Shown here: in pieces, positions 1-64,000 of the stretch
How the letters are laid out: each line of letters opens with the position of its first letter
Position numbering within the stretch: the stretch's first letter is position 1
NCBI RefSeq assembly: GCF_901538265.1
Contig: NZ_LR593886.1
Coordinates: forward strand, 1,178,001-1,242,000
DNA length: 64,000 bases
Source of the DNA: Gemmata massiliana
Lineage (GTDB): Bacteria > Planctomycetota > Planctomycetia > Gemmatales > Gemmataceae
Direction of reading: 5' to 3'
The notes under the pieces: model-generated
Database searches by the model: none
Told to the model about the DNA's origin: nothing
The model's input: only the letters and a program-made list of their open reading frames with translations
Program-made: the position numbers and the translations under genes

Positions 1-130
1 CCGATGGTACAGGGGGCGGTTCGCAATGGACGACGCAAGCCTCCGGGCCGCAGAGGCTCACCGCCAAGAGGGCACCGACGTGGCGAACCAAGCGAACTTC
101 CGCCAGATGGTTGGGGACGTCATCTCGTAG
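1..130 (+). CDS. C-terminal end of an unidentified protein, cut by the window edge
   Basis: Frame 2 is open from the left edge to a TAG at 128-130. It reads as a hydrophilic, helix-like tail (around Asp-Asp-Ala-Ser-Leu-Arg, then Gln-Met-Val-Gly-Asp-Val-Ile-Ser). An internal ATG at 26 exists but has no convincing ribosome binding site, so I take this as the 3' end of a gene starting outside the window. Family not recognised. The longer plus ORF in another frame (4-384) has an arginine-rich, shadow-like composition and I do not call it. Confidence 0.4.
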   Translation, partial: RWYRGRFAMDDASLRAAEAHRQEGTDVANQANFRQMVGDVIS

Positions 131-591
131 CCGCTGTAGACGGCTCGCCGAACGGAGCGGAGCCCTTCTTCACTAGGCTTGAACTAGTCGCAGTCGCCTT
201 CGTAGGTAGGCGAGCCACCGAGCTGGTTGTGTGGCGCGAACGCACTCTTCGGCAGTTTGAGGGCGGCGATGAGTTCGCCGGTTGCTGGCAGCGCGCGGTA
301 TTGGTCGTGCTCGTGGCACTCCTTCTCGAAGAACGCGGACGCGGTCGAGCCAGAAGGCTCGCGAGGCGCCAACCTTGTTGTTGATGATCGGCTCCGCGTT
401 AGTTAAATGGCTTGCCTCTCGGTCAAGGACGGCTCCTGATATTCGACTGCAACCCACCGGTTATTGCAATCACTTGGCGTGTTGCACATTGACATTCGGG
501 CCGAGCAGGCTGAGCAGACTCTGCCAACATTCCCGACTCACACAACCCATTCGCGATTCATCATACGCTCACAGACGGGCGTGGAAGCGCC
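131..591. other. Stretch without a supported gene
   Basis: No ORF here has a convincing start, family signature or neighbour logic. A 62-codon minus-strand ORF at 184-372 has a fairly protein-like composition and could be a remnant, but I cannot assign it. The stretch lies just downstream of the last FGE cassette and probably holds decayed accessory DNA. Confidence 0.4.
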
Positions 592-1403
592 CTATCCTGT
601 GCTCAAACAGCGGAAACCGAGAATGCCGAACCGGTAGACGGGCGCGAACACGGAGCGACGAGCCGCGCACACGTCTTGCGCGAGGTCATTCCAGCCCCCG
701 CCCCGGATGACACGATCGGCACTAATTCCCATCGGACCCACCGGGTCCACCACACTCGCGGTCGTGTAGGGGCGCATCCCGTCCCGGCACCATTCCCACA
801 CGTTCCCTAGCACATCGTACAGCCCCACCCGTTCGCCCGCTTCTGGCCCACCTCGTGCGTCTCATTTTCAGCGTTCTCCTTGTACCACGCCATCGCGTCC
901 AGATCCCCGTATTGCACACCCGGCGAACCAGCACGACACGCGTACTCCCACTCTGCCTCCGTCGGTAACGCCAGATCCAGCCCCACAGTGCCGCTCAGCT
1001 TTGCCACGAACGCATGGCAATCATTCCAACTCACGCTCTCCACCGGGCAACGCGGATTCGTAAATCGGCTCGGTTTTTTGCCCATTACCGCCGACCGCAG
1101 TTCCTGCGTGCATGGGGTATCGAATAGCCAATAACCACGACTCAGGACCACCTCGTGAATCGGGCCTTCGTTGCTTCGGTGACCTTCCTCCGAATTTGGG
1201 GAGCCCATCTGGAATGAACCTGGTGGGATCCAACGCAACCGCTGCGCAACCCGCCCCTCTGCCCTTGACGAGATGGTGAACTTGACCCACAGGCCGTATC
1301 GGTCTTGGCCCCAAGTTGAGGCCCAAGCGGGAGGGCTGCCGTCCGAGAGTGGGTGTGGTAGCACGTGCGATTCCGTCTGACTTCGCACGAAATGAGGATT
1401 CAT
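592..1403 (-). pseudogene. FGE/SUMF1-domain cassette 4, broken by a frameshift
   Basis: This is a complete formylglycine-generating-enzyme-like domain split over two frames. The upstream part (ATG at 1401-1403) runs through RWIPPGSFQMGSP, LPTEAEWEYACRAG and GQKRANGWG, then leaves frame and stops. The downstream part resumes with GLYDVLGNVWEWCRDG and ends at GFRCLSTG. Comparison with the neighbouring cassette (5-C run versus 4-C run here, 823-826) shows that one base is missing. The domain starts with the same HPLSDG-type lead-in as cassette 3. It is a decayed copy, a silent donor cassette, or an assembly error. The catalytic Cys pair of true FGE is not present. Confidence 0.7.
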
Positions 1404-1515
1404 CTCGTGTTCTTTGTGGCGAAAGAATCGCGCTCGTCGGTCGTGGCCTGTGCGGGCCTTGTCATCGCTCCAACCCGCTTCTTCCTCGCACGTCCCTTTG
1501 CTCTTCAACACGCGA

Positions 1516-2403
1516 TCACTTTCCTGAACTCAAACAGCGGAAGCCGAGGTCGAAGGCTCGGTGGTCGGACCTGTAGGTAAAATGATAGGCTGCACGCACA
1601 TCCTGTGCGTCGCGATGCCACCCCCCGCCTCGAATGACACGATCAGCACTAATTCCCATCGGACCCACCGGGTCCACCACACTCGCGGTCGTGTAGGGGC
1701 GCATCCCGTCCCAGCACCATTCCCACACGTTCCCAAGCATGTCGTACAATCCCCACCCGTTCGCCCGCTTCTGGCCCACCACTCGTGTACCTGCCTTTGT
1801 GTGCGGGTACTGCTTGTTGGGCCACTCAGACGAATCTTCTCCCTCTTCCAGATCGTACTCCCATCCGCTGTTGCCACCATACCACGCAATCGCATCCAAA
1901 CCCGGGGCGTTGTTTTCGCCGACTGTCTTCACATCACCCGTGTACGTCGATGTCGTCGTCCCCGCCCGGCACGCGTACTCCCACTGGGCTTCCGTCGGTA
2001 AACGGCTACCTAGGGCTACGTGACCATTCAAACGCTCCGCGAATTCCTGACATTCCTCCCAACTCACTCGCTCCACTGGGCGGCGCGGCCCTTTGAACCG
2101 ACTCGGGTTCGAGCCCATCACGGCCTCCCACAACTCCTGCGTACAAGGTACGTCGAATAGCCAAAAACCTTGGCTGATTATCACCTTATGAGTCGGACCT
2201 TCATCACGAAATCGTCCTTCTTCTGAGTCCGGTGAACCCATCCAAAAGTGACCCGCTGGAATCCAACGCATCCGTTGCACTAACCAACTATTAGACCCCG
2301 TGGAGATCTCAAACTCTATCCATAGGCCGTGCCGATCTTGCCCCCAGGCCGAGGCCCAGGCAGGCGGGTGTCCGTCCGAGAGCGGGTGTTGTATCACGTT
2401 CAC
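1516..2403 (-). CDS. FGE/SUMF1-domain cassette 3 (single domain, weak start)
   Basis: A full FGE-sulfatase (C-type-lectin-like) domain: RMRWIPAGHFWMGSPDSEEG, LPTEAQWEYACRAGTTT, GLYDMLGNVWEWCWDG, RVIRGGGW, LGFRCLSSGK. The frame is open far upstream (to 2757), but that part overlaps domain 2 of the large gene antisense to no stop, so the domain proper begins near 2403. No ATG lies between the preceding stop (2474) and the domain. The only nearby candidates are GTG codons at 2403 and 2397, without a Shine-Dalgarno match. It could be translated weakly by coupling, or be an untranslated cassette. Long stretches are nearly identical to domain 1 of the upstream gene (around 3790-3960), and the C-terminal third matches cassette 4 instead. 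Confidence 0.6.
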   Translation of the reverse strand: MNVIQHPLSDGHPPAWASAWGQDRHGLWIEFEISTGSNSWLVQRMRWIPAGHFWMGSPDSEEGRFRDEGPTHKVIISQGFWLFDVPCTQELWEAVMGSNPSRFKGPRRPVERVSWEECQEFAERLNGHVALGSRLPTEAQWEYACRAGTTTSTYTGDVKTVGENNAPGLDAIAWYGGNSGWEYDLEEGEDSSEWPNKQYPHTKAGTRVVGQKRANGWGLYDMLGNVWEWCWDGMRPYTTASVVDPVGPMGISADRVIRGGGWHRDAQDVRAAYHFTYRSDHRAFDLGFRCLSSGK

Positions 2404-2473
2404 GATCCGTTTTAATACACAAACGCCGTCATTGAAGCGACGGCGAAGAGAAAGAACTCCAGAGGAAGGCTTC

Positions 2474-5400
2474 TCACTGTCCTGAGAAGCAGCGGAAGCC
2501 GAGGTAACCGTCCCGAATACTAGGCGCGTACGCTGTGCGGTAGGCCGCCCGCGCGTACCGCGCAGGACCGTCCCAGCCCCCTCCTCGGATGACACGATCG
2601 GTACCTGCTTCCCCCGGACCAATCGGGTCTGCCACACTCCCACCGGTGTAAACGCGTTGTCCGTCGCGGCACCACTCCCACACGTTCCCCAGCATGTCGT
2701 ACAGGCCCCATCCGTTCGCCAACTTTGAACCCACCACTCGCGTGCCTGCCCTCGCATCCAGGTACTGCTTCTCCGTCCAACTCAACATTTCCTCCCCCTC
2801 TTCCAGATCGTACTCCCGACCGCTGTTGCCACCATACCACGCAATCGCATCCAAACCCGGGGCGTTGTTCTCCCCAACTATTTCTATGTCACCCGTGTAC
2901 GTCGATGTCGTCGTCCCTGCACGGCATGCGTATTCCCACTGCGCCTCCGTCGGCAACGTCAGCTCCAGCCCTGCTACTTTCTCATTCGCACGCTTCAGGA
3001 ACGCCCCCACGTCCACCCAGCTCACGTTTTCCACCGGGCGACGCGGATCTTTGAATCGGCTCGGGTTCGCACTCATCACCGCCTCCCACAATCCCTGCGT
3101 GCACGGCGTGTCGAACAACCAATACCCCTGACTAATCACCACCTCGTGAACCGGTCCCTCGTCATCCCATCGCCCCTCCTCTGAATCCGGTGAGCCCATC
3201 CGGAACCGACCCGCTGGAATCCAACGCAAACGCTGTGTTACGACCGAATGCTCATTACCACGTACCTCGAATTCTGCCCACAGCCCCAACCTGTCTCGGC
3301 CGATTGCGGTCGCCCAGCGAGGCTGTATGCTCCGCTCTAGGATCAGGTCGTCGAGATCACTGCGGATGCGCACATTCAGTGCCGACGAGAGCGCGAACCT
3401 GTCGGATCTTGCCTCACTCAACATGATCGCGACCGCTCCACCGGACATCTCCATTCCGGGGCCGGGCTCTGCCCCCCGGTCCCGAACACTCACTGCCGTC
3501 TGCGCTCTGGCCGGTTCTATCTCTCCTGAAATCAAGCAACGGAAGCCGTGCATATCGTCCCGGAAGTCTTGCGCGTGCGCCCAGCGGAAGGCCGCGCGCA
3601 CGCACCACGCTATGTTACGCCAGCCGCTCCCCCGAACGACCCGGTCAGTATCAACTTCCGTTGATCCGACCGGGTCCACCACTGACCCGAAGACGTAGGG
3701 ACGCTGACCGTCGCAGCACCACTCCAGCACATTCCCCAGCATGTCGTACAGGCCCCATCCGTTCGCCAACTTTGAACCCACCACTCGCGTGCCTGCCCTC
3801 GCATCCAGGTACTGCTTGTTGGGCCACTCAGACGAATCTTCCCCCTCTTCCAGATCGTACTCCCGACCGCTGTTGCCACCATACCACGCAATCGCATCCA
3901 AACCCGGGGCGTTGAATCTCCCGACGACCATCACATCACCCGTGTACGTCGATGTCGTCGTCCCTGCACGGCATGCGTATTCCCACTGCGCCTCCGTCGG
4001 CAACGTCAGCTCCAGCCCTGCTACTTTCTCATTCGCACGCTTCAGGAACGCCCCCACGTCCACCCAGCTCACGTTTTCCACCGGGCGACGCGGATCTTTG
4101 AATCGGCTCGGGTTCGCACTCATCACCGCCTCCCACAGTCCCTGCGTGCACGGCGTGTCGAACAACCAATACCCCTGACTAATCACCACCTCGTGAACCG
4201 GTCCCTCGTTGTCCCATCGCCCCTCCTCTGAATCCGGTGAGCCCATCCGGAACCGACCCGCTGGAATCCAACGCAAACGCTGCACAATCGACTTCACGCG
4301 GATCGTCGCCCACGGACCGTACTGGTCCTGGCCAAAGTCATCCGCCCAAATGGGGCGGGTGACTTCGCCTTCGGCACGCGCTTTCTGCCAATTATCATCT
4401 ACGCGGAGTATCCGGTTTGTGGTCCGCAGTGAGCCAAGCAGACTGCCAACCCCTCCAGAGTGGTTGGGGGCGACCGGTGAGATCGGCGTGAATGTTAGTT
4501 CGACACCGTACTGACGAATGTCGAAGGTGAGAGCGGTCGGCCCGCGGTCATGTTCTGCGGGATCAAAACCAGGCGAACTCAACTTGCCGTTGGGAAAGCA
4601 CCTCTTTTGCAGCAGCCGGTAGACTGGTCCGGTGCTCGGGTCGGCCCACGCGGTGCCCGGCAGTCGAGACACTGCGCGGCCGACGTAATCCTTCAGCGCG
4701 GCGATCCCGGCAGCCGCTGGTGCGGCGGCCTGCGTGGCAAGATTGTGCAGCGCCAGTCGAGCGTCTTCTTGGTCGACCGACGGCACGAGCCCGCGTGAGC
4801 TCTGGGGCAGCCGGGCCACCTCTTGGAGCCAGACCAGCAAGTCACATGCCTGCCGCCAGGACCTGATCGTCTCCAAAACGACGCGGCGCAGATCCTCGGG
4901 CTCGTGCTCGAACAGTGGGAGTAATACGTCTTTCGCGTGATCCGCGTCGAGTGTTGCGGCCACCGGGTGTTTGCTCACCACTGCCGGGTGCTGCCACAGT
5001 GCCGATTCTAGTGATGCATCGGCGGCGCTGGGGCCGGACAACAGCGTGCGAATAATCCGGAGGAGGCCAGGCTCAAGCCGAATCGCGGGCGCCACAAGAG
5101 TGAGTAGTCGTTCGACTACCCTTTGCCGCTCGTCGGGGTCACGGACAACAGCCTGGGGCAATTTCTGCCCGGAGCAAACTGTAAATGCTCGACGAATCGC
5201 GCTGGGAACCAATTCTGTCGCGCAGGGCACAAGAGCGACGGAGTGGCAACCAGCTTCACGTAATGACTCACCCCATCGGCCCCACGCGGCGTGCAATCCG
5301 TCCCCGCCAGGCTGCAAACAGCCGAGATCGCCCAGAACCAGTACCCGTGTGCCAGAATCTGGGATCTCAAACGGGCGCCGTTCTCCCGGCCGTGCCATCT

Positions 5401-6052
5401 GCCAGAGATCCGGCCCAGGACCTATCCCGATGAATACCTCCAATCCACGCGCCGGGACGAGCCGACGTAACTGGTTGAGGACCGCAACTTGGTCGTCCCA
5501 GTACGGGATCAGTCGGTCGCTCCTGTCGAGAACCACGAGTACTCGCTCACCCCAGCAACTGATTGAACGAACCGGCAAGTCGTGAACGAATTGCCCTTTG
5601 GCAATCCGATCTACGACCCGTTGCCAGTCGATATGGCGCGACCCGATTGAAGCTTGGAGGCCGGCTCGGAGCCTTGGAACTAGACCTGGCCAAGGACACA
5701 GTGGTTGGTGTGCGGGTGGAGTAGCCGGCCTGTTACGCCACTCCAGCCGCCCTGGTTCGGTGGCCACGAGTTCGGCCGTCGGCAGTACGGCTCGCGGCAC
5801 GAGCCGCGTCATTCGCCAGAACGGGATCCGTTGGGCAGACTCAGGCCACTCTCCAATTGGCTCCGGTGGTAGTTTGGGATCGGAAGAGGGAACTAGCTCA
5901 GTTTCGGCCCTCCGAGGGGGGAGCAGCAACGGAACCGGCGCGTGCGCAGACGATTCCCATCCGAGGAACCCCGCGATCAGCTCGGGTGGGGCGCCAGGAC
6001 AAGCCCGAAAAACTTGTGCCAAGTCGGCGTGGCCGACGAAAGACCGTTTCAT
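2474..6052 (-). CDS. vWA-like protein with two C-terminal FGE/SUMF1 domains
   Basis: 1192 residues. Residues 1-560 are an uncharacterised module. Around residue 177 the segment LVVLDRSDRLIPYW resembles a vWA strand with a degraded MIDAS (DRSDR in place of DxSxS), followed by an alternating hydrophobic/helical region. Residues about 570-840 and 925-1192 are two FGE/SUMF1 domains, each with RLRWIPAGRFRMGSP, LPTEAQWEYACRAG and NGWGLYDMLGN. Their N-terminal halves are almost identical at DNA level (about 3000-3230 against 4020-4270), which points to recent duplication or conversion. The FGE catalytic Cys pair is absent (for example GGGWDGPARYARAAYR), so a ligand-binding role is more likely than formylglycine synthesis. 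The start ATG overlaps the MoxR stop as ATGA, implying translational coupling. In MoxR/vWA conflict systems such a protein is the AAA+ partner; that role is inferred here. Confidence 0.8.
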   Translation of the reverse strand: MKRSFVGHADLAQVFRACPGAPPELIAGFLGWESSAHAPVPLLLPPRRAETELVPSSDPKLPPEPIGEWPESAQRIPFWRMTRLVPRAVLPTAELVATEPGRLEWRNRPATPPAHQPLCPWPGLVPRLRAGLQASIGSRHIDWQRVVDRIAKGQFVHDLPVRSISCWGERVLVVLDRSDRLIPYWDDQVAVLNQLRRLVPARGLEVFIGIGPGPDLWQMARPGERRPFEIPDSGTRVLVLGDLGCLQPGGDGLHAAWGRWGESLREAGCHSVALVPCATELVPSAIRRAFTVCSGQKLPQAVVRDPDERQRVVERLLTLVAPAIRLEPGLLRIIRTLLSGPSAADASLESALWQHPAVVSKHPVAATLDADHAKDVLLPLFEHEPEDLRRVVLETIRSWRQACDLLVWLQEVARLPQSSRGLVPSVDQEDARLALHNLATQAAAPAAAGIAALKDYVGRAVSRLPGTAWADPSTGPVYRLLQKRCFPNGKLSSPGFDPAEHDRGPTALTFDIRQYGVELTFTPISPVAPNHSGGVGSLLGSLRTTNRILRVDDNWQKARAEGEVTRPIWADDFGQDQYGPWATIRVKSIVQRLRWIPAGRFRMGSPDSEEGRWDNEGPVHEVVISQGYWLFDTPCTQGLWEAVMSANPSRFKDPRRPVENVSWVDVGAFLKRANEKVAGLELTLPTEAQWEYACRAGTTTSTYTGDVMVVGRFNAPGLDAIAWYGGNSGREYDLEEGEDSSEWPNKQYLDARAGTRVVGSKLANGWGLYDMLGNVLEWCCDGQRPYVFGSVVDPVGSTEVDTDRVVRGSGWRNIAWCVRAAFRWAHAQDFRDDMHGFRCLISGEIEPARAQTAVSVRDRGAEPGPGMEMSGGAVAIMLSEARSDRFALSSALNVRIRSDLDDLILERSIQPRWATAIGRDRLGLWAEFEVRGNEHSVVTQRLRWIPAGRFRMGSPDSEEGRWDDEGPVHEVVISQGYWLFDTPCTQGLWEAVMSANPSRFKDPRRPVENVSWVDVGAFLKRANEKVAGLELTLPTEAQWEYACRAGTTTSTYTGDIEIVGENNAPGLDAIAWYGGNSGREYDLEEGEEMLSWTEKQYLDARAGTRVVGSKLANGWGLYDMLGNVWEWCRDGQRVYTGGSVADPIGPGEAGTDRVIRGGGWDGPARYARAAYRTAYAPSIRDGYLGFRCFSGQ

Positions 6053-7041
6053 GGCGGACTCTCACCGGTTTTCTTGAGTACGAAACCCTTTACCAGAGCA
6101 AGGACATTTTTCGGATCTTCCCCATCCGTGCGGGTAATCTCGAAAACCGCCCGGATCAGGTCCAAATACTCCGCCTGCCCCGGAAGCGGCCGGACCTGCT
6201 TAGCCTGGGCTGCGTTCCGGGCATCTATCAGCAGCCCGGCGGCTTCTTCAAGAATCTCCCGTCTTTGCCTCTGTTGGCCATACTCCTCCGGTGGTGACAA
6301 GAGATCGAGGTGAGCTTCGCCCCGAATTACCAATAGCTCACGAAGAGCCTTTTCTTCCCTGGGGAGTTCCAGATGGAGCACTAAGCAGCGCCGAACAAAA
6401 GCATTTGGCAAAATTCGTTCCTCATTGGTAGTGATGACGACTAGCGGAGCTTGGCCGCTTGCTGAAACAGAGGACTTGCAGTTACGCACCGAAAACGAGC
6501 GGGAGCCTAATGCTTCAAGGAGGCCGTTGGGGACATCCGACTCGGCCTTGTCAATCTCGTCGATCAGTAGCACGCATCCGTCGTCGGGCTCCCACCCCTC
6601 TGGGCCACTCAGCCCCGGGCCGCCAACGACATCCGCCTGTCTGCGGGCCCCATTCCAATCAAAGGCCCACCACAACTTCCCAGGGTGGACGAACCGTTCT
6701 TCGGCGAGTTCTCTGGCGACATCCGCGGGTTTGAATGCGGCGCAGATCTGGGCCTGGGCAAGACGGCCCACCGCGTCGAAGGACCAGAGTAGATCCTGAG
6801 ACTCTGTGCGAGCATCAACGACCACCGACAGGAACGGACGTTTCAGCCATACCGCTGCAGCGCGGGCGAGTTGGCTCTTGCCGACGCCCGGCTCACCGCG
6901 CACGAGCAGTGGGCGGTTAGCTGCGAGAGCCGCTCGGATCGCCCACTGTGATTCGGGGTCAAATAGGTGAACGCTTGGCAGCCTGTCCCCGGTTTTGGGG
7001 ATGAGAACCTGCTGCATAATGTTGCCACTTACGGTGTCCAT
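6049..7041 (-). CDS. MoxR-family AAA+ ATPase
   Basis: 330 residues. Walker A is GEPGVGKS (about residue 50), Walker B is CVLLIDEIDKAE, sensor 1 is the ITTNEER segment, and an arginine-finger-like FVRRC follows. A C-terminal helical lid is present. MoxR ATPases remodel partner proteins, usually with a vWA-domain protein. Here the stop overlaps the start of the vWA-like/FGE gene (ATGA), and the start overlaps the end of the upstream gene by 13 bp, so all three are a tight operon. Inferred role: the NTP-dependent switch that relays sensing by the FGE/vWA protein to the CHAT protease. Confidence 0.85.
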   Translation of the reverse strand: MDTVSGNIMQQVLIPKTGDRLPSVHLFDPESQWAIRAALAANRPLLVRGEPGVGKSQLARAAAVWLKRPFLSVVVDARTESQDLLWSFDAVGRLAQAQICAAFKPADVARELAEERFVHPGKLWWAFDWNGARRQADVVGGPGLSGPEGWEPDDGCVLLIDEIDKAESDVPNGLLEALGSRSFSVRNCKSSVSASGQAPLVVITTNEERILPNAFVRRCLVLHLELPREEKALRELLVIRGEAHLDLLSPPEEYGQQRQRREILEEAAGLLIDARNAAQAKQVRPLPGQAEYLDLIRAVFEITRTDGEDPKNVLALVKGFVLKKTGESPP

Positions 7042-7730
7042 CTCACCCCCGCAACTTTACAAAGCAAGCGATGCAAACGGCTTAGCACCTTTAGCTCCCA
7101 AGCAGTGTCAGACGCCTTTTCAAGACAGATTACCACAACCGACGGAATCATTTCTTGAAGGCGCTCCGCGATTCGCTGCCGGCGCGCGACCGCGGTCGGC
7201 TCCGGCGGATTCGAAAGGACGCAGTAGTATCTGTACGGGTGCTCTCCGCCCTCAAGATGCTCTCGGAGCACCGTCTCGATCAATCGCTCCACACCTGCCT
7301 CTGCCGGCCCCGGGCTTCCGACGGGAAGAAACTTACCGTGCAAGTGGTTCAAAAAATCGGCAAGAAAGACCTCACCGTTCTCATCCAATCCCCCTTCAGG
7401 TGGGGAAGGTAAAAGCAACTGACCACTCGGGAAATCTTTCGCGCTTGTAGGGGGCGGGAATAACGCCGGACGGCTGTCGACTCCCGCCATGATCAATTCG
7501 ATCGAAGCAGCGTACGTTACTGGCAGGGAAACAAATGCCCCAGCCCCGGCTACGATGCTTGTCTTGGCCCGCTGCAAATCGTCGGGACGGTAGACCACCG
7601 GCATCACGCGATAGCACACTTGTTCGATCGCTGTAGCCGCCTTGATGTCATTACCCGACGCCTTCAAGAATGCGCCTACCAGCGCTTTGATTGCATCATC
7701 TGCTGTAGCCCGAACAAGTGCGTCGACCAC
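7029..7730 (-). CDS. Uncharacterised component between CHAT and MoxR genes
   Basis: The first usable start codon is a GTG at 7730, giving 233 residues, but the same frame is open and protein-like up to 8051 (see the separate entry). The visible protein is mixed alpha/beta: an alpha-helical N-terminal part (ATADDAIKALVGAFLKASG), a Pro-rich linker, then an alpha/beta C-terminal part (YRYYCVLSNPPEP, VVVICLEKASDTAWELKVL) typical of an effector-side or adaptor domain. No family is recognised. By position it corresponds to the third component (VMAP-type adaptor) of MoxR/vWA ternary conflict systems, which is inference only. Its end overlaps the MoxR start by 13 bp. Confidence 0.6.
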   Translation of the reverse strand: MVDALVRATADDAIKALVGAFLKASGNDIKAATAIEQVCYRVMPVVYRPDDLQRAKTSIVAGAGAFVSLPVTYAASIELIMAGVDSRPALFPPPTSAKDFPSGQLLLPSPPEGGLDENGEVFLADFLNHLHGKFLPVGSPGPAEAGVERLIETVLREHLEGGEHPYRYYCVLSNPPEPTAVARRQRIAERLQEMIPSVVVICLEKASDTAWELKVLSRLHRLLCKVAGVRWTP

Positions 7731-8006
7731 CCGCTCGCACCGTTCGTGCCCCCCCCCCGTCAGCGGTTCAAGTTTACCTGCCAGCTGCTCAGCGAGAATC
7801 GCAACGGCCTCGTGGCAGTCCTTCAGGGCCTTTACCGTGTCGGTGTGAAGCTGTCGAAACGCCTTGTTAGCTTCGCCCAGCGACGCAACCGAGTTGGTGC
7901 GCGCATTGAGAGACGAGGCTAAGGGGAGCGGAGTAGTGATTGGCGCCGGGGAAACGAGGCCCGCCGCGGGTGGCGCGGCGAAATACGACGAGCCTAAGTG
8001 GGGTTT
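7731..8006 (-). other. Start-less in-frame extension of the 7029-7730 gene, overlapping the CHAT stop
   Basis: The frame of the downstream gene stays open from 8051 to 7730 with no ATG, GTG or TTG. From about 7919 it has clear coding character: an amphipathic helix containing NKAFRQLHTDTVKALKDC and AVAILAEQLAGKLEPL runs straight into the 233-residue protein. The frame is -1 relative to the CHAT gene. At 8006-8000 the CHAT frame reads A AAC CCC, an X XXY YYZ slippery heptamer, two codons before its stop at 7996-7994. A perfect 7-bp GC hairpin (7980-7974 with 7968-7962) lies 19 nt downstream. This is either a programmed -1 fusion, a non-canonical start, or a lost start codon. Confidence 0.5.
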
Positions 8007-9862
8007 AGCAGATATACCTGGGCCGGGTTGACTCCCTGACGCGAGAGCAGCTCAGGAAATTCCTTCTCCGGCATGCCTTCGAGGAGTAGAGCCGCTTTAC
8101 CTTGTTCGAACGCGTCTTTCACCGATGAGCCGAACCCCAATGCACGATAGAATGACGATGCAAAGACAATTGCGCCATCATCTCCAATTTCATCGCTTGT
8201 TCCGATCGCGCAGTCGATATGTTTGACGATCGCCTCAGCCTGAAGTCGGGAGTAGCAGGCATTTAGTACGACCAGCCGAATGTTCCCTTTCATGGTTTGA
8301 AAGAGGTGACTTAACGCAGCTTGAGAAACGGTTTTGGGATAACCGTTCTTGTCCAGCAAGACAAGCTCACCAGCTTTCGAGCCGTGACCACTGAACTGCA
8401 CCACATGGGGCATTTCTTCGTTCAGAGTTTGAAGCAAGTCGTCAGGGCGAACGGCCCACCGAGAGCTGAGTCGAATCGCATCGCGGGAATGCGAGGCGCG
8501 AATTTTCGCCGTGATCTCCCTGATTTCTTCGTCGAGCGCGAGCGCACTTGTTCCGGCTGGGTTGGCGGCAAAGACAACGACCTTGCACTCCGTCGAATTC
8601 CGAGCGGTGGAAGGCAATACTGGAGTAGTCGGGACAGCTTTTCGCCGTTCAAAGGGAGCGAATCTGAGCACCCGCGGCTGGCCCTCGACTTGCCAGCGGA
8701 CCTCGCGCAACCGAGTCTTGCGGACAAAGACATCGCACAGGATACCACCCGCCTCCAAGAGAGCGAGTGCGCGCTGGAGTGCTGTCTGATCGCCCTCAAT
8801 TTGAACGATGGTACTCCCGCTACGAATTTCGATGATCCTCACACGAGAAATATCAAACCCGAGTTCCACGAGAGCGAGGAGAAAATGCGACTCACTGAAT
8901 GATTCGAGAGGCGTGTCGAGAACGAACTCGAATTTTACGATCTGCAAACTTCGATTCGCTGGCTCCATGACTGCTTTAGGAATGGGTAGGGGGGCACTTA
9001 CAAGCTCGCGCAACTCGTCCAAAAGCGTATCGAGTCTATGTTCTTCGGTAGCCCAGTTGAGTATCGCATCTTTCCGTGCTTCGAGATTGAGCCCGCCGGA
9101 AGGGCGCAACTTGAACGGCATGTCCAACAGAAAAATTAGTTCATCGAACTGATGTGATTTCAACTCCCCGAACAGCGCGAGGATCTCTTTTCGGTTTGAC
9201 TTGTCTCCTTGCACTGCGGGCACGGGCTTTGATGATACGGCTTCCGTCGTTGGTTGTGTCAGCGAACCTGTAAAAAATTCTGCGTCCTTTGCCCCATTGG
9301 GGTTAAGGGCGGCACGGTGCGCTTCGAACATCTCATTGCGCTTCCCGGCGACGACTTCTACTCCGGAATATTGTTTTTGCTGTTCGGCTGTCAACCCGGC
9401 GAATGTCGTGGCGTCACAGAGTACCTCACCAGGACGAGCCTTCGCCTCCAGCCGAACGGCACGTGCGATGGTCATGCCACCGATCTCGAAACCGCCACCC
9501 TCTGCTTTGGTCTTGCGCTCCAGCACCAACTCACCCGTGGCAATCCCAATGCGGAACGCACGCTTACCAATACCCACAGGTTTACTATCGCAGTGTGCGC
9601 GGGCAGCCTGCTGCACAGCCTCAGCAAAGGTATGAGCCTGAGTTGGCTGGTCGAAAATGAGTATTGCGCCGTCGCCGGTGGTTTGCACCACTGCAGCCTT
9701 GCGAGTCACACCAGCAGCGACGAGGCCCACATCAACGAACTCCTGAATTTGCCTGTTGAGCGTTAGACTCGTTTCAACCCCCAATCCGTCTTGCAGAGCA
9801 GCAGCGATGGTACTGTAACCGACAAGATCGAGCTCGAGAACGGTCTTGGTCGTCACGGGCAT
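7994..9862 (-). CDS. Class III cyclase-like / EAD / CHAT protease protein
   Basis: The start at 9862 (622 residues) is preferred over the longer ORF because an AAAGGTG ribosome binding site sits about 7 bases upstream. Domains: residues about 5-180 are a class III nucleotidyl-cyclase fold with metal-binding Asp in LELDLVGYS and TTGDGAILIF. The usual transition-state Asn is not obvious in GGMTIARAVRLE, so activity is uncertain. Residues about 222-290 are an effector-associated, death-like domain (KEILALFGELKSHQFDEL). An alpha/beta domain follows, and then CHAT, a caspase-fold protease (about 430-620), with the catalytic His in FSGHGS and Cys in LNACYS. First gene of the operon; CHAT is the likely effector. 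The protein ends naturally at LLNPT. Confidence 0.85.
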   Translation of the reverse strand: MPVTTKTVLELDLVGYSTIAAALQDGLGVETSLTLNRQIQEFVDVGLVAAGVTRKAAVVQTTGDGAILIFDQPTQAHTFAEAVQQAARAHCDSKPVGIGKRAFRIGIATGELVLERKTKAEGGGFEIGGMTIARAVRLEAKARPGEVLCDATTFAGLTAEQQKQYSGVEVVAGKRNEMFEAHRAALNPNGAKDAEFFTGSLTQPTTEAVSSKPVPAVQGDKSNRKEILALFGELKSHQFDELIFLLDMPFKLRPSGGLNLEARKDAILNWATEEHRLDTLLDELRELVSAPLPIPKAVMEPANRSLQIVKFEFVLDTPLESFSESHFLLALVELGFDISRVRIIEIRSGSTIVQIEGDQTALQRALALLEAGGILCDVFVRKTRLREVRWQVEGQPRVLRFAPFERRKAVPTTPVLPSTARNSTECKVVVFAANPAGTSALALDEEIREITAKIRASHSRDAIRLSSRWAVRPDDLLQTLNEEMPHVVQFSGHGSKAGELVLLDKNGYPKTVSQAALSHLFQTMKGNIRLVVLNACYSRLQAEAIVKHIDCAIGTSDEIGDDGAIVFASSFYRALGFGSSVKDAFEQGKAALLLEGMPEKEFPELLSRQGVNPAQVYLLNPT

Positions 9863-9902
9863 GGTGGTCACCTTTCCAGGCGCAAAAAGACGATTCTTTT
9901 TT

Positions 9903-9948
9903 GCCGGAGTTAGTCGGTTAAGGTGGTAGGATCTTTGGCGACTCCGGC
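9903..9948 (-). promoter_or_regulatory. Leader inverted repeat upstream of the CHAT gene
   Basis: GCCGGAGT at 9903-9910 pairs perfectly with ACTCCGGC at 9941-9948, 41 bases upstream of the chosen start. It may be an mRNA leader hairpin or a protein-binding palindrome. Confidence 0.35.
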
Positions 9949-9980
9949 CATTCGTATTTTTTTGTAATGGAAGTAGTAAG

Positions 9981-10012
9981 GTGGATCGCATATCGTCACT
10001 TCAGCGATCCAC
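9981..10012. promoter_or_regulatory. Palindrome GTGGATCGC/GCGATCCAC in the operon promoter region
   Basis: A perfect 9-bp inverted repeat (9981-9989 and 10004-10012) with a 14-nt spacer lies about 120 bp upstream of the CHAT start, in AT-richer DNA. Consistent with a dimeric operator; no regulator gene is in the window. Confidence 0.4.
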
Positions 10013-10090
10013 GCGAAGACACGCACCGCAAATCACCCCGAGCCCAAATCACTGCATCAAACCAAGCGGGGCGTGTTACTCGCTTTTATC

Positions 10091-10118
10091 TACGCCAGAA
10101 TACGCCATAACTACGCCA
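10091..10118. promoter_or_regulatory. Three TACGCCA direct repeats, helical spacing
   Basis: TACGCCA occurs at 10091-10097, 10101-10107 and 10112-10118. The 10 and 11 nt spacing puts all copies on one face of the helix, as in activator or repressor sites. It lies about 230 bp upstream of the conflict operon start, with the IS element just beyond. Confidence 0.45.
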
Positions 10119-10234
10119 AAACCCAGCAAAGAACCGTTTCAGAATCAGTGTTTGCAAAAGCAACGGTAGCGTGTAATAATCTACAAATTTCTGTGTTTAT
10201 GTGTGTTTAGCTGACGTGATGGGACTTGACAGGT

Positions 10235-11307
10235 TTAGGTGTTACGCGGTGCGGGCGATCGGGAAGGTGATGTGCGGTCGCGCGAGGTAACTGCGGACCG
10301 CGTCTCGGATGATGGCCGTCTTGGCCTCGACCCAACGGACCCCTCGGGCGAAGCAATGGGCCTCGAACCGGAGGAACGCGCGCAGGGCCAACCCGATGTG
10401 GTTCCGTTGCGCGCGGGCCTTGCGGCATTGGCACCGCTCGACCCCGGTGCATTGCTTGATGCCCCGGTGGTAGTGCTCGATGGCCCACGAGAACTGGGCC
10501 AGTTGCAATCGGGTCAGGTCCGTCATGGACCGGTCGTTGGTAGCCCAGTACACGGTGCCCCCGTCTGGGGTGGCGATCCCGAATACCGTCACCAACCCGA
10601 ACCCGGGCAACCAAACCTGTGTGCCCGTGGCCGCGAGCGCCGTATCCTTCAGGGCCCGGGTGCCCTGCCGGTCCTTGTTCACCAACCGGTTCGACTTGAG
10701 CCGGGTGAGCCAGGTCCACCCGCAGTTGCGGATCAACGTGAGGTTGTCCAAGCTGCCGTACCACCCGTCGAACACCACGCACCGGGGCTTCAAGCCGCGG
10801 GCGTACGCGGCCCGGATCATGTCCCCGAAGTGGTCGTTCTTGGTGCGCCCGTCGGCCGTGTCGTAGATCCGGTAGTCACACGGGATGTGGCGGTCCCCGT
10901 CGGTCCACAGCAGGGACACCAGGTTGATCCCCTGAACGACCGCGCGGTGCTTGCCGGACCAATGCCGGGTCACCAATTCGATGGCTCTGGCATACGGCTT
11001 GTCCAGGGTCGAGTCGTCCACCACCAGCACCCCGTCGGTGCGCCGCACCTGGGGTTCGGCTTCGGTCCAAAGGGTGCCCGGGTCCGGTTCCAGCCGGGTG
11101 AGGAGTCGGGTAAACGCGTCGTGGGCCGGTGGGTCCGTGGCCGCCGGCTGCACACGCGCGGCTTCGGCCCCCGAGTACGTCTTCGGGCTCGCGATCAGGA
11201 AATCGATGTAGTCGCTCGGGAACACCTTGGGCACGCTCATGAACCGATCGTAGAACCGCATCGGTACCCGCGCAAGCACCAAAACGGCCGCGCTGCGTAA
11301 CACCTAA
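10235..11307 (-). mobile_element. IS701-like insertion sequence with 13-bp terminal inverted repeats
   Basis: The ends carry TTAGGTGTTACGC (10235-10247) and its inverted copy GCGTAACACCTAA (11295-11307); similarity continues a few bases inward. One transposase gene fills the element, and its stop codon lies inside the left repeat. About 1.07 kb in total. No unambiguous target duplication is visible. The element separates the CHAT operon promoter region from a tRNA-like fragment and appears intact. Confidence 0.75.
10242..11261 (-). CDS. DDE transposase, IS701-like
   Basis: The ATG at 11261 gives about 339 residues; the longer ORF begins with a GTG inside the right terminal repeat. Catalytic-type Asp residues are in VLVVDDSTLDKP and in CVVFDGWYGSLDN, and a late Glu in FSWAIEHYHRGIKQ fits the DDE triad. 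The DDSTLDKPYA context followed by a GINLVSLLW strand is typical of IS701-group transposases. The gene is full length and looks functional. Confidence 0.8.
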   Translation of the reverse strand: MRFYDRFMSVPKVFPSDYIDFLIASPKTYSGAEAARVQPAATDPPAHDAFTRLLTRLEPDPGTLWTEAEPQVRRTDGVLVVDDSTLDKPYARAIELVTRHWSGKHRAVVQGINLVSLLWTDGDRHIPCDYRIYDTADGRTKNDHFGDMIRAAYARGLKPRCVVFDGWYGSLDNLTLIRNCGWTWLTRLKSNRLVNKDRQGTRALKDTALAATGTQVWLPGFGLVTVFGIATPDGGTVYWATNDRSMTDLTRLQLAQFSWAIEHYHRGIKQCTGVERCQCRKARAQRNHIGLALRAFLRFEAHCFARGVRWVEAKTAIIRDAVRSYLARPHITFPIARTA

Positions 11308-11357
11308 GGTTTTGATTCGCAACGAAAAGGTCGGGAGTTCGACTCTCATTCGCCCCA
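11308..11357 (+). tRNA. tRNA 3'-end fragment abutting the IS element (partial)
   Basis: The sequence AGGTCGGGAGTTCGACTCTC is a variable loop plus T-arm (TTCGACT loop) and is followed by an acceptor-like CGCCCCA. No 5' half exists upstream, because the IS right repeat ends at 11307. The minus-strand translation gives the VELPTFS-type peptide often seen antisense to tRNA ends. T-stem pairing is imperfect and the anticodon cannot be fixed. Probably a relic attachment site or a tRNA cut by the IS. Confidence 0.35.
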
Positions 11358-11891
11358 CTTCACAATTCATCAGTACCCGATGCTAGTTAGACTTTTTCGC
11401 TTCGTTTAAGCATTTTGTATTCGGTAAGTTTTTGTCATCACGATTAAAAATAATAATTAGTATATAATAATAAATTATAATACTATTAAGTGGTGGCGAT
11501 CCTCACTGATTTGGTGGCACGCGGTAGTCGTCGACCTCATGTGGCCTTGCCAGCGCTGGCGAAACAAACTCTGTCACCGAGCTCGATCGCTCCCAGTGCA
11601 GACAGGGTTCTCAGGACGATCGGAAGGACCCAGGCGCCAGCAATCAAGAATGAGAATCCCCTTCCCTTTGTTCGTGTTCCCACGGGAGGCGATCGTCGAG
11701 TCGAGCGGATTCTGGCGTGGTGGGTTTTGCGGGAGGCGCCAGAAGGGCAGCAAGTGCAGCGCGCTGTTCCGGCGGAAGCGCAGCGAGTTCAGCGAGTAGT
11801 CGGGCGAGGCGAGAAGCGGTATCCGAGTCGGATTGTGGTGCCGGGATGCAAGCGACTACATCGGTGTGCGAATTGTCTTGTTTTCTTAGCG
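11358..11891. other. Gene-poor stretch with a 19% GC segment
   Basis: 11401-11490 has 17 G/C in 90 bases, in sharp contrast to the surrounding GC-rich DNA. The remainder carries only a minus-strand ORF (within 11644-12105) that ends in Ala/Leu-rich sequence (LARLLAELAALPPEQ); it might be the tail of a lost integrase, but its upstream part is antisense to the tRNA fragment. No gene called. Confidence 0.5.
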
Positions 11892-11933
11892 TTTCCAAGG
11901 CGGAGGTCGTAGGTTCAAATCCTACCGCCGCAA
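11892..11933 (+). tRNA. tRNA 3' half (Gly-like), probable right attachment site
   Basis: From an anticodon loop-like TTTCCAA (TCC anticodon would be Gly) through variable loop AGGTC and a perfect T-arm GTAGG-TTCAAAT-CCTAC to acceptor CGCCGCA plus A. The 5' half is missing: upstream bases do not pair with the anticodon stem and no D-arm is present. Minus-strand translation gives GFEPTTSALETL, a hallmark peptide of antisense tRNA ends. A strong terminator hairpin follows 11 bases later, as expected for a native tRNA transcript. This fits the chromosome-side end of an element integrated into a tRNA gene. Confidence 0.6.
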
Positions 11934-11944
11934 CTTCTTTCAAC

Positions 11945-11980
11945 GAAACGCCCCGGTTTGATACCGGGGCGTTTCGCATT
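11945..11980 (+). terminator. Rho-independent terminator after the tRNA fragment
   Basis: A 13-bp perfect stem GAAACGCCCCGGT (11945-11957) / ACCGGGGCGTTTC (11963-11975) with a 5-nt loop, followed by GCATTTTC. Confidence 0.75.
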
Positions 11981-12114
11981 TTCCCCTCCGTATTTTTCGG
12001 CCAACTTTCGCTATCTGCGTCGCAACACATTTGTGGCACTTGTGCAGCACAGTTCGGCCCCAATCCGACGGTATGGTGTTTCATGTCATCAAAGCTGATT
12101 TCCACGGGGGAGTG

Positions 12115-12828
12115 ATGAAATCGTCAGTCGATGACATCCGACAGCGATTCGACGCCGATGTCGAGCGGTTCAGCAATCTCGAAACCGGGCAGTCGGCGAC
12201 CGTCGATGCGGCGCTGGCGATGACGCTCGTTGCTCAAGCCGCAGCCGCAACCACCCCGCACGCTCGACACGTCCTTGATGTGGGGTGTGGGGCCGGGAAC
12301 TACACGCTCAAGTTGCTCCAACATATCCCCAACTTGGACGTGACGCTCATTGACCTGAGCCGGCCCATGCTCGACCGGGCGACCGAGCGCGTGAGCCGGG
12401 CCACGAGCGGAACGGTTACGGCGCTCCAAGGCGATATCCGGGAGGTGGAGCTTGGGGATGGGCGGTTCGATATCGTGGTCGCCGCTGCGGTGTTGCACCA
12501 CCTACGCGCCGACGACGAATGGCGGTCGGTGTTCACCGCGATCTATCGGGCGCTGCGTCCGGGCGGGTCGGTGTGGGTGTTCGATCTGGTGGAGAGCTCG
12601 ATCCTGGCGGTTCAGTGTTTGATGTGGGACCGGTACGGCGAGTACCTGTCGGCGTTGAAGGACGAGGCGTATCGAGATCACGTCTTCGCTTACGTCGAGC
12701 AAGAGGACACGCCGCGCCCCCTCACGTTCCAACTCGACCTGCTTCGAGACGTCGGGTTCGTTCAGGTCGATGTGCTCCACAAGAACGTCTGCTTTGCGGC
12801 GTTTGGGGCGGTGAAGGCCGCTGTCTAA
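12115..12828 (+). CDS. Class I SAM-dependent methyltransferase
   Basis: 237 residues from the ATG at 12115, which follows a GGGGGAG ribosome binding site; the ORF opens earlier at 12031 without one. Motif I HVLDVGCGAGNYTL, motif II Asp in VTLIDLS, motif III LQGDIREVE and the AAVLHHL/LRPGGSVWVFDL segments define a Rossmann-fold SAM methyltransferase of the UbiE/small-molecule type. Substrate unknown. First apparent chromosomal gene right of the tRNA fragment; it ends 4 bp inside the convergent VOC gene. Confidence 0.85.
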   Translation: MKSSVDDIRQRFDADVERFSNLETGQSATVDAALAMTLVAQAAAATTPHARHVLDVGCGAGNYTLKLLQHIPNLDVTLIDLSRPMLDRATERVSRATSGTVTALQGDIREVELGDGRFDIVVAAAVLHHLRADDEWRSVFTAIYRALRPGGSVWVFDLVESSILAVQCLMWDRYGEYLSALKDEAYRDHVFAYVEQEDTPRPLTFQLDLLRDVGFVQVDVLHKNVCFAAFGAVKAAV

Positions 12829-13220
12829 CGGAGCCCTCGGGGCGACACCAAATCCCAACGGTTGCCGTAGAGGTCGAGGAACACGGCGACCGTCCCATAC
12901 TCCTCTTCCCGCGGTTTTTCGGGGAACCGCACGCCCCGCTCCCGCATATCGCGGTAGTCGCCCCAGAAGTCGTCTGTCTGGAGGAACAGGAACACCCGAG
13001 CACCGGTTTGGTCCCCGACTCGTGCTCGCTGCTCCGGCGTGACGGCCTTCGCCAGCAGGAGTGCCGTGCCTCCACCCGGCGGGCGCACCACAACCCACCG
13101 CTTGTCGGGCGTGAGGGCCGTGTCCTCGGCGAGCGTGAACCGCAGGCACTCGGTAAAAAAGCGGATCGCCTCATCGTAGTCGTGGACGACCAGGGCAACA
13201 GCAGAGATCGATTGTGGCAC
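12825..13220 (-). CDS. VOC (glyoxalase/bleomycin-resistance) family protein
   Basis: 131 residues with the beta-alpha-beta-beta-beta repeat typical of VOC proteins: SAVALVVHDYDEAIRFF at the start and a C-terminal FLDLYGNRWDLV with the usual metal-ligand Asp/Glu region. Such proteins bind a metal and act as lyases, dioxygenases or drug-binding proteins; this sequence does not say which. Convergent with the methyltransferase, overlapping by 4 bp. Confidence 0.8.
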   Translation of the reverse strand: MPQSISAVALVVHDYDEAIRFFTECLRFTLAEDTALTPDKRWVVVRPPGGGTALLLAKAVTPEQRARVGDQTGARVFLFLQTDDFWGDYRDMRERGVRFPEKPREEEYGTVAVFLDLYGNRWDLVSPRGLR

Positions 13221-13304
13221 GTTGAGTCTCCGAACTGGCCCACCGCTCCGTTCGTCACTCCGTGATAAACGGCCCCTCGAACGGCGTCACGGCGCCTTCG
13301 TTCG

Positions 13305-13664
13305 TCAGATGCGGTCGGGATGCTCGACCGTTCGCTCGTTGCGCACGTTGCCGGTGTTCAGTGTCGTCGCCGGTTCAAACAGCAGGACGCTGACTTCCTC
13401 CTCGGCGACCGGGCGGTGCTCGACGCCTCGAGGCACTACCAGGAATTCGCCCTCGCTCACGGGCACCGTGCGGTCTCGGAACTCCATCGTGAACCGCCCC
13501 CGCACGACGAGGAACAGTTCGTCTTCATGGTCGTGCTTGTGCCACACAAACTCACCCCGGAACTTGACCAGTTTGACGTGCTGGCCGTTCAGGTCGCCGA
13601 CCACCCTCGGATTCCAGTGGTCGGAAATCAGCGCCAATTTCTCAGCAAGGTTCACCTTCTCCAC
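13305..13664 (-). CDS. Cupin-domain protein
   Basis: 119 residues. GTG start preceded by GGGGAGGTAG. Cupin motif 1 HKHDHEDELFLVVRG supplies the His/His/Glu metal ligands, and motif 2 is the PRGVEHRPVA segment. Single small cupins of this type are often sugar or small-molecule isomerases or binding proteins. Downstream of and co-oriented with nothing obvious; function unassigned. Confidence 0.8.
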   Translation of the reverse strand: MEKVNLAEKLALISDHWNPRVVGDLNGQHVKLVKFRGEFVWHKHDHEDELFLVVRGRFTMEFRDRTVPVSEGEFLVVPRGVEHRPVAEEEVSVLLFEPATTLNTGNVRNERTVEHPDRI

Positions 13665-13760
13665 GCCACTACCTCCCCGGACACCACCAGCAACTCAGCA
13701 TGGGTAACATAGCGGGCGACGGTTGAGCAACGTCTCGACGAGACGGATAGGAATTCAGAG

Positions 13761-13856
13761 ATGAACAACCAGAACGACTGGAGAATCATCCAACCAATTA
13801 AGGGGCGAATGGTGGTTAAGAACAAGGCGAAGCCCAAGACCGAGGGCTCGCCGTAA
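13761..13856 (+). CDS. Possible 31-residue basic peptide
   Basis: ATG at 13761 follows AGGAATTCAGAG. The product is short and Lys-rich (IIQPIKGRMVVKNKAKPK). It lies in the 366-bp gap between cupin and peptidase genes. An overlapping minus ORF (13652-14033) also exists, its ATG antisense to the peptidase start. Neither is confidently real. Confidence 0.25.
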   Translation: MNNQNDWRIIQPIKGRMVVKNKAKPKTEGSP

Positions 13857-14030
13857 GCAAATAAACCGTGCAAATCGGCTCCCAAATCTCCTCGTTCGTT
13901 CGCACCGTTTGCCGGGTGTCGGGTTGTATCGGCGGTTAATTCGGCAAAATTATCCCATCCCGCCCAATCGCGCTTGTCGGGTGCAAACCGCGATTGCACG
14001 CTGAACAGCTCCTCATCGTGGAGCGCGTTC

Positions 14031-16280
14031 ATGTACTGCCGTTCGTTGCTGCTCGTTGCGCTGTTTGCGGCCCCCGTCGTCGGGCAACCGCAACAATCTG
14101 ATCCGACCAAGCTAACACTCGACCGGATGTTCGCTTCCGACGACTTCAAAGGGGAAGACGTCCCGTCGGTGAAGTGGCTCGAAGGCGGGGCGTACACGAC
14201 CCTTCAGCCGTCGAAGACGCAGAAGGGCGCGAGCGACCTCGTCCGGGTCGATTCGACGGGGAAGAGTGAGGTGCTCGTTGCGGCCGAGAAGCTCGTCCCG
14301 CCCGGAACGAAGGAGCCGATCGCGGTTCACGGGTACGAGCTGTCGAAGGACCTCGATCTGGTGCTGATCTTCACCAACTCCGTGAAGGTGTGGCGGCAGA
14401 ACACGCGCGGCGATTACTGGGCCTTCCGCCGGTCCACGAACACGCTGACCAAACTCGGTGGCGACGCCAAGCCCTCGACGCTCATGTTCGCGAAGGTGTC
14501 CCCGGACGGCACCCGCGTCGGGTACGTCCGCGAGAACAATATTTTCGTCGAACCGATCGCCGGCGGACCGGCGACGCAGCTCACCGCGGACGGATCGGAA
14601 CGAATCATCAACGGCACCTTCGACTGGGTGTACGAGGAAGAATTTTTCTGTCGCGACGGGTGGCGGTGGAGTCCCGACGGGAAGCAGATCGCGTACTGGC
14701 AACTCGACACCCGGGGCGTGAAGACGTTCACACTCGTGGACAACACGAGCGGAACCTATCAGTCCCTCAAGACGTTCGCGTACCCCAAAACCGGGGAGCG
14801 AAATTCCGCGTGCCGCGTGGGTGTCGTGGCTGCGACCGGCGGAGCGACGAAGTGGATTGATGTTCCCGGGGACACCCGCACGGACTCCTACATCCCGCGG
14901 ATGGCGTGGGCCGGGAACTCGAACGAACTGGTGCTCCAGCGCGTCAACCGGCTCCAGAACGCGGTGGACGTGATGCTCGCCGACGTCACGAGCGGGCGGA
15001 CGCGAACCGCCCTCACCGAGCGCGACGGAGCGTGGGTGGACGTCCACGACGACGCGGTCGAATGGGTCGAGAAGGGGAGCGCCTTCACGTGGGTGGGCGA
15101 GCGCGACGGGTGGCGGCACCTGTACGTCGCGACCCGCGACGGGACGACCGTGCGCCGCGTGACGAGCGGGGCCTTCGATGTGATTCGCGTTGCGCACGTC
15201 AGCGAGAAATCGGGGCATGTGTACTATCTGGCGGCTCCGGACAATCCGACTCAGCACTACCTCTACCGCGCGGCCCTGAACGGCGCCGGCACACCCACGC
15301 GATTGACACCGGCGGACCAACCGGGGTGGCACGACTACGACGTCTCGCCCGACGGCGAGTTCGCGGTCCACACGTATTCGTCGTTCGGCCGCCCCCCGCG
15401 AGTGGAACTGATCACGTTGCCCGAGCACAAGGTCGTCCGCACGTTCGCGACCAACGATGCGCTCCGCGCGACTGTAGCGAAACTGGCCCAAACGCCGGTC
15501 GAGTTCTTCCAGGCCGATGCCGGCGACGGCGTGAAGTTGAACGGGTGGCTGATGAAACCGGCGAACTTCGACCCGGCGAAGAAATACCCGCTCGTGTTTC
15601 ACGTGTACGGCGAACCCGCGGGGCAACTGGTGGTCGACCGCTGGGGCGGGCGGCAGCACCTGTGGCACCTGATGCTGACGCAGCAGGGGTACGTGGTGGC
15701 GTGTGTGGACAATCGCGGGACGCCGGCTCCGCGCGGGCGCGACTGGCGCAAGTCGGTGTACAGGAAGATTGGTGTGCTCGCTTCGGCGGATCAGGCGGCT
15801 GCCGCACGCGACCTACTTAAGCAGCGCCCGTACCTGGACGCGACGCGGGTTGGCGTGTGGGGTTGGAGCGGCGGCGGATCGATGACACTGAACTTGCTGT
15901 TCCGGCACCCGGACCTGTATCGCACGGGGATGTCGGTGGCTCCGGTGCCGGACATGCGCCTGTACGACACGATCTACCAGGAGCGGTACATGGGGCTCCC
16001 GCAAGATAACTCCGAGGACTACGCACGCGGGTCGCCCATCACCCACGCGGCCGGGCTGAAGGGGAACCTGCTCGTGGTTCACGGTACCGGCGACGACAAC
16101 GTTCACTATCAGGGCGCGGAGAAGCTCGCAAATAAGCTGATCGAGTTGAACAAGCCGTTCACGCTGATGGCGTACCCGAACCGCAGTCACTCGATCAACG
16201 AGGGGAAAAACACGAGCCGCCACCTGTACTCGCTGCTGACGCGGTACCTCAACGACAACCTCCCCGCTGGTCCGAAGTGA
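14031..16280 (+). CDS. Secreted S9B dipeptidyl peptidase IV-like protease
   Basis: 749 residues. The start at 14031 is chosen because it begins a signal peptide (MYCRSLLLVALFAAPVVGQ). Residues about 60-480 form the DPP4 N-terminal beta-propeller (includes FDWVYEEEFFCRDGWRWSPD with the substrate-binding Glu-Glu). The alpha/beta-hydrolase domain holds the nucleophile in GVWGWSGGGS, the Asp in HGTGDDNVH and the His in NRSHSI. Cleaves X-Pro or X-Ala dipeptides from peptide N-termini, in the periplasm by inference. Followed by a strong terminator. Confidence 0.9.
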   Translation: MYCRSLLLVALFAAPVVGQPQQSDPTKLTLDRMFASDDFKGEDVPSVKWLEGGAYTTLQPSKTQKGASDLVRVDSTGKSEVLVAAEKLVPPGTKEPIAVHGYELSKDLDLVLIFTNSVKVWRQNTRGDYWAFRRSTNTLTKLGGDAKPSTLMFAKVSPDGTRVGYVRENNIFVEPIAGGPATQLTADGSERIINGTFDWVYEEEFFCRDGWRWSPDGKQIAYWQLDTRGVKTFTLVDNTSGTYQSLKTFAYPKTGERNSACRVGVVAATGGATKWIDVPGDTRTDSYIPRMAWAGNSNELVLQRVNRLQNAVDVMLADVTSGRTRTALTERDGAWVDVHDDAVEWVEKGSAFTWVGERDGWRHLYVATRDGTTVRRVTSGAFDVIRVAHVSEKSGHVYYLAAPDNPTQHYLYRAALNGAGTPTRLTPADQPGWHDYDVSPDGEFAVHTYSSFGRPPRVELITLPEHKVVRTFATNDALRATVAKLAQTPVEFFQADAGDGVKLNGWLMKPANFDPAKKYPLVFHVYGEPAGQLVVDRWGGRQHLWHLMLTQQGYVVACVDNRGTPAPRGRDWRKSVYRKIGVLASADQAAAARDLLKQRPYLDATRVGVWGWSGGGSMTLNLLFRHPDLYRTGMSVAPVPDMRLYDTIYQERYMGLPQDNSEDYARGSPITHAAGLKGNLLVVHGTGDDNVHYQGAEKLANKLIELNKPFTLMAYPNRSHSINEGKNTSRHLYSLLTRYLNDNLPAGPK

Positions 16281-16301
16281 TTTGAAGTTCCACTCAAACA
16301 G

Positions 16302-16340
16302 AACGACACCGCCCGGCAAGAAACGCCGGGCGGTGTCGTT
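16302..16340. terminator. Bidirectional hairpin terminator
   Basis: A 16-bp perfect stem, AACGACACCGCCCGGC (16302-16317) with GCCGGGCGGTGTCGTT (16325-16340), between the peptidase and the convergent TPR lipoprotein gene; serves both. Confidence 0.8.
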
Positions 16341-16359
16341 TGGTGAATCGTTCGTGCGA

Positions 16360-17232
16360 TCACGGCGCGGGCTGGAGGTCGCCGGTTTGCCTCACGCTCG
16401 GGTCCGCGGTGCCGACTCGCGGTTGGTCGAGTTCGGCGAGGAAGTCGCGGGCCGGAGCGTAGTTCGGGTCGGCCTTCACCGCGAGCTGCAACTGCGACTT
16501 GCTCGCGTCCGCGTGGCCCATGTGGTCGAGCAGCCCCGCGAGGTTGTGCCGGGCCTGGGCTTCCGGCATGATCTGGCACAGCATCGCGAACGCCTCGTCC
16601 CACTTCCCGGCGCGGGCCAGGCAGAACCCGAGCGTCTTCTTGACGTTGCGGTTCTCCGGGTCGATCTTCAGCGTGAACTCGCACCACGAACACGCACCGG
16701 CCCAGTCCTTCCAGCGGGCGTGGGTGACGGCGACCTCGTGGGCCGCGCTCGCGTCGTTCGGGTACAGTGTCAGGTACTTCTTGTACGCCTCGATCGCCTT
16801 TTCCTTCTCACCGATCCGGCCGTAGAACCGGGCGATCCCGAGCAGCGCGCTCTTGTTCTTCGGCTCCTGTTTCAGGGCCTTTTGGTACCCCTCGCGGGCC
16901 AGGTCGAGCAGCGATTCCTTGCTCCCGGGCACGGTCTTCTCGTCGAACGCGGCGTCGAGGCGCACGTCCGAGATCGCGACCAGTGCGTCCGCGGAGGCCG
17001 GCTTGTTAGAAGCAGCGGGAGTGAATTCGACCGGAACGGAGGGGGGCGGCGCGTTGGAGCCGCTCCCGCCCCACATGGATTTGCCGCCGGTGGGCGTCAA
17101 CGGGTTCGGGGCGCCGTTGGTGTTCGGCATCTGACCGAACGGGCTCGGTTGCACGTTGTTCCGGTTACACCCGATCGCGCCGGCGAGCGCGAAGCCGAGC
17201 GCGAAGCACTTGAGACAAAATCGGCCGTCCAT
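16360..17232 (-). CDS. TPR lipoprotein of the Tad locus (TadD-like)
   Basis: 290 residues. Lipobox LAGAIGC at residues 16-22 marks an outer-membrane lipoprotein. A Pro/Asn-rich linker is followed by TPR repeats (about 110-275; for example ALLGIARFYGRIGEKEKAIE and GFCLARAGKWDEAF). TadD/RcpD-type TPR lipoproteins help assemble the Tad secretin. It is the last gene of the minus-strand pilus locus, 36 bp after the AAA ATPase gene. Confidence 0.75.
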   Translation of the reverse strand: MDGRFCLKCFALGFALAGAIGCNRNNVQPSPFGQMPNTNGAPNPLTPTGGKSMWGGSGSNAPPPSVPVEFTPAASNKPASADALVAISDVRLDAAFDEKTVPGSKESLLDLAREGYQKALKQEPKNKSALLGIARFYGRIGEKEKAIEAYKKYLTLYPNDASAAHEVAVTHARWKDWAGACSWCEFTLKIDPENRNVKKTLGFCLARAGKWDEAFAMLCQIMPEAQARHNLAGLLDHMGHADASKSQLQLAVKADPNYAPARDFLAELDQPRVGTADPSVRQTGDLQPAP

Positions 17233-17268
17233 TGGCCTTCCTCGGATATATGTTCGCGCCCCGGCCGA

Positions 17269-18615
17269 TCAGGTGAATTCGGCGATAAAGCTCGCCGACG
17301 CCTCCGCCATCAGGTCGCGCGTAAGATGCACGGGTTGCCGTCTGTATCGGCAAATCGACTGGACCGTTTCCAGCAAATCGCGACAGTCGGACGCGCGCGG
17401 CACGCGCCCGCGGGAGTAGTAGCGCTCGTACAGGAAGTCCACCGCCCCCCCGTCGTAGTTCATCCCCAGGCGCTTGCAGTTCGCGGCGAAGATGCGCTCG
17501 TACACGTCCCGCTGCGGGGCCTGGATGCCCACCTTGTGCCGGATGCGGCGGAGGAAGGCGTCGTCCACCAGGGCCTTCGGGTCCAGGTTCGTGCTGAAAA
17601 TGATGAGCTGCTCGAACGGCACCTGGAACTTCTTCCCGCTCGCCACCGTGAGGAAGTCGTGCCGGTCCTCGAGGGGCAGAATCCACCGGTTCAGCAAGTC
17701 CTTCGGGCTAACAAGCTGGCGCCCGAAGTCGTCGATGAGGAACACGCCCCCGTTGGCCTTGAAGTGGATCGGGGCCTGGTAGAACTTCGCCTCGGAGTTG
17801 TACCGGAGGTCGAGCATCTGCAGGTTCAGTTCACCGCCGGTCACGATAACCGGGCGCCGGATGCGGACCCAGCGCTGGTCCACCGCGCCGGTCGAGAGCA
17901 GCTTGCGCACGGTGGCGTCGGCGTCGTCGCCGTACTCGGTCGCGGTGTCGTCGATGACGTGGAGCGACGGGTCGAACACCGTGATAATGTTGTTATCGGC
18001 GACGAACGCATAGGGGATGTAGATCGACCCGCCGGCGGTGTTCATGAAGTCACCGATGGCCCGGGCCATCGCGGTCTTCCCGTTACCCGGGGGGCCGTAG
18101 ATGAACACGCTCCGGCCACTGATGATCGCCGGTCCGATGTTGTTGAACATCTCCTCTTTGAGCACCAGGTGCCCGAACGGGGCCTTCAGCGCCTCCGGGT
18201 AGCACTGCAGCCCGGTGACGGTCTGCCGGTAGCACTGCTCGACGTAGTCCTCGAGCGGCACCGGGGCCGGGCCGATGTACGCGCACTGTTCCATCGCGGC
18301 TTTTGCGCGCTCGCGCCCGAGGTCCGTGAGGCTGAACCGGTAGCTCACCTCGCCGACGAGGTCGCCCCCGTCGACTTGAATTAACTTCTCGTCCTTCAAG
18401 AATTTGAGCGGATCGCGGATCACCTTGAACGGGAGGCACAGGTACTGCCCCAGGTCGCGCCCGACCATTACCCCGCGGGTGTAGATCGTGCGGAGCAGCA
18501 TGTCGCAGATGAACCCGAGCGTCAGCCCGGACTCTTTGAGCGATTCCGGCAACAGCGGGGCCTCGGGCGCCGGGTTGCCGTCCCAGTCCGCCATCGCTTG
18601 CCGGCTCAGTGACAT
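17269..18615 (-). CDS. AAA ATPase in the Tad pilus locus
   Basis: 448 residues. An N-terminal winged-helix-like region (1-120) precedes an AAA domain with Walker A YGPPGNGKT (about 175), Walker B GVFLIDDFG, sensor 1 IIFSTNLD and sensor 2/arginine finger DDAFLRRIRHK. Not one of the standard Tad ATPases (CpaF or CpaE). The type is common in planctomycete Tad loci, where its role is unknown; regulation or assembly of the pilus is inferred from position. Could alternatively be a MoxR/ClpX-like unfoldase. Confidence 0.75.
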   Translation of the reverse strand: MSLSRQAMADWDGNPAPEAPLLPESLKESGLTLGFICDMLLRTIYTRGVMVGRDLGQYLCLPFKVIRDPLKFLKDEKLIQVDGGDLVGEVSYRFSLTDLGRERAKAAMEQCAYIGPAPVPLEDYVEQCYRQTVTGLQCYPEALKAPFGHLVLKEEMFNNIGPAIISGRSVFIYGPPGNGKTAMARAIGDFMNTAGGSIYIPYAFVADNNIITVFDPSLHVIDDTATEYGDDADATVRKLLSTGAVDQRWVRIRRPVIVTGGELNLQMLDLRYNSEAKFYQAPIHFKANGGVFLIDDFGRQLVSPKDLLNRWILPLEDRHDFLTVASGKKFQVPFEQLIIFSTNLDPKALVDDAFLRRIRHKVGIQAPQRDVYERIFAANCKRLGMNYDGGAVDFLYERYYSRGRVPRASDCRDLLETVQSICRYRRQPVHLTRDLMAEASASFIAEFT

Positions 18616-18787
18616 GGTTCCCTCACGTTCGGTGCGTGTTTCGCTTCGGGTTCGACCGGGCGCGTCGAACGAGCCGCGACCGCTCCCTTGCGGACACGGC
18701 TCGTTAAAAGGGACCAGAGCGGGCGGTACCCAACTCTATGGCCCGTAATTTCTTGTGACTGTGGCACGCTGGGCGCTGTGTGCAGCG

Positions 18788-19012
18788 CTACTTCCGCCAC
18801 TTCCCGCGCGTGATGATGAAGAGGCAGATCCCCCCGAACAGCAGCGCGCCCATGACGACGCCGTTCTGCTGTTGGAAGACGCCGGCCCAGTGGTCGTAAA
18901 AATCGCTCCAGTAGCCCGCGATGAGCGGAGCGTCGGACGCCCCGGCGGGGTGAGCGAACAGGGCCGTGGTGCAGAGCGCGAGGGCGAAGAGCGCGAGTGA
19001 TCGGAGCGTCAT
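18788..19012 (-). CDS. Small exported membrane protein of the Tad locus
   Basis: 74 residues: an N-terminal signal peptide (LALFALALCTTALFAHPAGA) and a C-terminal transmembrane helix (VMGALLFGGICLFII) ending in GKWRK. No family recognised. It sits between the AAA ATPase and OmpA-like lipoprotein genes and is co-oriented with them. Confidence 0.6.
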   Translation of the reverse strand: MTLRSLALFALALCTTALFAHPAGASDAPLIAGYWSDFYDHWAGVFQQQNGVVMGALLFGGICLFIITRGKWRK

Positions 19013-19125
19013 CGGTGCGGGTCTCGGCTACGAGCGGGCGCACCCTAGTGTAGGACACGAAATCGGGGCCGGGCGCCGACAAACGGCTCCCGACCCCGTG
19101 CGGTCGTTCGGTCGTTACGAGCGGG

Positions 19126-19803
19126 TTAGCGCGGGGCGACGGTGCCGCCGCCGCTGCCGGTGCCCGCGGGCGAACTCAGGCTCGTGCCCTGGCCGCCGCC
19201 GGTGCTGACGGCACCGCTCCCCGTCAGACCAACGAGGCCGCCGCGGTACCCCTGGCCGGAGGCCCGGTACGGGTTGGCGCTGAACTCGGCGTTGATGCCC
19301 GGGGTCGCCGGGTTGTGGACGAAGATCTCGTAGCTGATCGGCGCGAACGACGGGACGGTGGCGAGGTACTTCTGGATGGCTGCGGCGCGTTTCGCGTCCA
19401 GGTCGGCTCGCAGTTCGGTGATCTTGCCCGCGGTCGCGTCGGTCACCGGGACGTCCATCGCCGTTTGCAGGTACAGCTTCGGGTCCGGCGCCGGGCGCGT
19501 CCGGGAGATCGAGTCCAGTTTCTCCACCCCGGCGGACGTGAGCTTGTCGGAGCCGGTCTCGAAGTAGTAGGTGAAGATGGTCTGGTTCAGCACCTGCCCG
19601 TTGTGGACCTGCTGGGCGAAGGGCGCGAGCACCGCTTGCCGGGCCGCGTGGTTGTACCGCTCCGGGTAGCACGGGTCGTAAACGTTCCGGGCGCGGTCTT
19701 CGAGGGTCGGGCGCCCGCTGGCCCCGGCGCCCACGCACCCGACGGACCCCATCCCGCTCGTCAGAATCGCGACCGCCGCGGCCGCGCGCATCATCTTAAT
19801 CAT
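19126..19803 (-). CDS. OmpA-like lipoprotein of the Tad locus
   Basis: 225 residues. Signal with lipobox GSVGC (about residue 19-23). The central segment (about 75-165) IFTYYFETGSDKLTSAGVEK matches the start of an OmpA/MotB peptidoglycan-binding domain. The C-terminus is Gly/Ser-rich. It probably links the Tad machine to peptidoglycan or the outer membrane, as TadG/RcpB-type accessory proteins do; that role is inferred. Preceded by AGGAGAG. Confidence 0.65.
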   Translation of the reverse strand: MIKMMRAAAAVAILTSGMGSVGCVGAGASGRPTLEDRARNVYDPCYPERYNHAARQAVLAPFAQQVHNGQVLNQTIFTYYFETGSDKLTSAGVEKLDSISRTRPAPDPKLYLQTAMDVPVTDATAGKITELRADLDAKRAAAIQKYLATVPSFAPISYEIFVHNPATPGINAEFSANPYRASGQGYRGGLVGLTGSGAVSTGGGQGTSLSSPAGTGSGGGTVAPR

Positions 19804-19854
19804 CGCACTCTCCTCCTTGAGAACCGAACCGGGCGTCCCGCCCGGACGGGCTAA

Positions 19855-20817
19855 TTAACCACCCTTACTCAACAGGTTCTTCTGGATCTGGATGGCCGCG
19901 GGGCCGACCAGAACCACGAAGATCGCCGGGAAGATGAACAGTACCAGCGGGAAGATCAGTTGCACCGCCGTCTTCGCCGCCTTTTCCTCGGCCAGTTGGC
20001 GCCGCCGGGTCCGCATCGAGTCGGACTGGACCCGCAGCGCCTGGGCGATACTCGAACCGAACCGGTCGGCCTGGATCAGGATCGCCGCCAGGCTCCGGAC
20101 GTCGTCCACCCCGGTCCGCACGCCGAGGTCGTGGAGCACCTCGCGCCGGGGGCGCCCCATCTGCAACTGGAGGTTCGCGAGCGAGAACTCCTCACAGATG
20201 GTCTTCGCGTGCCCCTTCATCTCGTCGGTCACCTTCCGCAGGGCCGCGTCCAGGCCGAGCCCGGACTCGACGCACACCACCAACAGGTCGAGCGCGTCCG
20301 GCAGGGTGAGGAAGATCTCCTTCTGCCGGCTCGTCCGCAGGTGCCAGAGCGCGATCTGTGGGAAGTAGAACCCCATGCCCGCGAGCCCCACAGTCCATTC
20401 AATCGACTTCACGGTGAAGCCGTCTTTGAGCAAGAAAAAGAAAAGGGCCGGAAGAAGGAACGCGACTAGGCAAACTACGCGGATGCCCTGGTACACGCCC
20501 GCCGCGTTCTCGCTCCGGAACCCGGCGTTGGCCAACTTGATCCGGAGTGAATTTTTTTCCAGCTCGGTCCCGGGCTCCATCACCCCGCCGAGGTTGCTGA
20601 AGGCGTCCTTGAGCCCCTTGAACCGGCCGCGCGACTCGGCCTGCGACATTTCGATCTCGACCAGCGACTTGGGCCGGCCGATGCGCTCGAGCCGCTCCTC
20701 CGCCTGGCTGTTGCGGTTGGAGATCAGCGAGAGCACCCAGAACGTCCCCGCCATGATCGCGACGAAGACGAGGATCGGGGTCAGGTCCGAGGAGGACAGG
20801 AGCGCGAGCAGTTCCAC
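19855..20817 (-). CDS. tadC: TadC, inner-membrane platform protein of the Tad pilus
   Basis: About 320 residues from the GTG at 20817, which has GGAG about 8 bases upstream; the ORF itself opens at 20907. A GspF/T2SSF domain holds the cytoplasmic helices (LPDALDLLVVCVESGLGLDAALRKV) with transmembrane helices at the start (LVFVAIMAGTFWVL), middle and end (LIFPLVLFIFPAIFVVLVG). TadC pairs with TadB as the membrane base that the CpaF ATPase turns. Located 96 bp after tadB. Confidence 0.85.
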   Translation of the reverse strand: MELLALLSSSDLTPILVFVAIMAGTFWVLSLISNRNSQAEERLERIGRPKSLVEIEMSQAESRGRFKGLKDAFSNLGGVMEPGTELEKNSLRIKLANAGFRSENAAGVYQGIRVVCLVAFLLPALFFFLLKDGFTVKSIEWTVGLAGMGFYFPQIALWHLRTSRQKEIFLTLPDALDLLVVCVESGLGLDAALRKVTDEMKGHAKTICEEFSLANLQLQMGRPRREVLHDLGVRTGVDDVRSLAAILIQADRFGSSIAQALRVQSDSMRTRRRQLAEEKAAKTAVQLIFPLVLFIFPAIFVVLVGPAAIQIQKNLLSKGG

Positions 20818-20913
20818 AGGTGTGTCTCCGGTGCGAAGCAGTGTGAGTATGGGTGCGCGTGACTCGTGCGGGGCGTGCGGGGAACCGGGCCGGTTCCGCC
20901 GACTCACACTTCG

Positions 20914-21873
20914 TCAGACCTTGATGTCCACGATCTTCTTGATGGCGAACGAGCCGATCAGCATGAGCACGATGGCCCCGATCGACATCTTGATCCCCAT
21001 CGGGTCCTTCCAGAGCGTCTCCACGTAGTCCGGCTTCATCCACAGCATCATGACGAACAGGCCGATCGGCAGGGCGATGAGCACGATGCCCGAGAGCCGC
21101 CCTTCCGCGGTCAGGGCCTTCACTTGGCCCAGGATCTTGAACCGCTCGCGGATCACGTGCCCGATGCGGTCGAGGATCTCGGCCAAGTCGCCGCCCGTCT
21201 GGCGCTGGATCGCGACGCTGGTCACGAAGAACCGGAGGTCCAGGTTCGGTACCCGGTCGCACATCCCCTTGAGCGCCTCTTCCAGCGGGATGCCCAGGTT
21301 CTGCTCCTCGTACACCCGGCCGAACTCCTTGGAGATCGGGGCCGGCATTTCCTCGGCCACCACGTGCATCCCGGCGGCCAGCGAGTGCCCGGCCCGCAGC
21401 GCGCGGGCGACGAGTTCCATCGCGTCGGGCAACTGGGCCGCGAACTTCTTCAGGCGCCCGGCGCGCTTGGTGTACAGCCACACCCAGGGCAGCGCGAAGA
21501 ACAGGACCGCGCCGAGCGGCAGCACGTACATGTTCACGAGCCAGATGCTCAGGGCCGCGCCCAGCACGCCCAGCCCGAGCGAGATCCCGAACAGGGCACT
21601 GGGCTTGATGTTGCAGTCCGCCTGCTCGAAGGTCTTCGTGAGGTTGAAGGCCTCCGGCATCAGCTTGTCCATGAGCGTCTTGCGGTCCACCTCCTGGAGC
21701 GCCTGCTTCAGCAGCATGTCGGCCGAGGAGTCCTTCCGCGAGTTCCGCCCGACCAGTTGGTCGAGCCGGTCCGCGGCCGCGCCCTCGTCGCCCCGCCGGA
21801 GCGCGATGTACATCATGGCGACCATCGCGATCACCAAGCCGCCGATCAGGATCGGGAGGAGAATCGGGTTCAT
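20914..21873 (-). CDS. tadB: TadB, inner-membrane platform protein of the Tad pilus
   Basis: 319 residues from the ATG at 21873 (MNPILLPILIGG), where the first transmembrane helix begins; the longer ORF start at 22023 would add an Arg-rich, unlikely leader. GspF-type fold with LPDAMELVARALRAGHSLAAGM and FFVTSVAIQRQTGGDLAEIL, and a C-terminal pair of transmembrane helices. Works with TadC and the CpaF ATPase. Confidence 0.85.
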   Translation of the reverse strand: MNPILLPILIGGLVIAMVAMMYIALRRGDEGAAADRLDQLVGRNSRKDSSADMLLKQALQEVDRKTLMDKLMPEAFNLTKTFEQADCNIKPSALFGISLGLGVLGAALSIWLVNMYVLPLGAVLFFALPWVWLYTKRAGRLKKFAAQLPDAMELVARALRAGHSLAAGMHVVAEEMPAPISKEFGRVYEEQNLGIPLEEALKGMCDRVPNLDLRFFVTSVAIQRQTGGDLAEILDRIGHVIRERFKILGQVKALTAEGRLSGIVLIALPIGLFVMMLWMKPDYVETLWKDPMGIKMSIGAIVLMLIGSFAIKKIVDIKV

Positions 21874-22105
21874 CGGAGTCCACCTGGCGCGGGCGCCCTG
21901 GCCGGGCGCGGGCGCCCGGTGCGTGTGTACGAGTCCCGCCGTCCGTGGCCGCGTCGAGCAAACCCAGTCCCTTCGGGTCCGCGTGTGTATCGGGCGAGTC
22001 GGCACCGGGCGCCGAGCGAACAAGAACCGATCGCTCGCTTTCCACCCGTTCTTCCGTTTCTTCGTAACCCCCGCGTCCGGCGCTCCGCGCCCCGCGGCCG
22101 CCGGA

Positions 22106-23500
22106 TCAGTCGCGCATCAGGACGCGCTCGGCGAACATGTTCGAGGGCAGCTTCACGCCCTTCGACTCGAGCCGGTTGATGAACGAGGGCCGGACCCCGG
22201 TCGCCTCGAACTGGCCGTAGGCGCGGCCGTTCTGGTCGATGCCGAGCTGCTTGTACCGGAACACTTCCTGCATGATGATGATGTCCTGCTCCATGTTCAT
22301 CACTTCCGTGATGTGGGTGATCTTTCGGGGACCGCCCTGGAGCCGGTTCGCCTGGATGATGACGTCGATGGCGGAGCTGACCTGCTGCCGCATCGCCTTC
22401 ACCGGGAGCTCGAACCCGCCCATCATGATCATCGTTTCCAACCGCGTGAGGGCCTCGCGCGGGGTGTTCGCGTGGAGCGTGGCCAGCGACCCGCCGTGCC
22501 CCGTGTTCATGGCCTGGAGCATGTCCAGGGCCTCGGACCCGCGGACCTCACCGATGATGATCCGCTCGGGCCGCATACGCAGGGCGTTCCGCACGCAGTC
22601 GCGGGTGCTCACCGCGCCCTTGCCCTCGATGTTCGGCGGGCGCGTTTCGAGGCGCACCACGTGGTCCTGTTGGAGCTGCAACTCGGCCGCGTCCTCGATC
22701 GTCACCACCCGCTCGTCGCCGGGAATGAAGCTCGACAGCGTGTTCAGGAGCGTCGTCTTACCGCACCCGGTACCGCCGCTGATGAGCACGTTGAGCCGGG
22801 CCTTGATGCACGCCTCCATGAGCATCGCCATTTCGGGCGTGAACGCCTTGTAGTTCAGCAGGTCCTCGAGCTTCAGCGGGTTGGCCCCGAAGCGCCGGAT
22901 GCTGAGGCTCGGCCCGTCCAGCGAGATCGGCGGGATCACCGCGTTCACGCGGGAGCCGTCCGGCAGGCGCGCGTCCACCATCGGGCTGGTCTCGTCCACG
23001 CGGCGCCCGACCTTCGACACGATCCGGTCGATGATCTGCATCAGGTGGTCGTTGTCGCGGAACTTCACTTCCGTCTTCTCGAGCTTCCCGCGGCGCTCGA
23101 CGTAGCACTTGTGCGGGCCGTTCACCAGGATGTCGCTGACCGTCGGGTCTTTTAGCAGGATCTCCAGCGGCCCGAACCCGAGCGTCTCGTCGAGTACCTC
23201 CTCGATCAGTTTCTCGCGCTCGATCCGGTTGAGGAGCGGGTTCTCGGTGTCGCACAGGTGCTCGATCACGCGCCGGATGTCGCGCCGCATGGCCTCGCTG
23301 GAGAGGTCCTTCACGCGCGTGAAGTCGAGCCGCTCCACCAGTTTCGAGTGGATCTGGCGCTTCAGCTCGTCGAAGTTCTTCCCGCCCCCCGGCCCGCCGC
23401 CCATGCTCGGGCTGGACAGGCGCGAGATGCTGCTCGCGCCGCCGCCGCTCGGCCCGTTGAGGCTGTTGAGCTTCGAGATCCCTTGCTGAAGTCGGCTCAT
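22106..23500 (-). CDS. cpaF: CpaF/TadA, pilus assembly ATPase
   Basis: 464 residues, a type II/IV secretion VirB11-like ATPase. N-terminal domain to about 190; Walker [15 protein letters not shown], Asp-box region [10 protein letters not shown], Walker [18 protein letters not shown], His box [15 protein letters not shown]. Hydrolyses ATP in the cytoplasm to extend (and perhaps retract) the Flp pilus via TadB/TadC. Confidence 0.93.
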
Positions 23501-23611
23501 GGTGCATCAGTCCTTGGTCACGGGTCCCAGGGTCGGTGGCGCCGGTCCGGGCGCGGCTCGGTGAGTATCGGGTGCCCCGGGGACGACGGACCGCGGGCTC
23601 CGGGCGAACAC

Positions 23612-24835
23612 TTAACGTTTTCCGAAGAACCCCCAGCCGCCCTTGCTGCCCTTCTGGTCGCCCGGCGCGCCGACCGGTTTGCCGTAGAGCGCCTGGGTGA
23701 GGCCGTAGATGCTCTGCTGGGCGCGGCTCTTGGGCGCGTGCTTCACGAGCGGGTGCCCCGCGACGCGGGCGCCGATTACGGCCTTCGTGTCGTTGGGCAC
23801 CTGCCAGAAGATCGGCTTGCCGATGACCTCTTCGGCCTTCTTCAGGCTGATCCCCTCCTCGACCGAGTCCGAGCCCTGGCGGTTGATGACCACGCGGATC
23901 TTGTCCGCGAGGCCCTCCTCGCCGCTCATGCAGTGGATCAGGCGCACCACGTTCCGCAGGCTGCTCAGCTCCAGTTGCGCGACCAGCATGATTACGTCCG
24001 CCATGCGGAGCGCCATGAGGTCCGTCGGGAGCAGGCACTTGCTCAGGTCCAGGACCAGGTGCGTGTAGCTGATCTTCAACAGGTTGAGGATGCGCTCCAC
24101 GTGCTGTTCGTGGATCGCGCCGACCTCGGCGATCTCGAGCGGGTGGCGCAGGATCGCGAGCCCGGTCGGTTCGTGCTTGGCCATCGCGCGGCGCAGGAAG
24201 TTCATGTCCAGGCGCTCGATGTTCCGGGCCAGGTCCGCGATGCTGATGTTCTCGAACCCGCTCACCTCGAGCGCGATGTCGGCGTCGCCGAGCGTCAGGT
24301 CGAGGTCGATGAGGGCGGCCGAGTGGGTCGGGTCGGCGGCCAGCGTCGCGGCCATGTTGACCGCGAGGGTCGTGGTGCCGACGCCGCCCCGGGAGCCGAG
24401 GACCGCGATCATCGAGGACGAGCCGGTCTGCCGGGCCGAGGCGCTCCCGCCCGCGGTGGGGGCGTCGGAGCCGCCGCTCTCGCCCAGCGCCCGCCGCAGG
24501 GCGGCGAGCATGTCTTCCAGCCCGACCGGGTGCGTCAGGAAGTACTTCGCGCCCTTTTGGAGCGACTGGAGCAGGGCCTGGTGGTCGTGGCTGATGGTCA
24601 GGATCGGCAGCTTCGGGTGCTCCACCGAGAGCTGCCCGATCATCTGAAGGGCCTTGGTCTTGTCCGCGTCGAGGGTGACGATCACGAGGTCCGGCGTGGA
24701 CGCCTGGATCACTTCAAAGAAGTACTCGTACCGGGCGCACTCGGCCTCGAGCCACACGAAGTCGACCCCGAGCAGCAGCGTGCGGAGCGACTCGCGGGTC
24801 GATTCGTTCGGGTCTACGATCGCGACGCGTTGCAT
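23612..24835 (-). CDS. cpaE: CpaE/TadZ, pilus localisation ATPase-like protein
   Basis: 407 residues from ATG 24835; a GTG three codons upstream is an alternative. Residues 1-125 are a receiver-like domain (RVAIVDPNESTRESL, a LVIVTLDAD strand). Residues about 140-390 are a MinD/ParA-like domain whose Walker A is GSRGGVGTTTLA, lacking the signature first Lys and with GTTT in place of GKT, as in TadZ proteins. It places the Tad machine in the cell. Upstream of cpaF. Confidence 0.88.
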   Translation of the reverse strand: MQRVAIVDPNESTRESLRTLLLGVDFVWLEAECARYEYFFEVIQASTPDLVIVTLDADKTKALQMIGQLSVEHPKLPILTISHDHQALLQSLQKGAKYFLTHPVGLEDMLAALRRALGESGGSDAPTAGGSASARQTGSSSMIAVLGSRGGVGTTTLAVNMAATLAADPTHSAALIDLDLTLGDADIALEVSGFENISIADLARNIERLDMNFLRRAMAKHEPTGLAILRHPLEIAEVGAIHEQHVERILNLLKISYTHLVLDLSKCLLPTDLMALRMADVIMLVAQLELSSLRNVVRLIHCMSGEEGLADKIRVVINRQGSDSVEEGISLKKAEEVIGKPIFWQVPNDTKAVIGARVAGHPLVKHAPKSRAQQSIYGLTQALYGKPVGAPGDQKGSKGGWGFFGKR

Positions 24836-24946
24836 AGCCACCACCGAGTCTGTTGTGTCGCGTAGGGGTCGTTCGTGTCGGGTGCCCCGCCGCGGAACCC
24901 GTGAGTCCCGCGGCAGAGGAAAACTAGCACACCTTTTGCCGCCGTG

Positions 24947-26674
24947 TTATTGCGGTACCGGAAGTCCGCCGACGGGCGGGAGCGGCACCGGGGCCGGCTC
25001 CGTGGCCCCGCCCCCGGTGACCGGCGGCAGGGACGCGGGAACTTCTGTCACCGGCGCCGGGGCCACGGGCGTTGGCACCGTTGCCGCCGCGCCACCAAAG
25101 GCCGGAGCGGTCGGTACCGTCGAGCTGCCCTGCGAGCTGGACAGCGGGTTGATCAGGGCGCCGGCCGCGTTACCGGGCAGGCACGTTCCGTTCGGGCCGG
25201 TGCAGACGCCGCCGATGCACGGGTACTTGCCGAGGGTCGGGTCGCACTTGTACGGGGCGTTGTAGCACTTCCCGTTCCACACCTTGCGCTGGCCGCGGGG
25301 CGCTTCGAGAACGTTTTCCAAGAATAGTTCATAATCGTCGGGCGTGCGGGTTTCTTGTCCCGGGAGCCGCTTCGGGGCCTGGCACGGGTCCATCGGGTGG
25401 ACCAGGCGCGGGGTCACCAGGATCACGAGTTCGCTCTCGCGGACCGTGTAGTCCACCCGGCTGAAGAGCGTGCCCGAGAACGGCAGGTCGCCCAGGAACG
25501 GAACCTTTTGGGTCGTGGCGCCCACGCTGTTCTGGATCAACCCGCCGATGGCGAACGTCTGACCGGACTCGAGCAGCACCGTGGACCGGACGCTCTGTTC
25601 CGTGAAGCCCGGGCTGCTGGCCCCGGCGACCGTGATCCCGAGGGCCTGGCTCACCGCGGTGATGCGCGGGTTGATGTCCAGCCAGATCGACCCGTTCCCG
25701 TACACGATCGGTACCACCTCGAGTTCGGTCCCGAACGGCACCAGTGTCACGCCCGGGCCGGTGATGCCGGAGGTGCTGCTGAGGATCGCCTGTTGACCGC
25801 CGGCCCGGAAGAACGCGGGGCGCCCGGTCTGGGTCACGACCCGGGGCTCGGCCAAGAACTTCGCGACCCCTTCGGTCCGCAGGGCGCGGAGGGCGCCGAA
25901 GAACCGGTTGGGCACAACGGCCGCCTGGAGGTTCGAGTCGGTGCTGAACGTCGGGATCGTGCCGGACCCGGTCTGCACGCCGATGAGCCCGCTCACGAGG
26001 CTGCTGAACGCGAAGCTCCCGCGCCCCGGGGCGGCGAAGTCGAACCCGCGGCTGCGGAGCTGGTTGCGGTCCACCGAGGCGACCACGACGTCGATTTCAA
26101 CTTGTTGGACGCCGCCGATCTGGATCGCGTTGATCACGTTCGCGTTGGCCCCGCCGACCGCGCTGTTCGCGAGCCGGGCCACGGTGTCCGCGTCCTGCGG
26201 GCTGGTCACGTACCCGCTCAACACGATCGAGTTGTTGAGGCCCGGTTGCACGTCCACGCTGGCGGTCGGGACGGTCCGCTTGATGATCGTGCGAAGCAGA
26301 GCGAAGTCGGTCTGCACGATCACATCGAACTTCAGCGGGGGCAAGTCCTTGCGGACGATGGTCAGTTGGCTCACGCCCGAGGCGCGCCCGGTCAGGAGCA
26401 GCCGCTTCGGGTCCGCCGGGTCGAGCCGCACCCCGAGGGCGGCGTCGTTGCTCACGAGAATGTCGGTCGGCGGGTCTTTCAGATCGGCGGGGGAGAACGT
26501 CACCAGGCCGCCGAGCGGGACGATGATCGCGCCGGTCCGGTCGATCGTGGCCGGGAGCGGGTTCTTGGTGTCGGCCGGTTGTTGGGCGCGGGACGTCGTG
26601 GTGGTGACCGCGAGTCCGAGCGTTAAAATGCAAGCCCACGGCAGCAGCCGTCGGGTGGTACGGTTACGGTGCAT
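24947..26674 (-). CDS. cpaC: CpaC/RcpA, outer-membrane secretin of the Tad pilus
   Basis: 575 residues from ATG 26674, which follows AAGGAGAGGTG. Signal peptide (LLPWACILTLGLAV), N-terminal pilus-associated domain, BON-like segment, then a secretin domain (about 230-470, with VFIPLGTELEVVPIV and a LVILVTPRLVHPMDP end). The final 100 residues are Pro/Ala-rich with a Cys-rich patch (CDPTLGKYPCIGGVCTG). Forms the outer-membrane channel for the pilus. Confidence 0.9.
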   Translation of the reverse strand: MHRNRTTRRLLPWACILTLGLAVTTTTSRAQQPADTKNPLPATIDRTGAIIVPLGGLVTFSPADLKDPPTDILVSNDAALGVRLDPADPKRLLLTGRASGVSQLTIVRKDLPPLKFDVIVQTDFALLRTIIKRTVPTASVDVQPGLNNSIVLSGYVTSPQDADTVARLANSAVGGANANVINAIQIGGVQQVEIDVVVASVDRNQLRSRGFDFAAPGRGSFAFSSLVSGLIGVQTGSGTIPTFSTDSNLQAAVVPNRFFGALRALRTEGVAKFLAEPRVVTQTGRPAFFRAGGQQAILSSTSGITGPGVTLVPFGTELEVVPIVYGNGSIWLDINPRITAVSQALGITVAGASSPGFTEQSVRSTVLLESGQTFAIGGLIQNSVGATTQKVPFLGDLPFSGTLFSRVDYTVRESELVILVTPRLVHPMDPCQAPKRLPGQETRTPDDYELFLENVLEAPRGQRKVWNGKCYNAPYKCDPTLGKYPCIGGVCTGPNGTCLPGNAAGALINPLSSSQGSSTVPTAPAFGGAAATVPTPVAPAPVTEVPASLPPVTGGGATEPAPVPLPPVGGLPVPQ

Positions 26675-26892
26675 CCTGTCACCTCTCCTTAAAGCGGGCG
26701 GGGTCACCCCGGCCCGGCTGCACGTTTTCACCGACCGGCCGGTTCGGGCCACCGGCCGGGTCCATAGTCGCGGCGGCCGTTGAGGGCCGCCGGGGCGTCC
26801 GCCGGTCTCCGTTGGTCCTCATGACCGTCGGTGACCCGCGGGGTTCGGTCCGCGAGCGGCCTTCGCCGCCGCCCGTGGACCGGGTTGCTTCG

Positions 26893-28251
26893 TCAATCGC
26901 GGACCTTGTTGTCCGGTTCCGCTTTCTTCTCGTCCTGGGGCGCCGGGGCGGCTTGGTCCCCCTTCGCGGCCTGTTCCGGGGTCAGCTCGGCGATCTTCTT
27001 CCACTTGCCCGGCGCCGTTTCTTCGTACCGGTGGATCATCGACCCGCCGGCGGTGTGGACCGCGACGTCGAGCGTCTTCTTCTTCACCACCGGCGCCACC
27101 GGTTGCGGTTCCACCGGCGCCTTCGGCCCCTCGACGGGCGGCTTCGACGGTTGGAAGAATTCCTGCGGGGGTGTCTTCGGGGTCTGAATGCCGACCATGC
27201 CCGGCGTCACCCATTGGCCCTTCGAGACCCCCGTTTTCAGGGCCTGCCCGAGCGCCTCGCTCAGGTCGCCCAGCGCGCTCCCGGCGAACTCCTTCGGCAG
27301 CGCCTTTTCCTCGAACGCCTCGGCGATCAGATCCTTCGTGATCTCGGTGTTCGGGGCGATGTCCTGCTTGGCCACGAGCACCTTCACCATCGCAACGGCC
27401 GGCGGCGGGGCGACGGGCGTCACGGGCGGAGCGGGTTTCTCGATCGGTTTTTCGACCACCTTTTCGGGGGCTTTCTCGCCTGTCTTCGGTTCGGTCGGTT
27501 CCGCTTTCTTCTCGCTGGTGTCCCCACTGACCGCGCCGGCGATGTTGGACTTCTCCCGTTCGTCGGACAGCAGTTTGATGACCTCGTCGATGTTGTACTT
27601 CTTGTCCGAATCAAGCGCCTTGTTCTGGTTGCGCAGGAGCAACTCGATGGTGCATCCGCGGCTCTTGGCGAGCGACAGCAGGAGCGCCTCCTTTTCCTTC
27701 ACCGCGAACGACACCGTGTTCATGCTCGGGAACGTGCCGTTACTGTCCTTGGCGTAGGCGAGGTTGGTGTCCACCGCGACCACGAGCATGTTCACCAGCA
27801 GCGGGAACGCTTCCAGTTTGTTACCCAGGCGCAGGGTAGCGTTCACGTTCACGCGGCTCCCCGGCCCGACGAACCCGGCCGCGGCCTGGGCCGCGTTGAC
27901 CTGGAGGGACATCATGTGATACCCCTCGGGCAGCGTGACCGCCGCTCCCTTACCCAGGTCCTGGGTGGTGATCGGCTCGTCGGCCCGCAGCGGGCGCGAG
28001 AGTCGCTTCTCCACCAGGTCTTCCGGGTTGAGAACGACCGTGACGGGTAACCCGTCCTTCGGCCGTTTGACGATCTTCACCAGATCCTTCAGGTCGTCGC
28101 GGGTCAGGGTCGTGCCGACCGCGAGGTCCTTGGCCGCGACCACCACGTCCACTTGGTCGACCTGTTTGGCGCTCATCTGGGAGGTGAGGAACGCGGCCAC
28201 GAGGCCGCACCCCACCGCCACCACCATCAAAACGATGTTTTTCTGCTTCAT
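26893..28251 (-). CDS. cpaB: CpaB/RcpC, Tad pilus assembly protein
   Basis: 452 residues from ATG 28251 (GAGGGG upstream). N-terminal transmembrane helix (IVLMVVAVGCGLVAAFL), SAF domain (VVVAAKDLAVGTTLTRDDLK) and RcpC domain (to about 230), then a Pro/Glu-rich region and a second SAF-like segment (VLVAKQDIAPNTEITKDLI). Two SAF-like units in one CpaB is somewhat unusual. Located between prepilin peptidase and secretin genes. Confidence 0.87.
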   Translation of the reverse strand: MKQKNIVLMVVAVGCGLVAAFLTSQMSAKQVDQVDVVVAAKDLAVGTTLTRDDLKDLVKIVKRPKDGLPVTVVLNPEDLVEKRLSRPLRADEPITTQDLGKGAAVTLPEGYHMMSLQVNAAQAAAGFVGPGSRVNVNATLRLGNKLEAFPLLVNMLVVAVDTNLAYAKDSNGTFPSMNTVSFAVKEKEALLLSLAKSRGCTIELLLRNQNKALDSDKKYNIDEVIKLLSDEREKSNIAGAVSGDTSEKKAEPTEPKTGEKAPEKVVEKPIEKPAPPVTPVAPPPAVAMVKVLVAKQDIAPNTEITKDLIAEAFEEKALPKEFAGSALGDLSEALGQALKTGVSKGQWVTPGMVGIQTPKTPPQEFFQPSKPPVEGPKAPVEPQPVAPVVKKKTLDVAVHTAGGSMIHRYEETAPGKWKKIAELTPEQAAKGDQAAPAPQDEKKAEPDNKVRD

Positions 28252-28835
28252 GGGTGCTAACCCCTCGGAGACAAAGGAGACAAAATGGTCCAACTGCCAG
28301 CGGCGGTCAGCCCGTACCTCGTCCCCAAGGGGAAAGAGACGACCGGGTTCCCGGGCGGCACCGCGTCTAACGGTGCGGCCCATGCGTCGGCCTCACGCGG
28401 CCGCGCCTCGGTTCGGTCGTCCCGGGGGTGGGTGGGACCGGGGCCGTCAAGCCCGCTGTTGGTCGCGACCCGCGGCGCCACCGCCCCGCTCCCTCGGTTT
28501 GGGACCGTTGCACCTCTTACAGAAGTGTCGGTTGCCCGAAATTTGCCGAGTTTACCAGAGTGGTGTTGTGTGACGCCTTTTCTCCCCGCCCTCTGAATCG
28601 GCCGGGCGGGTCGGGTTCCTTCAATGTTTCGGAATTTCCGGAGCGTGCGGAGAACTCGCAGCTTGCCAGTTCTATAGCTCACCCCAGATGGCCCGGTTGT
28701 TGCGAGTTACCGGATTTTTCTGATTGAGGCGAAAAATTAGAAGGGCGGAGACTGTTGTGCGTGCGGGCCTCGGGTGCGAGTTCCCAGGCCCGCGCCCGCT
28801 CTCTGGAGCGGGCCTGCAGTTTTTTAGTGCCGGTC
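28252..28835. other. 584-bp intergenic stretch with a hairpin after cpaA
   Basis: No gene seen. Near its right end, 28786-28815 folds into a GC hairpin (GCCCGCTC 28794-28801 with GAGCGGGC 28806-28813), a likely transcript end for the minus-strand prepilin peptidase gene. The rest probably carries the promoter for the cpaB operon. Confidence 0.5.
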
Positions 28836-29636
28836 TCAGCCCACCAGGATCAGCATGTAGCCCAGGTACAGGAGGAACCCGACGCACAGTGGGATGCCGT
28901 AGGGCAGCTTGGTCCACCGGCTGCGGCGGTCGTGCGCCCGCTTGCTCGCGGCGCTCACCTGCCCGGTGCCGAACATCTGTAGGTCGCTCATGATCTCGCG
29001 GACGATCCCGGCGTTCTGACCGAACTGGCGGCGGATCAGGATGATGACGAGGCCGAACGCCCCGCCCACGATCGCACCGAAGCAGAAGGCCCAGAACACG
29101 ACGCCCATCCCGTGCAGGGCCGCGCCGCCGGCGTCGGCCGTGGTCGCCCCGACCCCGAAGTACGCGCCGGCCCATGCGCCGAAGCCCATTTGCATCTTCA
29201 CGTCGCCGGCGCCGACACCGCCGATCGCGAGCATCGGGAGGAGCAGGACGAACCCGAGCATGGTGCCCAGCACCGCGAGCGCGAAACCGCCGGTGCCAGC
29301 ATCCACGTGGACGTTGAAGTCGTGCAGCGCGCCGAGCGCCCAGCCGCTCAGGACCAGAGGGAAGGTGATCCAGTTGGGAACTTTCAAGGCCCAGCCGTCG
29401 ATGAACGCGGCCAGGATCATGCCGAAGCTGATGACGACCAGCGGTCCGGCGTTCAGGCCCTCCGGCCAGAGCGCGGCCCAGATCTGGTGCGACGCGATCG
29501 CGGCCCCGAGCCACAGGAGCGCGAAGAGCGGCATCCGGGCCATCTGGAGCACGAACGCGCGGTCGATGCCGAGCGAGTCGTCGGTTGCGGGGGCGGTAAC
29601 AGGGGGTTGGGGGAGCACAGGGGCTGCGTTGCTCAT
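28836..29636 (-). CDS. cpaA: CpaA/TadV prepilin peptidase
   Basis: 266 residues from ATG 29636 (GAGGTGA upstream). Polytopic membrane protein of the type IV prepilin peptidase family: first catalytic Asp in AAFIDGWALKVPN and the second in the GxGD motif IGGVGAGDVKMQMG. Removes the leader of Flp prepilins, whose genes lie immediately upstream. Confidence 0.88.
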   Translation of the reverse strand: MSNAAPVLPQPPVTAPATDDSLGIDRAFVLQMARMPLFALLWLGAAIASHQIWAALWPEGLNAGPLVVISFGMILAAFIDGWALKVPNWITFPLVLSGWALGALHDFNVHVDAGTGGFALAVLGTMLGFVLLLPMLAIGGVGAGDVKMQMGFGAWAGAYFGVGATTADAGGAALHGMGVVFWAFCFGAIVGGAFGLVIILIRRQFGQNAGIVREIMSDLQMFGTGQVSAASKRAHDRRSRWTKLPYGIPLCVGFLLYLGYMLILVG

Positions 29637-29784
29637 CGGGGGAGTCACCTCGTTCGCGGGTTCGGGTACGGGTCGGAATCCGTGTCGGGGTCCGTGGGCG
29701 GGCGCGGCTCCGGCGCGACGCGGGCCGAGCCGCACAGCGGCCCGGCCCGTATCGCTGTTCGTGTCAGACACGAACGGAGGGTAC

Positions 29785-29973
29785 TCAGCTCGAGGCCGTC
29801 GGCTTGATGGAGGAGCCGACGAAGCTGAAGGTGCTGTTGGCGTTGGAGCCGAGGGTCGTGATGGCGGCGATGCACACCACGACGATGAGGGCCAACATCA
29901 CCGCGTACTCAACGGCCGTCGGGCCGTCTTCCGCCTTCAGGAACGACACCAGGTTCTTGGTCAGACTGCGCAT
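29785..29973 (-). CDS. Flp-type pilin
   Basis: 62 residues from ATG 29973 (GGGAG upstream). Leader-like basic start, then the Flp core KAEDGPTAVEYAVMLALI with the Glu-Tyr pair after the cleavage site and a hydrophobic helix. It is the structural pilin cleaved by CpaA. A second copy lies upstream. Confidence 0.88.
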   Translation of the reverse strand: MRSLTKNLVSFLKAEDGPTAVEYAVMLALIVVVCIAAITTLGSNANSTFSFVGSSIKPTASS

Positions 29974-30056
29974 GATCCGATCTCCCGTTGTAAAGGAACT
30001 GAAATAGAGAGCACTTCGCGTGGGGCCGGGTTTCCCCGCCCGGTCCCACACCATCG

Positions 30057-30257
30057 TCACGAACCCGAGCCGCCGGGCGGCTTCACGCCCTGGAGACTCA
30101 AATTGTTGTACATACCGTTTGTCGTTGCGCCGATGTTTCCAATCGCTGCTACGATCACCACGATGATGAGCGCGAGCATAACGGCGTACTCGACTGCGGT
30201 CGGGCCGTCTTCCGCTTTCAGGAAGTTCACGACCCCTCGTGTGAACCGGCCGAGCAT
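30057..30257 (-). CDS. Flp-type pilin, second copy
   Basis: 66 residues; GGAGAGAAGCC precedes the ATG. Shares FLKAEDGPTAVEYAVMLALI with the neighbouring pilin but differs after the helix (NGMYNNLSLQGVKPPGG). First gene of the pilus locus on the minus strand. Confidence 0.88.
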   Translation of the reverse strand: MLGRFTRGVVNFLKAEDGPTAVEYAVMLALIIVVIVAAIGNIGATTNGMYNNLSLQGVKPPGGSGS

Positions 30258-30560
30258 GGCTTCTCTCCGTGTGTTGCGCGGGCCAACTGGCCGCCGACCC
30301 CGATCACCACGCGGACGTCACCAGGGCGCTTCTCGTAATTCCCGGTCCGTTGGGCGGTCGGAACAAGAACCGTTCTCGTAGCCCTTGAACCGGCTTAACT
30401 CGAACCACCGGGCCGTCTTCGGAACCGAGCCAGCGTTGCCAGACGACCCGTTCACAACGGAACAGTAGAACGCGCGCGGAGGGTGTCAAATAACCGGTTC
30501 GGCGATTTTCACCACCTTTGGCGGGAAATCCGACGGTGTGCGGGGTGTTGGAAAATGCGA

Positions 30561-31541
30561 CTAGAAGTGCGTGATGCGCTCGGCGCACGCGAGGAGATGG
30601 GCCAATCGCGCCGCGATCGCCGTCGCCCGAACTGTCGGCTCGTGACGCACTACGAGGCGGACGAGCCAGCCGAGGAGCGAGCAGACGAACCCGGTGCGCG
30701 CGAGGAGCTGAACGAATTCGTCGGGCACGTCGAGCACCCCTCCGCACGCCCGGTACGCATTGAGGCCTTCGCTGAATACTGATTCCCGCAGCGCAGAAAA
30801 ATCGCCAAGAAATCGCGCCAGATCGATAGCCGGGTGATCGATTATCATCGCGCCAAAATCGATGACCCCGGTGACCATTCCGGTGCGAAAGAAAATGTGC
30901 TCGCCGCGCAGGTCGCGCAGACAAGGGCGCGATAGGAGCGGGCGACTCGCCCACGGACGCAGCGCCGTAATTGCGGCATCTGTGTTGCGAGCAACGACGG
31001 AGACGGCTCGGCGCAGGAGCGGATCGAGTGCTGGCTCGACGGGCGGGGTGTCGCGATTCCAGTCACTGAGTTGCCGCCGGTGCGCGGTAAGTACATCGAT
31101 ACGATTCGCGACGCCGCGACACGGCTTGCGGTTCGAGGCGAGGGGCCAGCACCGATGTAGGTGCGCGACCGCTTCGCACGCCGATCGTATATTTGCTTCC
31201 GTGGGCTGAATGAGTGGGGCGCCCGGCACCCAGCGACATGCGTCCCAGAGCCGTCCGTCCGCGAATACCGCGGTGTGTCCGTGCGTTCCCGCAAACACGG
31301 ACGGCACGAAGGGTAAACGCGCGGCTTGCGACATCCAGTAGTGGATCTGCTGAACGCGCTCCGCGCTCGCATCGGGCGGCCAACCCTTCAGTGCGACGAG
31401 CGGCACGCCGGTGGCATCATCTCCGCGCCACACAATCGCGCCGCTAAAGCCCTCGGACGCTTGGTGCCAGGTGAGTTCCGCGGCGAGCGGGCTGAAGTGC
31501 TCGGTGACGGCCCGGGGCGGGCGCGCGAGAAATTGGTTCAC
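30561..31541 (-). CDS. Aminoglycoside-phosphotransferase-fold kinase-like protein
   Basis: 326 residues. The N-lobe carries a VALKGWP strand for the ATP-binding Lys. The catalytic loop reads CLRDLRGEHIFF where active APH/choline-kinase proteins usually have HGDLxxxN; the Asp is kept but His and Asn are replaced. The DFG equivalent is GVIDFGAMIIDHPAIDLAR. Substrate unknown; may be a divergent kinase. Just upstream of the FG-GAP lipoprotein on the same strand but separated from the Tad locus. Confidence 0.7.
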   Translation of the reverse strand: MNQFLARPPRAVTEHFSPLAAELTWHQASEGFSGAIVWRGDDATGVPLVALKGWPPDASAERVQQIHYWMSQAARLPFVPSVFAGTHGHTAVFADGRLWDACRWVPGAPLIQPTEANIRSACEAVAHLHRCWPLASNRKPCRGVANRIDVLTAHRRQLSDWNRDTPPVEPALDPLLRRAVSVVARNTDAAITALRPWASRPLLSRPCLRDLRGEHIFFRTGMVTGVIDFGAMIIDHPAIDLARFLGDFSALRESVFSEGLNAYRACGGVLDVPDEFVQLLARTGFVCSLLGWLVRLVVRHEPTVRATAIAARLAHLLACAERITHF

Positions 31542-31560
31542 GCGAGTAGTTCTTTGTGCT

Positions 31561-33351
31561 TCACGGTGCGGGTAGACGCTTCGCGGTCGGTTGGTCCTCG
31601 GTCAGTTCCCAGTACGCGCCCGGCTCAACGTTCTCCCAGGATTGCGACTCGCCCCACGACCACCGTACCGTCACTCGCTTGAGTTTGGCACCGCCCAGGC
31701 CGCAGTGCAGGCGCGGGTCGTTGGCCGAAAGATAACTGCCGCCGCCCTTCGCGAACCGGGTGAGCTTGCGGCCGTCCGACTCGACCGTGACCGTCGAGCC
31801 AACGGTGTCGCGGTTCCCCTTACCGACGAGTTTGAAGCCGATCCACGGGTGCGGCGCGGGCGCTTCGTTGCGTAGAATCACGACCGGACCGTTGTTGTGT
31901 GTCACCACGAGGTCCGGTTGGCCGTCGTTGTCGAGGTCGCCGAGCGCCAGTCCGCGGGCCATGTTTTGTGCCTGGAAGTACGGACCGCCACGGTTACTGA
32001 TGTCGCGGAAGAACCGCCGGCCCTCTTTATCGGTGTTGTGGAACAGTACGGGTTGTTGCTTCGGTGAACTCCCGGCGGGGTTGCGCAGAACGTGCCCGTT
32101 CACCACGATCATGTCTTCCCAGCCATCGTGATCGAGGTCCGTGAACGCGGTGCCGAACCCGACGCGGTGGACGCCGATCGAGCCGACCCCCAAGAGCCGC
32201 GACCGGTGGTCGAACATTTCCGCACCGAGGTTGTGGTAGAGCGCGTGTAACTCGCCCTGGTAGTTCGTGACCCAGAGGGCCGCGCGCCCGCTCCCGTCGT
32301 AGTCGACGACGTCCACTCCCATGCTGCCATTGAACTGGCCCGCATCATCGACCGCGGTGCCCGATGCCACTCCCTTCTCTTCGAGCGTCCCCCCGCGGTT
32401 GAAAAAGAGGAAGTTACGGGCGGCGTCGTTCGCGACGTACACGTCGGGGCGCCCGTCGGCGTTCAGGTCCGCGATCACGACCCCCAACCCATACCCGTCG
32501 GACTTGAAACGCTGCTCGCTCGCGATGTCGCGGAACTTTTGCCCTCGATCGTTCTTGAACAACGAGTGGGTGAGTGGTTTGAATCTCTGCGGCACGCACA
32601 CGTCGCGCGGAATGCTGGCCGACGTGCCCTTACAGATCGGGTTGTTGGTGAAGGACCAGTCGGTGTAGTGGCACACGTAGAGTTCGGGGTACCCGTTGCC
32701 GTCGAGGTCGCCCCACCCGGCGCTGGTGCTCCATGAGGAGTCGCGCAGACCGAGCTTTTCGCTCGCGTCTGCGAACCGGCGCCCGCCTTTATCGTTGGGC
32801 TCGTTGTGAAACAGCCCGATGCGACCGTAACCCGTGACAACGAAATCCGGGAACCCGTCGCGGTCGTAGTCCGCGACCGCGACCCCGTGCGTGTACCACC
32901 AGTCGCCCGCGAGACCGGCCGCGGTCGTCACGTCCTCGAATTTCATGTTCCCGAGGTTCCGGTACAGTTTACACGGGTGCCCTTTGAAGGTCGTCTTCGT
33001 TGGCCCGTCGAAATACCCGCCGCCGACCACGAAGATGTCGAGGCGCCCGTCTCCGTCAAAGTCGAACAGCGCCACCCCCGTTCCGAGTGATTCGAGGATG
33101 GTGAACTGGTCCGCTTCTTCGCCGTTGCGACACGTGGCCCGAACCCCGGACGCTTCGGTCACGTCACGGAACCACGGCGTACCGGTGTAAGCTTCAGGTG
33201 GTTCGGTGATGGGTGGGAGGTCGGTCGGCTTGGTGTCCGGTACGCGCGACCCACAGGCGCTGGTGGCGAGAATGAGCGCGACCGTGCCGACGAGCGCACC
33301 CGCTCCGGTCAGGGCTGCTGTGATGCGCGAAGGGGAGAGAGGCGCTCGCAT
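31561..33351 (-). CDS. CRTAC1-like FG-GAP/ASPIC-UnbV lipoprotein
   Basis: 596 residues from ATG 33351. Lipobox LATSAC near residue 30. Seven or so Ca-binding FG-GAP/VCBS repeats (DFDGDGRLDIFVVGG, DYDRDGFPDFVVTGYG, DLNADGRPDVYVANDA, DLDNDGQPDLVVTHN) form a beta-propeller. The C-terminal ASPIC/UnbV domain ends the protein. Likely a surface-anchored binding protein; widespread in planctomycetes. Confidence 0.87.
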   Translation of the reverse strand: MRAPLSPSRITAALTGAGALVGTVALILATSACGSRVPDTKPTDLPPITEPPEAYTGTPWFRDVTEASGVRATCRNGEEADQFTILESLGTGVALFDFDGDGRLDIFVVGGGYFDGPTKTTFKGHPCKLYRNLGNMKFEDVTTAAGLAGDWWYTHGVAVADYDRDGFPDFVVTGYGRIGLFHNEPNDKGGRRFADASEKLGLRDSSWSTSAGWGDLDGNGYPELYVCHYTDWSFTNNPICKGTSASIPRDVCVPQRFKPLTHSLFKNDRGQKFRDIASEQRFKSDGYGLGVVIADLNADGRPDVYVANDAARNFLFFNRGGTLEEKGVASGTAVDDAGQFNGSMGVDVVDYDGSGRAALWVTNYQGELHALYHNLGAEMFDHRSRLLGVGSIGVHRVGFGTAFTDLDHDGWEDMIVVNGHVLRNPAGSSPKQQPVLFHNTDKEGRRFFRDISNRGGPYFQAQNMARGLALGDLDNDGQPDLVVTHNNGPVVILRNEAPAPHPWIGFKLVGKGNRDTVGSTVTVESDGRKLTRFAKGGGSYLSANDPRLHCGLGGAKLKRVTVRWSWGESQSWENVEPGAYWELTEDQPTAKRLPAP

Positions 33352-33391
33352 ATTGGGTGGCACCGCCAGTAGAAGCGACGGACTGCTGGAA

Positions 33392-34570
33392 TTACGGTTT
33401 TGGCGCTGGGGGCGTTCGGGGGCGGTTCCGTTCGGCCGTGATCTCCTCGAACCGCTTCCGGTACTGGGCGGCTTCGGCGGGGTGGCCCAGGAGTGCCTCG
33501 CACCGGCTCATCGCGCTGTTGGTCTCGGGGATGTTCGGTGCCAGTTTCAGGGCCTTGCGGAGCATCGGCTCGGCGTTCGCAAGTTTGCTCTCGTCGAGAT
33601 TGAGGAGCCCGAGTTCGACCAGCGCGGAGAGACTATTCGGATCGTCCGCGAGCATCTGGTCCAGGAGCTTGCGCGATTCGGTGAAGTTCCCCAGTGTGCG
33701 CTGACCGGTGGCCACGAGGTACCGCAATCGGCGGTCGTCGGGCTTCTTCTCGCGCAAAATTTCGAGGTGCCGAACGCACTCCTGCGGTTGCACCTGGCTG
33801 ATCCCCAGCGCCAGGTACAACCGGGCATCGAAGTGATCCGGATCGAGCGCGAGCGCTTCGCGGAGCGCCGTGACGCTCTGCGCCTGATCGCGTGCGTAAG
33901 CGTAGACTCGCCCCCTCCACGTCAACCCCTGCACCTGATCGGCTCGTCCGGGGCGCTGGGCCAACCACGTGTCCGCGGCTTTGTGGAGCCGCGTTACGAC
34001 CGCGGGGTCGTCGCGTTCGGTGTCGATCGTGGCCGTGTGATTCGGCGCGAGAACCTTGAGTTTGCCTTCCAGGTACGCTTCCATGACGAACGGCGTTTCG
34101 GGTGCGTCCGGGCGCCCCACGAACGACTCGAACAATCGGTCCGCGTTGGTGAGGTTCCCGGACTGTACCGCCAGGAGGCTCGATTCGAGTTCGTAAGCCT
34201 CGTTCGCCGGGTTCTTCCGTAAGTAGGTTCCCAGGTGTTCTTTCGCGCGCGCGAATTCGCCCGCGCGCCGCGCTGTGCGTGCGGCCAGGAACAACGCTTG
34301 GGGGGAATCGGGGTTCTTGGACAGGTACTTCGTCAGGATCTCATCGGCCGCGTGGAAGTCGCGCTGATCGAGTGCGGCCCGGGCGTCACGGAGCGAGTTC
34401 GGGCCGAGCACTTCCCAGGCGCCCCACGCGACTCCAACGAGGAACCCCACGAGTGCGAGGCCGAACACGAGTTTGCGCTGCCGTTTCGACTTCACGGGCG
34501 GTTGAGGGGCTTTGGGGGCGGGCGCAGCCTTTTTTGACGGCGGGAGGGTGGTCGGCTTCCGTCGAGGCAT
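33392..34570 (-). CDS. Membrane-anchored TPR protein
   Basis: 392 residues: Lys/Pro-rich cytoplasmic N-terminus, one transmembrane helix (LVFGLALVGFLVGVAWGAW, about 35-53), then TPR repeats (about 60-380; for example FHAADEILTKYLSKNPDS and SALVELGLLNLDESKL). Ends 40 bp before the FG-GAP lipoprotein gene, so probably co-transcribed; an adaptor role is inferred. Confidence 0.8.
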   Translation of the reverse strand: MPRRKPTTLPPSKKAAPAPKAPQPPVKSKRQRKLVFGLALVGFLVGVAWGAWEVLGPNSLRDARAALDQRDFHAADEILTKYLSKNPDSPQALFLAARTARRAGEFARAKEHLGTYLRKNPANEAYELESSLLAVQSGNLTNADRLFESFVGRPDAPETPFVMEAYLEGKLKVLAPNHTATIDTERDDPAVVTRLHKAADTWLAQRPGRADQVQGLTWRGRVYAYARDQAQSVTALREALALDPDHFDARLYLALGISQVQPQECVRHLEILREKKPDDRRLRYLVATGQRTLGNFTESRKLLDQMLADDPNSLSALVELGLLNLDESKLANAEPMLRKALKLAPNIPETNSAMSRCEALLGHPAEAAQYRKRFEEITAERNRPRTPPAPKP

Positions 34571-34707
34571 GGTGCGGGTCTCGGAACGTGGTGCCCGTCA
34601 TTGTAGCGGCAACGCCCGGGAATGTGTGCTTCTGCGCGGGCCGCTTTCGTTAGAATGATCCACTCCTCCCGACTCGGTTCATTCCTCATCTATTAAGGGT
34701 CGCTGCC

Positions 34708-35856
34708 GTGCTACTCCGTGCCCCCATTGTCGCGGTCGTGTTGCTGGCCGCGTGTGTTCCCGGTGCTGCTGCCGAACCCGCCGCGTGGTGGGACGCGGAC
34801 GTTGAACAGGCGCTCAAGAGTGCGAAAGAGAACCGCCCGGAACTGGAACGCGCGCTGACCGATGTGCCGAAGGACCAGCGCAAGGGGATGGCGTTTCTCG
34901 TTGCGAACATGCCGGACGGGGATTTAAAAGCGCTGAAAGCCGAGTTCCTCCTGACCAACGTGGAACTGGCGTATAAGGCGCGCAAGGAGATGCCGTGGGG
35001 CAAGGACGTTCCCGAGGAAATCTTCCTGAACGACGTGCTGCCCTACGCGAACGTGGACGAGAAGCGGGATGCGTGGCGCAAGGAGTTCTACGAGCTGTGC
35101 GTGCCGATGGTGAAGAACTGCAAAACACCGACCGAGGCCGTACAGGTGCTCAACGCTGAGTTGTTCAAGAAGCTCAAACTCGGCTACTCGACGCAGCGCA
35201 AGGCGCCGAACCAGAGCCCGAAGGAGTCCATCGAGCAGGGGAAGGCGTCCTGCACGGGGCTCTCGATCGTGCTGAGCGACGCGGCCCGGTCCGTGGGTAT
35301 CCCGGCGCGGCTCGTCGGCACGCCGCTATGGTCTGATAAGCGCGGGAACCACACCTGGGTGGAGATTTGGGATAAGGGGTGGCACTTCACTGGGGCGTGT
35401 GAACCCGACCCGAGCGGGCTCGACCGCGGGTGGTTCGTCGGCGCCGCAGCGCAGGCCAAGAAGGACGTCCCCGAGCACGCGATCTACGCCGCCCGTTTCA
35501 AGAAGAGCCAACAGCACTTCCCGCTCGTGTGGGCGATGAAGAACAAGAACGTGCCCGCCGAGAACGTCACCGATCACTATGCGAAACCCGCTCCCAAAGC
35601 AGAGACTTTCCGCCTCGAAGTGAAGGTGATCGACGCGAACAAGAAGCGCGTCGCCGAGAAGGTCACCGTGACCGCCACCGCCGACGCGAAGAAGGCGTTC
35701 GACGGCACCTCACGCGGTGAAACGGCCGACACGAACGACTTCCTTACGTTTGAACTGCCGCCGAACGCAGAGTTTGTCGTGAAAGTCGGCGCTACGACCA
35801 AGACCATCAAGACCGGTGCGGCCGGTGAGAAAACGCTGGTCGAGATCCAGAAGTAA
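34708..35856 (+). CDS. Exported transglutaminase-like protein
   Basis: 382 residues with a signal peptide (MLLRAPIVAVVLLAACVPG). The transglutaminase-like core (about 160-250) has Cys in GKASCTGLS, His in NHTWVEIWD and a candidate third residue near GACEPDPSG. The C-terminal 80 residues form a beta-rich carboxypeptidase-regulatory-like domain. Probably a periplasmic cysteine protease/amidase-type protein. Confidence 0.8.
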   Translation: MLLRAPIVAVVLLAACVPGAAAEPAAWWDADVEQALKSAKENRPELERALTDVPKDQRKGMAFLVANMPDGDLKALKAEFLLTNVELAYKARKEMPWGKDVPEEIFLNDVLPYANVDEKRDAWRKEFYELCVPMVKNCKTPTEAVQVLNAELFKKLKLGYSTQRKAPNQSPKESIEQGKASCTGLSIVLSDAARSVGIPARLVGTPLWSDKRGNHTWVEIWDKGWHFTGACEPDPSGLDRGWFVGAAAQAKKDVPEHAIYAARFKKSQQHFPLVWAMKNKNVPAENVTDHYAKPAPKAETFRLEVKVIDANKKRVAEKVTVTATADAKKAFDGTSRGETADTNDFLTFELPPNAEFVVKVGATTKTIKTGAAGEKTLVEIQK

Positions 35857-35979
35857 CTGCTTTTCCTGGGACCGCGGGCGTCCCGCCCGCACTCCCATCC
35901 CCTGATAATTCACCACAAACAATAACCACACCTCGGACGTGCGGGCGAGCTGCCCGCGCCCCGGGATTGAGGAGCTTCG

Positions 35980-37227
35980 ATGCGCGTTTTCGCTCCCGTA
36001 CTTTTCCTCATCGCGTTCGCGGCGCCCGCATCTGCGGCACCGGACGCTGGCAAGTCTGCGGCTGCTCTCAAGGAACTGCAATCGGCACTCGACGCGAAAC
36101 CGGCCGCGCTTGCGGACCTCGCGGACAAGGATTTCGCGAAAGTCCCGCTGACGAAGGCCGACGCCGCGACCGCACGCGAACTGCTGTGGAAGGCCCACGC
36201 CGCCACTATCAAGAAGGAGCGCGCGGCCGAGGTGAAGGATCTGGTCATCAAGGACGGCAAACTGGAAATGCCGTTCTTCATGAAGACGTTCGGCGAGAAA
36301 CCCAAGGGCGGCCGGAGTCTGTGGATCTCGCTCCACGGCGGGGGCGGGGCGCCGAAGCAAGTGAACGACCAGCAGTGGGAAAACCAGAAGAAGCTTTACA
36401 CGGTGGAGGAGGGGATCTACCTCGCGCCGCGTGCGCCCACCAATACGTGGAACTTGTGGCACGAGGGGCACATCGACCGCATGTTCGGCCGGCTCATCGA
36501 AGACCTCATTGTGCTCGAAGACGTGAACCCGAACCGGGTGTACGTGCTCGGGTATTCGGCCGGTGGCGACGGCGTGTATCAGATGGGGCCGCGCATGGCC
36601 GATTACTGGGCCGGCGCCGCGATGATGGCGGGGCACCCCAACGGCGTGTCGCTGCTCTCGCTGCGGAACGTGCCGTTCGCGCTACAAGTGGGCGGTAACG
36701 ACACGGCTTACAATCGCCACAAAGTCGGGAAGGAGTACGGCGAGCAACTCGACAAGCTCCAGAAGGACGACCCGAAGGGCTACGAGCACTTCGTGAAGAT
36801 CCACGAGGGCAAGGGCCACTGGATGAACCTGGAGGACAAGGCCGCGCTGCCGTGGATGGCGAAGTTCACGCGCAACCCGGTCCCCGATCGCGTGGTGTGG
36901 AAGCAGACCGGCACTCCGCACGATCGCTCGTACTGGCTCGCGGTGCCGACGGCTGATGCGAAGGGGGATTCGCTCGTGATCGCGAAGCACACGGGGCAGG
37001 TGGTCGAGATCACGGACGCGGAGAAGGTGTCGAAGCTCCTGGTGCGGTTCGACGACCAGATGGCCGATCTCGACAAACCCGTGGAAGTGAAGCACGCGGG
37101 CAAAACGCTTTTCACCGGCCCCGCGCCGCGCACCGTGGGCACGCTGGTGAAGACGCTCAACGGCCGCGGCGACCTCGGGCTGATCTTCGACGCGGAAGTG
37201 GAAGTGACCGTCGGCGCGGGGAAGTAA
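35980..37227 (+). CDS. Exported alpha/beta-hydrolase, esterase/PHB-depolymerase-like
   Basis: 415 residues, signal peptide (VLFLIAFAAPASA). Oxyanion-hole strand LWISLHGGGGAPK, nucleophile elbow VYVLGYSAGGDG (Ser) and a late His in EGKGHWMN match the esterase D/LpqC-type fold. Co-oriented with, and 123 bp after, the transglutaminase gene. Palindromic spacer sequences (GCGGGCG/CGCCCGC types, 35872-35964) lie between. Confidence 0.8.
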   Translation: MRVFAPVLFLIAFAAPASAAPDAGKSAAALKELQSALDAKPAALADLADKDFAKVPLTKADAATARELLWKAHAATIKKERAAEVKDLVIKDGKLEMPFFMKTFGEKPKGGRSLWISLHGGGGAPKQVNDQQWENQKKLYTVEEGIYLAPRAPTNTWNLWHEGHIDRMFGRLIEDLIVLEDVNPNRVYVLGYSAGGDGVYQMGPRMADYWAGAAMMAGHPNGVSLLSLRNVPFALQVGGNDTAYNRHKVGKEYGEQLDKLQKDDPKGYEHFVKIHEGKGHWMNLEDKAALPWMAKFTRNPVPDRVVWKQTGTPHDRSYWLAVPTADAKGDSLVIAKHTGQVVEITDAEKVSKLLVRFDDQMADLDKPVEVKHAGKTLFTGPAPRTVGTLVKTLNGRGDLGLIFDAEVEVTVGAGK

Positions 37228-37416
37228 GCACGGTGGTCACAGGATGTGGGACTTGCGGTAGTGGTTGGTGGCGCCGAAACCGCTGACCATTACTGGAAAC
37301 GTCTCCTGACTCGCGCTGATCTGTGCGCCTATGAGTTGCGTAAGTAGAGGGCTGGAAAATGTTTGAATTTTCAGGTCTGCCACACCCAGATTCTTACCTC
37401 ATCAGCGTACCGGTCG

Positions 37417-38646
37417 TCAAAGGATACGCAGTAATCCGAGAGCGTCTTCGTCGCGATACCGGTGCCGACGCAATCGTTGCCAGATCTGGTCCGCTTCTCC
37501 GACGGGGCTTAAGAGGAACGCGAGTTCGCCTTTTGCTGGCATGACGAGACGTGCGCCGAGCCGTTCAGCCAACCCATCGAGTAATCCTACCGTTTGGTCT
37601 TCTCCGTCTCCGTATTCTTCTCGTGCTTCGATCCACAATTGTCGGAGCGCCGGGAGCCACGGCGCAGAGGCTAGCGCGTTTACCGACTCATCCGTCAGGC
37701 TAAAGGCGTCTAGGCACAGTCGGCGCAGGTTCTTGAGTTGCCGGCACTGAGCAAGTGTAACAATGTCCTCACCTTGGAGATCGGTGAACGAAAGATCGAG
37801 TTCGGTCAGTCCACTAAGCCCTTTCCACCGAAGCAACTGCAGCAGTGCCGGCCCGTCGAGCTGACAGTCACAAAAACCCAAGTGAGTCAGCCCGGTCAAC
37901 GACTGGGAATTGATCAGAGCCCGAATGCCGGATTCACCGAGGAAGTGGCTTGTACGGTTGTCGCTCCTCACCGTCAACTTACGGACAGTTCCGAGGTGAC
38001 CCGCGCTCGCGAGGGCCATCAGCCCATCATTTTCAATTTGGCTACCGTCGAAATCCAGTACCGTAAGGTTGCGCAAGTGGCCACCCGAGGCCACAAATCG
38101 CGCAGCCGCGGGCTCATCGGGGTAGGGCACTTCGAGGTGGACAAGGTCCAAATTGGCGAGATAAGGGGATGCGACCACGCGACCAACTATCCCCGTAGCT
38201 CCTTCGCAACTGAGACCCGCGAGCCGCGTCAGAAGTGGCGAACCTGCCAACCACTCAGCATCAGACTCTCCAGTTAAATAGAAGTCTGCCATCCGAATCG
38301 GTGCCACGGAGAAGGCCGCCTCGACGCGCTCGCGGACTCGGTCATCTCCAAACTGTACCCCAGCAAGGAACCCGCGGTGGTAGACGTGTGGCAAGTCGCC
38401 AATAAGAGATTTGGCCAGCAAATTGGAGGCTTGCCACGCCGCGATGAGGCGGTGCTTTAGGCTTTCGTTCGGAGGGGCGTCGGTCGGTCTGCGATCCCAC
38501 TCGATGTGGAGGCGGATGAACGTCGCGTGGGCGTGCGCAGCGTCAGAGGTGGCGTTCTCGTCGAGCCAGTCGGCGTAGGCTAGGCGCGGAGTATCTTCTT
38601 CCGGTCGTGCAAGAATCGCGGCGTGTAGTGCGTCGCCGTCGTTCAT
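37417..38646 (-). CDS. TIGR02996 / leucine-rich-repeat protein
   Basis: 409 residues. The N-terminal ~50 residues (DALHAAILARPEEDTPRLAY then ADWLDEN) are the TIGR02996 planctomycete repeat-companion domain. Leucine-rich repeats follow (LTGLTHLGFCDCQLDGPALL, LSGLTELDLSFTDLQGEDI). No signal peptide; likely a cytosolic binding protein of a Gemmata-expanded family. Confidence 0.85.
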   Translation of the reverse strand: MNDGDALHAAILARPEEDTPRLAYADWLDENATSDAAHAHATFIRLHIEWDRRPTDAPPNESLKHRLIAAWQASNLLAKSLIGDLPHVYHRGFLAGVQFGDDRVRERVEAAFSVAPIRMADFYLTGESDAEWLAGSPLLTRLAGLSCEGATGIVGRVVASPYLANLDLVHLEVPYPDEPAAARFVASGGHLRNLTVLDFDGSQIENDGLMALASAGHLGTVRKLTVRSDNRTSHFLGESGIRALINSQSLTGLTHLGFCDCQLDGPALLQLLRWKGLSGLTELDLSFTDLQGEDIVTLAQCRQLKNLRRLCLDAFSLTDESVNALASAPWLPALRQLWIEAREEYGDGEDQTVGLLDGLAERLGARLVMPAKGELAFLLSPVGEADQIWQRLRRHRYRDEDALGLLRIL

Positions 38647-38717
38647 GATGTCTTCTCTTCCTGTACTCTGTGCGAACGCCGATCGACGTGAACCGGTTTC
38701 TCAGGAGATTCTGCCTA

Positions 38718-40484
38718 CTATCGCGTCTTTTCTTTCACCTCGGTACCAGTTTCCGGGTTGATGCGCAGGTTCAGTTTCTCGTTCGCGTTGGTGTAGAAGA
38801 AGAACCCGAACATCATTTCGTGGCGCGTCTGCGGGCCGTTGCGCACGGTCGCCTGCGGGTCCGGGTTGTACGGGTTGAACGCCGAGTTATCGTACCGGGC
38901 CACGCACTCCAGGCGCGTGCCCTTGGGCAGCACCTTCTTGCCCGGCTCCCAGCGGTATGGTACCTGCCACGAGAAGTTGTAGTTCGCGACGACGAGGAGC
39001 GGGTCGCGCGTGCCGTCGGGCGCGTGCGCGGTGAACGTCATGTCCTTCCCGCGCAAGTGCATGTGGGCGAACAGACCGACCCCCACCACGTCGGTATCGA
39101 GCACGCGGCGCGCGGTCACTTTGTGCGCCGGCGCGCCGGGCGGGATCGCAAACTTGCTGTCCGTGAGCTGGATGTTGCGGAGCTGCTGTTGCACGACATT
39201 ACGCGGGTACCGCAGCCCAACCGACAGGCGGCACTTTTCCTCTTTGCCGGTCGAAACGAAGTGGATTTGCAGCGCGAGAATCGATCCTTTTGGGATCCGG
39301 AACGCGACGCCGCTATCAAGATTCATCGGCTCGCCGCCGGGCACGTACCCGGTGACGAAGTTCTCTTCCTTGAAACCCGACGCGAGGCTACCGAACGCGA
39401 GGTTGGCGTGGTGCAGCACGCGCGGGTTGTCGGACGTGATTTGTACTCCCTGCACCCATGTGTCTTCGGTGAAGTTGTGTAGCAGGATCGCGTACTTGTA
39501 CGGGATGTCTCCTTTGGTGGGCAGCTCGAAGTTCGTTGACTCCAGTACCAGATCCGGCTTCCCGATGAGCCATTTGTCCTTCGACTCGCTCGGCGGCGCG
39601 GGCACTTTCGTGAGGTCACCCGGTGCGGCGTCGGTACGAGCCCAGTCGGTGAGGACGGTGCGCTCGTCGTCCGACAACCCGCGCCGGTTCACGAACGGCC
39701 CGAAGTCGTGGATCGCGAACCACGGCGGCATCCGTTGGTCCCGGACGACTTCCGCGATCGCGGCGGCTCGTGCGGACGCTTGCTTGTAGGTCGTGAGCGC
39801 GAACGGTGCTGACCCGCCGGCTTTGTGGCACTCCGCGCAGTGCTTCCGGAGAATCGGCGCCACGTGCTCGGCGAAGTTCACATTCTTTGGCTTCGTCGAC
39901 TTGGGGAACGTGATCGGGCAGCCGTCGACCTCGGTTTCGGGCGTTGCGACTTTCTGGCCCGCGAGTACCGCGTCGAGCGCGTCTTTGAGTTCGTGGGTCG
40001 TGGGCTTCGCGCGGTTCCCGCGGAGCCGGTATTGGTCGTCGATGCGCCCGCGGTAGCGGATCGCGTGATCGGCATCGAGCACGACCACCTCCGGCGTGCG
40101 CTTCACCCCGAGTGCGCGGGCGACCGAGCCGTCGAAATCCTTCACGAAGGGGAACTCGACGTCGTACTTCACCGACTGCGTGGCGATCGCGATGAGCGTG
40201 TCTTCGTCGGCCGCGTTGACCGCGACAAACTGGACCCCTTTGGGGCGGTATTCTGTTTCGAGCGCCTGGAGCGTGGGTAAGTACCGCTGAACGACCGGGC
40301 ACGTCGTGTTGGTGAACACGAATACGAGTGCCTTCTTCGTCCCGAAGTCGGCCGAGGTGCGCGGGAGCGATCGCGTGTCCGTGAATTTGAGCTTGTCGAC
40401 ACGGGTGCCGATCTTCACTGCGTCTTCTGAGCGCGCTGTGTGAGCCGAAAGGAGTACGAACACGAGTGCGAAGAGGGGGCGCAT
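38718..40484 (-). CDS. Redoxin / cytochrome c / monooxygenase-like fusion protein
   Basis: 588 residues from ATG 40484, which starts a signal peptide (LFALVFVLLSAHTARS). Thioredoxin-fold redoxin domain (about 20-190, with FTNTTCPVVQRYLP and one Cys), a heme c site CAECH (about residue 216) in a short cytochrome segment, then a beta-rich C-terminal half (about 310-588) with His pairs (LHHANLAF, GLFAHMHLRGKD) as in copper type II ascorbate-dependent monooxygenases. An exported redox enzyme of unknown substrate. The redoxin has a single Cys. Confidence 0.8.
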   Translation of the reverse strand: MRPLFALVFVLLSAHTARSEDAVKIGTRVDKLKFTDTRSLPRTSADFGTKKALVFVFTNTTCPVVQRYLPTLQALETEYRPKGVQFVAVNAADEDTLIAIATQSVKYDVEFPFVKDFDGSVARALGVKRTPEVVVLDADHAIRYRGRIDDQYRLRGNRAKPTTHELKDALDAVLAGQKVATPETEVDGCPITFPKSTKPKNVNFAEHVAPILRKHCAECHKAGGSAPFALTTYKQASARAAAIAEVVRDQRMPPWFAIHDFGPFVNRRGLSDDERTVLTDWARTDAAPGDLTKVPAPPSESKDKWLIGKPDLVLESTNFELPTKGDIPYKYAILLHNFTEDTWVQGVQITSDNPRVLHHANLAFGSLASGFKEENFVTGYVPGGEPMNLDSGVAFRIPKGSILALQIHFVSTGKEEKCRLSVGLRYPRNVVQQQLRNIQLTDSKFAIPPGAPAHKVTARRVLDTDVVGVGLFAHMHLRGKDMTFTAHAPDGTRDPLLVVANYNFSWQVPYRWEPGKKVLPKGTRLECVARYDNSAFNPYNPDPQATVRNGPQTRHEMMFGFFFYTNANEKLNLRINPETGTEVKEKTR

Positions 40485-40500
40485 ATCAAACCTCGCAGAA

Positions 40501-40620
40501 GGAGCGTGCGGGGTATGAAAAAAGGAGCGTGCGGGGTATGAAAAAGCATACCCCCTCCCTGAAGGGAAAGGGAAGAAAGAACAGTAGACTGCTCTTCCTC
40601 CCCTTCCCTTCAGGGAGGGG
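40501..40620. repeat. Direct repeat plus 17-bp palindromic element upstream of the redoxin gene
   Basis: GGAGCGTGCGGGGTATGAAA occurs at 40501-40520 and again at 40524-40543. Then CCCCTCCCTGAAGGGAA (40552-40568) and its inverted copy (40604-40620) flank a 35-bp centre. Looks like an interspersed palindromic element of the REP/MITE class; the copy number is not known from this window. Confidence 0.55.
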
Positions 40621-40644
40621 GTTGGGGGGTAGGTTCTTCCGCGC

Positions 40645-40956
40645 CTACTCGTCGGACGGCTTTGCGGTGGAGCCGGGCGCGGGCGGGGTGGAGCCGGGCA
40701 TACCGGGGTACGCACCGGGCAGGTTCGCCATCACGGTTTGGTTCTTCGACTGTACCTCGCCAGAGGCGTCGAGGAAGATCTTGTCTTGCAGGATCTCCTG
40801 GATCACGATCGCCATGCGGTCCGAAATGCCGCGCGCGTCCACTTGCGGCTTGGCGCCCGTGTTCAGCGCCACCATGCGCTTCTGGATGAGCGTGGACAGT
40901 TTGAACCGCCCGCCCACCTTGTTCACGATCCCTTCTTCTTTCAGTTCGTCGAGCAT
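40645..40956 (-). CDS. rpoZ: RNA polymerase omega subunit (RpoZ-like)
   Basis: 103 residues. The N-terminal half ([21 protein letters not shown]) has the RFxLSxLxxKR signature of omega, which helps assemble RNA polymerase. The Pro/Gly-rich C-terminus is dispensable-looking. Placed right after gmk, as in other bacteria, 10 bp downstream of its stop. Confidence 0.85.
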
Positions 40957-40966
40957 GCGGTTCTCC

Positions 40967-41623
40967 CTAGGTGTTGAAGCGCTCGCGGATGACTCGTTCG
41001 AGTTCGCGGACGGCTTCGGAAAGTTCGCTGTTTATGATCCGGTGCTGAAACTCGTTGGCCCGTGCTAGCTCTTCTTGGGCCGTAGCCAATCGCCGTTTGA
41101 TCCGTTCTTCGCTCGTGTCGTTCCGCCCGCGGAGCCGGGCTTCCAGTTCCGGAAAGCTCGGCGGTTCGATGAACACCGACAGGTGATCGTTCGGGAGTTT
41201 CTCGCGGATGCGTGCCGCGCCCTGCACGTCGATCACCAGAATCACGCCCGTGCCCCGTGCCCGGTGCGGGTCCACTTCACTCTTGGGCGTGCCGTAGAAG
41301 TCGCGTCCGAACACCACCGCGTGTTCCAGTAACCGGTCGTCGTCAATGGCCCGGCGGAACTCGTCCTCGCTCCAAAAGTGGTAGTCGGTGCCGTCTACCT
41401 CGCCCGGGCGTTCTCCCCGGGTCGTCGCGGTCACCGCGCGTCGGAGGGGTAAGGTCGCTTTCGTTTCGGCGAGCAACCGGTCCACAACGGTCGTTTTCCC
41501 AACCCCACTGGGACCGGAAACGACAATCAAAGGAGCGCGGAGCGTGGAACGTGGAGCGCGGAGTTCGGAACCGGTGGGCAGTCCGCCGGCCACGCACTCG
41601 GCTGTCGAGGGATCGTTCCGCAT
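40967..41623 (-). CDS. gmk: Guanylate kinase
   Basis: 218 residues. P-loop [14 protein letters not shown]-binding [18 protein letters not shown], lid and [13 protein letters not shown]. Phosphorylates GMP to GDP. The first 28 residues look like translated spacer repeat; the true start is uncertain, since no in-frame ATG lies closer. Gene order yicC-gmk-rpoZ is conserved in bacteria. Confidence 0.92.
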
Positions 41624-41649
41624 TCCGCGCTCCGCACTCCGCGTTTCGG

Positions 41650-42528
41650 CTACTCCACGTTTTGGACCTGCTCGCGCAGCTTCTCCAGCGTCGATTTCAT
41701 CTCAACGACGTGCCGGCTGATGGCCACGTCGCCGGCCTTCGAGCCGATCGTGTTCGTCTCGCGGCCCATTTCCTGGATGACGAATTCGAGTTTGCGCCCG
41801 GCCTCGTCGCCCTTGCGGATCAGTTCCGCGAACTGTTCGAGGTGGCTCGTCAGTCGCATCACCTCTTCGGACACGTCGGTGCGGTCGGCGAACAGCGCGA
41901 CCTCGCGGATGACGGTTTCCGCGTTCAGCACGAGTCCCGCGTCCGCGACCGCCTGTCGCACGCGGTCCAGGATGCGCTGGCGGTACTCGGTCACGACCCC
42001 GGGCAACAGCGTGCGAATGGCCGCGAGTTGCTCCGCGATGACAGCGTGGTGGGCGAGCAGTTCCGCCGCGACCGCTTTGCCCTCTTCGCGCCGCATCTGG
42101 TTGAGCTTCACCAGAGCGGCATCAAGAGCCTTTTCGACCACCGGCCATTCGTCGTCGGGTGGCGTACCGCCGTTGCGTGTTTCGGGAGCCACTCCCGGTA
42201 AACTCAGCGCGCCCGCCGAGAGCGGCGCAACTAATTCCGGGGTACCGGCTTCGGCGCACGAGGTCCGAATCTGCTTCAGGTAATCGGCCAGGACTTTGGT
42301 GTTCAGTGCGGGGGCCGCCGCGTGTCCCTGGCGCTCGACCCGAATGTGAACGTGGAGCGTGCCGCGCCGGACGTGTCGGCGGACGACCTTCTCCAGTTCG
42401 CTCTCGTAGAGTGGGTACGGGTCCGAGCCGCGGACGGTCAGCTTCAGGTGCCGGTTGTTGACCGCTCGCACTTCGACGGACACACCGAGGGCGTCGGTCT
42501 CGATGCGGGCCGCGCCGAACCCGGTCAT
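41650..42528 (-). CDS. yicC: YicC-family endoribonuclease-like protein
   Basis: 292 residues from ATG 42528 (MTGFGAARIET), the canonical YicC start. YicC_N motifs VEVRAVNNRHLKL and the C-terminal DUF1732 GRKLEFVIQEMGRETNTIGS with KSTLEKLREQVQNVE end. YicC proteins are reported to be metal-dependent RNases. Lies 27 bp before gmk. Confidence 0.9.
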   Translation of the reverse strand: MTGFGAARIETDALGVSVEVRAVNNRHLKLTVRGSDPYPLYESELEKVVRRHVRRGTLHVHIRVERQGHAAAPALNTKVLADYLKQIRTSCAEAGTPELVAPLSAGALSLPGVAPETRNGGTPPDDEWPVVEKALDAALVKLNQMRREEGKAVAAELLAHHAVIAEQLAAIRTLLPGVVTEYRQRILDRVRQAVADAGLVLNAETVIREVALFADRTDVSEEVMRLTSHLEQFAELIRKGDEAGRKLEFVIQEMGRETNTIGSKAGDVAISRHVVEMKSTLEKLREQVQNVE

Positions 42529-42603
42529 GCTGAGCAACACGCCGGTGGCCTCGCGGAAAAGGGACACGGTAACGGGCGGGACGGTTCGGGAGAGGGAACG
42601 CAC

Positions 42604-42630
42604 GAACCGCTCCGTCGTTGGGAGCGGTTC
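42604..42630. terminator. Hairpin between secG and yicC
   Basis: GAACCGCTCC (42604-42613) with GGAGCGGTTC (42621-42630), 7-nt loop; no T tract. It sits just upstream of yicC and just after secG on the minus strand. Confidence 0.4.
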
Positions 42631-42654
42631 GCGTAAATTCGATTTTCGCCTAAC

Positions 42655-42957
42655 TCAGCTCGTGATCGTCGTTTGCGAGCTGTTCTTGTCGGCTTCCACG
42701 TTGTACTTGACGACCTTGACGTGGATCATGATGACCAGCACCCACACGCCCGCGAGCCACAGGGTGATCTTCACGAACTGGTCCGCGGCGCGCGACCCGA
42801 ACGGGCTGGACCCGCCCGCCCCACCGAACGCACCGGCCAGCCCGCCGCCCTTACCGCGCTGGATCAGCACGAGCAGCATCAGCAGGAAGCCGATCGCGAG
42901 AACGATGACGTTGAGTGCGTGCGAGTACCAAGCGGCGGCGAAAAGATCCACGACCAA
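42655..42957 (-). CDS. secG: Preprotein translocase subunit SecG
   Basis: 100 residues, starting at TTG 42957 or GTG 42951. Two transmembrane helices (VIVLAIGFLLMLLVLIQ and LAGVWVLVIMIHV) with the Gly-rich loop GKGGGLAGAFGG, typical of SecG in the SecYEG channel. Upstream gene is tpiA, a common arrangement. Confidence 0.88.
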   Translation of the reverse strand: MVVDLFAAAWYSHALNVIVLAIGFLLMLLVLIQRGKGGGLAGAFGGAGGSSPFGSRAADQFVKITLWLAGVWVLVIMIHVKVVKYNVEADKNSSQTTITS

Positions 42958-43041
42958 CCTCCACTCTGCGGGCGGCGTTCGTGCCGCCGTGCCTGACCGG
43001 TTGAACTGTTACTCTAGTAACGATCGTACCCATCGAAAAGG

Positions 43042-43806
43042 CTACCCGCCGGCGGCCTTCACGATCGCGACGAAGGAGTCGGCCTTGAGACTCGCCCCAC
43101 CGACGAGGGCGCCGTCCACGTCCGGCTTGCTCATCAGCCCGGCAGTGGTTTCGGGCGTGACGGAGCCGCCGTAGAGGATTGGAGTCGTATCGGCGATTTT
43201 ATCGCCGTAAAGTTGGCGGAGTTTCGTGCGAACGAAGGCGTGGGCCTCCTGCGCCTGGTCCGGCGTCGCGACTTTACCGGTCCCGATGGCCCAGACCGGC
43301 TCATAAGCGATCACCAACCGCTGGAACTGTTCGTCGGTCAGACCGGCGCAGGCGGCGAACACCTGGCGCTGGAACACGCGCTCTTGCAGGTTGCGTTCGC
43401 GCTCCGCGAGGGTTTCGCCCATGCACAGGATCACGCTCAGCCCCTCTTCGAGGGCGGTGTGGACCTTGTGGTTGATGGCCGTTTCGCTCTCGCCGAGGAT
43501 GTGCCGGCGCTCGCTGTGGCCGACGATGGCGTACTTGCACCCGGCCTCGATGAGCATCGCGGGGCTGACTTCGCCGGTGAACGCCCCCTTCTTCTCGTAG
43601 TGGACGTCCTGGGCGCCGAGGGCGACGGCCGATCCCTTAATCGCCTCGCCGACGGGAACCAACCACGGGAACGGCGGGCACACCGCGACCGTCACATTCG
43701 TGTCGGTGCCGACGCCCTTCGCCACCGCCGCGCCGAGCGCCTTGGCCTCGGCGAGCGTGGTGTTCATCTTCCAGTTCCCGGCAACGAACTTCTTTCGCGT
43801 CGGCAT
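43042..43806 (-). CDS. tpiA: Triosephosphate isomerase
   Basis: 254 residues. Catalytic Lys13 in GNWKMN, His in YAIVGHSERR and Glu in AYEPVWAIGTGK; phosphate loop LYGGSVTPE. Interconverts dihydroxyacetone phosphate and glyceraldehyde 3-phosphate in glycolysis. 85 bp upstream of secG. Confidence 0.95.
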   Translation of the reverse strand: MPTRKKFVAGNWKMNTTLAEAKALGAAVAKGVGTDTNVTVAVCPPFPWLVPVGEAIKGSAVALGAQDVHYEKKGAFTGEVSPAMLIEAGCKYAIVGHSERRHILGESETAINHKVHTALEEGLSVILCMGETLAERERNLQERVFQRQVFAACAGLTDEQFQRLVIAYEPVWAIGTGKVATPDQAQEAHAFVRTKLRQLYGDKIADTTPILYGGSVTPETTAGLMSKPDVDGALVGGASLKADSFVAIVKAAGG

Positions 43807-43842
43807 TGCGTTAATTCCCGTAGCAGGCAGAACTTCGATTGG

Positions 43843-44280
43843 TCAGCGGGGACCGATCAGGATCGCGATCCAAATAAACGCACTGAGTACCGCGACGATC
43901 GCTGTGGAGATATCGAGCCCGACCACCAGCAAACGTCCGCGTTCCGCCCGCGTTTCGAAACGCTCTCGGGCGCGGACCGCGATGTAAATAATCAACCCGA
44001 ACCAAGCCAGCACGAGCACCAGGCTTTGCGAAAGCAGCAACTCACCCGCGGTTCCCGGCGAAACCCGCCGCCCCCAGTACAGCCCACCCGTGACGCCCGT
44101 GAGGGCGTGCAAACCGAGCATCTGGAGTACACGCGGCCCCCACCGGTTCCAGGTGTCCGGTGGGGGAGGGGGTGGCCACCACTCGGACTCTTCGTGAACA
44201 ACGTCGGGGCCGAACGAATAATCCGGCGCGGCCTCGGCGGGCCACCACTCGGAATCATCGGGCGCGTTGGGAGCTTCCAT
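43843..44280 (-). CDS. Hypothetical membrane protein
   Basis: 145 residues: an acidic, Trp/Pro-rich N-terminus (EWWPAEAAPDYS and EWWPPPPPPDTW) and three transmembrane segments (about 50-65, 80-98, 120-140). No family recognised; located between DAHP synthase and tpiA genes on the same strand. Confidence 0.65.
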   Translation of the reverse strand: MEAPNAPDDSEWWPAEAAPDYSFGPDVVHEESEWWPPPPPPDTWNRWGPRVLQMLGLHALTGVTGGLYWGRRVSPGTAGELLLSQSLVLVLAWFGLIIYIAVRARERFETRAERGRLLVVGLDISTAIVAVLSAFIWIAILIGPR

Positions 44281-44304
44281 CGCCGCACCGGTCCGGGATC
44301 GGGC

Positions 44305-45336
44305 TTACTTTTCCGGCGGCGCCCAGAACTCGCGGCCCAGGGCAACGGCGAGCCTGCGGAGGTCGCCCATCAGGTCGAGAAACTGGTGCGGCAGCAGCGC
44401 CTGTGGGCCGTCCGAGAGCGCCTTTTCCGGGCAGTTGTGGACTTCGACGTGGATACCGTCGGAACCCGCGGCGACGCTCGCCCGGCACATGCTCGGGATG
44501 AGGTCGGGGCGCCCGGTCGCGTGCGACGGGTCCACGATGATGGGCAGGTGGCTCTGGCCCTTCACGTTCGGCACCGCGCTCATGTCGAGCATGTTCCGCG
44601 TGCTGTCCTCGAAGCTCCGGACCCCGCGCTCGCACAGCACCACGTCCTTGTTACCCTCGGACAACACGTACTCGGCCGACATGAGCAGGTCTTTGACGGT
44701 CGCGCTCATCCCGCGCTTCAGGAGCACCGGCTTCATCGCCTTGCCGCACTCTTTCAGCAGGTCGAAGTTCTGCATGTTCCGGGCGCCGATCTGGAGCATG
44801 TCCGCGTACCGGCACACGAGATCGACCTGCCGCGGGTCCATGACTTCCGTCACGACGGGCATGTCGTACTTGTCGCCCACGTCGCGGAGGATCTTCAGCC
44901 CGTCCTCACCCATCCCCTGGAAGGCGTAGGGGCTGGTACGCGGTTTGAACGCGCCGCCGCGGAGGATGTTCGCGCCGCCGGCCTTCACGTACTTCGCGAT
45001 CGTGTCGAGAACTTCGTACCCCTCGATGGCGCACGGCCCGGCGATCATGGCGAGGCTGCCGCCGCCGATCTTCACCTTGCCCACGTAGACCGAGCTGTCC
45101 GACTTGTGGAACTCGCGGCTCGCGAGTTTGAACGGCTTCATGATGCGCAAAACTTGCTCGACCCCCGGGATCGCGGAAAAGTTTTCCGTGCCGGGCTTCG
45201 CTTCGTCACCGATCACGCCGATGATGGTCCGGCTCTCGCCCCGGCTCACGTGCGGGGTATAGCCCAGGTCGCGCACCCGCTCGATCACGTGGTCGATCTG
45301 TTCAAGCGTCGCGTCGGGCCGGATGACGAGGATCAT
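44305..45336 (-). CDS. aroF: 3-Deoxy-7-phosphoheptulonate (DAHP) synthase
   Basis: 343 residues. An N-terminal ferredoxin-like regulatory domain (1-70) precedes the TIM barrel ([44 protein letters not shown]), the type I-beta (B. subtilis AroA-like) architecture. Catalyses the first step of the shikimate pathway from phosphoenolpyruvate and erythrose 4-phosphate. The prephenate dehydratase gene pheA lies just upstream on the same strand. Confidence 0.93.
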
Positions 45337-45464
45337 GAAAGAGCTATCGGGTTAAGTGGAGAGACTGCATGGGGCAGGTACAATAATCTTACTAACCGGA
45401 GCCGAATAATGCAGGGCGCGGGCCGCACACAATTAGGCGGCCCGCCCTCGATTTCTCTCCGAGC

Positions 45465-46601
45465 TTATTCGCCGTCCGCTCGGGCTAACGGGAACGAGCC
45501 GAGAACGGTCACGGACTCGCACATGTCTTCGAGAACGGCGAGCACCTTCTTCACCCGCGTGTCCTCGCGGTGACCGTCGAAGTCCACGAAGAACACGTAC
45601 TCGCCCTTCACCTCGCGGAACGGGAAAGACTCGATCCAGGTGAGGTTGATCTTGTTCTGCTTGAACGCGGTCAGCACGTCGGCCAGCGCTCCTGGCGTGT
45701 GAGCGATCTGGAACATCAGGGCCGTCTTGTCGGTGCCGGTCTTGGCCGAGTCCGTGGCGCCGATCACGGCGAACCGCGTTTCGTTGAACGGCGAGTCCGC
45801 GATGTTTTCCGCCAGGATGCCGAGGTTGTAGCGCACAGCCGCCTCGCGGCTGGCCACGGCCGCAGCGATGTTCGGCTCGGTTTGCACGAGCCGGGCCGCG
45901 TCCGCGGTGCTAGAGACGGGGTGGAACGTCGCGTTCGGCAGGTTCTTCGCGAGCCAGTTGCGGCACTGGCTCAGCGCCTGTTCCTTCGAGTACACGCGGC
46001 GCACTTCGGCCTGGGCGCAGTTCGCGAGCAGGTGGTGCCGCACGCGGAGCCGGATCTCGGAGCAGATCTTCACCTGGTCCGGGAACCGCATGAACATTTC
46101 CAGCGTGTCCACTACCCGACCATCGGTCGAGTTTTCCAGCGGCACCACGCCGAAGTCCGCGTGCTTGCGGTTCAGTTCCTCGAACACGGCTGCGATGTTG
46201 GCCGTGCGGTTGTAGATCGACGCTTCGCCGAACCGCTGGATCGCGGCGAGGTGGCTGTAACTGTACTCCGGCCCCAGGTACGCAATCTTCTGCTGCTTCT
46301 GGATCGCACGCGACCCGCTGATGAGTTCGCGGAAGATCGCCTTCACGGTGATCGTGGAGAGCGGCCCCTTATGCGCGTCGAGGACGTTCGTGAGAACCTC
46401 TTCCTCGCGCGCGGCGGAAAACACGTTCCCGCCCTGATCTTCTTTAACTTTCCCGATTTGCGCCGCGACCGAGGCCCGCTTGTTGAGCAGTTCGAGAATG
46501 TTCAGATCGAGCTTGTCGATCTGCCCTCGAAGTGCTGCCAGGTTCGAGGCGCCTTTGTCGGGCGCGGAGTTGGAATTGGATTCGCTTTTGCTGCGTGCCA
46601 T
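45465..46601 (-). CDS. pheA: Bifunctional chorismate mutase / prephenate dehydratase
   Basis: 378 residues from ATG 46601. AroQ chorismate mutase helix bundle (about 20-100, LRGQIDKLDLNILELLNKRA), then prephenate dehydratase (110-285; PLENSTDGRV with the TR-like region) and a C-terminal ACT domain (about 295-375, ESFPFREVKGEYVFFVDFDG) for phenylalanine feedback. Makes phenylpyruvate for phenylalanine synthesis. Confidence 0.92.
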   Translation of the reverse strand: MARSKSESNSNSAPDKGASNLAALRGQIDKLDLNILELLNKRASVAAQIGKVKEDQGGNVFSAAREEEVLTNVLDAHKGPLSTITVKAIFRELISGSRAIQKQQKIAYLGPEYSYSHLAAIQRFGEASIYNRTANIAAVFEELNRKHADFGVVPLENSTDGRVVDTLEMFMRFPDQVKICSEIRLRVRHHLLANCAQAEVRRVYSKEQALSQCRNWLAKNLPNATFHPVSSTADAARLVQTEPNIAAAVASREAAVRYNLGILAENIADSPFNETRFAVIGATDSAKTGTDKTALMFQIAHTPGALADVLTAFKQNKINLTWIESFPFREVKGEYVFFVDFDGHREDTRVKKVLAVLEDMCESVTVLGSFPLARADGE

Positions 46602-47103
46602 ATCCGGTTCCGCGTGCGGTAGTTCACTGATGAATGCGGTGACTCTACCGGTGTGATATGAGTGCGTCAACGAAATGGGGGCACTCGGGTTACCAAAGTG
46701 GCCCGAAACGGGTGAGTGGCCGCTCACCCATGTGCGAGATTGACCCGAGCTGCAATCCCATCACTGACGGGGAGTTGCGGCGAGACTGCTGATTTGGCAG
46801 GCGGCGAAAAAGTTGCGATCATGCCTCGTCTTGCAGCAACGTCACAAGTCGTGAAATTATCAGTTGTTGTGCGATTACTACCGAAGCAGGTGGGTAGTCG
46901 GCATGGTGATTGCAGTGGAAGCGGGAAAAACTTTGAATCGCCGAAGAGTGTAGGGCATCCAATCTCGGTGAAATGACACAACCCCGGACCGACCGACTCG
47001 GTGTCACAGAGTGCCCTAAACGAGGGATAAACTGACAGCGGGTTTTGGTGACGAGTGACCGGGGGAAACAGTAAAATTAACGTCACAAACAGGAGATAGC
47101 AAA
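46602..47103. other. 500-bp stretch between pheA and dnaK
   Basis: Divergent promoter region. No CIRCE element, clear sigma-32-type site or other operator is evident on inspection. A Cys-rich minus ORF (46724-47086) shows no family features. dnaK is preceded by AGGAG at about 47090. Confidence 0.5.
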
Positions 47104-49044
<1,941 letters not shown>

Positions 49045-49071
49045 CCTCCTGGGCTTCACAGCTCGGGTAAC

Positions 49072-49121
49072 ACGGTCCGCGGGTGGCGCCTGTTTGCGCG
49101 ACCCGCGGACCGTTATTTTTT
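49072..49121 (+). terminator. Rho-independent terminator of dnaK
   Basis: 13-bp perfect stem ACGGTCCGCGGGT (49072-49084) / ACCCGCGGACCGT (49101-49113), followed by TATTTTTT. Confidence 0.85.
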
Positions 49122-49202
49122 GGCGGATCGGCCCGGAAGTTCACAAACACTCGGCGGGCGGGTATGTTAGGGTTGGTGGACACGTCCCCAAGAGGTTCCG
49201 TC

Positions 49203-50228
49203 ATGCCGGCACCACAACCCACAACTCCTCCCAAAAACGCTCCTGCGAACGGCAAAGAGCCGTTCGTCGTCGAGGGGCCGCCGGACGAAGAATTCTGGGA
49301 GCGCTACAACCGCCGACTGGAGTTCCCGCTCGCGACAGTCGCGACGGTGTTCTTCCACGTGCTCGTGGGCGCAGTGCTCGTGTACGTGCTCGTGGGGCTG
49401 ATGAGCGACGCGGACACCTCCGGCCCGACGATGCAAATCGCCGCGATTGGAGGAATGGACGACACCGGGGAAGGCTCCGAAGGCTCGGGGGGGCAAGAGA
49501 ACCCGGATCTCATTCGCGACGTCAATCCGATCACTGCCGCGCAGAAGGTGCTGCCGACTCCGCAAGCGCTCGCGGACGCCAAAGAGAATATCCAGAAGAT
49601 CGTGCTGGATGACCCGAATGGGCGGGTTCCCATCGCGCCTTCTAACGCCGCAGCGTGGAGTGAAATCGACGAGAGCTTGCGGAAGAAACTACTCGGCGTG
49701 GGTGGTCAGAAGGGTGAAGGGAACCAAGCCGGTAAGGGGGCCGATGGTACAGCGGGCACCGGACCGGGGGGAACCGGCGCGGACTCGACTCGCGCACGCG
49801 GTCTGCGGTGGGTGCTGCGATTCAAGGTCGCCAACGGTCGCGATTACCTCGCTCAGTTGCAAGCGCTGAAGGCCGAGATCCTCGTTCCGATTCCCGGCAG
49901 CCAGGACAGCATTCTGATTAAGGACATCAGCAACCCGGGTGCCCAGCGCAAAGCTTCGGACGCCGATTTACGCGACCTGGCGAAGAAGATCCAGTTCAGC
50001 GACACGCGACGCGACGCAGTGCAGGGCGTAGCCGGCGCGCTGGGGCTGGATTTCACGCCGAAGACGTTCTTCGCGTTCTTCCCGAAAGAGGTAGAGGGTG
50101 ATCTCGCGCGACTGGAGACGAGCTACCGGAACCGTCGGGCGGAGGACATCGAGGAAACGATCTTCCGCGTCACCATTCGCGGTGGGACTTACGAGTTCGT
50201 GGTAGACGAGCAGCAAATCAAACGGTGA
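49203..50228 (+). CDS. Hypothetical single-pass membrane protein
   Basis: 341 residues from ATG 49203 (AGAGG upstream). One transmembrane helix (VFFHVLVGAVLVYVLVGLM, about 45-65), a Gly-rich linker (about 95-110 and 175-195), then an alpha/beta C-terminal domain (about 200-340, LRWVLRFKVANGRDYLAQL). Topology resembles TonB/ExbD-like periplasmic proteins, but no motif proves it. Confidence 0.6.
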   Translation: MPAPQPTTPPKNAPANGKEPFVVEGPPDEEFWERYNRRLEFPLATVATVFFHVLVGAVLVYVLVGLMSDADTSGPTMQIAAIGGMDDTGEGSEGSGGQENPDLIRDVNPITAAQKVLPTPQALADAKENIQKIVLDDPNGRVPIAPSNAAAWSEIDESLRKKLLGVGGQKGEGNQAGKGADGTAGTGPGGTGADSTRARGLRWVLRFKVANGRDYLAQLQALKAEILVPIPGSQDSILIKDISNPGAQRKASDADLRDLAKKIQFSDTRRDAVQGVAGALGLDFTPKTFFAFFPKEVEGDLARLETSYRNRRAEDIEETIFRVTIRGGTYEFVVDEQQIKR

Positions 50229-50236
50229 TCGCGGGC

Positions 50237-50309
50237 GAACCCCGACCGCGAGGTCGGCGGGTGGCGCAACCAATTCGGCCACCACCAGCCGACCTTGCAG
50301 TCGGGGTTC
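50237..50309. terminator. Long imperfect hairpin between convergent genes
   Basis: GAACCCCGACCGCGAGGTCG (from 50237) pairs with its reverse-complement arm at 50288-50309 (22 positions, two mismatches), then ACCTTTTATG. Likely terminator for the convergent 49203 and 50315 genes, or a dispersed palindromic element. Confidence 0.6.
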
Positions 50310-50314
50310 ACCTT

Positions 50315-51745
50315 TTATGTCAGTATCTTCTCGATGACGTGCCCGTGAACGTCGGTCAGTCGGCGATCGGTGCCGTCGTGCCGCACGGACAGTAGCGTGT
50401 GGTCGATGCCCATCAGGTGCAGAATCGTCGCGTGGATGTCGTAGCAGTAAGCTCGATCCTTTTCGGTGCGCCAGCTCCACGGGTCGCTTTCGCCGTGGCT
50501 CACTCCGCCTTTCACACCCGCACCGGCCAACCACGCGACCGACGTACCCTGGTTGTGGTCGCGCCCGGTTGCGCCCTGGGTGAACGGCTGCCGCCCGAAC
50601 TCCGTGCTGAACACGACCAGCGTGTCGGCGAGCATCCCGCGATCGTGCAAATCCTGAAGGAGCGCCGCGGACGGTTGGTCGACGGATTTCGCCATCGGCG
50701 GCAGTTCCCGGATGATGTCGGTGTGGTTGTCCCAGTTGTTCGTTGGCCCGCCGGCGCCGCTCCACACCTGAATGAACCGTACCCCGCGTTCGAGCAACCG
50801 GCGGGCGAGTAAGCATCGGCGCCCATACTCGGCGGTCGCGGGCTGGTCGAGGCCGTACTTCGCGCGCGTCTTCTCCGACTCGCGGTTGAGGTCGAGCGCT
50901 TCGGGCGCGTGCTGCTGCATCTTCGCCGCCAGCTCGTAGCTCTCAATGCGCGCTTCCAGCCGCGAATCACCGGGGCGCGCGTCCGCGTGGGTCCGGTTCA
51001 CTTTGCCAAGCAGCTCAAGCGCGTCCTTGTCCGCACTGGGGGAAACGAATTTCACTTTGGGCGATGGCGCGAGATCCGGAATGGGCGGGTTGCCGCCCGC
51101 GTTGAGGATCGTGCCCGCGTGCGCGACCGGAAGGAAGCCCGAGCCGAAATTGCCCTTCTGGTTGTACGGCAGCCCGCGCGCGTCCGGCAGCACGACGAAT
51201 GTGGGCAGGTTGTCCGTCAGGCGCCCCAAGCCATACGAGAGCCACGCGCCCATGCACGGGAACCCGGGGAGGATGAATCCGGTGTTCATCATGTAACTGG
51301 CGGGGCCGTGAACGTTCGACTTGGACGCGACCGCCATGAGAAACGCCATGCGGTCTACTTGCGTCGCGAGGTGCGGGAACATCGAACTGACCCAGCGCCC
51401 GCACTGCCCGTGCTGCTTGAACGGGAACGGCGATTTCATCAGGTTGCCGGGCGTGCTGGTGACGCCCTCGACCTTCTCGCTGGTCCCGGGATCGAACGGC
51501 TTACCGTGCCCTTTCTCCAGTGCGGGTTTGTAGTCGAACGTGTCGGGCTGGCTGACGCCGCCGTTCATGAACAGTTGCACGACGCGCGTGACCTTCGCGC
51601 CGTGGTGCAGCCCGCCGTTGAACTCGGCCTTCGGTTTCACCGCGCCGGGCAACTCGCCCGCTTCGGCCATGAGTTGAGCGAGCGCGAGCCCGCCGAGGCC
51701 GCCACCAAAGGACCAGAGGAAGTCGCGGCGCGAGTGCGTGGTCAT
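50315..51745 (-). CDS. DUF1501 exported protein, copy 1
   Basis: 476 residues. Twin-arginine leader (SRRDFLWSFGGGLGGLALAQ). DUF1501 core of the alkaline-phosphatase-like superfamily: TRVVQLFMNGGVSQPDTFDY, NVHGPASYMMNTGF, VFSTEFGRQPFTQG and GRDHN. Frequently paired in planctomycetes with PSD1 cytochrome proteins, which are not present here. Function unknown. Confidence 0.87.
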   Translation of the reverse strand: MTTHSRRDFLWSFGGGLGGLALAQLMAEAGELPGAVKPKAEFNGGLHHGAKVTRVVQLFMNGGVSQPDTFDYKPALEKGHGKPFDPGTSEKVEGVTSTPGNLMKSPFPFKQHGQCGRWVSSMFPHLATQVDRMAFLMAVASKSNVHGPASYMMNTGFILPGFPCMGAWLSYGLGRLTDNLPTFVVLPDARGLPYNQKGNFGSGFLPVAHAGTILNAGGNPPIPDLAPSPKVKFVSPSADKDALELLGKVNRTHADARPGDSRLEARIESYELAAKMQQHAPEALDLNRESEKTRAKYGLDQPATAEYGRRCLLARRLLERGVRFIQVWSGAGGPTNNWDNHTDIIRELPPMAKSVDQPSAALLQDLHDRGMLADTLVVFSTEFGRQPFTQGATGRDHNQGTSVAWLAGAGVKGGVSHGESDPWSWRTEKDRAYCYDIHATILHLMGIDHTLLSVRHDGTDRRLTDVHGHVIEKILT

Positions 51746-51895
51746 GGGGAGGCCCTGCAGCGCGGAGAGTTCGGGCGGGCTAAAGTGCCATCGGTCTTAA
51801 TAAAGACGGCGGGACGATCAATGGTAACCCGGGCGCACGCGGAATGCGAGCGCCTGATTACCACCGATCGTCCCGCGTGGAAAGCTAGCCGTTAC

Positions 51896-52771
51896 TCAGT
51901 CGATGATCTTGGTGAGTGGGTACTCGACGATGCCGCTGGCGCCGGCGGCCTTCAGTTGCGGGATGATGTGCCGGACCGTGTCCTCGTCGATGATTGTGTT
52001 CACGGCGACGAAGTCCTGATCGGCCAGCGGCGCGATCGTCGGGTTCTTCAGTGCCGGAAGTTGAGCCAGCACGCGGGACAGATCGGCCTGGCGCACGTTC
52101 ATCATCAGCCCGACCTTCCCCTCGGCGGCCATCGCGCCCTTGAGCATGAGGATGAGGTCGTCCATCTTCTGGCGCTTCCACGGGTCCGCGGCCGCGGCCG
52201 GGTTCGCGACGAAACGCGTCGTGCTCTTCAAGAGGTCGCACACGATGCGCAGGTTGTTCGCCTTGAGCGAGCTCCCCGTTTCGGTCACCTCGACGATCGC
52301 GTCCGCGAACTTGGGCGGCTTTACTTCGGTCGCGCCCCAACTGAACTCGACCTGCGCGGTCACGCCGTGCGACGCGAGCCACTTCCGCGTGATGTTCACG
52401 ACCTCGGTAGCGATGCGCTTGCCTTGCAAGTCCTTCGGTCCCTGGATCGGCGAATCGTTCGGCACCGCAAGCACCCAGCGCACCGGTCGGCGGCTCACTT
52501 TGCTGAAGACGAGTTCGCTGAGTTCCACGACGTTGGCGTCGCTCTCCACGATCCAGTCGTGCCCGGTCAGCCCGCAGTCGAGCGACCCGTCGGCGACGTA
52601 GCGGCCCATTTCCTGCGCGCGGATGAGCGTGCAGTGCAGTTCCGGGTCGTCGATCGCGGGGTAGTAGCTGCGAGACGGGAACGTGATCTTGTACCCGGCC
52701 TTGCGGAACAGTTCGGCGGTCGCCTCTTGCAGCGAGCCGGCCGGGAGCCCCAACTTCAACACGTTGCTCAT
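51896..52771 (-). CDS. hisG: ATP phosphoribosyltransferase, long form
   Basis: 291 residues. Catalytic domain (1-215) with [25 protein letters not shown] and [17 protein letters not shown]; the C-terminal 75 residues ([20 protein letters not shown] on) are the ACT-like histidine feedback domain of HisG_L. First enzyme of histidine synthesis; functions without HisZ. Confidence 0.93.
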
Positions 52772-52949
52772 AATGCGAAAGTGTCCGAAACGCGGAGAGT
52801 GAACCGATCGCGAGCCGGTGCCCGGAACCGGTCCGAGTGCGCCGCAACCTTTCTGTCTTTTCTATTCCGCGCTCCCCGTTCCGCACTCCGCGTTTCGGAC
52901 GACTCTGCGTTTCGATGTGACTCTGTTCCCGTGCCCCGGAAAAACGATA

Positions 52950-52975
52950 CCGCCCGCGGTTCGGACCGCGGGCGG
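52950..52975 (-). terminator. Terminator downstream of the BBP7 gene
   Basis: CCGCCCGCGGT (52950-52960) / ACCGCGGGCGG (52965-52975), 4-nt loop; on the minus strand followed by TATCGTTTTT. Confidence 0.8.
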
Positions 52976-53003
52976 GAGCGTGCGTTCGGCCGGAAGCAGG
53001 AGA

Positions 53004-54569
53004 TCAGTACCGGACCTGGAGGCCGAAGGTGACGCCGCCCAACCAGTAATCGGACTGGAGGAGGGAGACGCCCGGGCCGCGGACCGCACCGCCCGTCCCG
53101 TAGTTCGACCCGAACGGGATCGCGGCGCTGCTGACGACCGGGTTCACCTGGTTGCCCGGGCGGATCACGTCCGGGAGGTACAGGAAGTTCACCCCGACGT
53201 ACCCGGTCAGGCCCCGGGTGAGGGCGATGCCGAGGGTTCCACCGAATTCCGGCATGTAAGTGAACCGGTCGTCGGTGTAGGTGCCGATGTTGCTCGGGTT
53301 CGCCAGTACCCCACCGTAGGCCCCGCCCGCCCCACCGCCGGTGCCGCGGACGACCGGGGTGCTGATCTGCGAGCCCGACGCGCCCGTAAAGTCGATGAAC
53401 GAGCTGCCGCCGAAGACGTCCAGGCGCTGGTGCAGGTTACCGATCGAGATCTTCGCACTTGCACTGGCGCTCACGATACCGCAGCGGGCCTCGGAGCGGA
53501 GCCCGAAGGACGCCCCGTTGAAGTTGTTGGTGGCCCGGAACGAGTCGCGAACGTTGACGAACGACGGCGTTTGGATGATGACCCCGCCGAAGTTGGTCTG
53601 GTTCGGGACGACCCGCGTGCCCACCTGCGTGACGATCCCGAACGGGCCGGTCTGGAAGATCGGCAGGACCAGGCCGCTGTTCAGGGCCGTGAGGCTGTCG
53701 ATCCACAGGTCTTCCTTGAGTTGGAAGAACCGGTACCCGGCCAGGAAGTCGACCGACCAGGATCGCCGCGCCCCGGGGGCGGACCGGTACAGGTTCCAGA
53801 CCGCCGACGGTTCGATGCTGAACGTCGAGGTGCTGGTACCCACCTGCACGCTCGCCGGGCCGAAGTCCGCGCTGGAGAGCACGATCGTGCTCGTCACCTG
53901 GTTCGCGTCCACGAACGGACGGGCCAGCACCGGGATGCCCGAGAAGTTCCCGAGGCCACCGAAGTCCTGAATGTTCGACCGCTTCTCGGTGAAGAACCCG
54001 GTCAGGTTGAACCCGAAGCGGCGGTCCGCGTCACCGAAGAACCCGGCCGACAACCGCATACCGCTCATGGCGTTGTAGCCGAGCGTTCCGCGGTCCACGA
54101 GGGCGACGGTGCTCGCCGCGCCGAGGACGCCCTGGTCCGCCGGGGCGCTGGAGGTCAGCAGCGGGTAGCGGACCGGTTGGCCCTTGGTGAACCACAGCAG
54201 GTATTCACCGTCCACCCACCAGCGCGGCGCGCTGCCGAGTTCGCCCGCGCCACCCCCGGCCGGAGCCGGCTGGTACGACTGCGCCCCGTAGGGGCCGGGC
54301 ATCGGGTACATCGGGCCGGGCGGCGGCCCGAACCCACCGACCGGGCCGAGGCCCAGTGGGTCGTCCGCCGGGCCGTAGTTGCCCGGCGGCATAATGACGG
54401 GCGCCGGCGCGCCCGCCCCAGCCCCTCCCACCGCAGGCGATCCGCCCAACGGCGCGCCCACACCGGGAACCCCGGCTGGTAGAGGAGTCGGTTCAACTGG
54501 AGACTGCCCCCAAGCAGCCCCCGCTCCGGCGGCCAGAGCCGCGATAGATCCCAACAAGCCTTTTCGCAT
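53004..54569 (-). CDS. BBP7-family outer-membrane beta-barrel protein
   Basis: 521 residues from ATG 54569 (AGGAG upstream). Signal peptide (KGLLGSIAALAAGAGAAWG), Pro/Gly-rich linker, then the BBP7 hallmark RWWVDGEYLLWFTKGQPVR followed by many amphipathic strands ending in the aromatic VTFGLQVRY C-terminus typical of barrel proteins. A planctomycete porin-like family. Confidence 0.87.
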   Translation of the reverse strand: MRKGLLGSIAALAAGAGAAWGQSPVEPTPLPAGVPGVGAPLGGSPAVGGAGAGAPAPVIMPPGNYGPADDPLGLGPVGGFGPPPGPMYPMPGPYGAQSYQPAPAGGGAGELGSAPRWWVDGEYLLWFTKGQPVRYPLLTSSAPADQGVLGAASTVALVDRGTLGYNAMSGMRLSAGFFGDADRRFGFNLTGFFTEKRSNIQDFGGLGNFSGIPVLARPFVDANQVTSTIVLSSADFGPASVQVGTSTSTFSIEPSAVWNLYRSAPGARRSWSVDFLAGYRFFQLKEDLWIDSLTALNSGLVLPIFQTGPFGIVTQVGTRVVPNQTNFGGVIIQTPSFVNVRDSFRATNNFNGASFGLRSEARCGIVSASASAKISIGNLHQRLDVFGGSSFIDFTGASGSQISTPVVRGTGGGAGGAYGGVLANPSNIGTYTDDRFTYMPEFGGTLGIALTRGLTGYVGVNFLYLPDVIRPGNQVNPVVSSAAIPFGSNYGTGGAVRGPGVSLLQSDYWLGGVTFGLQVRY

Positions 54570-54917
54570 GGCACGCTCCTGCTCTGCCAGCCGTGGCGGG
54601 ACGAGGCGGCCGGCGGCCGAGCACTCCCCCAGATTCCGGCACTCCGAATCGTGGTCCGCGGGCATCCCCCGATACACCGCCCCCAACCCGGACAACGCAC
54701 GTCGTCCTGCTACATGGAACAATCGGCACGATCTGATGTGGACCTTGAGGCAGATTGCGATTTGGAGCGAGTGTGTCGGAAACGAGGGGCAATTGGTTTC
54801 GTGGAGTTGGGCGAAATTGGCGGATTCGGGGGATTGGGAGGCACTTGCGATCGTGTTGACGCGGTTCGCCCAGGCTGCTATTGGCGGGCTGCGAAATTTG
54901 GGCAACGGGACCGTCTC
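54570..54917. other. Divergent promoter region, bbp7/ArnT-like
   Basis: 348 bp between divergent genes. TTGACG (54856-54861) and TATTGG (54879-54884) with 17-nt spacing could be a weak promoter for the plus-strand gene. No gene seen. Confidence 0.3.
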
Positions 54918-56645
54918 ATGACCGAAAACTCGCTGAGCTACCTAACCCGCCGCGATTACGCGCTCCTCGCCGCGTTCTGTTTCGCGCTCTTCTCGTTTTG
55001 TGCGCTCTTCGCCAAGACGCTGACCGGGCACGAATCGGTGGTCGCGCAGAACAGCCGCGAGATGCTGGCCGGCGGCGACTGGATCGTTCCCCGCGTGGGA
55101 GGGGAGCCGTGGCTCGAGCGCCCGCCCGCGTCGGCGTGGTTCATCTGCGCGGTGTATGCGGTCGCGGGCACGTCCACCAGCGACGCGGTCGCGCGCCTCG
55201 CGGCGGTGCTGATTGCGGTGCCGCTCGTGCTGCTCGTGGCCCGCACCGGGGCGCTCTTCTACGGCCGCAACGCGGGGCTGGCCGCGGGCGGCATCTTCGC
55301 CACGATGCACGAGTTCTACGGCTACGCGAGCAACCCTGAAGCGGACATCTTCCTGTGCCTGATCGTGACCGCGACCGTCGCGGCGTTTGCGCAACTGGAG
55401 TTCGGCCCGCGGGCGAGTCGCGTAAACGAATCCGGCTCGTTCTTTGGCTCGCGCCCGTTACTTGTGCTCGCGTTCTTTGCGCTCCTGGGAGCAACCAATC
55501 TGGCGAAGGGCGTGATCTTCGGGACCGTGATGGCGGGATTGCCGATCGCAGGTTATTTGCTGTGGAATCGGTCGTGGGGGCAACTGAAGCGCTACGTGTG
55601 GCTCTGGGGTTGGCTGGCCGCGGCGGGCGTCGCGCTCGCGTGGCCGATCGCGGTGATATCCCGGCACCCCGAAATCATCGACTTGTGGCGCGACCACTAC
55701 CTCAATCGGTTGAACAAGGGCTACCTGCAAGAGCCGTGGTGGTACTACGCGGTTAACGTGCCGTTCGTGCTGTTGCCCTGGACGCTCCCCGCGCTCGTCG
55801 GGCTGTGGCAAACGCGCCGGGCGGCTTTCGCCGGACCGGGACCGGAGCGCTTCCTGTGGTGCTGGGCCATTCTCCCGCCGCTCGTGTTCTCCGCGTCGGA
55901 CGGGAAGCACCACCACTATTTGCTCCAGTGCATGGCGCCGTGGGCGATCCTCTCCGTGGGCGGTGCGGTCGCGATGTGGTCGTTCGCACGCGATCGCATG
56001 CCAGGGTGGGTGCGGAACCCGTGGGCGTGGGCCGGGCTGGTCGGGTGCGTGGCGGTTTGGGCCGCCATGAAGTACCGCGGAGCGGTCGGCGCCCCGGAAT
56101 GGCTCCTCGTGAGCTTGGCCGTTTCGTTGCCGCTGCTCACGTTCGCGTTCGTGCGGTTCGCGAACCACACGAGCCAGCGCGCGGCGCTCGTGGGCGTGCT
56201 GCTCGTGTTCGCAGTGGCGTACTCCGAATGGACATACCTCCGTGCGGCGACTCGCGACGCCTACGCGCCCGACACCGCCATGCTGCACCGCACCCCCGAG
56301 TTCGTCCCGTCGGACGCGCCGATTTACGTTCAGTACGACTGGCTCCGGCCGCTCGAAACGTTCTGGGTGCTGTACCACACCCCGCAGCCGGGTACGCTCG
56401 TGCGCGACCCGTGGGATCTGAAGGAGAAGTCCGGCGGGCGCGCGAGTGCGTTCATTCTGGCGCGCCGGCAGGACGCGGAGCAGTTCGCGGTCATCGGCTC
56501 GGTGGAACCGCTTCTGGAGAGCGAAAAGACGCGCCTCGAACCGCACGCCGGCTACCGGCGCACGCTCTACCGCGTGACGTTCCACGCGACGGCCCCGCCC
56601 GCGCCGCCCGAAGTCCTGGCCGAAAGCCGCCGCACATTGTGGTAA
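54918..56645 (+). CDS. ArnT/PMT-family membrane glycosyltransferase
   Basis: 575 residues from ATG 54918. First transmembrane helix ALLAAFCFALFSFCALFAK, then the ArnT/PMT first loop GGDWIVPRVGGEPWLERPP with the catalytic-type Glu/Asp, followed by about ten further membrane helices and a periplasmic C-terminal domain. Transfers sugars from polyprenyl-phosphate donors to lipid or protein; acceptor unknown. Confidence 0.85.
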   Translation: MTENSLSYLTRRDYALLAAFCFALFSFCALFAKTLTGHESVVAQNSREMLAGGDWIVPRVGGEPWLERPPASAWFICAVYAVAGTSTSDAVARLAAVLIAVPLVLLVARTGALFYGRNAGLAAGGIFATMHEFYGYASNPEADIFLCLIVTATVAAFAQLEFGPRASRVNESGSFFGSRPLLVLAFFALLGATNLAKGVIFGTVMAGLPIAGYLLWNRSWGQLKRYVWLWGWLAAAGVALAWPIAVISRHPEIIDLWRDHYLNRLNKGYLQEPWWYYAVNVPFVLLPWTLPALVGLWQTRRAAFAGPGPERFLWCWAILPPLVFSASDGKHHHYLLQCMAPWAILSVGGAVAMWSFARDRMPGWVRNPWAWAGLVGCVAVWAAMKYRGAVGAPEWLLVSLAVSLPLLTFAFVRFANHTSQRAALVGVLLVFAVAYSEWTYLRAATRDAYAPDTAMLHRTPEFVPSDAPIYVQYDWLRPLETFWVLYHTPQPGTLVRDPWDLKEKSGGRASAFILARRQDAEQFAVIGSVEPLLESEKTRLEPHAGYRRTLYRVTFHATAPPAPPEVLAESRRTLW

Positions 56646-56714
56646 GGGTGCTTGTGTCGGGCGGGCGGGACGGTAGGCTGAGTACCGTGTCGCTCGCACG
56701 TCGTGAGTTCTGCC

Positions 56715-58163
56715 ATGCTCTCACTTGCCGGTCGGCCGTCGCGTAACTGTTCTGGCCCTTCGCGCCGCGAGTTCCTCCGCGCGGGTGGGTTGGCCGTTGG
56801 CGGGCTGAGTTTGCCGACGCTACTCCGCGCACGAGCGGGTGAGCCGGCGAACAAGCATAAACCGCGCGCCAAGTCGTGCCTACTCATCTTCATGGACGGC
56901 GGGCCGAGTCACCTCGAAATGTGGGACATGAAGCCCGAAGCACCGGCCGAGGTGCGAGGCGAGTTCAAGCCGATCCGATCGAGCGTGACGGGCGTCACCG
57001 TGGGTGAATTGCTCCCGCTCACCGCACGCGAGATGCACCACTTCGCACAAGTGCGGTCGGTCCACCACGGCGTCAACGACCACAACGCCGGGAGCTTCTA
57101 CATGCTGACCGGGAAGCACCCGGCGGACGGCTCGAAGCTCGTACAGACCGACTCCGCGAGCACGTTTCCGCCGTTCGGAGCAGTAGCGGCGAAACTGCGG
57201 CCCGTCGAGAAGGCGATTCCGCCCTACGTGCTACTGCCCGAATACCAGTGGAACAACGGTGTCGACATCGGCGGGCAGAAGGGCGGGTTCCTCGGTGCGA
57301 AGTCCGATCCGTTTGTGAGCGGTGATCCGAGCCTTCCGAGTTTCAGTGTGCCGGGGCTTGATCTGCTCCCGGAAGTGCCGCTCGATCGCCTCAGCCAGCG
57401 CGACGATTTACGCAACGCCCTCGATACTGCGATCGCCAAGCGCGGAGATTCGGCCGCGGCCCAGCGGCTGAACGTTTTCCAGCGGCAGGCGGTGGAAGTG
57501 GTCACGTCGCCGGACGCGCGGCGTGCGTTCGACCTGACGCACGAACCCCGGGAGTTGCGCGAGCGCTACGGCACCGATCCGGGGAGCGATCGCAGTATCG
57601 AGGCGCGGAAGTTCGGCGGGTTACCGCACATTGGTCAGACGTTCCTGATGGCCCGGCGCATGATCGAGGCCGGCGTGCGCCTCGTAACGGTCATGACCGG
57701 TCGGCGCATCGATCAGGCGTGGGACACGCACCGCGACCACTTCGGGCTGATGAAGAAGGCGCTGTGCCCGCCGTTCGATCAGGCGCTCTCAGCGCTGATC
57801 TCGGACATGGACGCGCGCGGGCTGCTCGACGAAACGCTGGTGGTCATCATGGGCGAATTCGGGCGCACGCCGAAGGTCGGCTTCGTGACGAGCAGCGCCG
57901 GGGCGTCGAAGAACAATGGGCGCGACCACTGGCCGTACTGCTACACGGTCCTCTTCGCGGGCGCGGGCATTGTGGGCGGTACGATTTACGGCTCATCGGA
58001 CCGCACCGCGGCGTTCCCGCGCGAGAACCCGGTCGGTCCCGAAGACATCGCGGCGACCATCTACGAAGTGCTCGGAATCGACCCCACAACGGAACTCCAC
58101 GACACGCAGAACAAGCCCTACACACTCTGCACCGGCAAGCCGATCCGCTCCGTGATGAGTTAG
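56715..58163 (+). CDS. DUF1501 exported protein, copy 2
   Basis: 482 residues from ATG 56715 (a GTG at 56703 is an alternative). Twin-arginine leader SRREFLRAGGLAVGGLSLP. DUF1501 core SCLLIFMDGGPSHLEMWDMK, VHHGVNDHNAGSFYMLTGK, VIMGEFGRTPKVG and NGRDHWPYCYTV. Related to but clearly diverged from the copy at 50315; here with a short Lys-containing C-terminus. Ends 22 bp before the DUF4058 gene. Confidence 0.87.
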   Translation: MLSLAGRPSRNCSGPSRREFLRAGGLAVGGLSLPTLLRARAGEPANKHKPRAKSCLLIFMDGGPSHLEMWDMKPEAPAEVRGEFKPIRSSVTGVTVGELLPLTAREMHHFAQVRSVHHGVNDHNAGSFYMLTGKHPADGSKLVQTDSASTFPPFGAVAAKLRPVEKAIPPYVLLPEYQWNNGVDIGGQKGGFLGAKSDPFVSGDPSLPSFSVPGLDLLPEVPLDRLSQRDDLRNALDTAIAKRGDSAAAQRLNVFQRQAVEVVTSPDARRAFDLTHEPRELRERYGTDPGSDRSIEARKFGGLPHIGQTFLMARRMIEAGVRLVTVMTGRRIDQAWDTHRDHFGLMKKALCPPFDQALSALISDMDARGLLDETLVVIMGEFGRTPKVGFVTSSAGASKNNGRDHWPYCYTVLFAGAGIVGGTIYGSSDRTAAFPRENPVGPEDIAATIYEVLGIDPTTELHDTQNKPYTLCTGKPIRSVMS

Positions 58164-58185
58164 AATGGGCGGAGAGGAGGAGGAG

Positions 58186-58938
58186 ATGCCGATTCACGAT
58201 TGGACCCGAGTCGATCACGGAACGTTTCACGACTTCCATCAGGGGTGGGCGCCACAAATTCGGTCCGCACTCAACAACGGGTTGTTGCCTCCGGATTACG
58301 AAGCGAAGGTCGAGCAACATACCGACGACGGTATTCCCGACGTCCTTGCCTTGCGCTTGACTTCCCCATTGGGCGGGAACGGAGCGGGGGCGTATCCGGG
58401 GCCAATTGGCGGGTTATCAACGGTCGCAATTGCCCCGCCGAAAGTCTCGTTCACGTCTGAGTTCGCGAGCGACCCGTACACGCGGTTGCGAAAAACTATC
58501 ACCGTTCGCCGCGACGATCGAATCGTTGCGCTAATCGAATTGGTTTCGCCGGGTAACAAGTCGAACCGCCACGGGATTCAGGCGTTCGTTCGGAAGGTGA
58601 CCGCGGCCATCGATCACGGGATTCACGTTTTGGTTGTGGACCTGTTCCCGCCGGGGCCGCGCGACCCGAACGGGGTGCATCAGGTCATCTGGTCCGAGTT
58701 CCGGGACGAGCCGTACTCGCCACCCGCGAATCAACCGCTCACGCTCGTCTCTTATGAAGCCGGAGCGGTGAGTCGCGCGTACATTCAACCGGTTGCCGTA
58801 GGGGAAGTGCTTCCGGAGATGCCACTGTTCCTCGAACCCGGCGCTTATGTGAATGTTCCGCTCGAAGCGACCTACATGGCTGCGTTCGACGGCATCTCGC
58901 GCCGGACCCGCGACGTGCTAACTGAAACAGGACGATGA
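58186..58938 (+). CDS. DUF4058-family protein
   Basis: 250 residues from ATG 58186, preceded by GGAGAGGAGGAGG. MPIHDWTRVDHGTFHDFHQG start and ALIELVSPGNKSNRHGIQAF core are hallmarks of DUF4058, a restriction-endonuclease-like fold family expanded in planctomycetes. Function unknown. Confidence 0.85.
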   Translation: MPIHDWTRVDHGTFHDFHQGWAPQIRSALNNGLLPPDYEAKVEQHTDDGIPDVLALRLTSPLGGNGAGAYPGPIGGLSTVAIAPPKVSFTSEFASDPYTRLRKTITVRRDDRIVALIELVSPGNKSNRHGIQAFVRKVTAAIDHGIHVLVVDLFPPGPRDPNGVHQVIWSEFRDEPYSPPANQPLTLVSYEAGAVSRAYIQPVAVGEVLPEMPLFLEPGAYVNVPLEATYMAAFDGISRRTRDVLTETGR

Positions 58939-58985
58939 AAGGAACTGGTGGGCCTGCGCGAAACCTGAACCAACCCACAAAATCG

Positions 58986-60053
58986 TCACTTCGCCGGCTT
59001 GTACTCCTCCGGGGGCAGGATCACCTCGAAGTCCGAGCCTTTGACCTTTCGCAGTTCCTCGTGCAGCACTGGAATGCGCTCGTCGGGGGCGCATGAGAGC
59101 GCCCAGTCGATGCCGTTGTCGGCGACCAGCATCCCGTACTTCTTCAGCGCTTCCAGAATCACCTTCACTTCGGCCGAAAACTTCGACGTGTCGAAGTCCT
59201 TCCGCAGTCGGATGCGTTCGCCCATGCGCGGAAGGTCCGCTTCGGTTCGGCGGCTCGCGAAGTGGGTCGCGGGGTAGACGTAGGAGCGTGCCGTTTTCAC
59301 CACGGTAACGCGCATCGCGTGCTCGATCGCGCCGCGCTTCAGTTCGTCGTGGCGGATGATGGCGGGGAAGATCGGCAGCCCGGCCGCGTCGGAACTCGTC
59401 CAGCCGTTCGGCCGGAGCTTGTTGCTCTTGAGATCGAACGTCGCTTCGCACGCGGCCTGCCAACCCGCGTCGGTCTTCTTCAGTTGGTAGAACTCGTACA
59501 GCATCCGGTTGGTCGGGTCGACGACGATCCCGTGCCGGTCGCCTCCCTCTTTTAACTTGTCGCGTTGAACGTCTTCGAGCGTGATGCCCTTCAGCTTGGC
59601 GTTCCGTGAGTAGCTCGCGGGCCATCCTTCAATCGGCACGACTTCGGGCAGCGGGTACGGCCCCTTATCGGACTCTTTCGGGTAGCTCACGAGCTTCACA
59701 TCGATCTTCTTCTCACCGGGCGGCACCAGCACGAAGCTCATGTCTGGGTTGTACCGCAGCGGCTTGTTCGCACCGATGGACGCGATGATTTCCTTCGATT
59801 TGGGGTGCAGCGGCCAATCACTGACCACGAGGTTCCACGGGTTGTCTTCCGGGAACACTTCGAGCGCGGCGAGGATCGCGTCGGCTTCGGGCGTGTCGAA
59901 GGAGACGGGCTTGTCGATCTTCGGCATCGCGGCCTTGCGGATGCGCTCGACGCGCGCCGGATCGCCCGAAACCAGCGGCTTCTTCGGCTCCTGCGTGAGC
60001 GCGACGCCACTCGCCGCGGCCACCAACAGCAGACACGCGATTCGCGAGCGCAT
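58986..60053 (-). CDS. Exported hypothetical protein
   Basis: 355 residues with a signal peptide (IACLLLVAAASGVA). Compact alpha/beta protein without a recognised motif except conserved-looking NPWNLVVSDWPLHPKSKEI, RHGIVVDPTNRMLYEFYQ and YVYPATHFASRR. Function not assigned. Stop is convergent with the DUF4058 gene (48 bp). Confidence 0.7.
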   Translation of the reverse strand: MRSRIACLLLVAAASGVALTQEPKKPLVSGDPARVERIRKAAMPKIDKPVSFDTPEADAILAALEVFPEDNPWNLVVSDWPLHPKSKEIIASIGANKPLRYNPDMSFVLVPPGEKKIDVKLVSYPKESDKGPYPLPEVVPIEGWPASYSRNAKLKGITLEDVQRDKLKEGGDRHGIVVDPTNRMLYEFYQLKKTDAGWQAACEATFDLKSNKLRPNGWTSSDAAGLPIFPAIIRHDELKRGAIEHAMRVTVVKTARSYVYPATHFASRRTEADLPRMGERIRLRKDFDTSKFSAEVKVILEALKKYGMLVADNGIDWALSCAPDERIPVLHEELRKVKGSDFEVILPPEEYKPAK

Positions 60054-60066
60054 ACCGGCTCCGGGT

Positions 60067-60279
60067 TCATCGTGAGCGGACGAATGCGACGAGGCCGACG
60101 AACGAGATCAGGAACAGGACGGCGCTCGCACGTGCGAGCGCCGGGTGTTTCTTTCGGAAACGGTCGCTGCGTGCGGTCCCGGGTTCACCTCGAAATACGA
60201 AGCAGAAACTCACGACCACCGCGAGCGCGACCAGCGCGCCGAGCTTCTCCCACGCTTCAAAATTGGCCCCGAACAGCAC
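60067..60279 (-). CDS. Small two-helix membrane protein
   Basis: 70 residues: helices LVALAVVVSFCFVF and AVLFLISFVGLVAFV around a basic loop (RSDRFRKKHPALAR). Lies 16 bp after trpE on the minus strand; unassigned. Confidence 0.5.
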   Translation of the reverse strand: MLFGANFEAWEKLGALVALAVVVSFCFVFRGEPGTARSDRFRKKHPALARASAVLFLISFVGLVAFVRSR

Positions 60280-60294
60280 GGTGCTGCCCTCCGG

Positions 60295-61842
60295 TTATAG
60301 CTGCGTTTCAGCTACTTCGATCGCGCGAAGCAGGCTCGCGGCTTTATCCACGGTTTCCTGGTACTCGGCCGCGGGGACGCTGTCCGCGACCAGCCCGGCG
60401 CCGGCCTGAACGTAAGCCGTTTGGCCGAGCAGCACCATTGTGCGTAGCGCGATGCACGTGTCCATGTTACCGCTGAAGTCAACGTACCCGACGGCCCCGC
60501 CATACGGCCCGCGGCGGTGAGGCTCCAGTTCGTCGATGATTTCCATCGCCCGCACCTTCGGCGCGCCCGAGAGTGTGCCGGCCGGGAGACTCGCGCGCAG
60601 CGCGTCGAACGCGGTAAGCCCCGGCCGGAGCTTACCCGTGACGGTGCTCGAAAGGTGCATGACGTGGCTGTAGCGCTCGACCGTGAGCAGGTCGCTGATC
60701 TTCACGCTGCCCAACTCCGCGACGCGACCGACGTCGTTGCGCGCGAGGTCCACGAGCATGATGTGCTCGGCCCGCTCCTTCGGATCGGCGACCAACTCGG
60801 CCGCGAGCGCCGCGTCCTCTTCGGGCGTGACCCCGCGGCGCCGGGTGCCGGCCAGTGGGCGGTTCGTGATGACGCCGTTCTCGACGCGGCACATGATTTC
60901 CGGTGATGCTCCGACGAGCGTGACCTCGCCGGCCCGCACGAAGAACATGAACGGACTGGGGTTCACGACCCGCAGTGAGCGGTAGATGTCGAACGGGCGC
61001 GCCCGCGTTTCGGTGCGGAACCGCTGGCTGAGCACGATCTGGAACGCATCGCCCGCGTTGATGTACTCGCGCACCTTCTCCACCGCGGCCTCGAACGCGG
61101 GGCGCGTGAAATTCGATTGGATTCGCGCGTCCGGGATCGGTGACCGGGGCTCGGCGGAGGCCCGGCGCTTCGGGTCGATGTCCGTCAGTTGAATGTCCGC
61201 GACGCCGCGCTGGAGGCGCCCGACCAGTTCATCGACCCCACGGCACGCGGCCTGGTATGCGGCCCGTAGGTCGTCTTCGCGGTACTCCGAGCCCGACGCC
61301 TGGTACCCGTCCAGCCGGGCGTGCGCCACGACCAGGATCGTCTTCGCAGCGTGGTCGAAGATGACCATGCGGTCGTAGAAGCCGAAGCTCAGGTCGGGCA
61401 GTTTGCGGTCGTCCTCCGGGGCGTTGGGCAGGTGTTCCACGTAACGGACGGTGTCGTAGCCCGCGTAGCCGACGGCGCCGCCACAGAACCGCGGTAAACC
61501 GAATACGCTCGGGGCGCGGAACCGCGCGATCGTTTCTTCCAGGAGCCGGAGCGGGTCTTCGCACGTGAACTCGCGGCCCTCGCGTTCGCCCGCATTTCGG
61601 ACGACCACGTTCTTCCCGCGCGCCTGGAACGTCATGAACGGCCCGGCGCCCAGAAAGCTGTACCGGCCCACACGCTCGCCGCCGACGACGCTCTCGAACA
61701 GGAACGACCAGTCCCCCTCTTGCAACTTGCAGAACGCGGACACGGGCGTGAGCGTGTCGCCGGTGAGCTGGCGGTACACGGGCACAACGGTGTGCTCGCG
61801 CGCGAGTGCGGTGAACTCGTCGAACGTCGGACGGTGTGGCAT
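60295..61842 (-). CDS. trpE: Anthranilate synthase component I
   Basis: 515 residues. N-terminal Trp-binding region and the chorismate-binding domain with [68 protein letters not shown] and [13 protein letters not shown]. Converts chorismate to anthranilate with TrpG, which is not in the window. No trp leader seen. Confidence 0.94.
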
Positions 61843-61928
61843 GACAAACTCGTCGGAATGGGGACGAGTTTATTGTCGCTGACGGGGCGCTTTTCGGCGA
61901 GCGTGCGCACCTCTGCAACAAAAAGAAA

Positions 61929-61958
61929 GAGCGCACCGGACTTCCATCCGGTGCGCTC
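61929..61958 (-). terminator. Terminator of the ECF sigma gene
   Basis: GAGCGCACCGGA (61929-61940) / TCCGGTGCGCTC (61947-61958); on the minus strand followed by TCTTTCTTTTTG. Confidence 0.8.
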
Positions 61959-61978
61959 GACTCGGGGGCGCGTGCGGA

Positions 61979-64000
61979 CTACTTCGGCTTGACCACTTCC
62001 ATGTCGAGGCGGGCAATGAGAGCACGTGCCGTGTCGAGCGTTTCAGTGTCTCCGCTGAGGACGATCGAGTTGGTGCGCGCGTCCGCCGTCATGGTGCCGT
62101 TCGGGAACAACTTTTGAAGCACCGTGACCAGTTCTTCGGCTTTTGCGTGCTTTAATGTGAACACGTTGACGAACGCATCCGGCTTCCCTGGCGTTCCCGA
62201 ACCGCCACTCACGCGGGGAGCCGCGGGGGCATCGAGTTCCGCGATCCGCTTGAGCGCGCTCTTGAGGTCATCAGGTGCGCTCGCGACGATCAGGACCGCG
62301 TTCGTGGTGCGTTCGGCCGCGATTCGCAAACCCTTCTTCTCGAATTCCTTTTGAATTACCTTCACCACGCCGTCCGCGCTCGCGTTTTTTAGCGCGACAG
62401 CTGCGCTGTCACTGCTGGAGCTGCCATGAAGCCCCCCGGCGCTACTGTTACCGCTACCACCACTGCCCCCGGGCGCTGCGCCACGAGCGGCTTCGCTTCG
62501 AGCGTGGTACTTGAGGTACTCGGCTTTGGTCATCGTGCCCTTTTCGGGGAGCGGAACGCCGCCCGTTCGTTCGGTCATGCTTTTCAGGAAATCGCGCGTT
62601 TGTGGGGGGATCGCGCCGAGATCCACGGTGTCACCGGTGCTGTTCGTGAGCCGTTGGAGCATCGCCCAACTACGCTCGGGGTCTGCCGACGCGCCGCGAT
62701 TGCCACCGCCGCCCGGGCCACCGCTGGTGCCGCCACCGCCACCGAAGTTTCCTCCGAATCCGCCGCTACCTCCCCCGCCTCCTGGGAAGTTGCTTCCACT
62801 ACCGCCGAAGCCCCCGCCGCCCGGGAATCCGCCGCCGCCACCGACCCCACCTCCTCCGGGGAACCCGCCTCCGCCCGGTTGACCGACCCCGCCTCCACCG
62901 AAACTGCCACCACCTCCACCACCGAACCCACCGAAGGGATTGAAGCCGCTCGCGCCGCCCTTGGATTTCTTGAACACGAGCACGAGTTCCGCCGGTCCGA
63001 AGCGCTCGGACGAACAGAACTCCCACCCGTCCTTGCCGTGCTGCGTGATGGCCGACTCGAACGCTTTACGGTCGCTCCTCACGTCCACGAACTTGTATTC
63101 CCACGCAGGCGAAGGAGCTGTGTTCGTTCTACCGGAGCCGTTGGAGCTCGCGGTCGTGCCCGAATTCGTTCCGGAATCATCCGCACTGGAAGTGGAGGAC
63201 GTCGTTGTGCTCGAACCGCTCGAACCCGTGGATGTGGAACCACCCGTCGTGGTGGCGCTCGTTCCGCTACTCGAACCGGTACCGGTCCCGCCACCGGGCG
63301 GTTGAGCGTCGGCCTTTGACAGCAGCGCTGCGCCGCTCGTCAGCCCGAGTGTGGTGATTACCACGCTCGCCACCATCAGTTTCACGCGCATTGTGATACC
63401 CTCAGTAAATCCGCGAGCGAGCACCGACGCGGCTTTCGAGGCCGCGGTCGGTGTGCTGGGAAAGGCTCTGACCACATTGAACAGTCGGCCCGGCACCGCT
63501 CCTGTGGTGCTGGCCGTTACTCCGATGCCGATCGCGACCGCGGGCGCGACCCCGCGGGCACTGAGTCGCTCCATGAGCCGCTGACGCGCTTTGCAGAGGC
63601 GCCCGGACAGTGAGCCCAAAGGCCAGCCCAACCGCGCCGCGGCGTCCGGCTGCGACACGCCCTCCAGGTCGCACATCACGAAGGCGGTGCGTTCCACTTC
63701 CGGGAGTTGCTGGACTTCTTCGTGAACGGACCGGACGAGCGCGTCCCAACTCGCGGACGCCACGGGGCGCTCGGACTCGGCGTGGGACGCGATTTGCTCG
63801 CGCTGACGCCGGCGGGCGCCCGAGCGCTTCGCGCGGGTGGCGACACGCACCGCGACCCCGTGCAACCACGCGGGCACAGTCCGGCCGTCGCGGATGGTCG
63901 CCGCGGACCGCACGAGTGCGAGGAACACGGCCTGGAACGCGTCTTCGGCGTCGGCGTGGTCGGGGAGCATGTGCCGGCACACGGCCCATACGAGCGGCCC
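61979..64000 (-). CDS. ECF sigma factor with membrane helix, Gly-rich linker and secretin-like tail (5' end outside window)
   Basis: At least 673 codons; the frame is open through the right edge (GPLVWAVCRHMLPDHADAED begins region 2). Sigma region 2 and sigma-4 (LPEVERTAFVMCDLEGVSQP, WPLGSLSGRLCKARQRL) occupy the first ~145 residues. A transmembrane helix follows (LMVASVVITTLGLTSGAALL, about 200). Then a Ser/Thr-rich stretch, a Gly-rich region (about 335-430) and a C-terminal domain with two T2SS-secretin N-domain-like repeats (VVKVIQKEFEKKGLRIAAER; VTVLQKLFPNGTMTADARTN). Such long ECF fusions are a planctomycete trait; the tail probably senses outside the membrane. Confidence 0.8.
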   Translation of the reverse strand, partial: GPLVWAVCRHMLPDHADAEDAFQAVFLALVRSAATIRDGRTVPAWLHGVAVRVATRAKRSGARRRQREQIASHAESERPVASASWDALVRSVHEEVQQLPEVERTAFVMCDLEGVSQPDAAARLGWPLGSLSGRLCKARQRLMERLSARGVAPAVAIGIGVTASTTGAVPGRLFNVVRAFPSTPTAASKAASVLARGFTEGITMRVKLMVASVVITTLGLTSGAALLSKADAQPPGGGTGTGSSSGTSATTTGGSTSTGSSGSSTTTSSTSSADDSGTNSGTTASSNGSGRTNTAPSPAWEYKFVDVRSDRKAFESAITQHGKDGWEFCSSERFGPAELVLVFKKSKGGASGFNPFGGFGGGGGGSFGGGGVGQPGGGGFPGGGGVGGGGGFPGGGGFGGSGSNFPGGGGGSGGFGGNFGGGGGTSGGPGGGGNRGASADPERSWAMLQRLTNSTGDTVDLGAIPPQTRDFLKSMTERTGGVPLPEKGTMTKAEYLKYHARSEAARGAAPGGSGGSGNSSAGGLHGSSSSDSAAVALKNASADGVVKVIQKEFEKKGLRIAAERTTNAVLIVASAPDDLKSALKRIAELDAPAAPRVSGGSGTPGKPDAFVNVFTLKHAKAEELVTVLQKLFPNGTMTADARTNSIVLSGDTETLDTARALIARLDMEVVKPK

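Follow-up and report, generated by a model that had tools for sequence, protein, structure and literature searches.

The described systems that come closest to the locus analysed here are of three kinds. In the suicidal integrases of the SSV type, as set out in the part of PMC8371274 that was consulted, attP lies inside the integrase gene, integration splits this gene, and the control of direction is built in; disruption by an integrase of its own gene is described there as restricted to archaea. In the integration-dependent immunity of mycobacteriophages, of which phage BPs is an example, attP sits in a tRNA-targeting core within a coding frame, the C-terminal end of the product is lost and the host junction gives the stop; in BPs integration cuts the repressor gene, and what is removed is an ssrA-like degradation tag (PMC9262239, portion at hand). 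Finally, the tRNA-site islands of tyrosine integrases (Islander type), as far as the accessible part of PMC4383910 describes them, are like our locus in having the core at the 3' end of a tRNA, a restored tRNA at one end, a displaced fragment at the other and the integrase beside the att site. The part of PMC3218068 that was available says nothing on int genes overlapping attP.

The DNA analysed here, referred to as the window, is a stretch of 64 kb (bases 1178001-1242000) of the source genome, Gemmata massiliana, which is a single contig of 10.1 Mb. We believe, giving the explanation as a whole a probability of roughly 0.78, that a tRNA fragment in this window is the right attachment site (attR) of F2, the right-hand member (genome 1164644-1189902, 25.3 kb) of an array inserted by tyrosine recombinases in the initiator tRNA-fMet gene, and that the F2 integrase belongs to a planctomycete family in which the integrase gene is crossed by attP.

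An attachment site at the initiator tRNA gene

The fragment (within 11892-11935 of the window) consists of a T-arm (GTAGG-TTCAAAT-CCTAC) and the 3' strand of the acceptor stem, that is, the 3' half of a tRNA. The 5' half is absent, as an earlier note on this DNA had claimed, since ARAGORN found no complete tRNA in the 64-kb window and Rfam none above its gathering scores. The terminator hairpin that the note had placed after the fragment is there as well (11945-11975, plus strand): its arms (11945-11957 and 11963-11975) form 13 of 13 pairs around a TTGAT loop, and T-rich DNA comes next. The hairpin is the original terminator of tRNA-fMet; the same one, with small differences in the loop, stands directly after the intact tRNA in the same-genus genome G009.

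The fragment carries a 34-bp att core, GGAGGTCGTAGGTTCAAATCCTACCGCCGCAACT (11902-11935, plus strand). Genome bases 1010001-1242000 hold three copies of it on the plus strand, at 1018148, 1164644 and 1189902 (the last being the fragment), and none on the minus strand; when the whole genome was searched, the 34 bases at 100% identity appeared, among the matches listed, only in the same three places. A 96-bp query against the whole genome returned the fragment itself, an identical copy of 38 bp at 1164644 and one of 34 bp at 1018148. Because the core recurs exactly at the two other places, the fragment is not a chance resemblance to a tRNA. At 1018148-1018181 the core closes a complete tRNA-Met(CAT), of which it forms the 3' end. 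This restored tRNA has a C1-A72 mismatch, a feature of initiator tRNAs; the target of integration is the initiator tRNA-fMet(CAT). By sequence comparison, attR departs from the anticodon arm of this tRNA in the ten bases just before the core (11892-11901, plus strand), the element-side arm TTTCCAAGGC. The note had foreseen a full tRNA to the left of the window with a matching 3' end, and one exists; the identity that it had expected, Gly(TCC), was wrong, the tRNA being Met(CAT). Allowing up to 2 mismatches, the genome contains the 17-base stretch TTTCCAAGGCGGAGGTC just once, and therefore no Gly tRNA supplies it.

Comparison with G009 gave the empty site. There the intact tRNA-fMet is followed directly by the same terminator and by the gene found to the right of the fragment in the window. 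We compared both flanks and the insert with the 40 kb of G009 around this tRNA. The 8.2 kb to the left gave two aligned pieces (7.4 kb, 91-92% identity) and the 10 kb to the right two more (9.8 kb, 91-95%); the 171.7-kb insert matched in a copy of the core and one stretch of ca. 1.2 kb at 68% only. The resident chromosome begins at 11936 and extends to the end of the window (11936-64000), its first 10 kb past the core being collinear with G009, in keeping with the earlier description of this side as ordinary chromosome. Within it, at 19855-24844, genes resembling those of Tad/Flp pili were seen by eye.

The insert measures ca. 171.7-171.8 kb, with the restored tRNA at its left end, 171.8 kb left of the fragment, so that the island does reach past the left edge of the window as the note had proposed. 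The middle core (1164644) splits it into F1, of 146.5 kb, and F2, of 25.3 kb, and we regard it as an array in which two or more elements are joined. Both ends carry the 3' end of the tRNA as a direct repeat and an integrase lies beside the att site (PF00589 at 1164944-1165444, beside the core at 1164644), which the note had also predicted to the left; these are features of a tRNA island. The restored tRNA, the exact repeats of the core and the empty site in G009 together identify the fragment as attR, and the view of this site as the attR of an array integrated in the initiator tRNA gene is supported. Nothing was found in favour of the fragment being a decayed tRNA duplication with no link to integration; this reading, to which we give practically no chance, is refuted by the exact empty site of G009, the direct repeats at the element ends and the integrase at the left att.

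Just inside the right end of F2 there is an IS transposase (DDE_5/DDE_Tnp_1, 10242-11303), followed leftwards by the cargo genes for a CHAT-domain protein (7994-9991) whose N-terminal part looks nucleotidyl cyclase-like by eye, a 233-aa protein (7029-7730) with no Pfam match at 0.001, an AAA_5 ATPase (6049-7041) that is presumably MoxR-like, and a 1192-aa protein with two FGE-sulfatase (SUMF1-like) stretches (2474-6052), all on the minus strand. Elsewhere F2 has a patatin-like phospholipase that matches the PADLOC phospholipase effector models (E 6.5e-64), a DnaB_C/AAA_25 protein and a second DDE_5 transposase. The phospholipase, AAA_5, FGE-sulfatase and CHAT genes look like defence or conflict cargo; they are spread over window 807-9991 and L030:4595-8384, and the last three resemble a conflict system. 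The right end of F1 also holds an integrase, with its start adjoining the middle core and a sub-threshold match to PF14659. Two further observations in F1 are overlapping tRNA-like predictions (His, Asn) at 1155048-1155150 (in L029), near an integrase at 1153986, and an inverted pair of two small genes (1094477-1095369 and 1103813-1104705), heat-shock-like by eye, whose first 70 residues are identical as the genes are called.

Integrase ends and their presumed severed tails

The integrase gene of F2 is split in two (1167728-1167150 and 1165681-1164644) with a DDE_5 transposase ORF between the parts. F2 is presumably immobile now, as an IS interrupts its integrase; this copy has no intact integrase gene, which bears on its present mobility and not on its origin. 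The integrase frame runs antisense through the left core and ends ...VAAVGFEPTTSRLLHLNKLLKK, and its PF00589 match lies wholly before the core, so the catalytic domain is not cut. At attR, 25.3 kb away, the frame of the same integrase can be read on (11647-11934, minus strand): it comes antisense out of the core as VAAVGFEPTTS..., continues past the core (11647-11901) as VAAVGFEPTTSALETLRK...RLARLLAELAALPPEQRAALAALL...DDRLPWE..., and ends in GDSHS before a stop at 11644-11646. We call this the severed C-terminal tail of the F2 integrase.

Two more elements of the same genome, P1 (2435134-2476290) and P3 (2519674-2561347), both in the tRNA-Pro(CGG) array, have the same layout, with a left-end integrase that overlaps the core and a tail at the right end. 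P2 and P4, in which the left-end integrase points in the opposite direction, have no tail in their right-end frames, and none was seen at the cores L002, L006, L007 and L017 of this genome. A profile of the tail found in this genome, with the 20 best candidates scored, only F2, P1 and P3 at E 1e-4 or better.

The tRNA-Pro(CGG) site itself (2435134-2638837, L031-L041) holds five att fragments on the same strand within 204 kb. An integrase accompanies most of them, and the whole is a row of different elements, of which P2 and P5 look phage-like by eye, at a single tRNA gene. One att in it (L003, 2561347) is chimeric, with the anticodon arm of tRNA-Pro(CGG) joined to the T-arm and acceptor end of tRNA-fMet; ca. 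20 bp are common to both tRNAs, and it seems that an element with an attP of the fMet type entered a Pro-type site. At other tRNAs there are pairs of tRNA genes or 3' fragments with an integrase, some 25-112 kb apart, for Lys (L110/L118), Asn (L115/L111), His (L114/L129) and Pro GGG (L011/L012), which are probably islands too.

The integrated state was also examined in relatives. An integrase profile made from a two-sequence alignment gave no matches, and a 20-sequence profile was used instead on public genomes and viral contigs; the 87 integrase loci considered are the best 80 of 195 by this profile plus 7 of 8 from a second search, the weakest (L331) being omitted. The record titles obtained with the 20-sequence profile name Planctomycetota or groups of planctomycetes, three loci being titled Candidatus Kuenenia. 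Seven of the 87 (best 80 of 195 plus 7) are cut by a contig end. An intact antisense tRNA, of 11 isotypes in all, overlaps the 3' end of the integrase ORF in 58 of these 87 best-scoring and additional loci, and in 40 of the 58 the ORF stops inside the tRNA (24 with TGA), in 2 flush with its end and in 16 beyond it. Most integrated elements of this sample thus take the last residues of the integrase and its stop codon from the host tRNA. In 23 of the 58 the stop falls 14-15 bases before the 5' end of the tRNA, where the antisense of the D-arm would be expected to offer a TGA.

Reading frames across the core and spread of the tail

We compared 10 tails and 8 integrase ends from this genome, G044, G063, G012 and G079. 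In all six testable pairs (F2, P1, P3, G044:C17, G044:C6 and G063) the integrase frame and the tail frame are open and agree in their phase with respect to the core, with phase 0 in five of them and phase 1 at both ends of G044:C6. The six are not fully independent, P1 and P3 being closely related, and phase 0 is anyway the commonest among integrases (33 of the 45 scored). No core match was found for the two tails of G012 or for either end of G079:C163. The integrase frame of G079:C422 ends short of the core, and its nominal phase is unlike that of the tail. Among 32 tails examined, 23 have a recognisable T-arm within 110 codons upstream, and in 21 of these 23 the frame is open across the core; between core and module, 7 of the 23 lack any start codon and the remaining 16 have one or more.

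Searching from the side of the tail, we found integrase, core and tail fused in one frame at three loci, L382 (G079), L383 (G065) and L424 (G415, with a tRNA-Ser-like core), each with PF00589 by Pfam. The N-terminal part of the integrase is shifted or missing from the fused frame in the three of them, for which reason they look decayed, and among the fused frames with a core we saw no intact, uninserted gene. The tail of L382 is followed by a small gene starting MGWE, like one just inside the right end of P3, and its gene order is the one expected at a circle junction. In L421 (G166) an integrase frame of 569 aa has the module (E 4.4e-5) as its end, without a core. Given these three open frames and the integrase of L421 that ends in the tail, the integrase gene apparently contains attP, so that integration would take away the tail and spare the catalytic domain. 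From the integrase side, a profile scan of open frames gave no in-frame fusion in the 87 loci (best 80 of 195 plus 7); three of these 87 best-scoring and additional loci have an adjacent tail, all out of frame. One, L249, is the same record as L235 (G079:C163), where integrase, core and tail are adjacent and the tail is in the +1 frame by eye; L306 and L307, two near-identical Planctomyces MAG contigs, have a contiguous integrase, core and tail, again with the tail in +1. Among plasmid and phage records we found no fusion; the matches there were partial and confined to the integrase part.

The out-of-frame loci bear on an alternative in which the element has the tail as a small gene in its own right, such as one for a recombination accessory protein, that overlaps the 3' end of the integrase and the core, sometimes in frame, and whose start integration would still cut off. 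Besides the +1 tails of L306, L307 and L235, the tail frame of L306 has available an ATG with GGAG upstream, just before the core, and a possible start codon lies between core and module in the 16 tails mentioned above. Against it stand the equal phase of all six pairs, the single open frames of L382, L383 and L424, and the attachment of the tail to recombinases in other contexts, that is, to the coreless integrase of L421 and to a serine-recombinase-like ORF in L384 (G047:C14) that also ends in the module. We therefore consider a separate gene unlikely. The presence of the same tail on L384 suggests, moreover, that the module works with unrelated recombinases.

Tails similar to that of F2 are found behind the antisense cores of other tRNAs, in relatives and across the phylum. 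With a 30-sequence profile of the module and a limit of E 1e-4, 75 of the 392 genomes of the phylum gave a match, with the 20 best candidates scored per genome; this count is without curation by eye, and may hold a few false matches and miss others. A broader list of tails (E up to 0.5) served to find loci and not to count. Of one set of tail matches, inspection by eye retained L141, L154, L142 and L144, the others being mostly core-only, and left out L146, by its look a tail without a core. The tail counts also omit L162-L169 (six of them RdgB/HAM1-like, two unclear), L173, L182, L186, L188, L191, L194 and L197, and are without L196, L199, L201 and L202.

The codons of the tail appear to evolve as coding sequence under purifying selection. 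Between F2 and G012 there are 20 differing bases in 38 codons, of which 16 are at codon position 3 (dN/dS 0.07), and between P1 and P3 dN/dS is 0.16 for the module and 0.41 for the whole. These genomes have many long antisense frames that are spurious, for example the tail-bearing frames L363 and L368, which have no visible integrase upstream (by eye), and this could speak for the tail frame being a meaningless by-product of GC-rich DNA, the antisense of the T-arm being open by chance. Such a reading has very little to recommend it in the face of the codon-position pattern just given, the homologous module behind the cores of several different tRNAs and the matches throughout the phylum.

The tail has no convincing match to a known family in Pfam, NCBIfam or PHROGs, the best for the window tail being a weak one to a PHROG minor tail protein (3.6e-4), and we recognised no report of such a tail among the open-access papers searched. 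AlphaFold, run on the single sequence of the window tail, places helices at residues 36-51 and 55-65 (pLDDT ca. 60-82 there, mean 62, pTM 0.27), a model that we take only as support for a hairpin. The helix-turn-helix shape, predicted with low overall confidence, suggests a contact with protein rather than a degradation tag.

A possible switch and its known counterparts

The preferred reading, an integrase gene crossed by attP, leads to the following model. In the uninserted element a single frame would code for the catalytic domain, a linker, the antisense of a tRNA 3' half (the att core), another linker and the helical-hairpin tail. Recombination at the core would leave the tail at attR, at the other extreme of the element, and would fuse the integrase with the antisense strand of the restored tRNA, from which it would usually get a new C-terminus and a stop codon. 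The circular element would then make a tailed integrase and the integrated one a tail-less form, and loss of the tail could bias the element towards staying integrated or tune the stability of the enzyme. The insertion with its empty site, the geometry, the frame shared by the two ends of six elements, the fused frames elsewhere and the conservation of the tail are direct observations. That planctomycetes have here a switch that senses integration, in which attP lies between catalytic domain and tail, only the circle makes the tailed enzyme and integration makes the tail-less form, is a proposal to which we would give slightly under even odds. About as tentative is the idea that the tailed protein carries out integration and that loss of the tail lowers excision or otherwise sets the direction.

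If true, this would be a bacterial counterpart of the suicidal integrases in which the catalytic domain is kept and direction is possibly set without a separate excisionase, and a widespread trimming of bacterial integrases by integration would offer a natural and testable control of the direction of recombination. It would also explain why these integrases have C-termini that end in short stretches of antisense tRNA (GFEPTTS..., DLNPRPLAPQAS...). As a practical marker, the tail points to the far end of an island.

The insertion seems here to cut off a piece of the integrase gene, something uncommon among bacteria. Compared with the Islander-type islands, as they are presented in the accessible part of PMC4383910, our locus differs in the initiator tRNA as target, in the array totalling 171.8 kb and in the integrase frame that goes through the core to a conserved tail. 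In the SSV-type integrases the N-terminal part is parted from the catalytic part (PMC8371274, part consulted), whereas here the host is bacterial and the loss would be limited to a C-terminal tail, with the catalytic domain left whole. The SSV-type domain Phage_integr_3 (PF16795) was not matched, PF00589 being the only integrase domain above threshold, and the host is not archaeal. In phage BPs, going by the portion of PMC9262239 at hand, the gene that is cut is another one; at our locus the integrase takes its place, and the F2 tail, for which a helical hairpin is predicted, lacks a final LAA. An att site within the integrase gene, as in the former system, and an attP in a coding frame that loses its C-terminus, as in the latter, are suggested by the frames shared at element ends and by the fused frames, but the out-of-frame tails of L306, L307 and L235 and the fused core copies that are not intact speak against both. 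The arrangement is assigned to neither group, and in its logic it resembles both the suicidal integrases and integration-dependent immunity.
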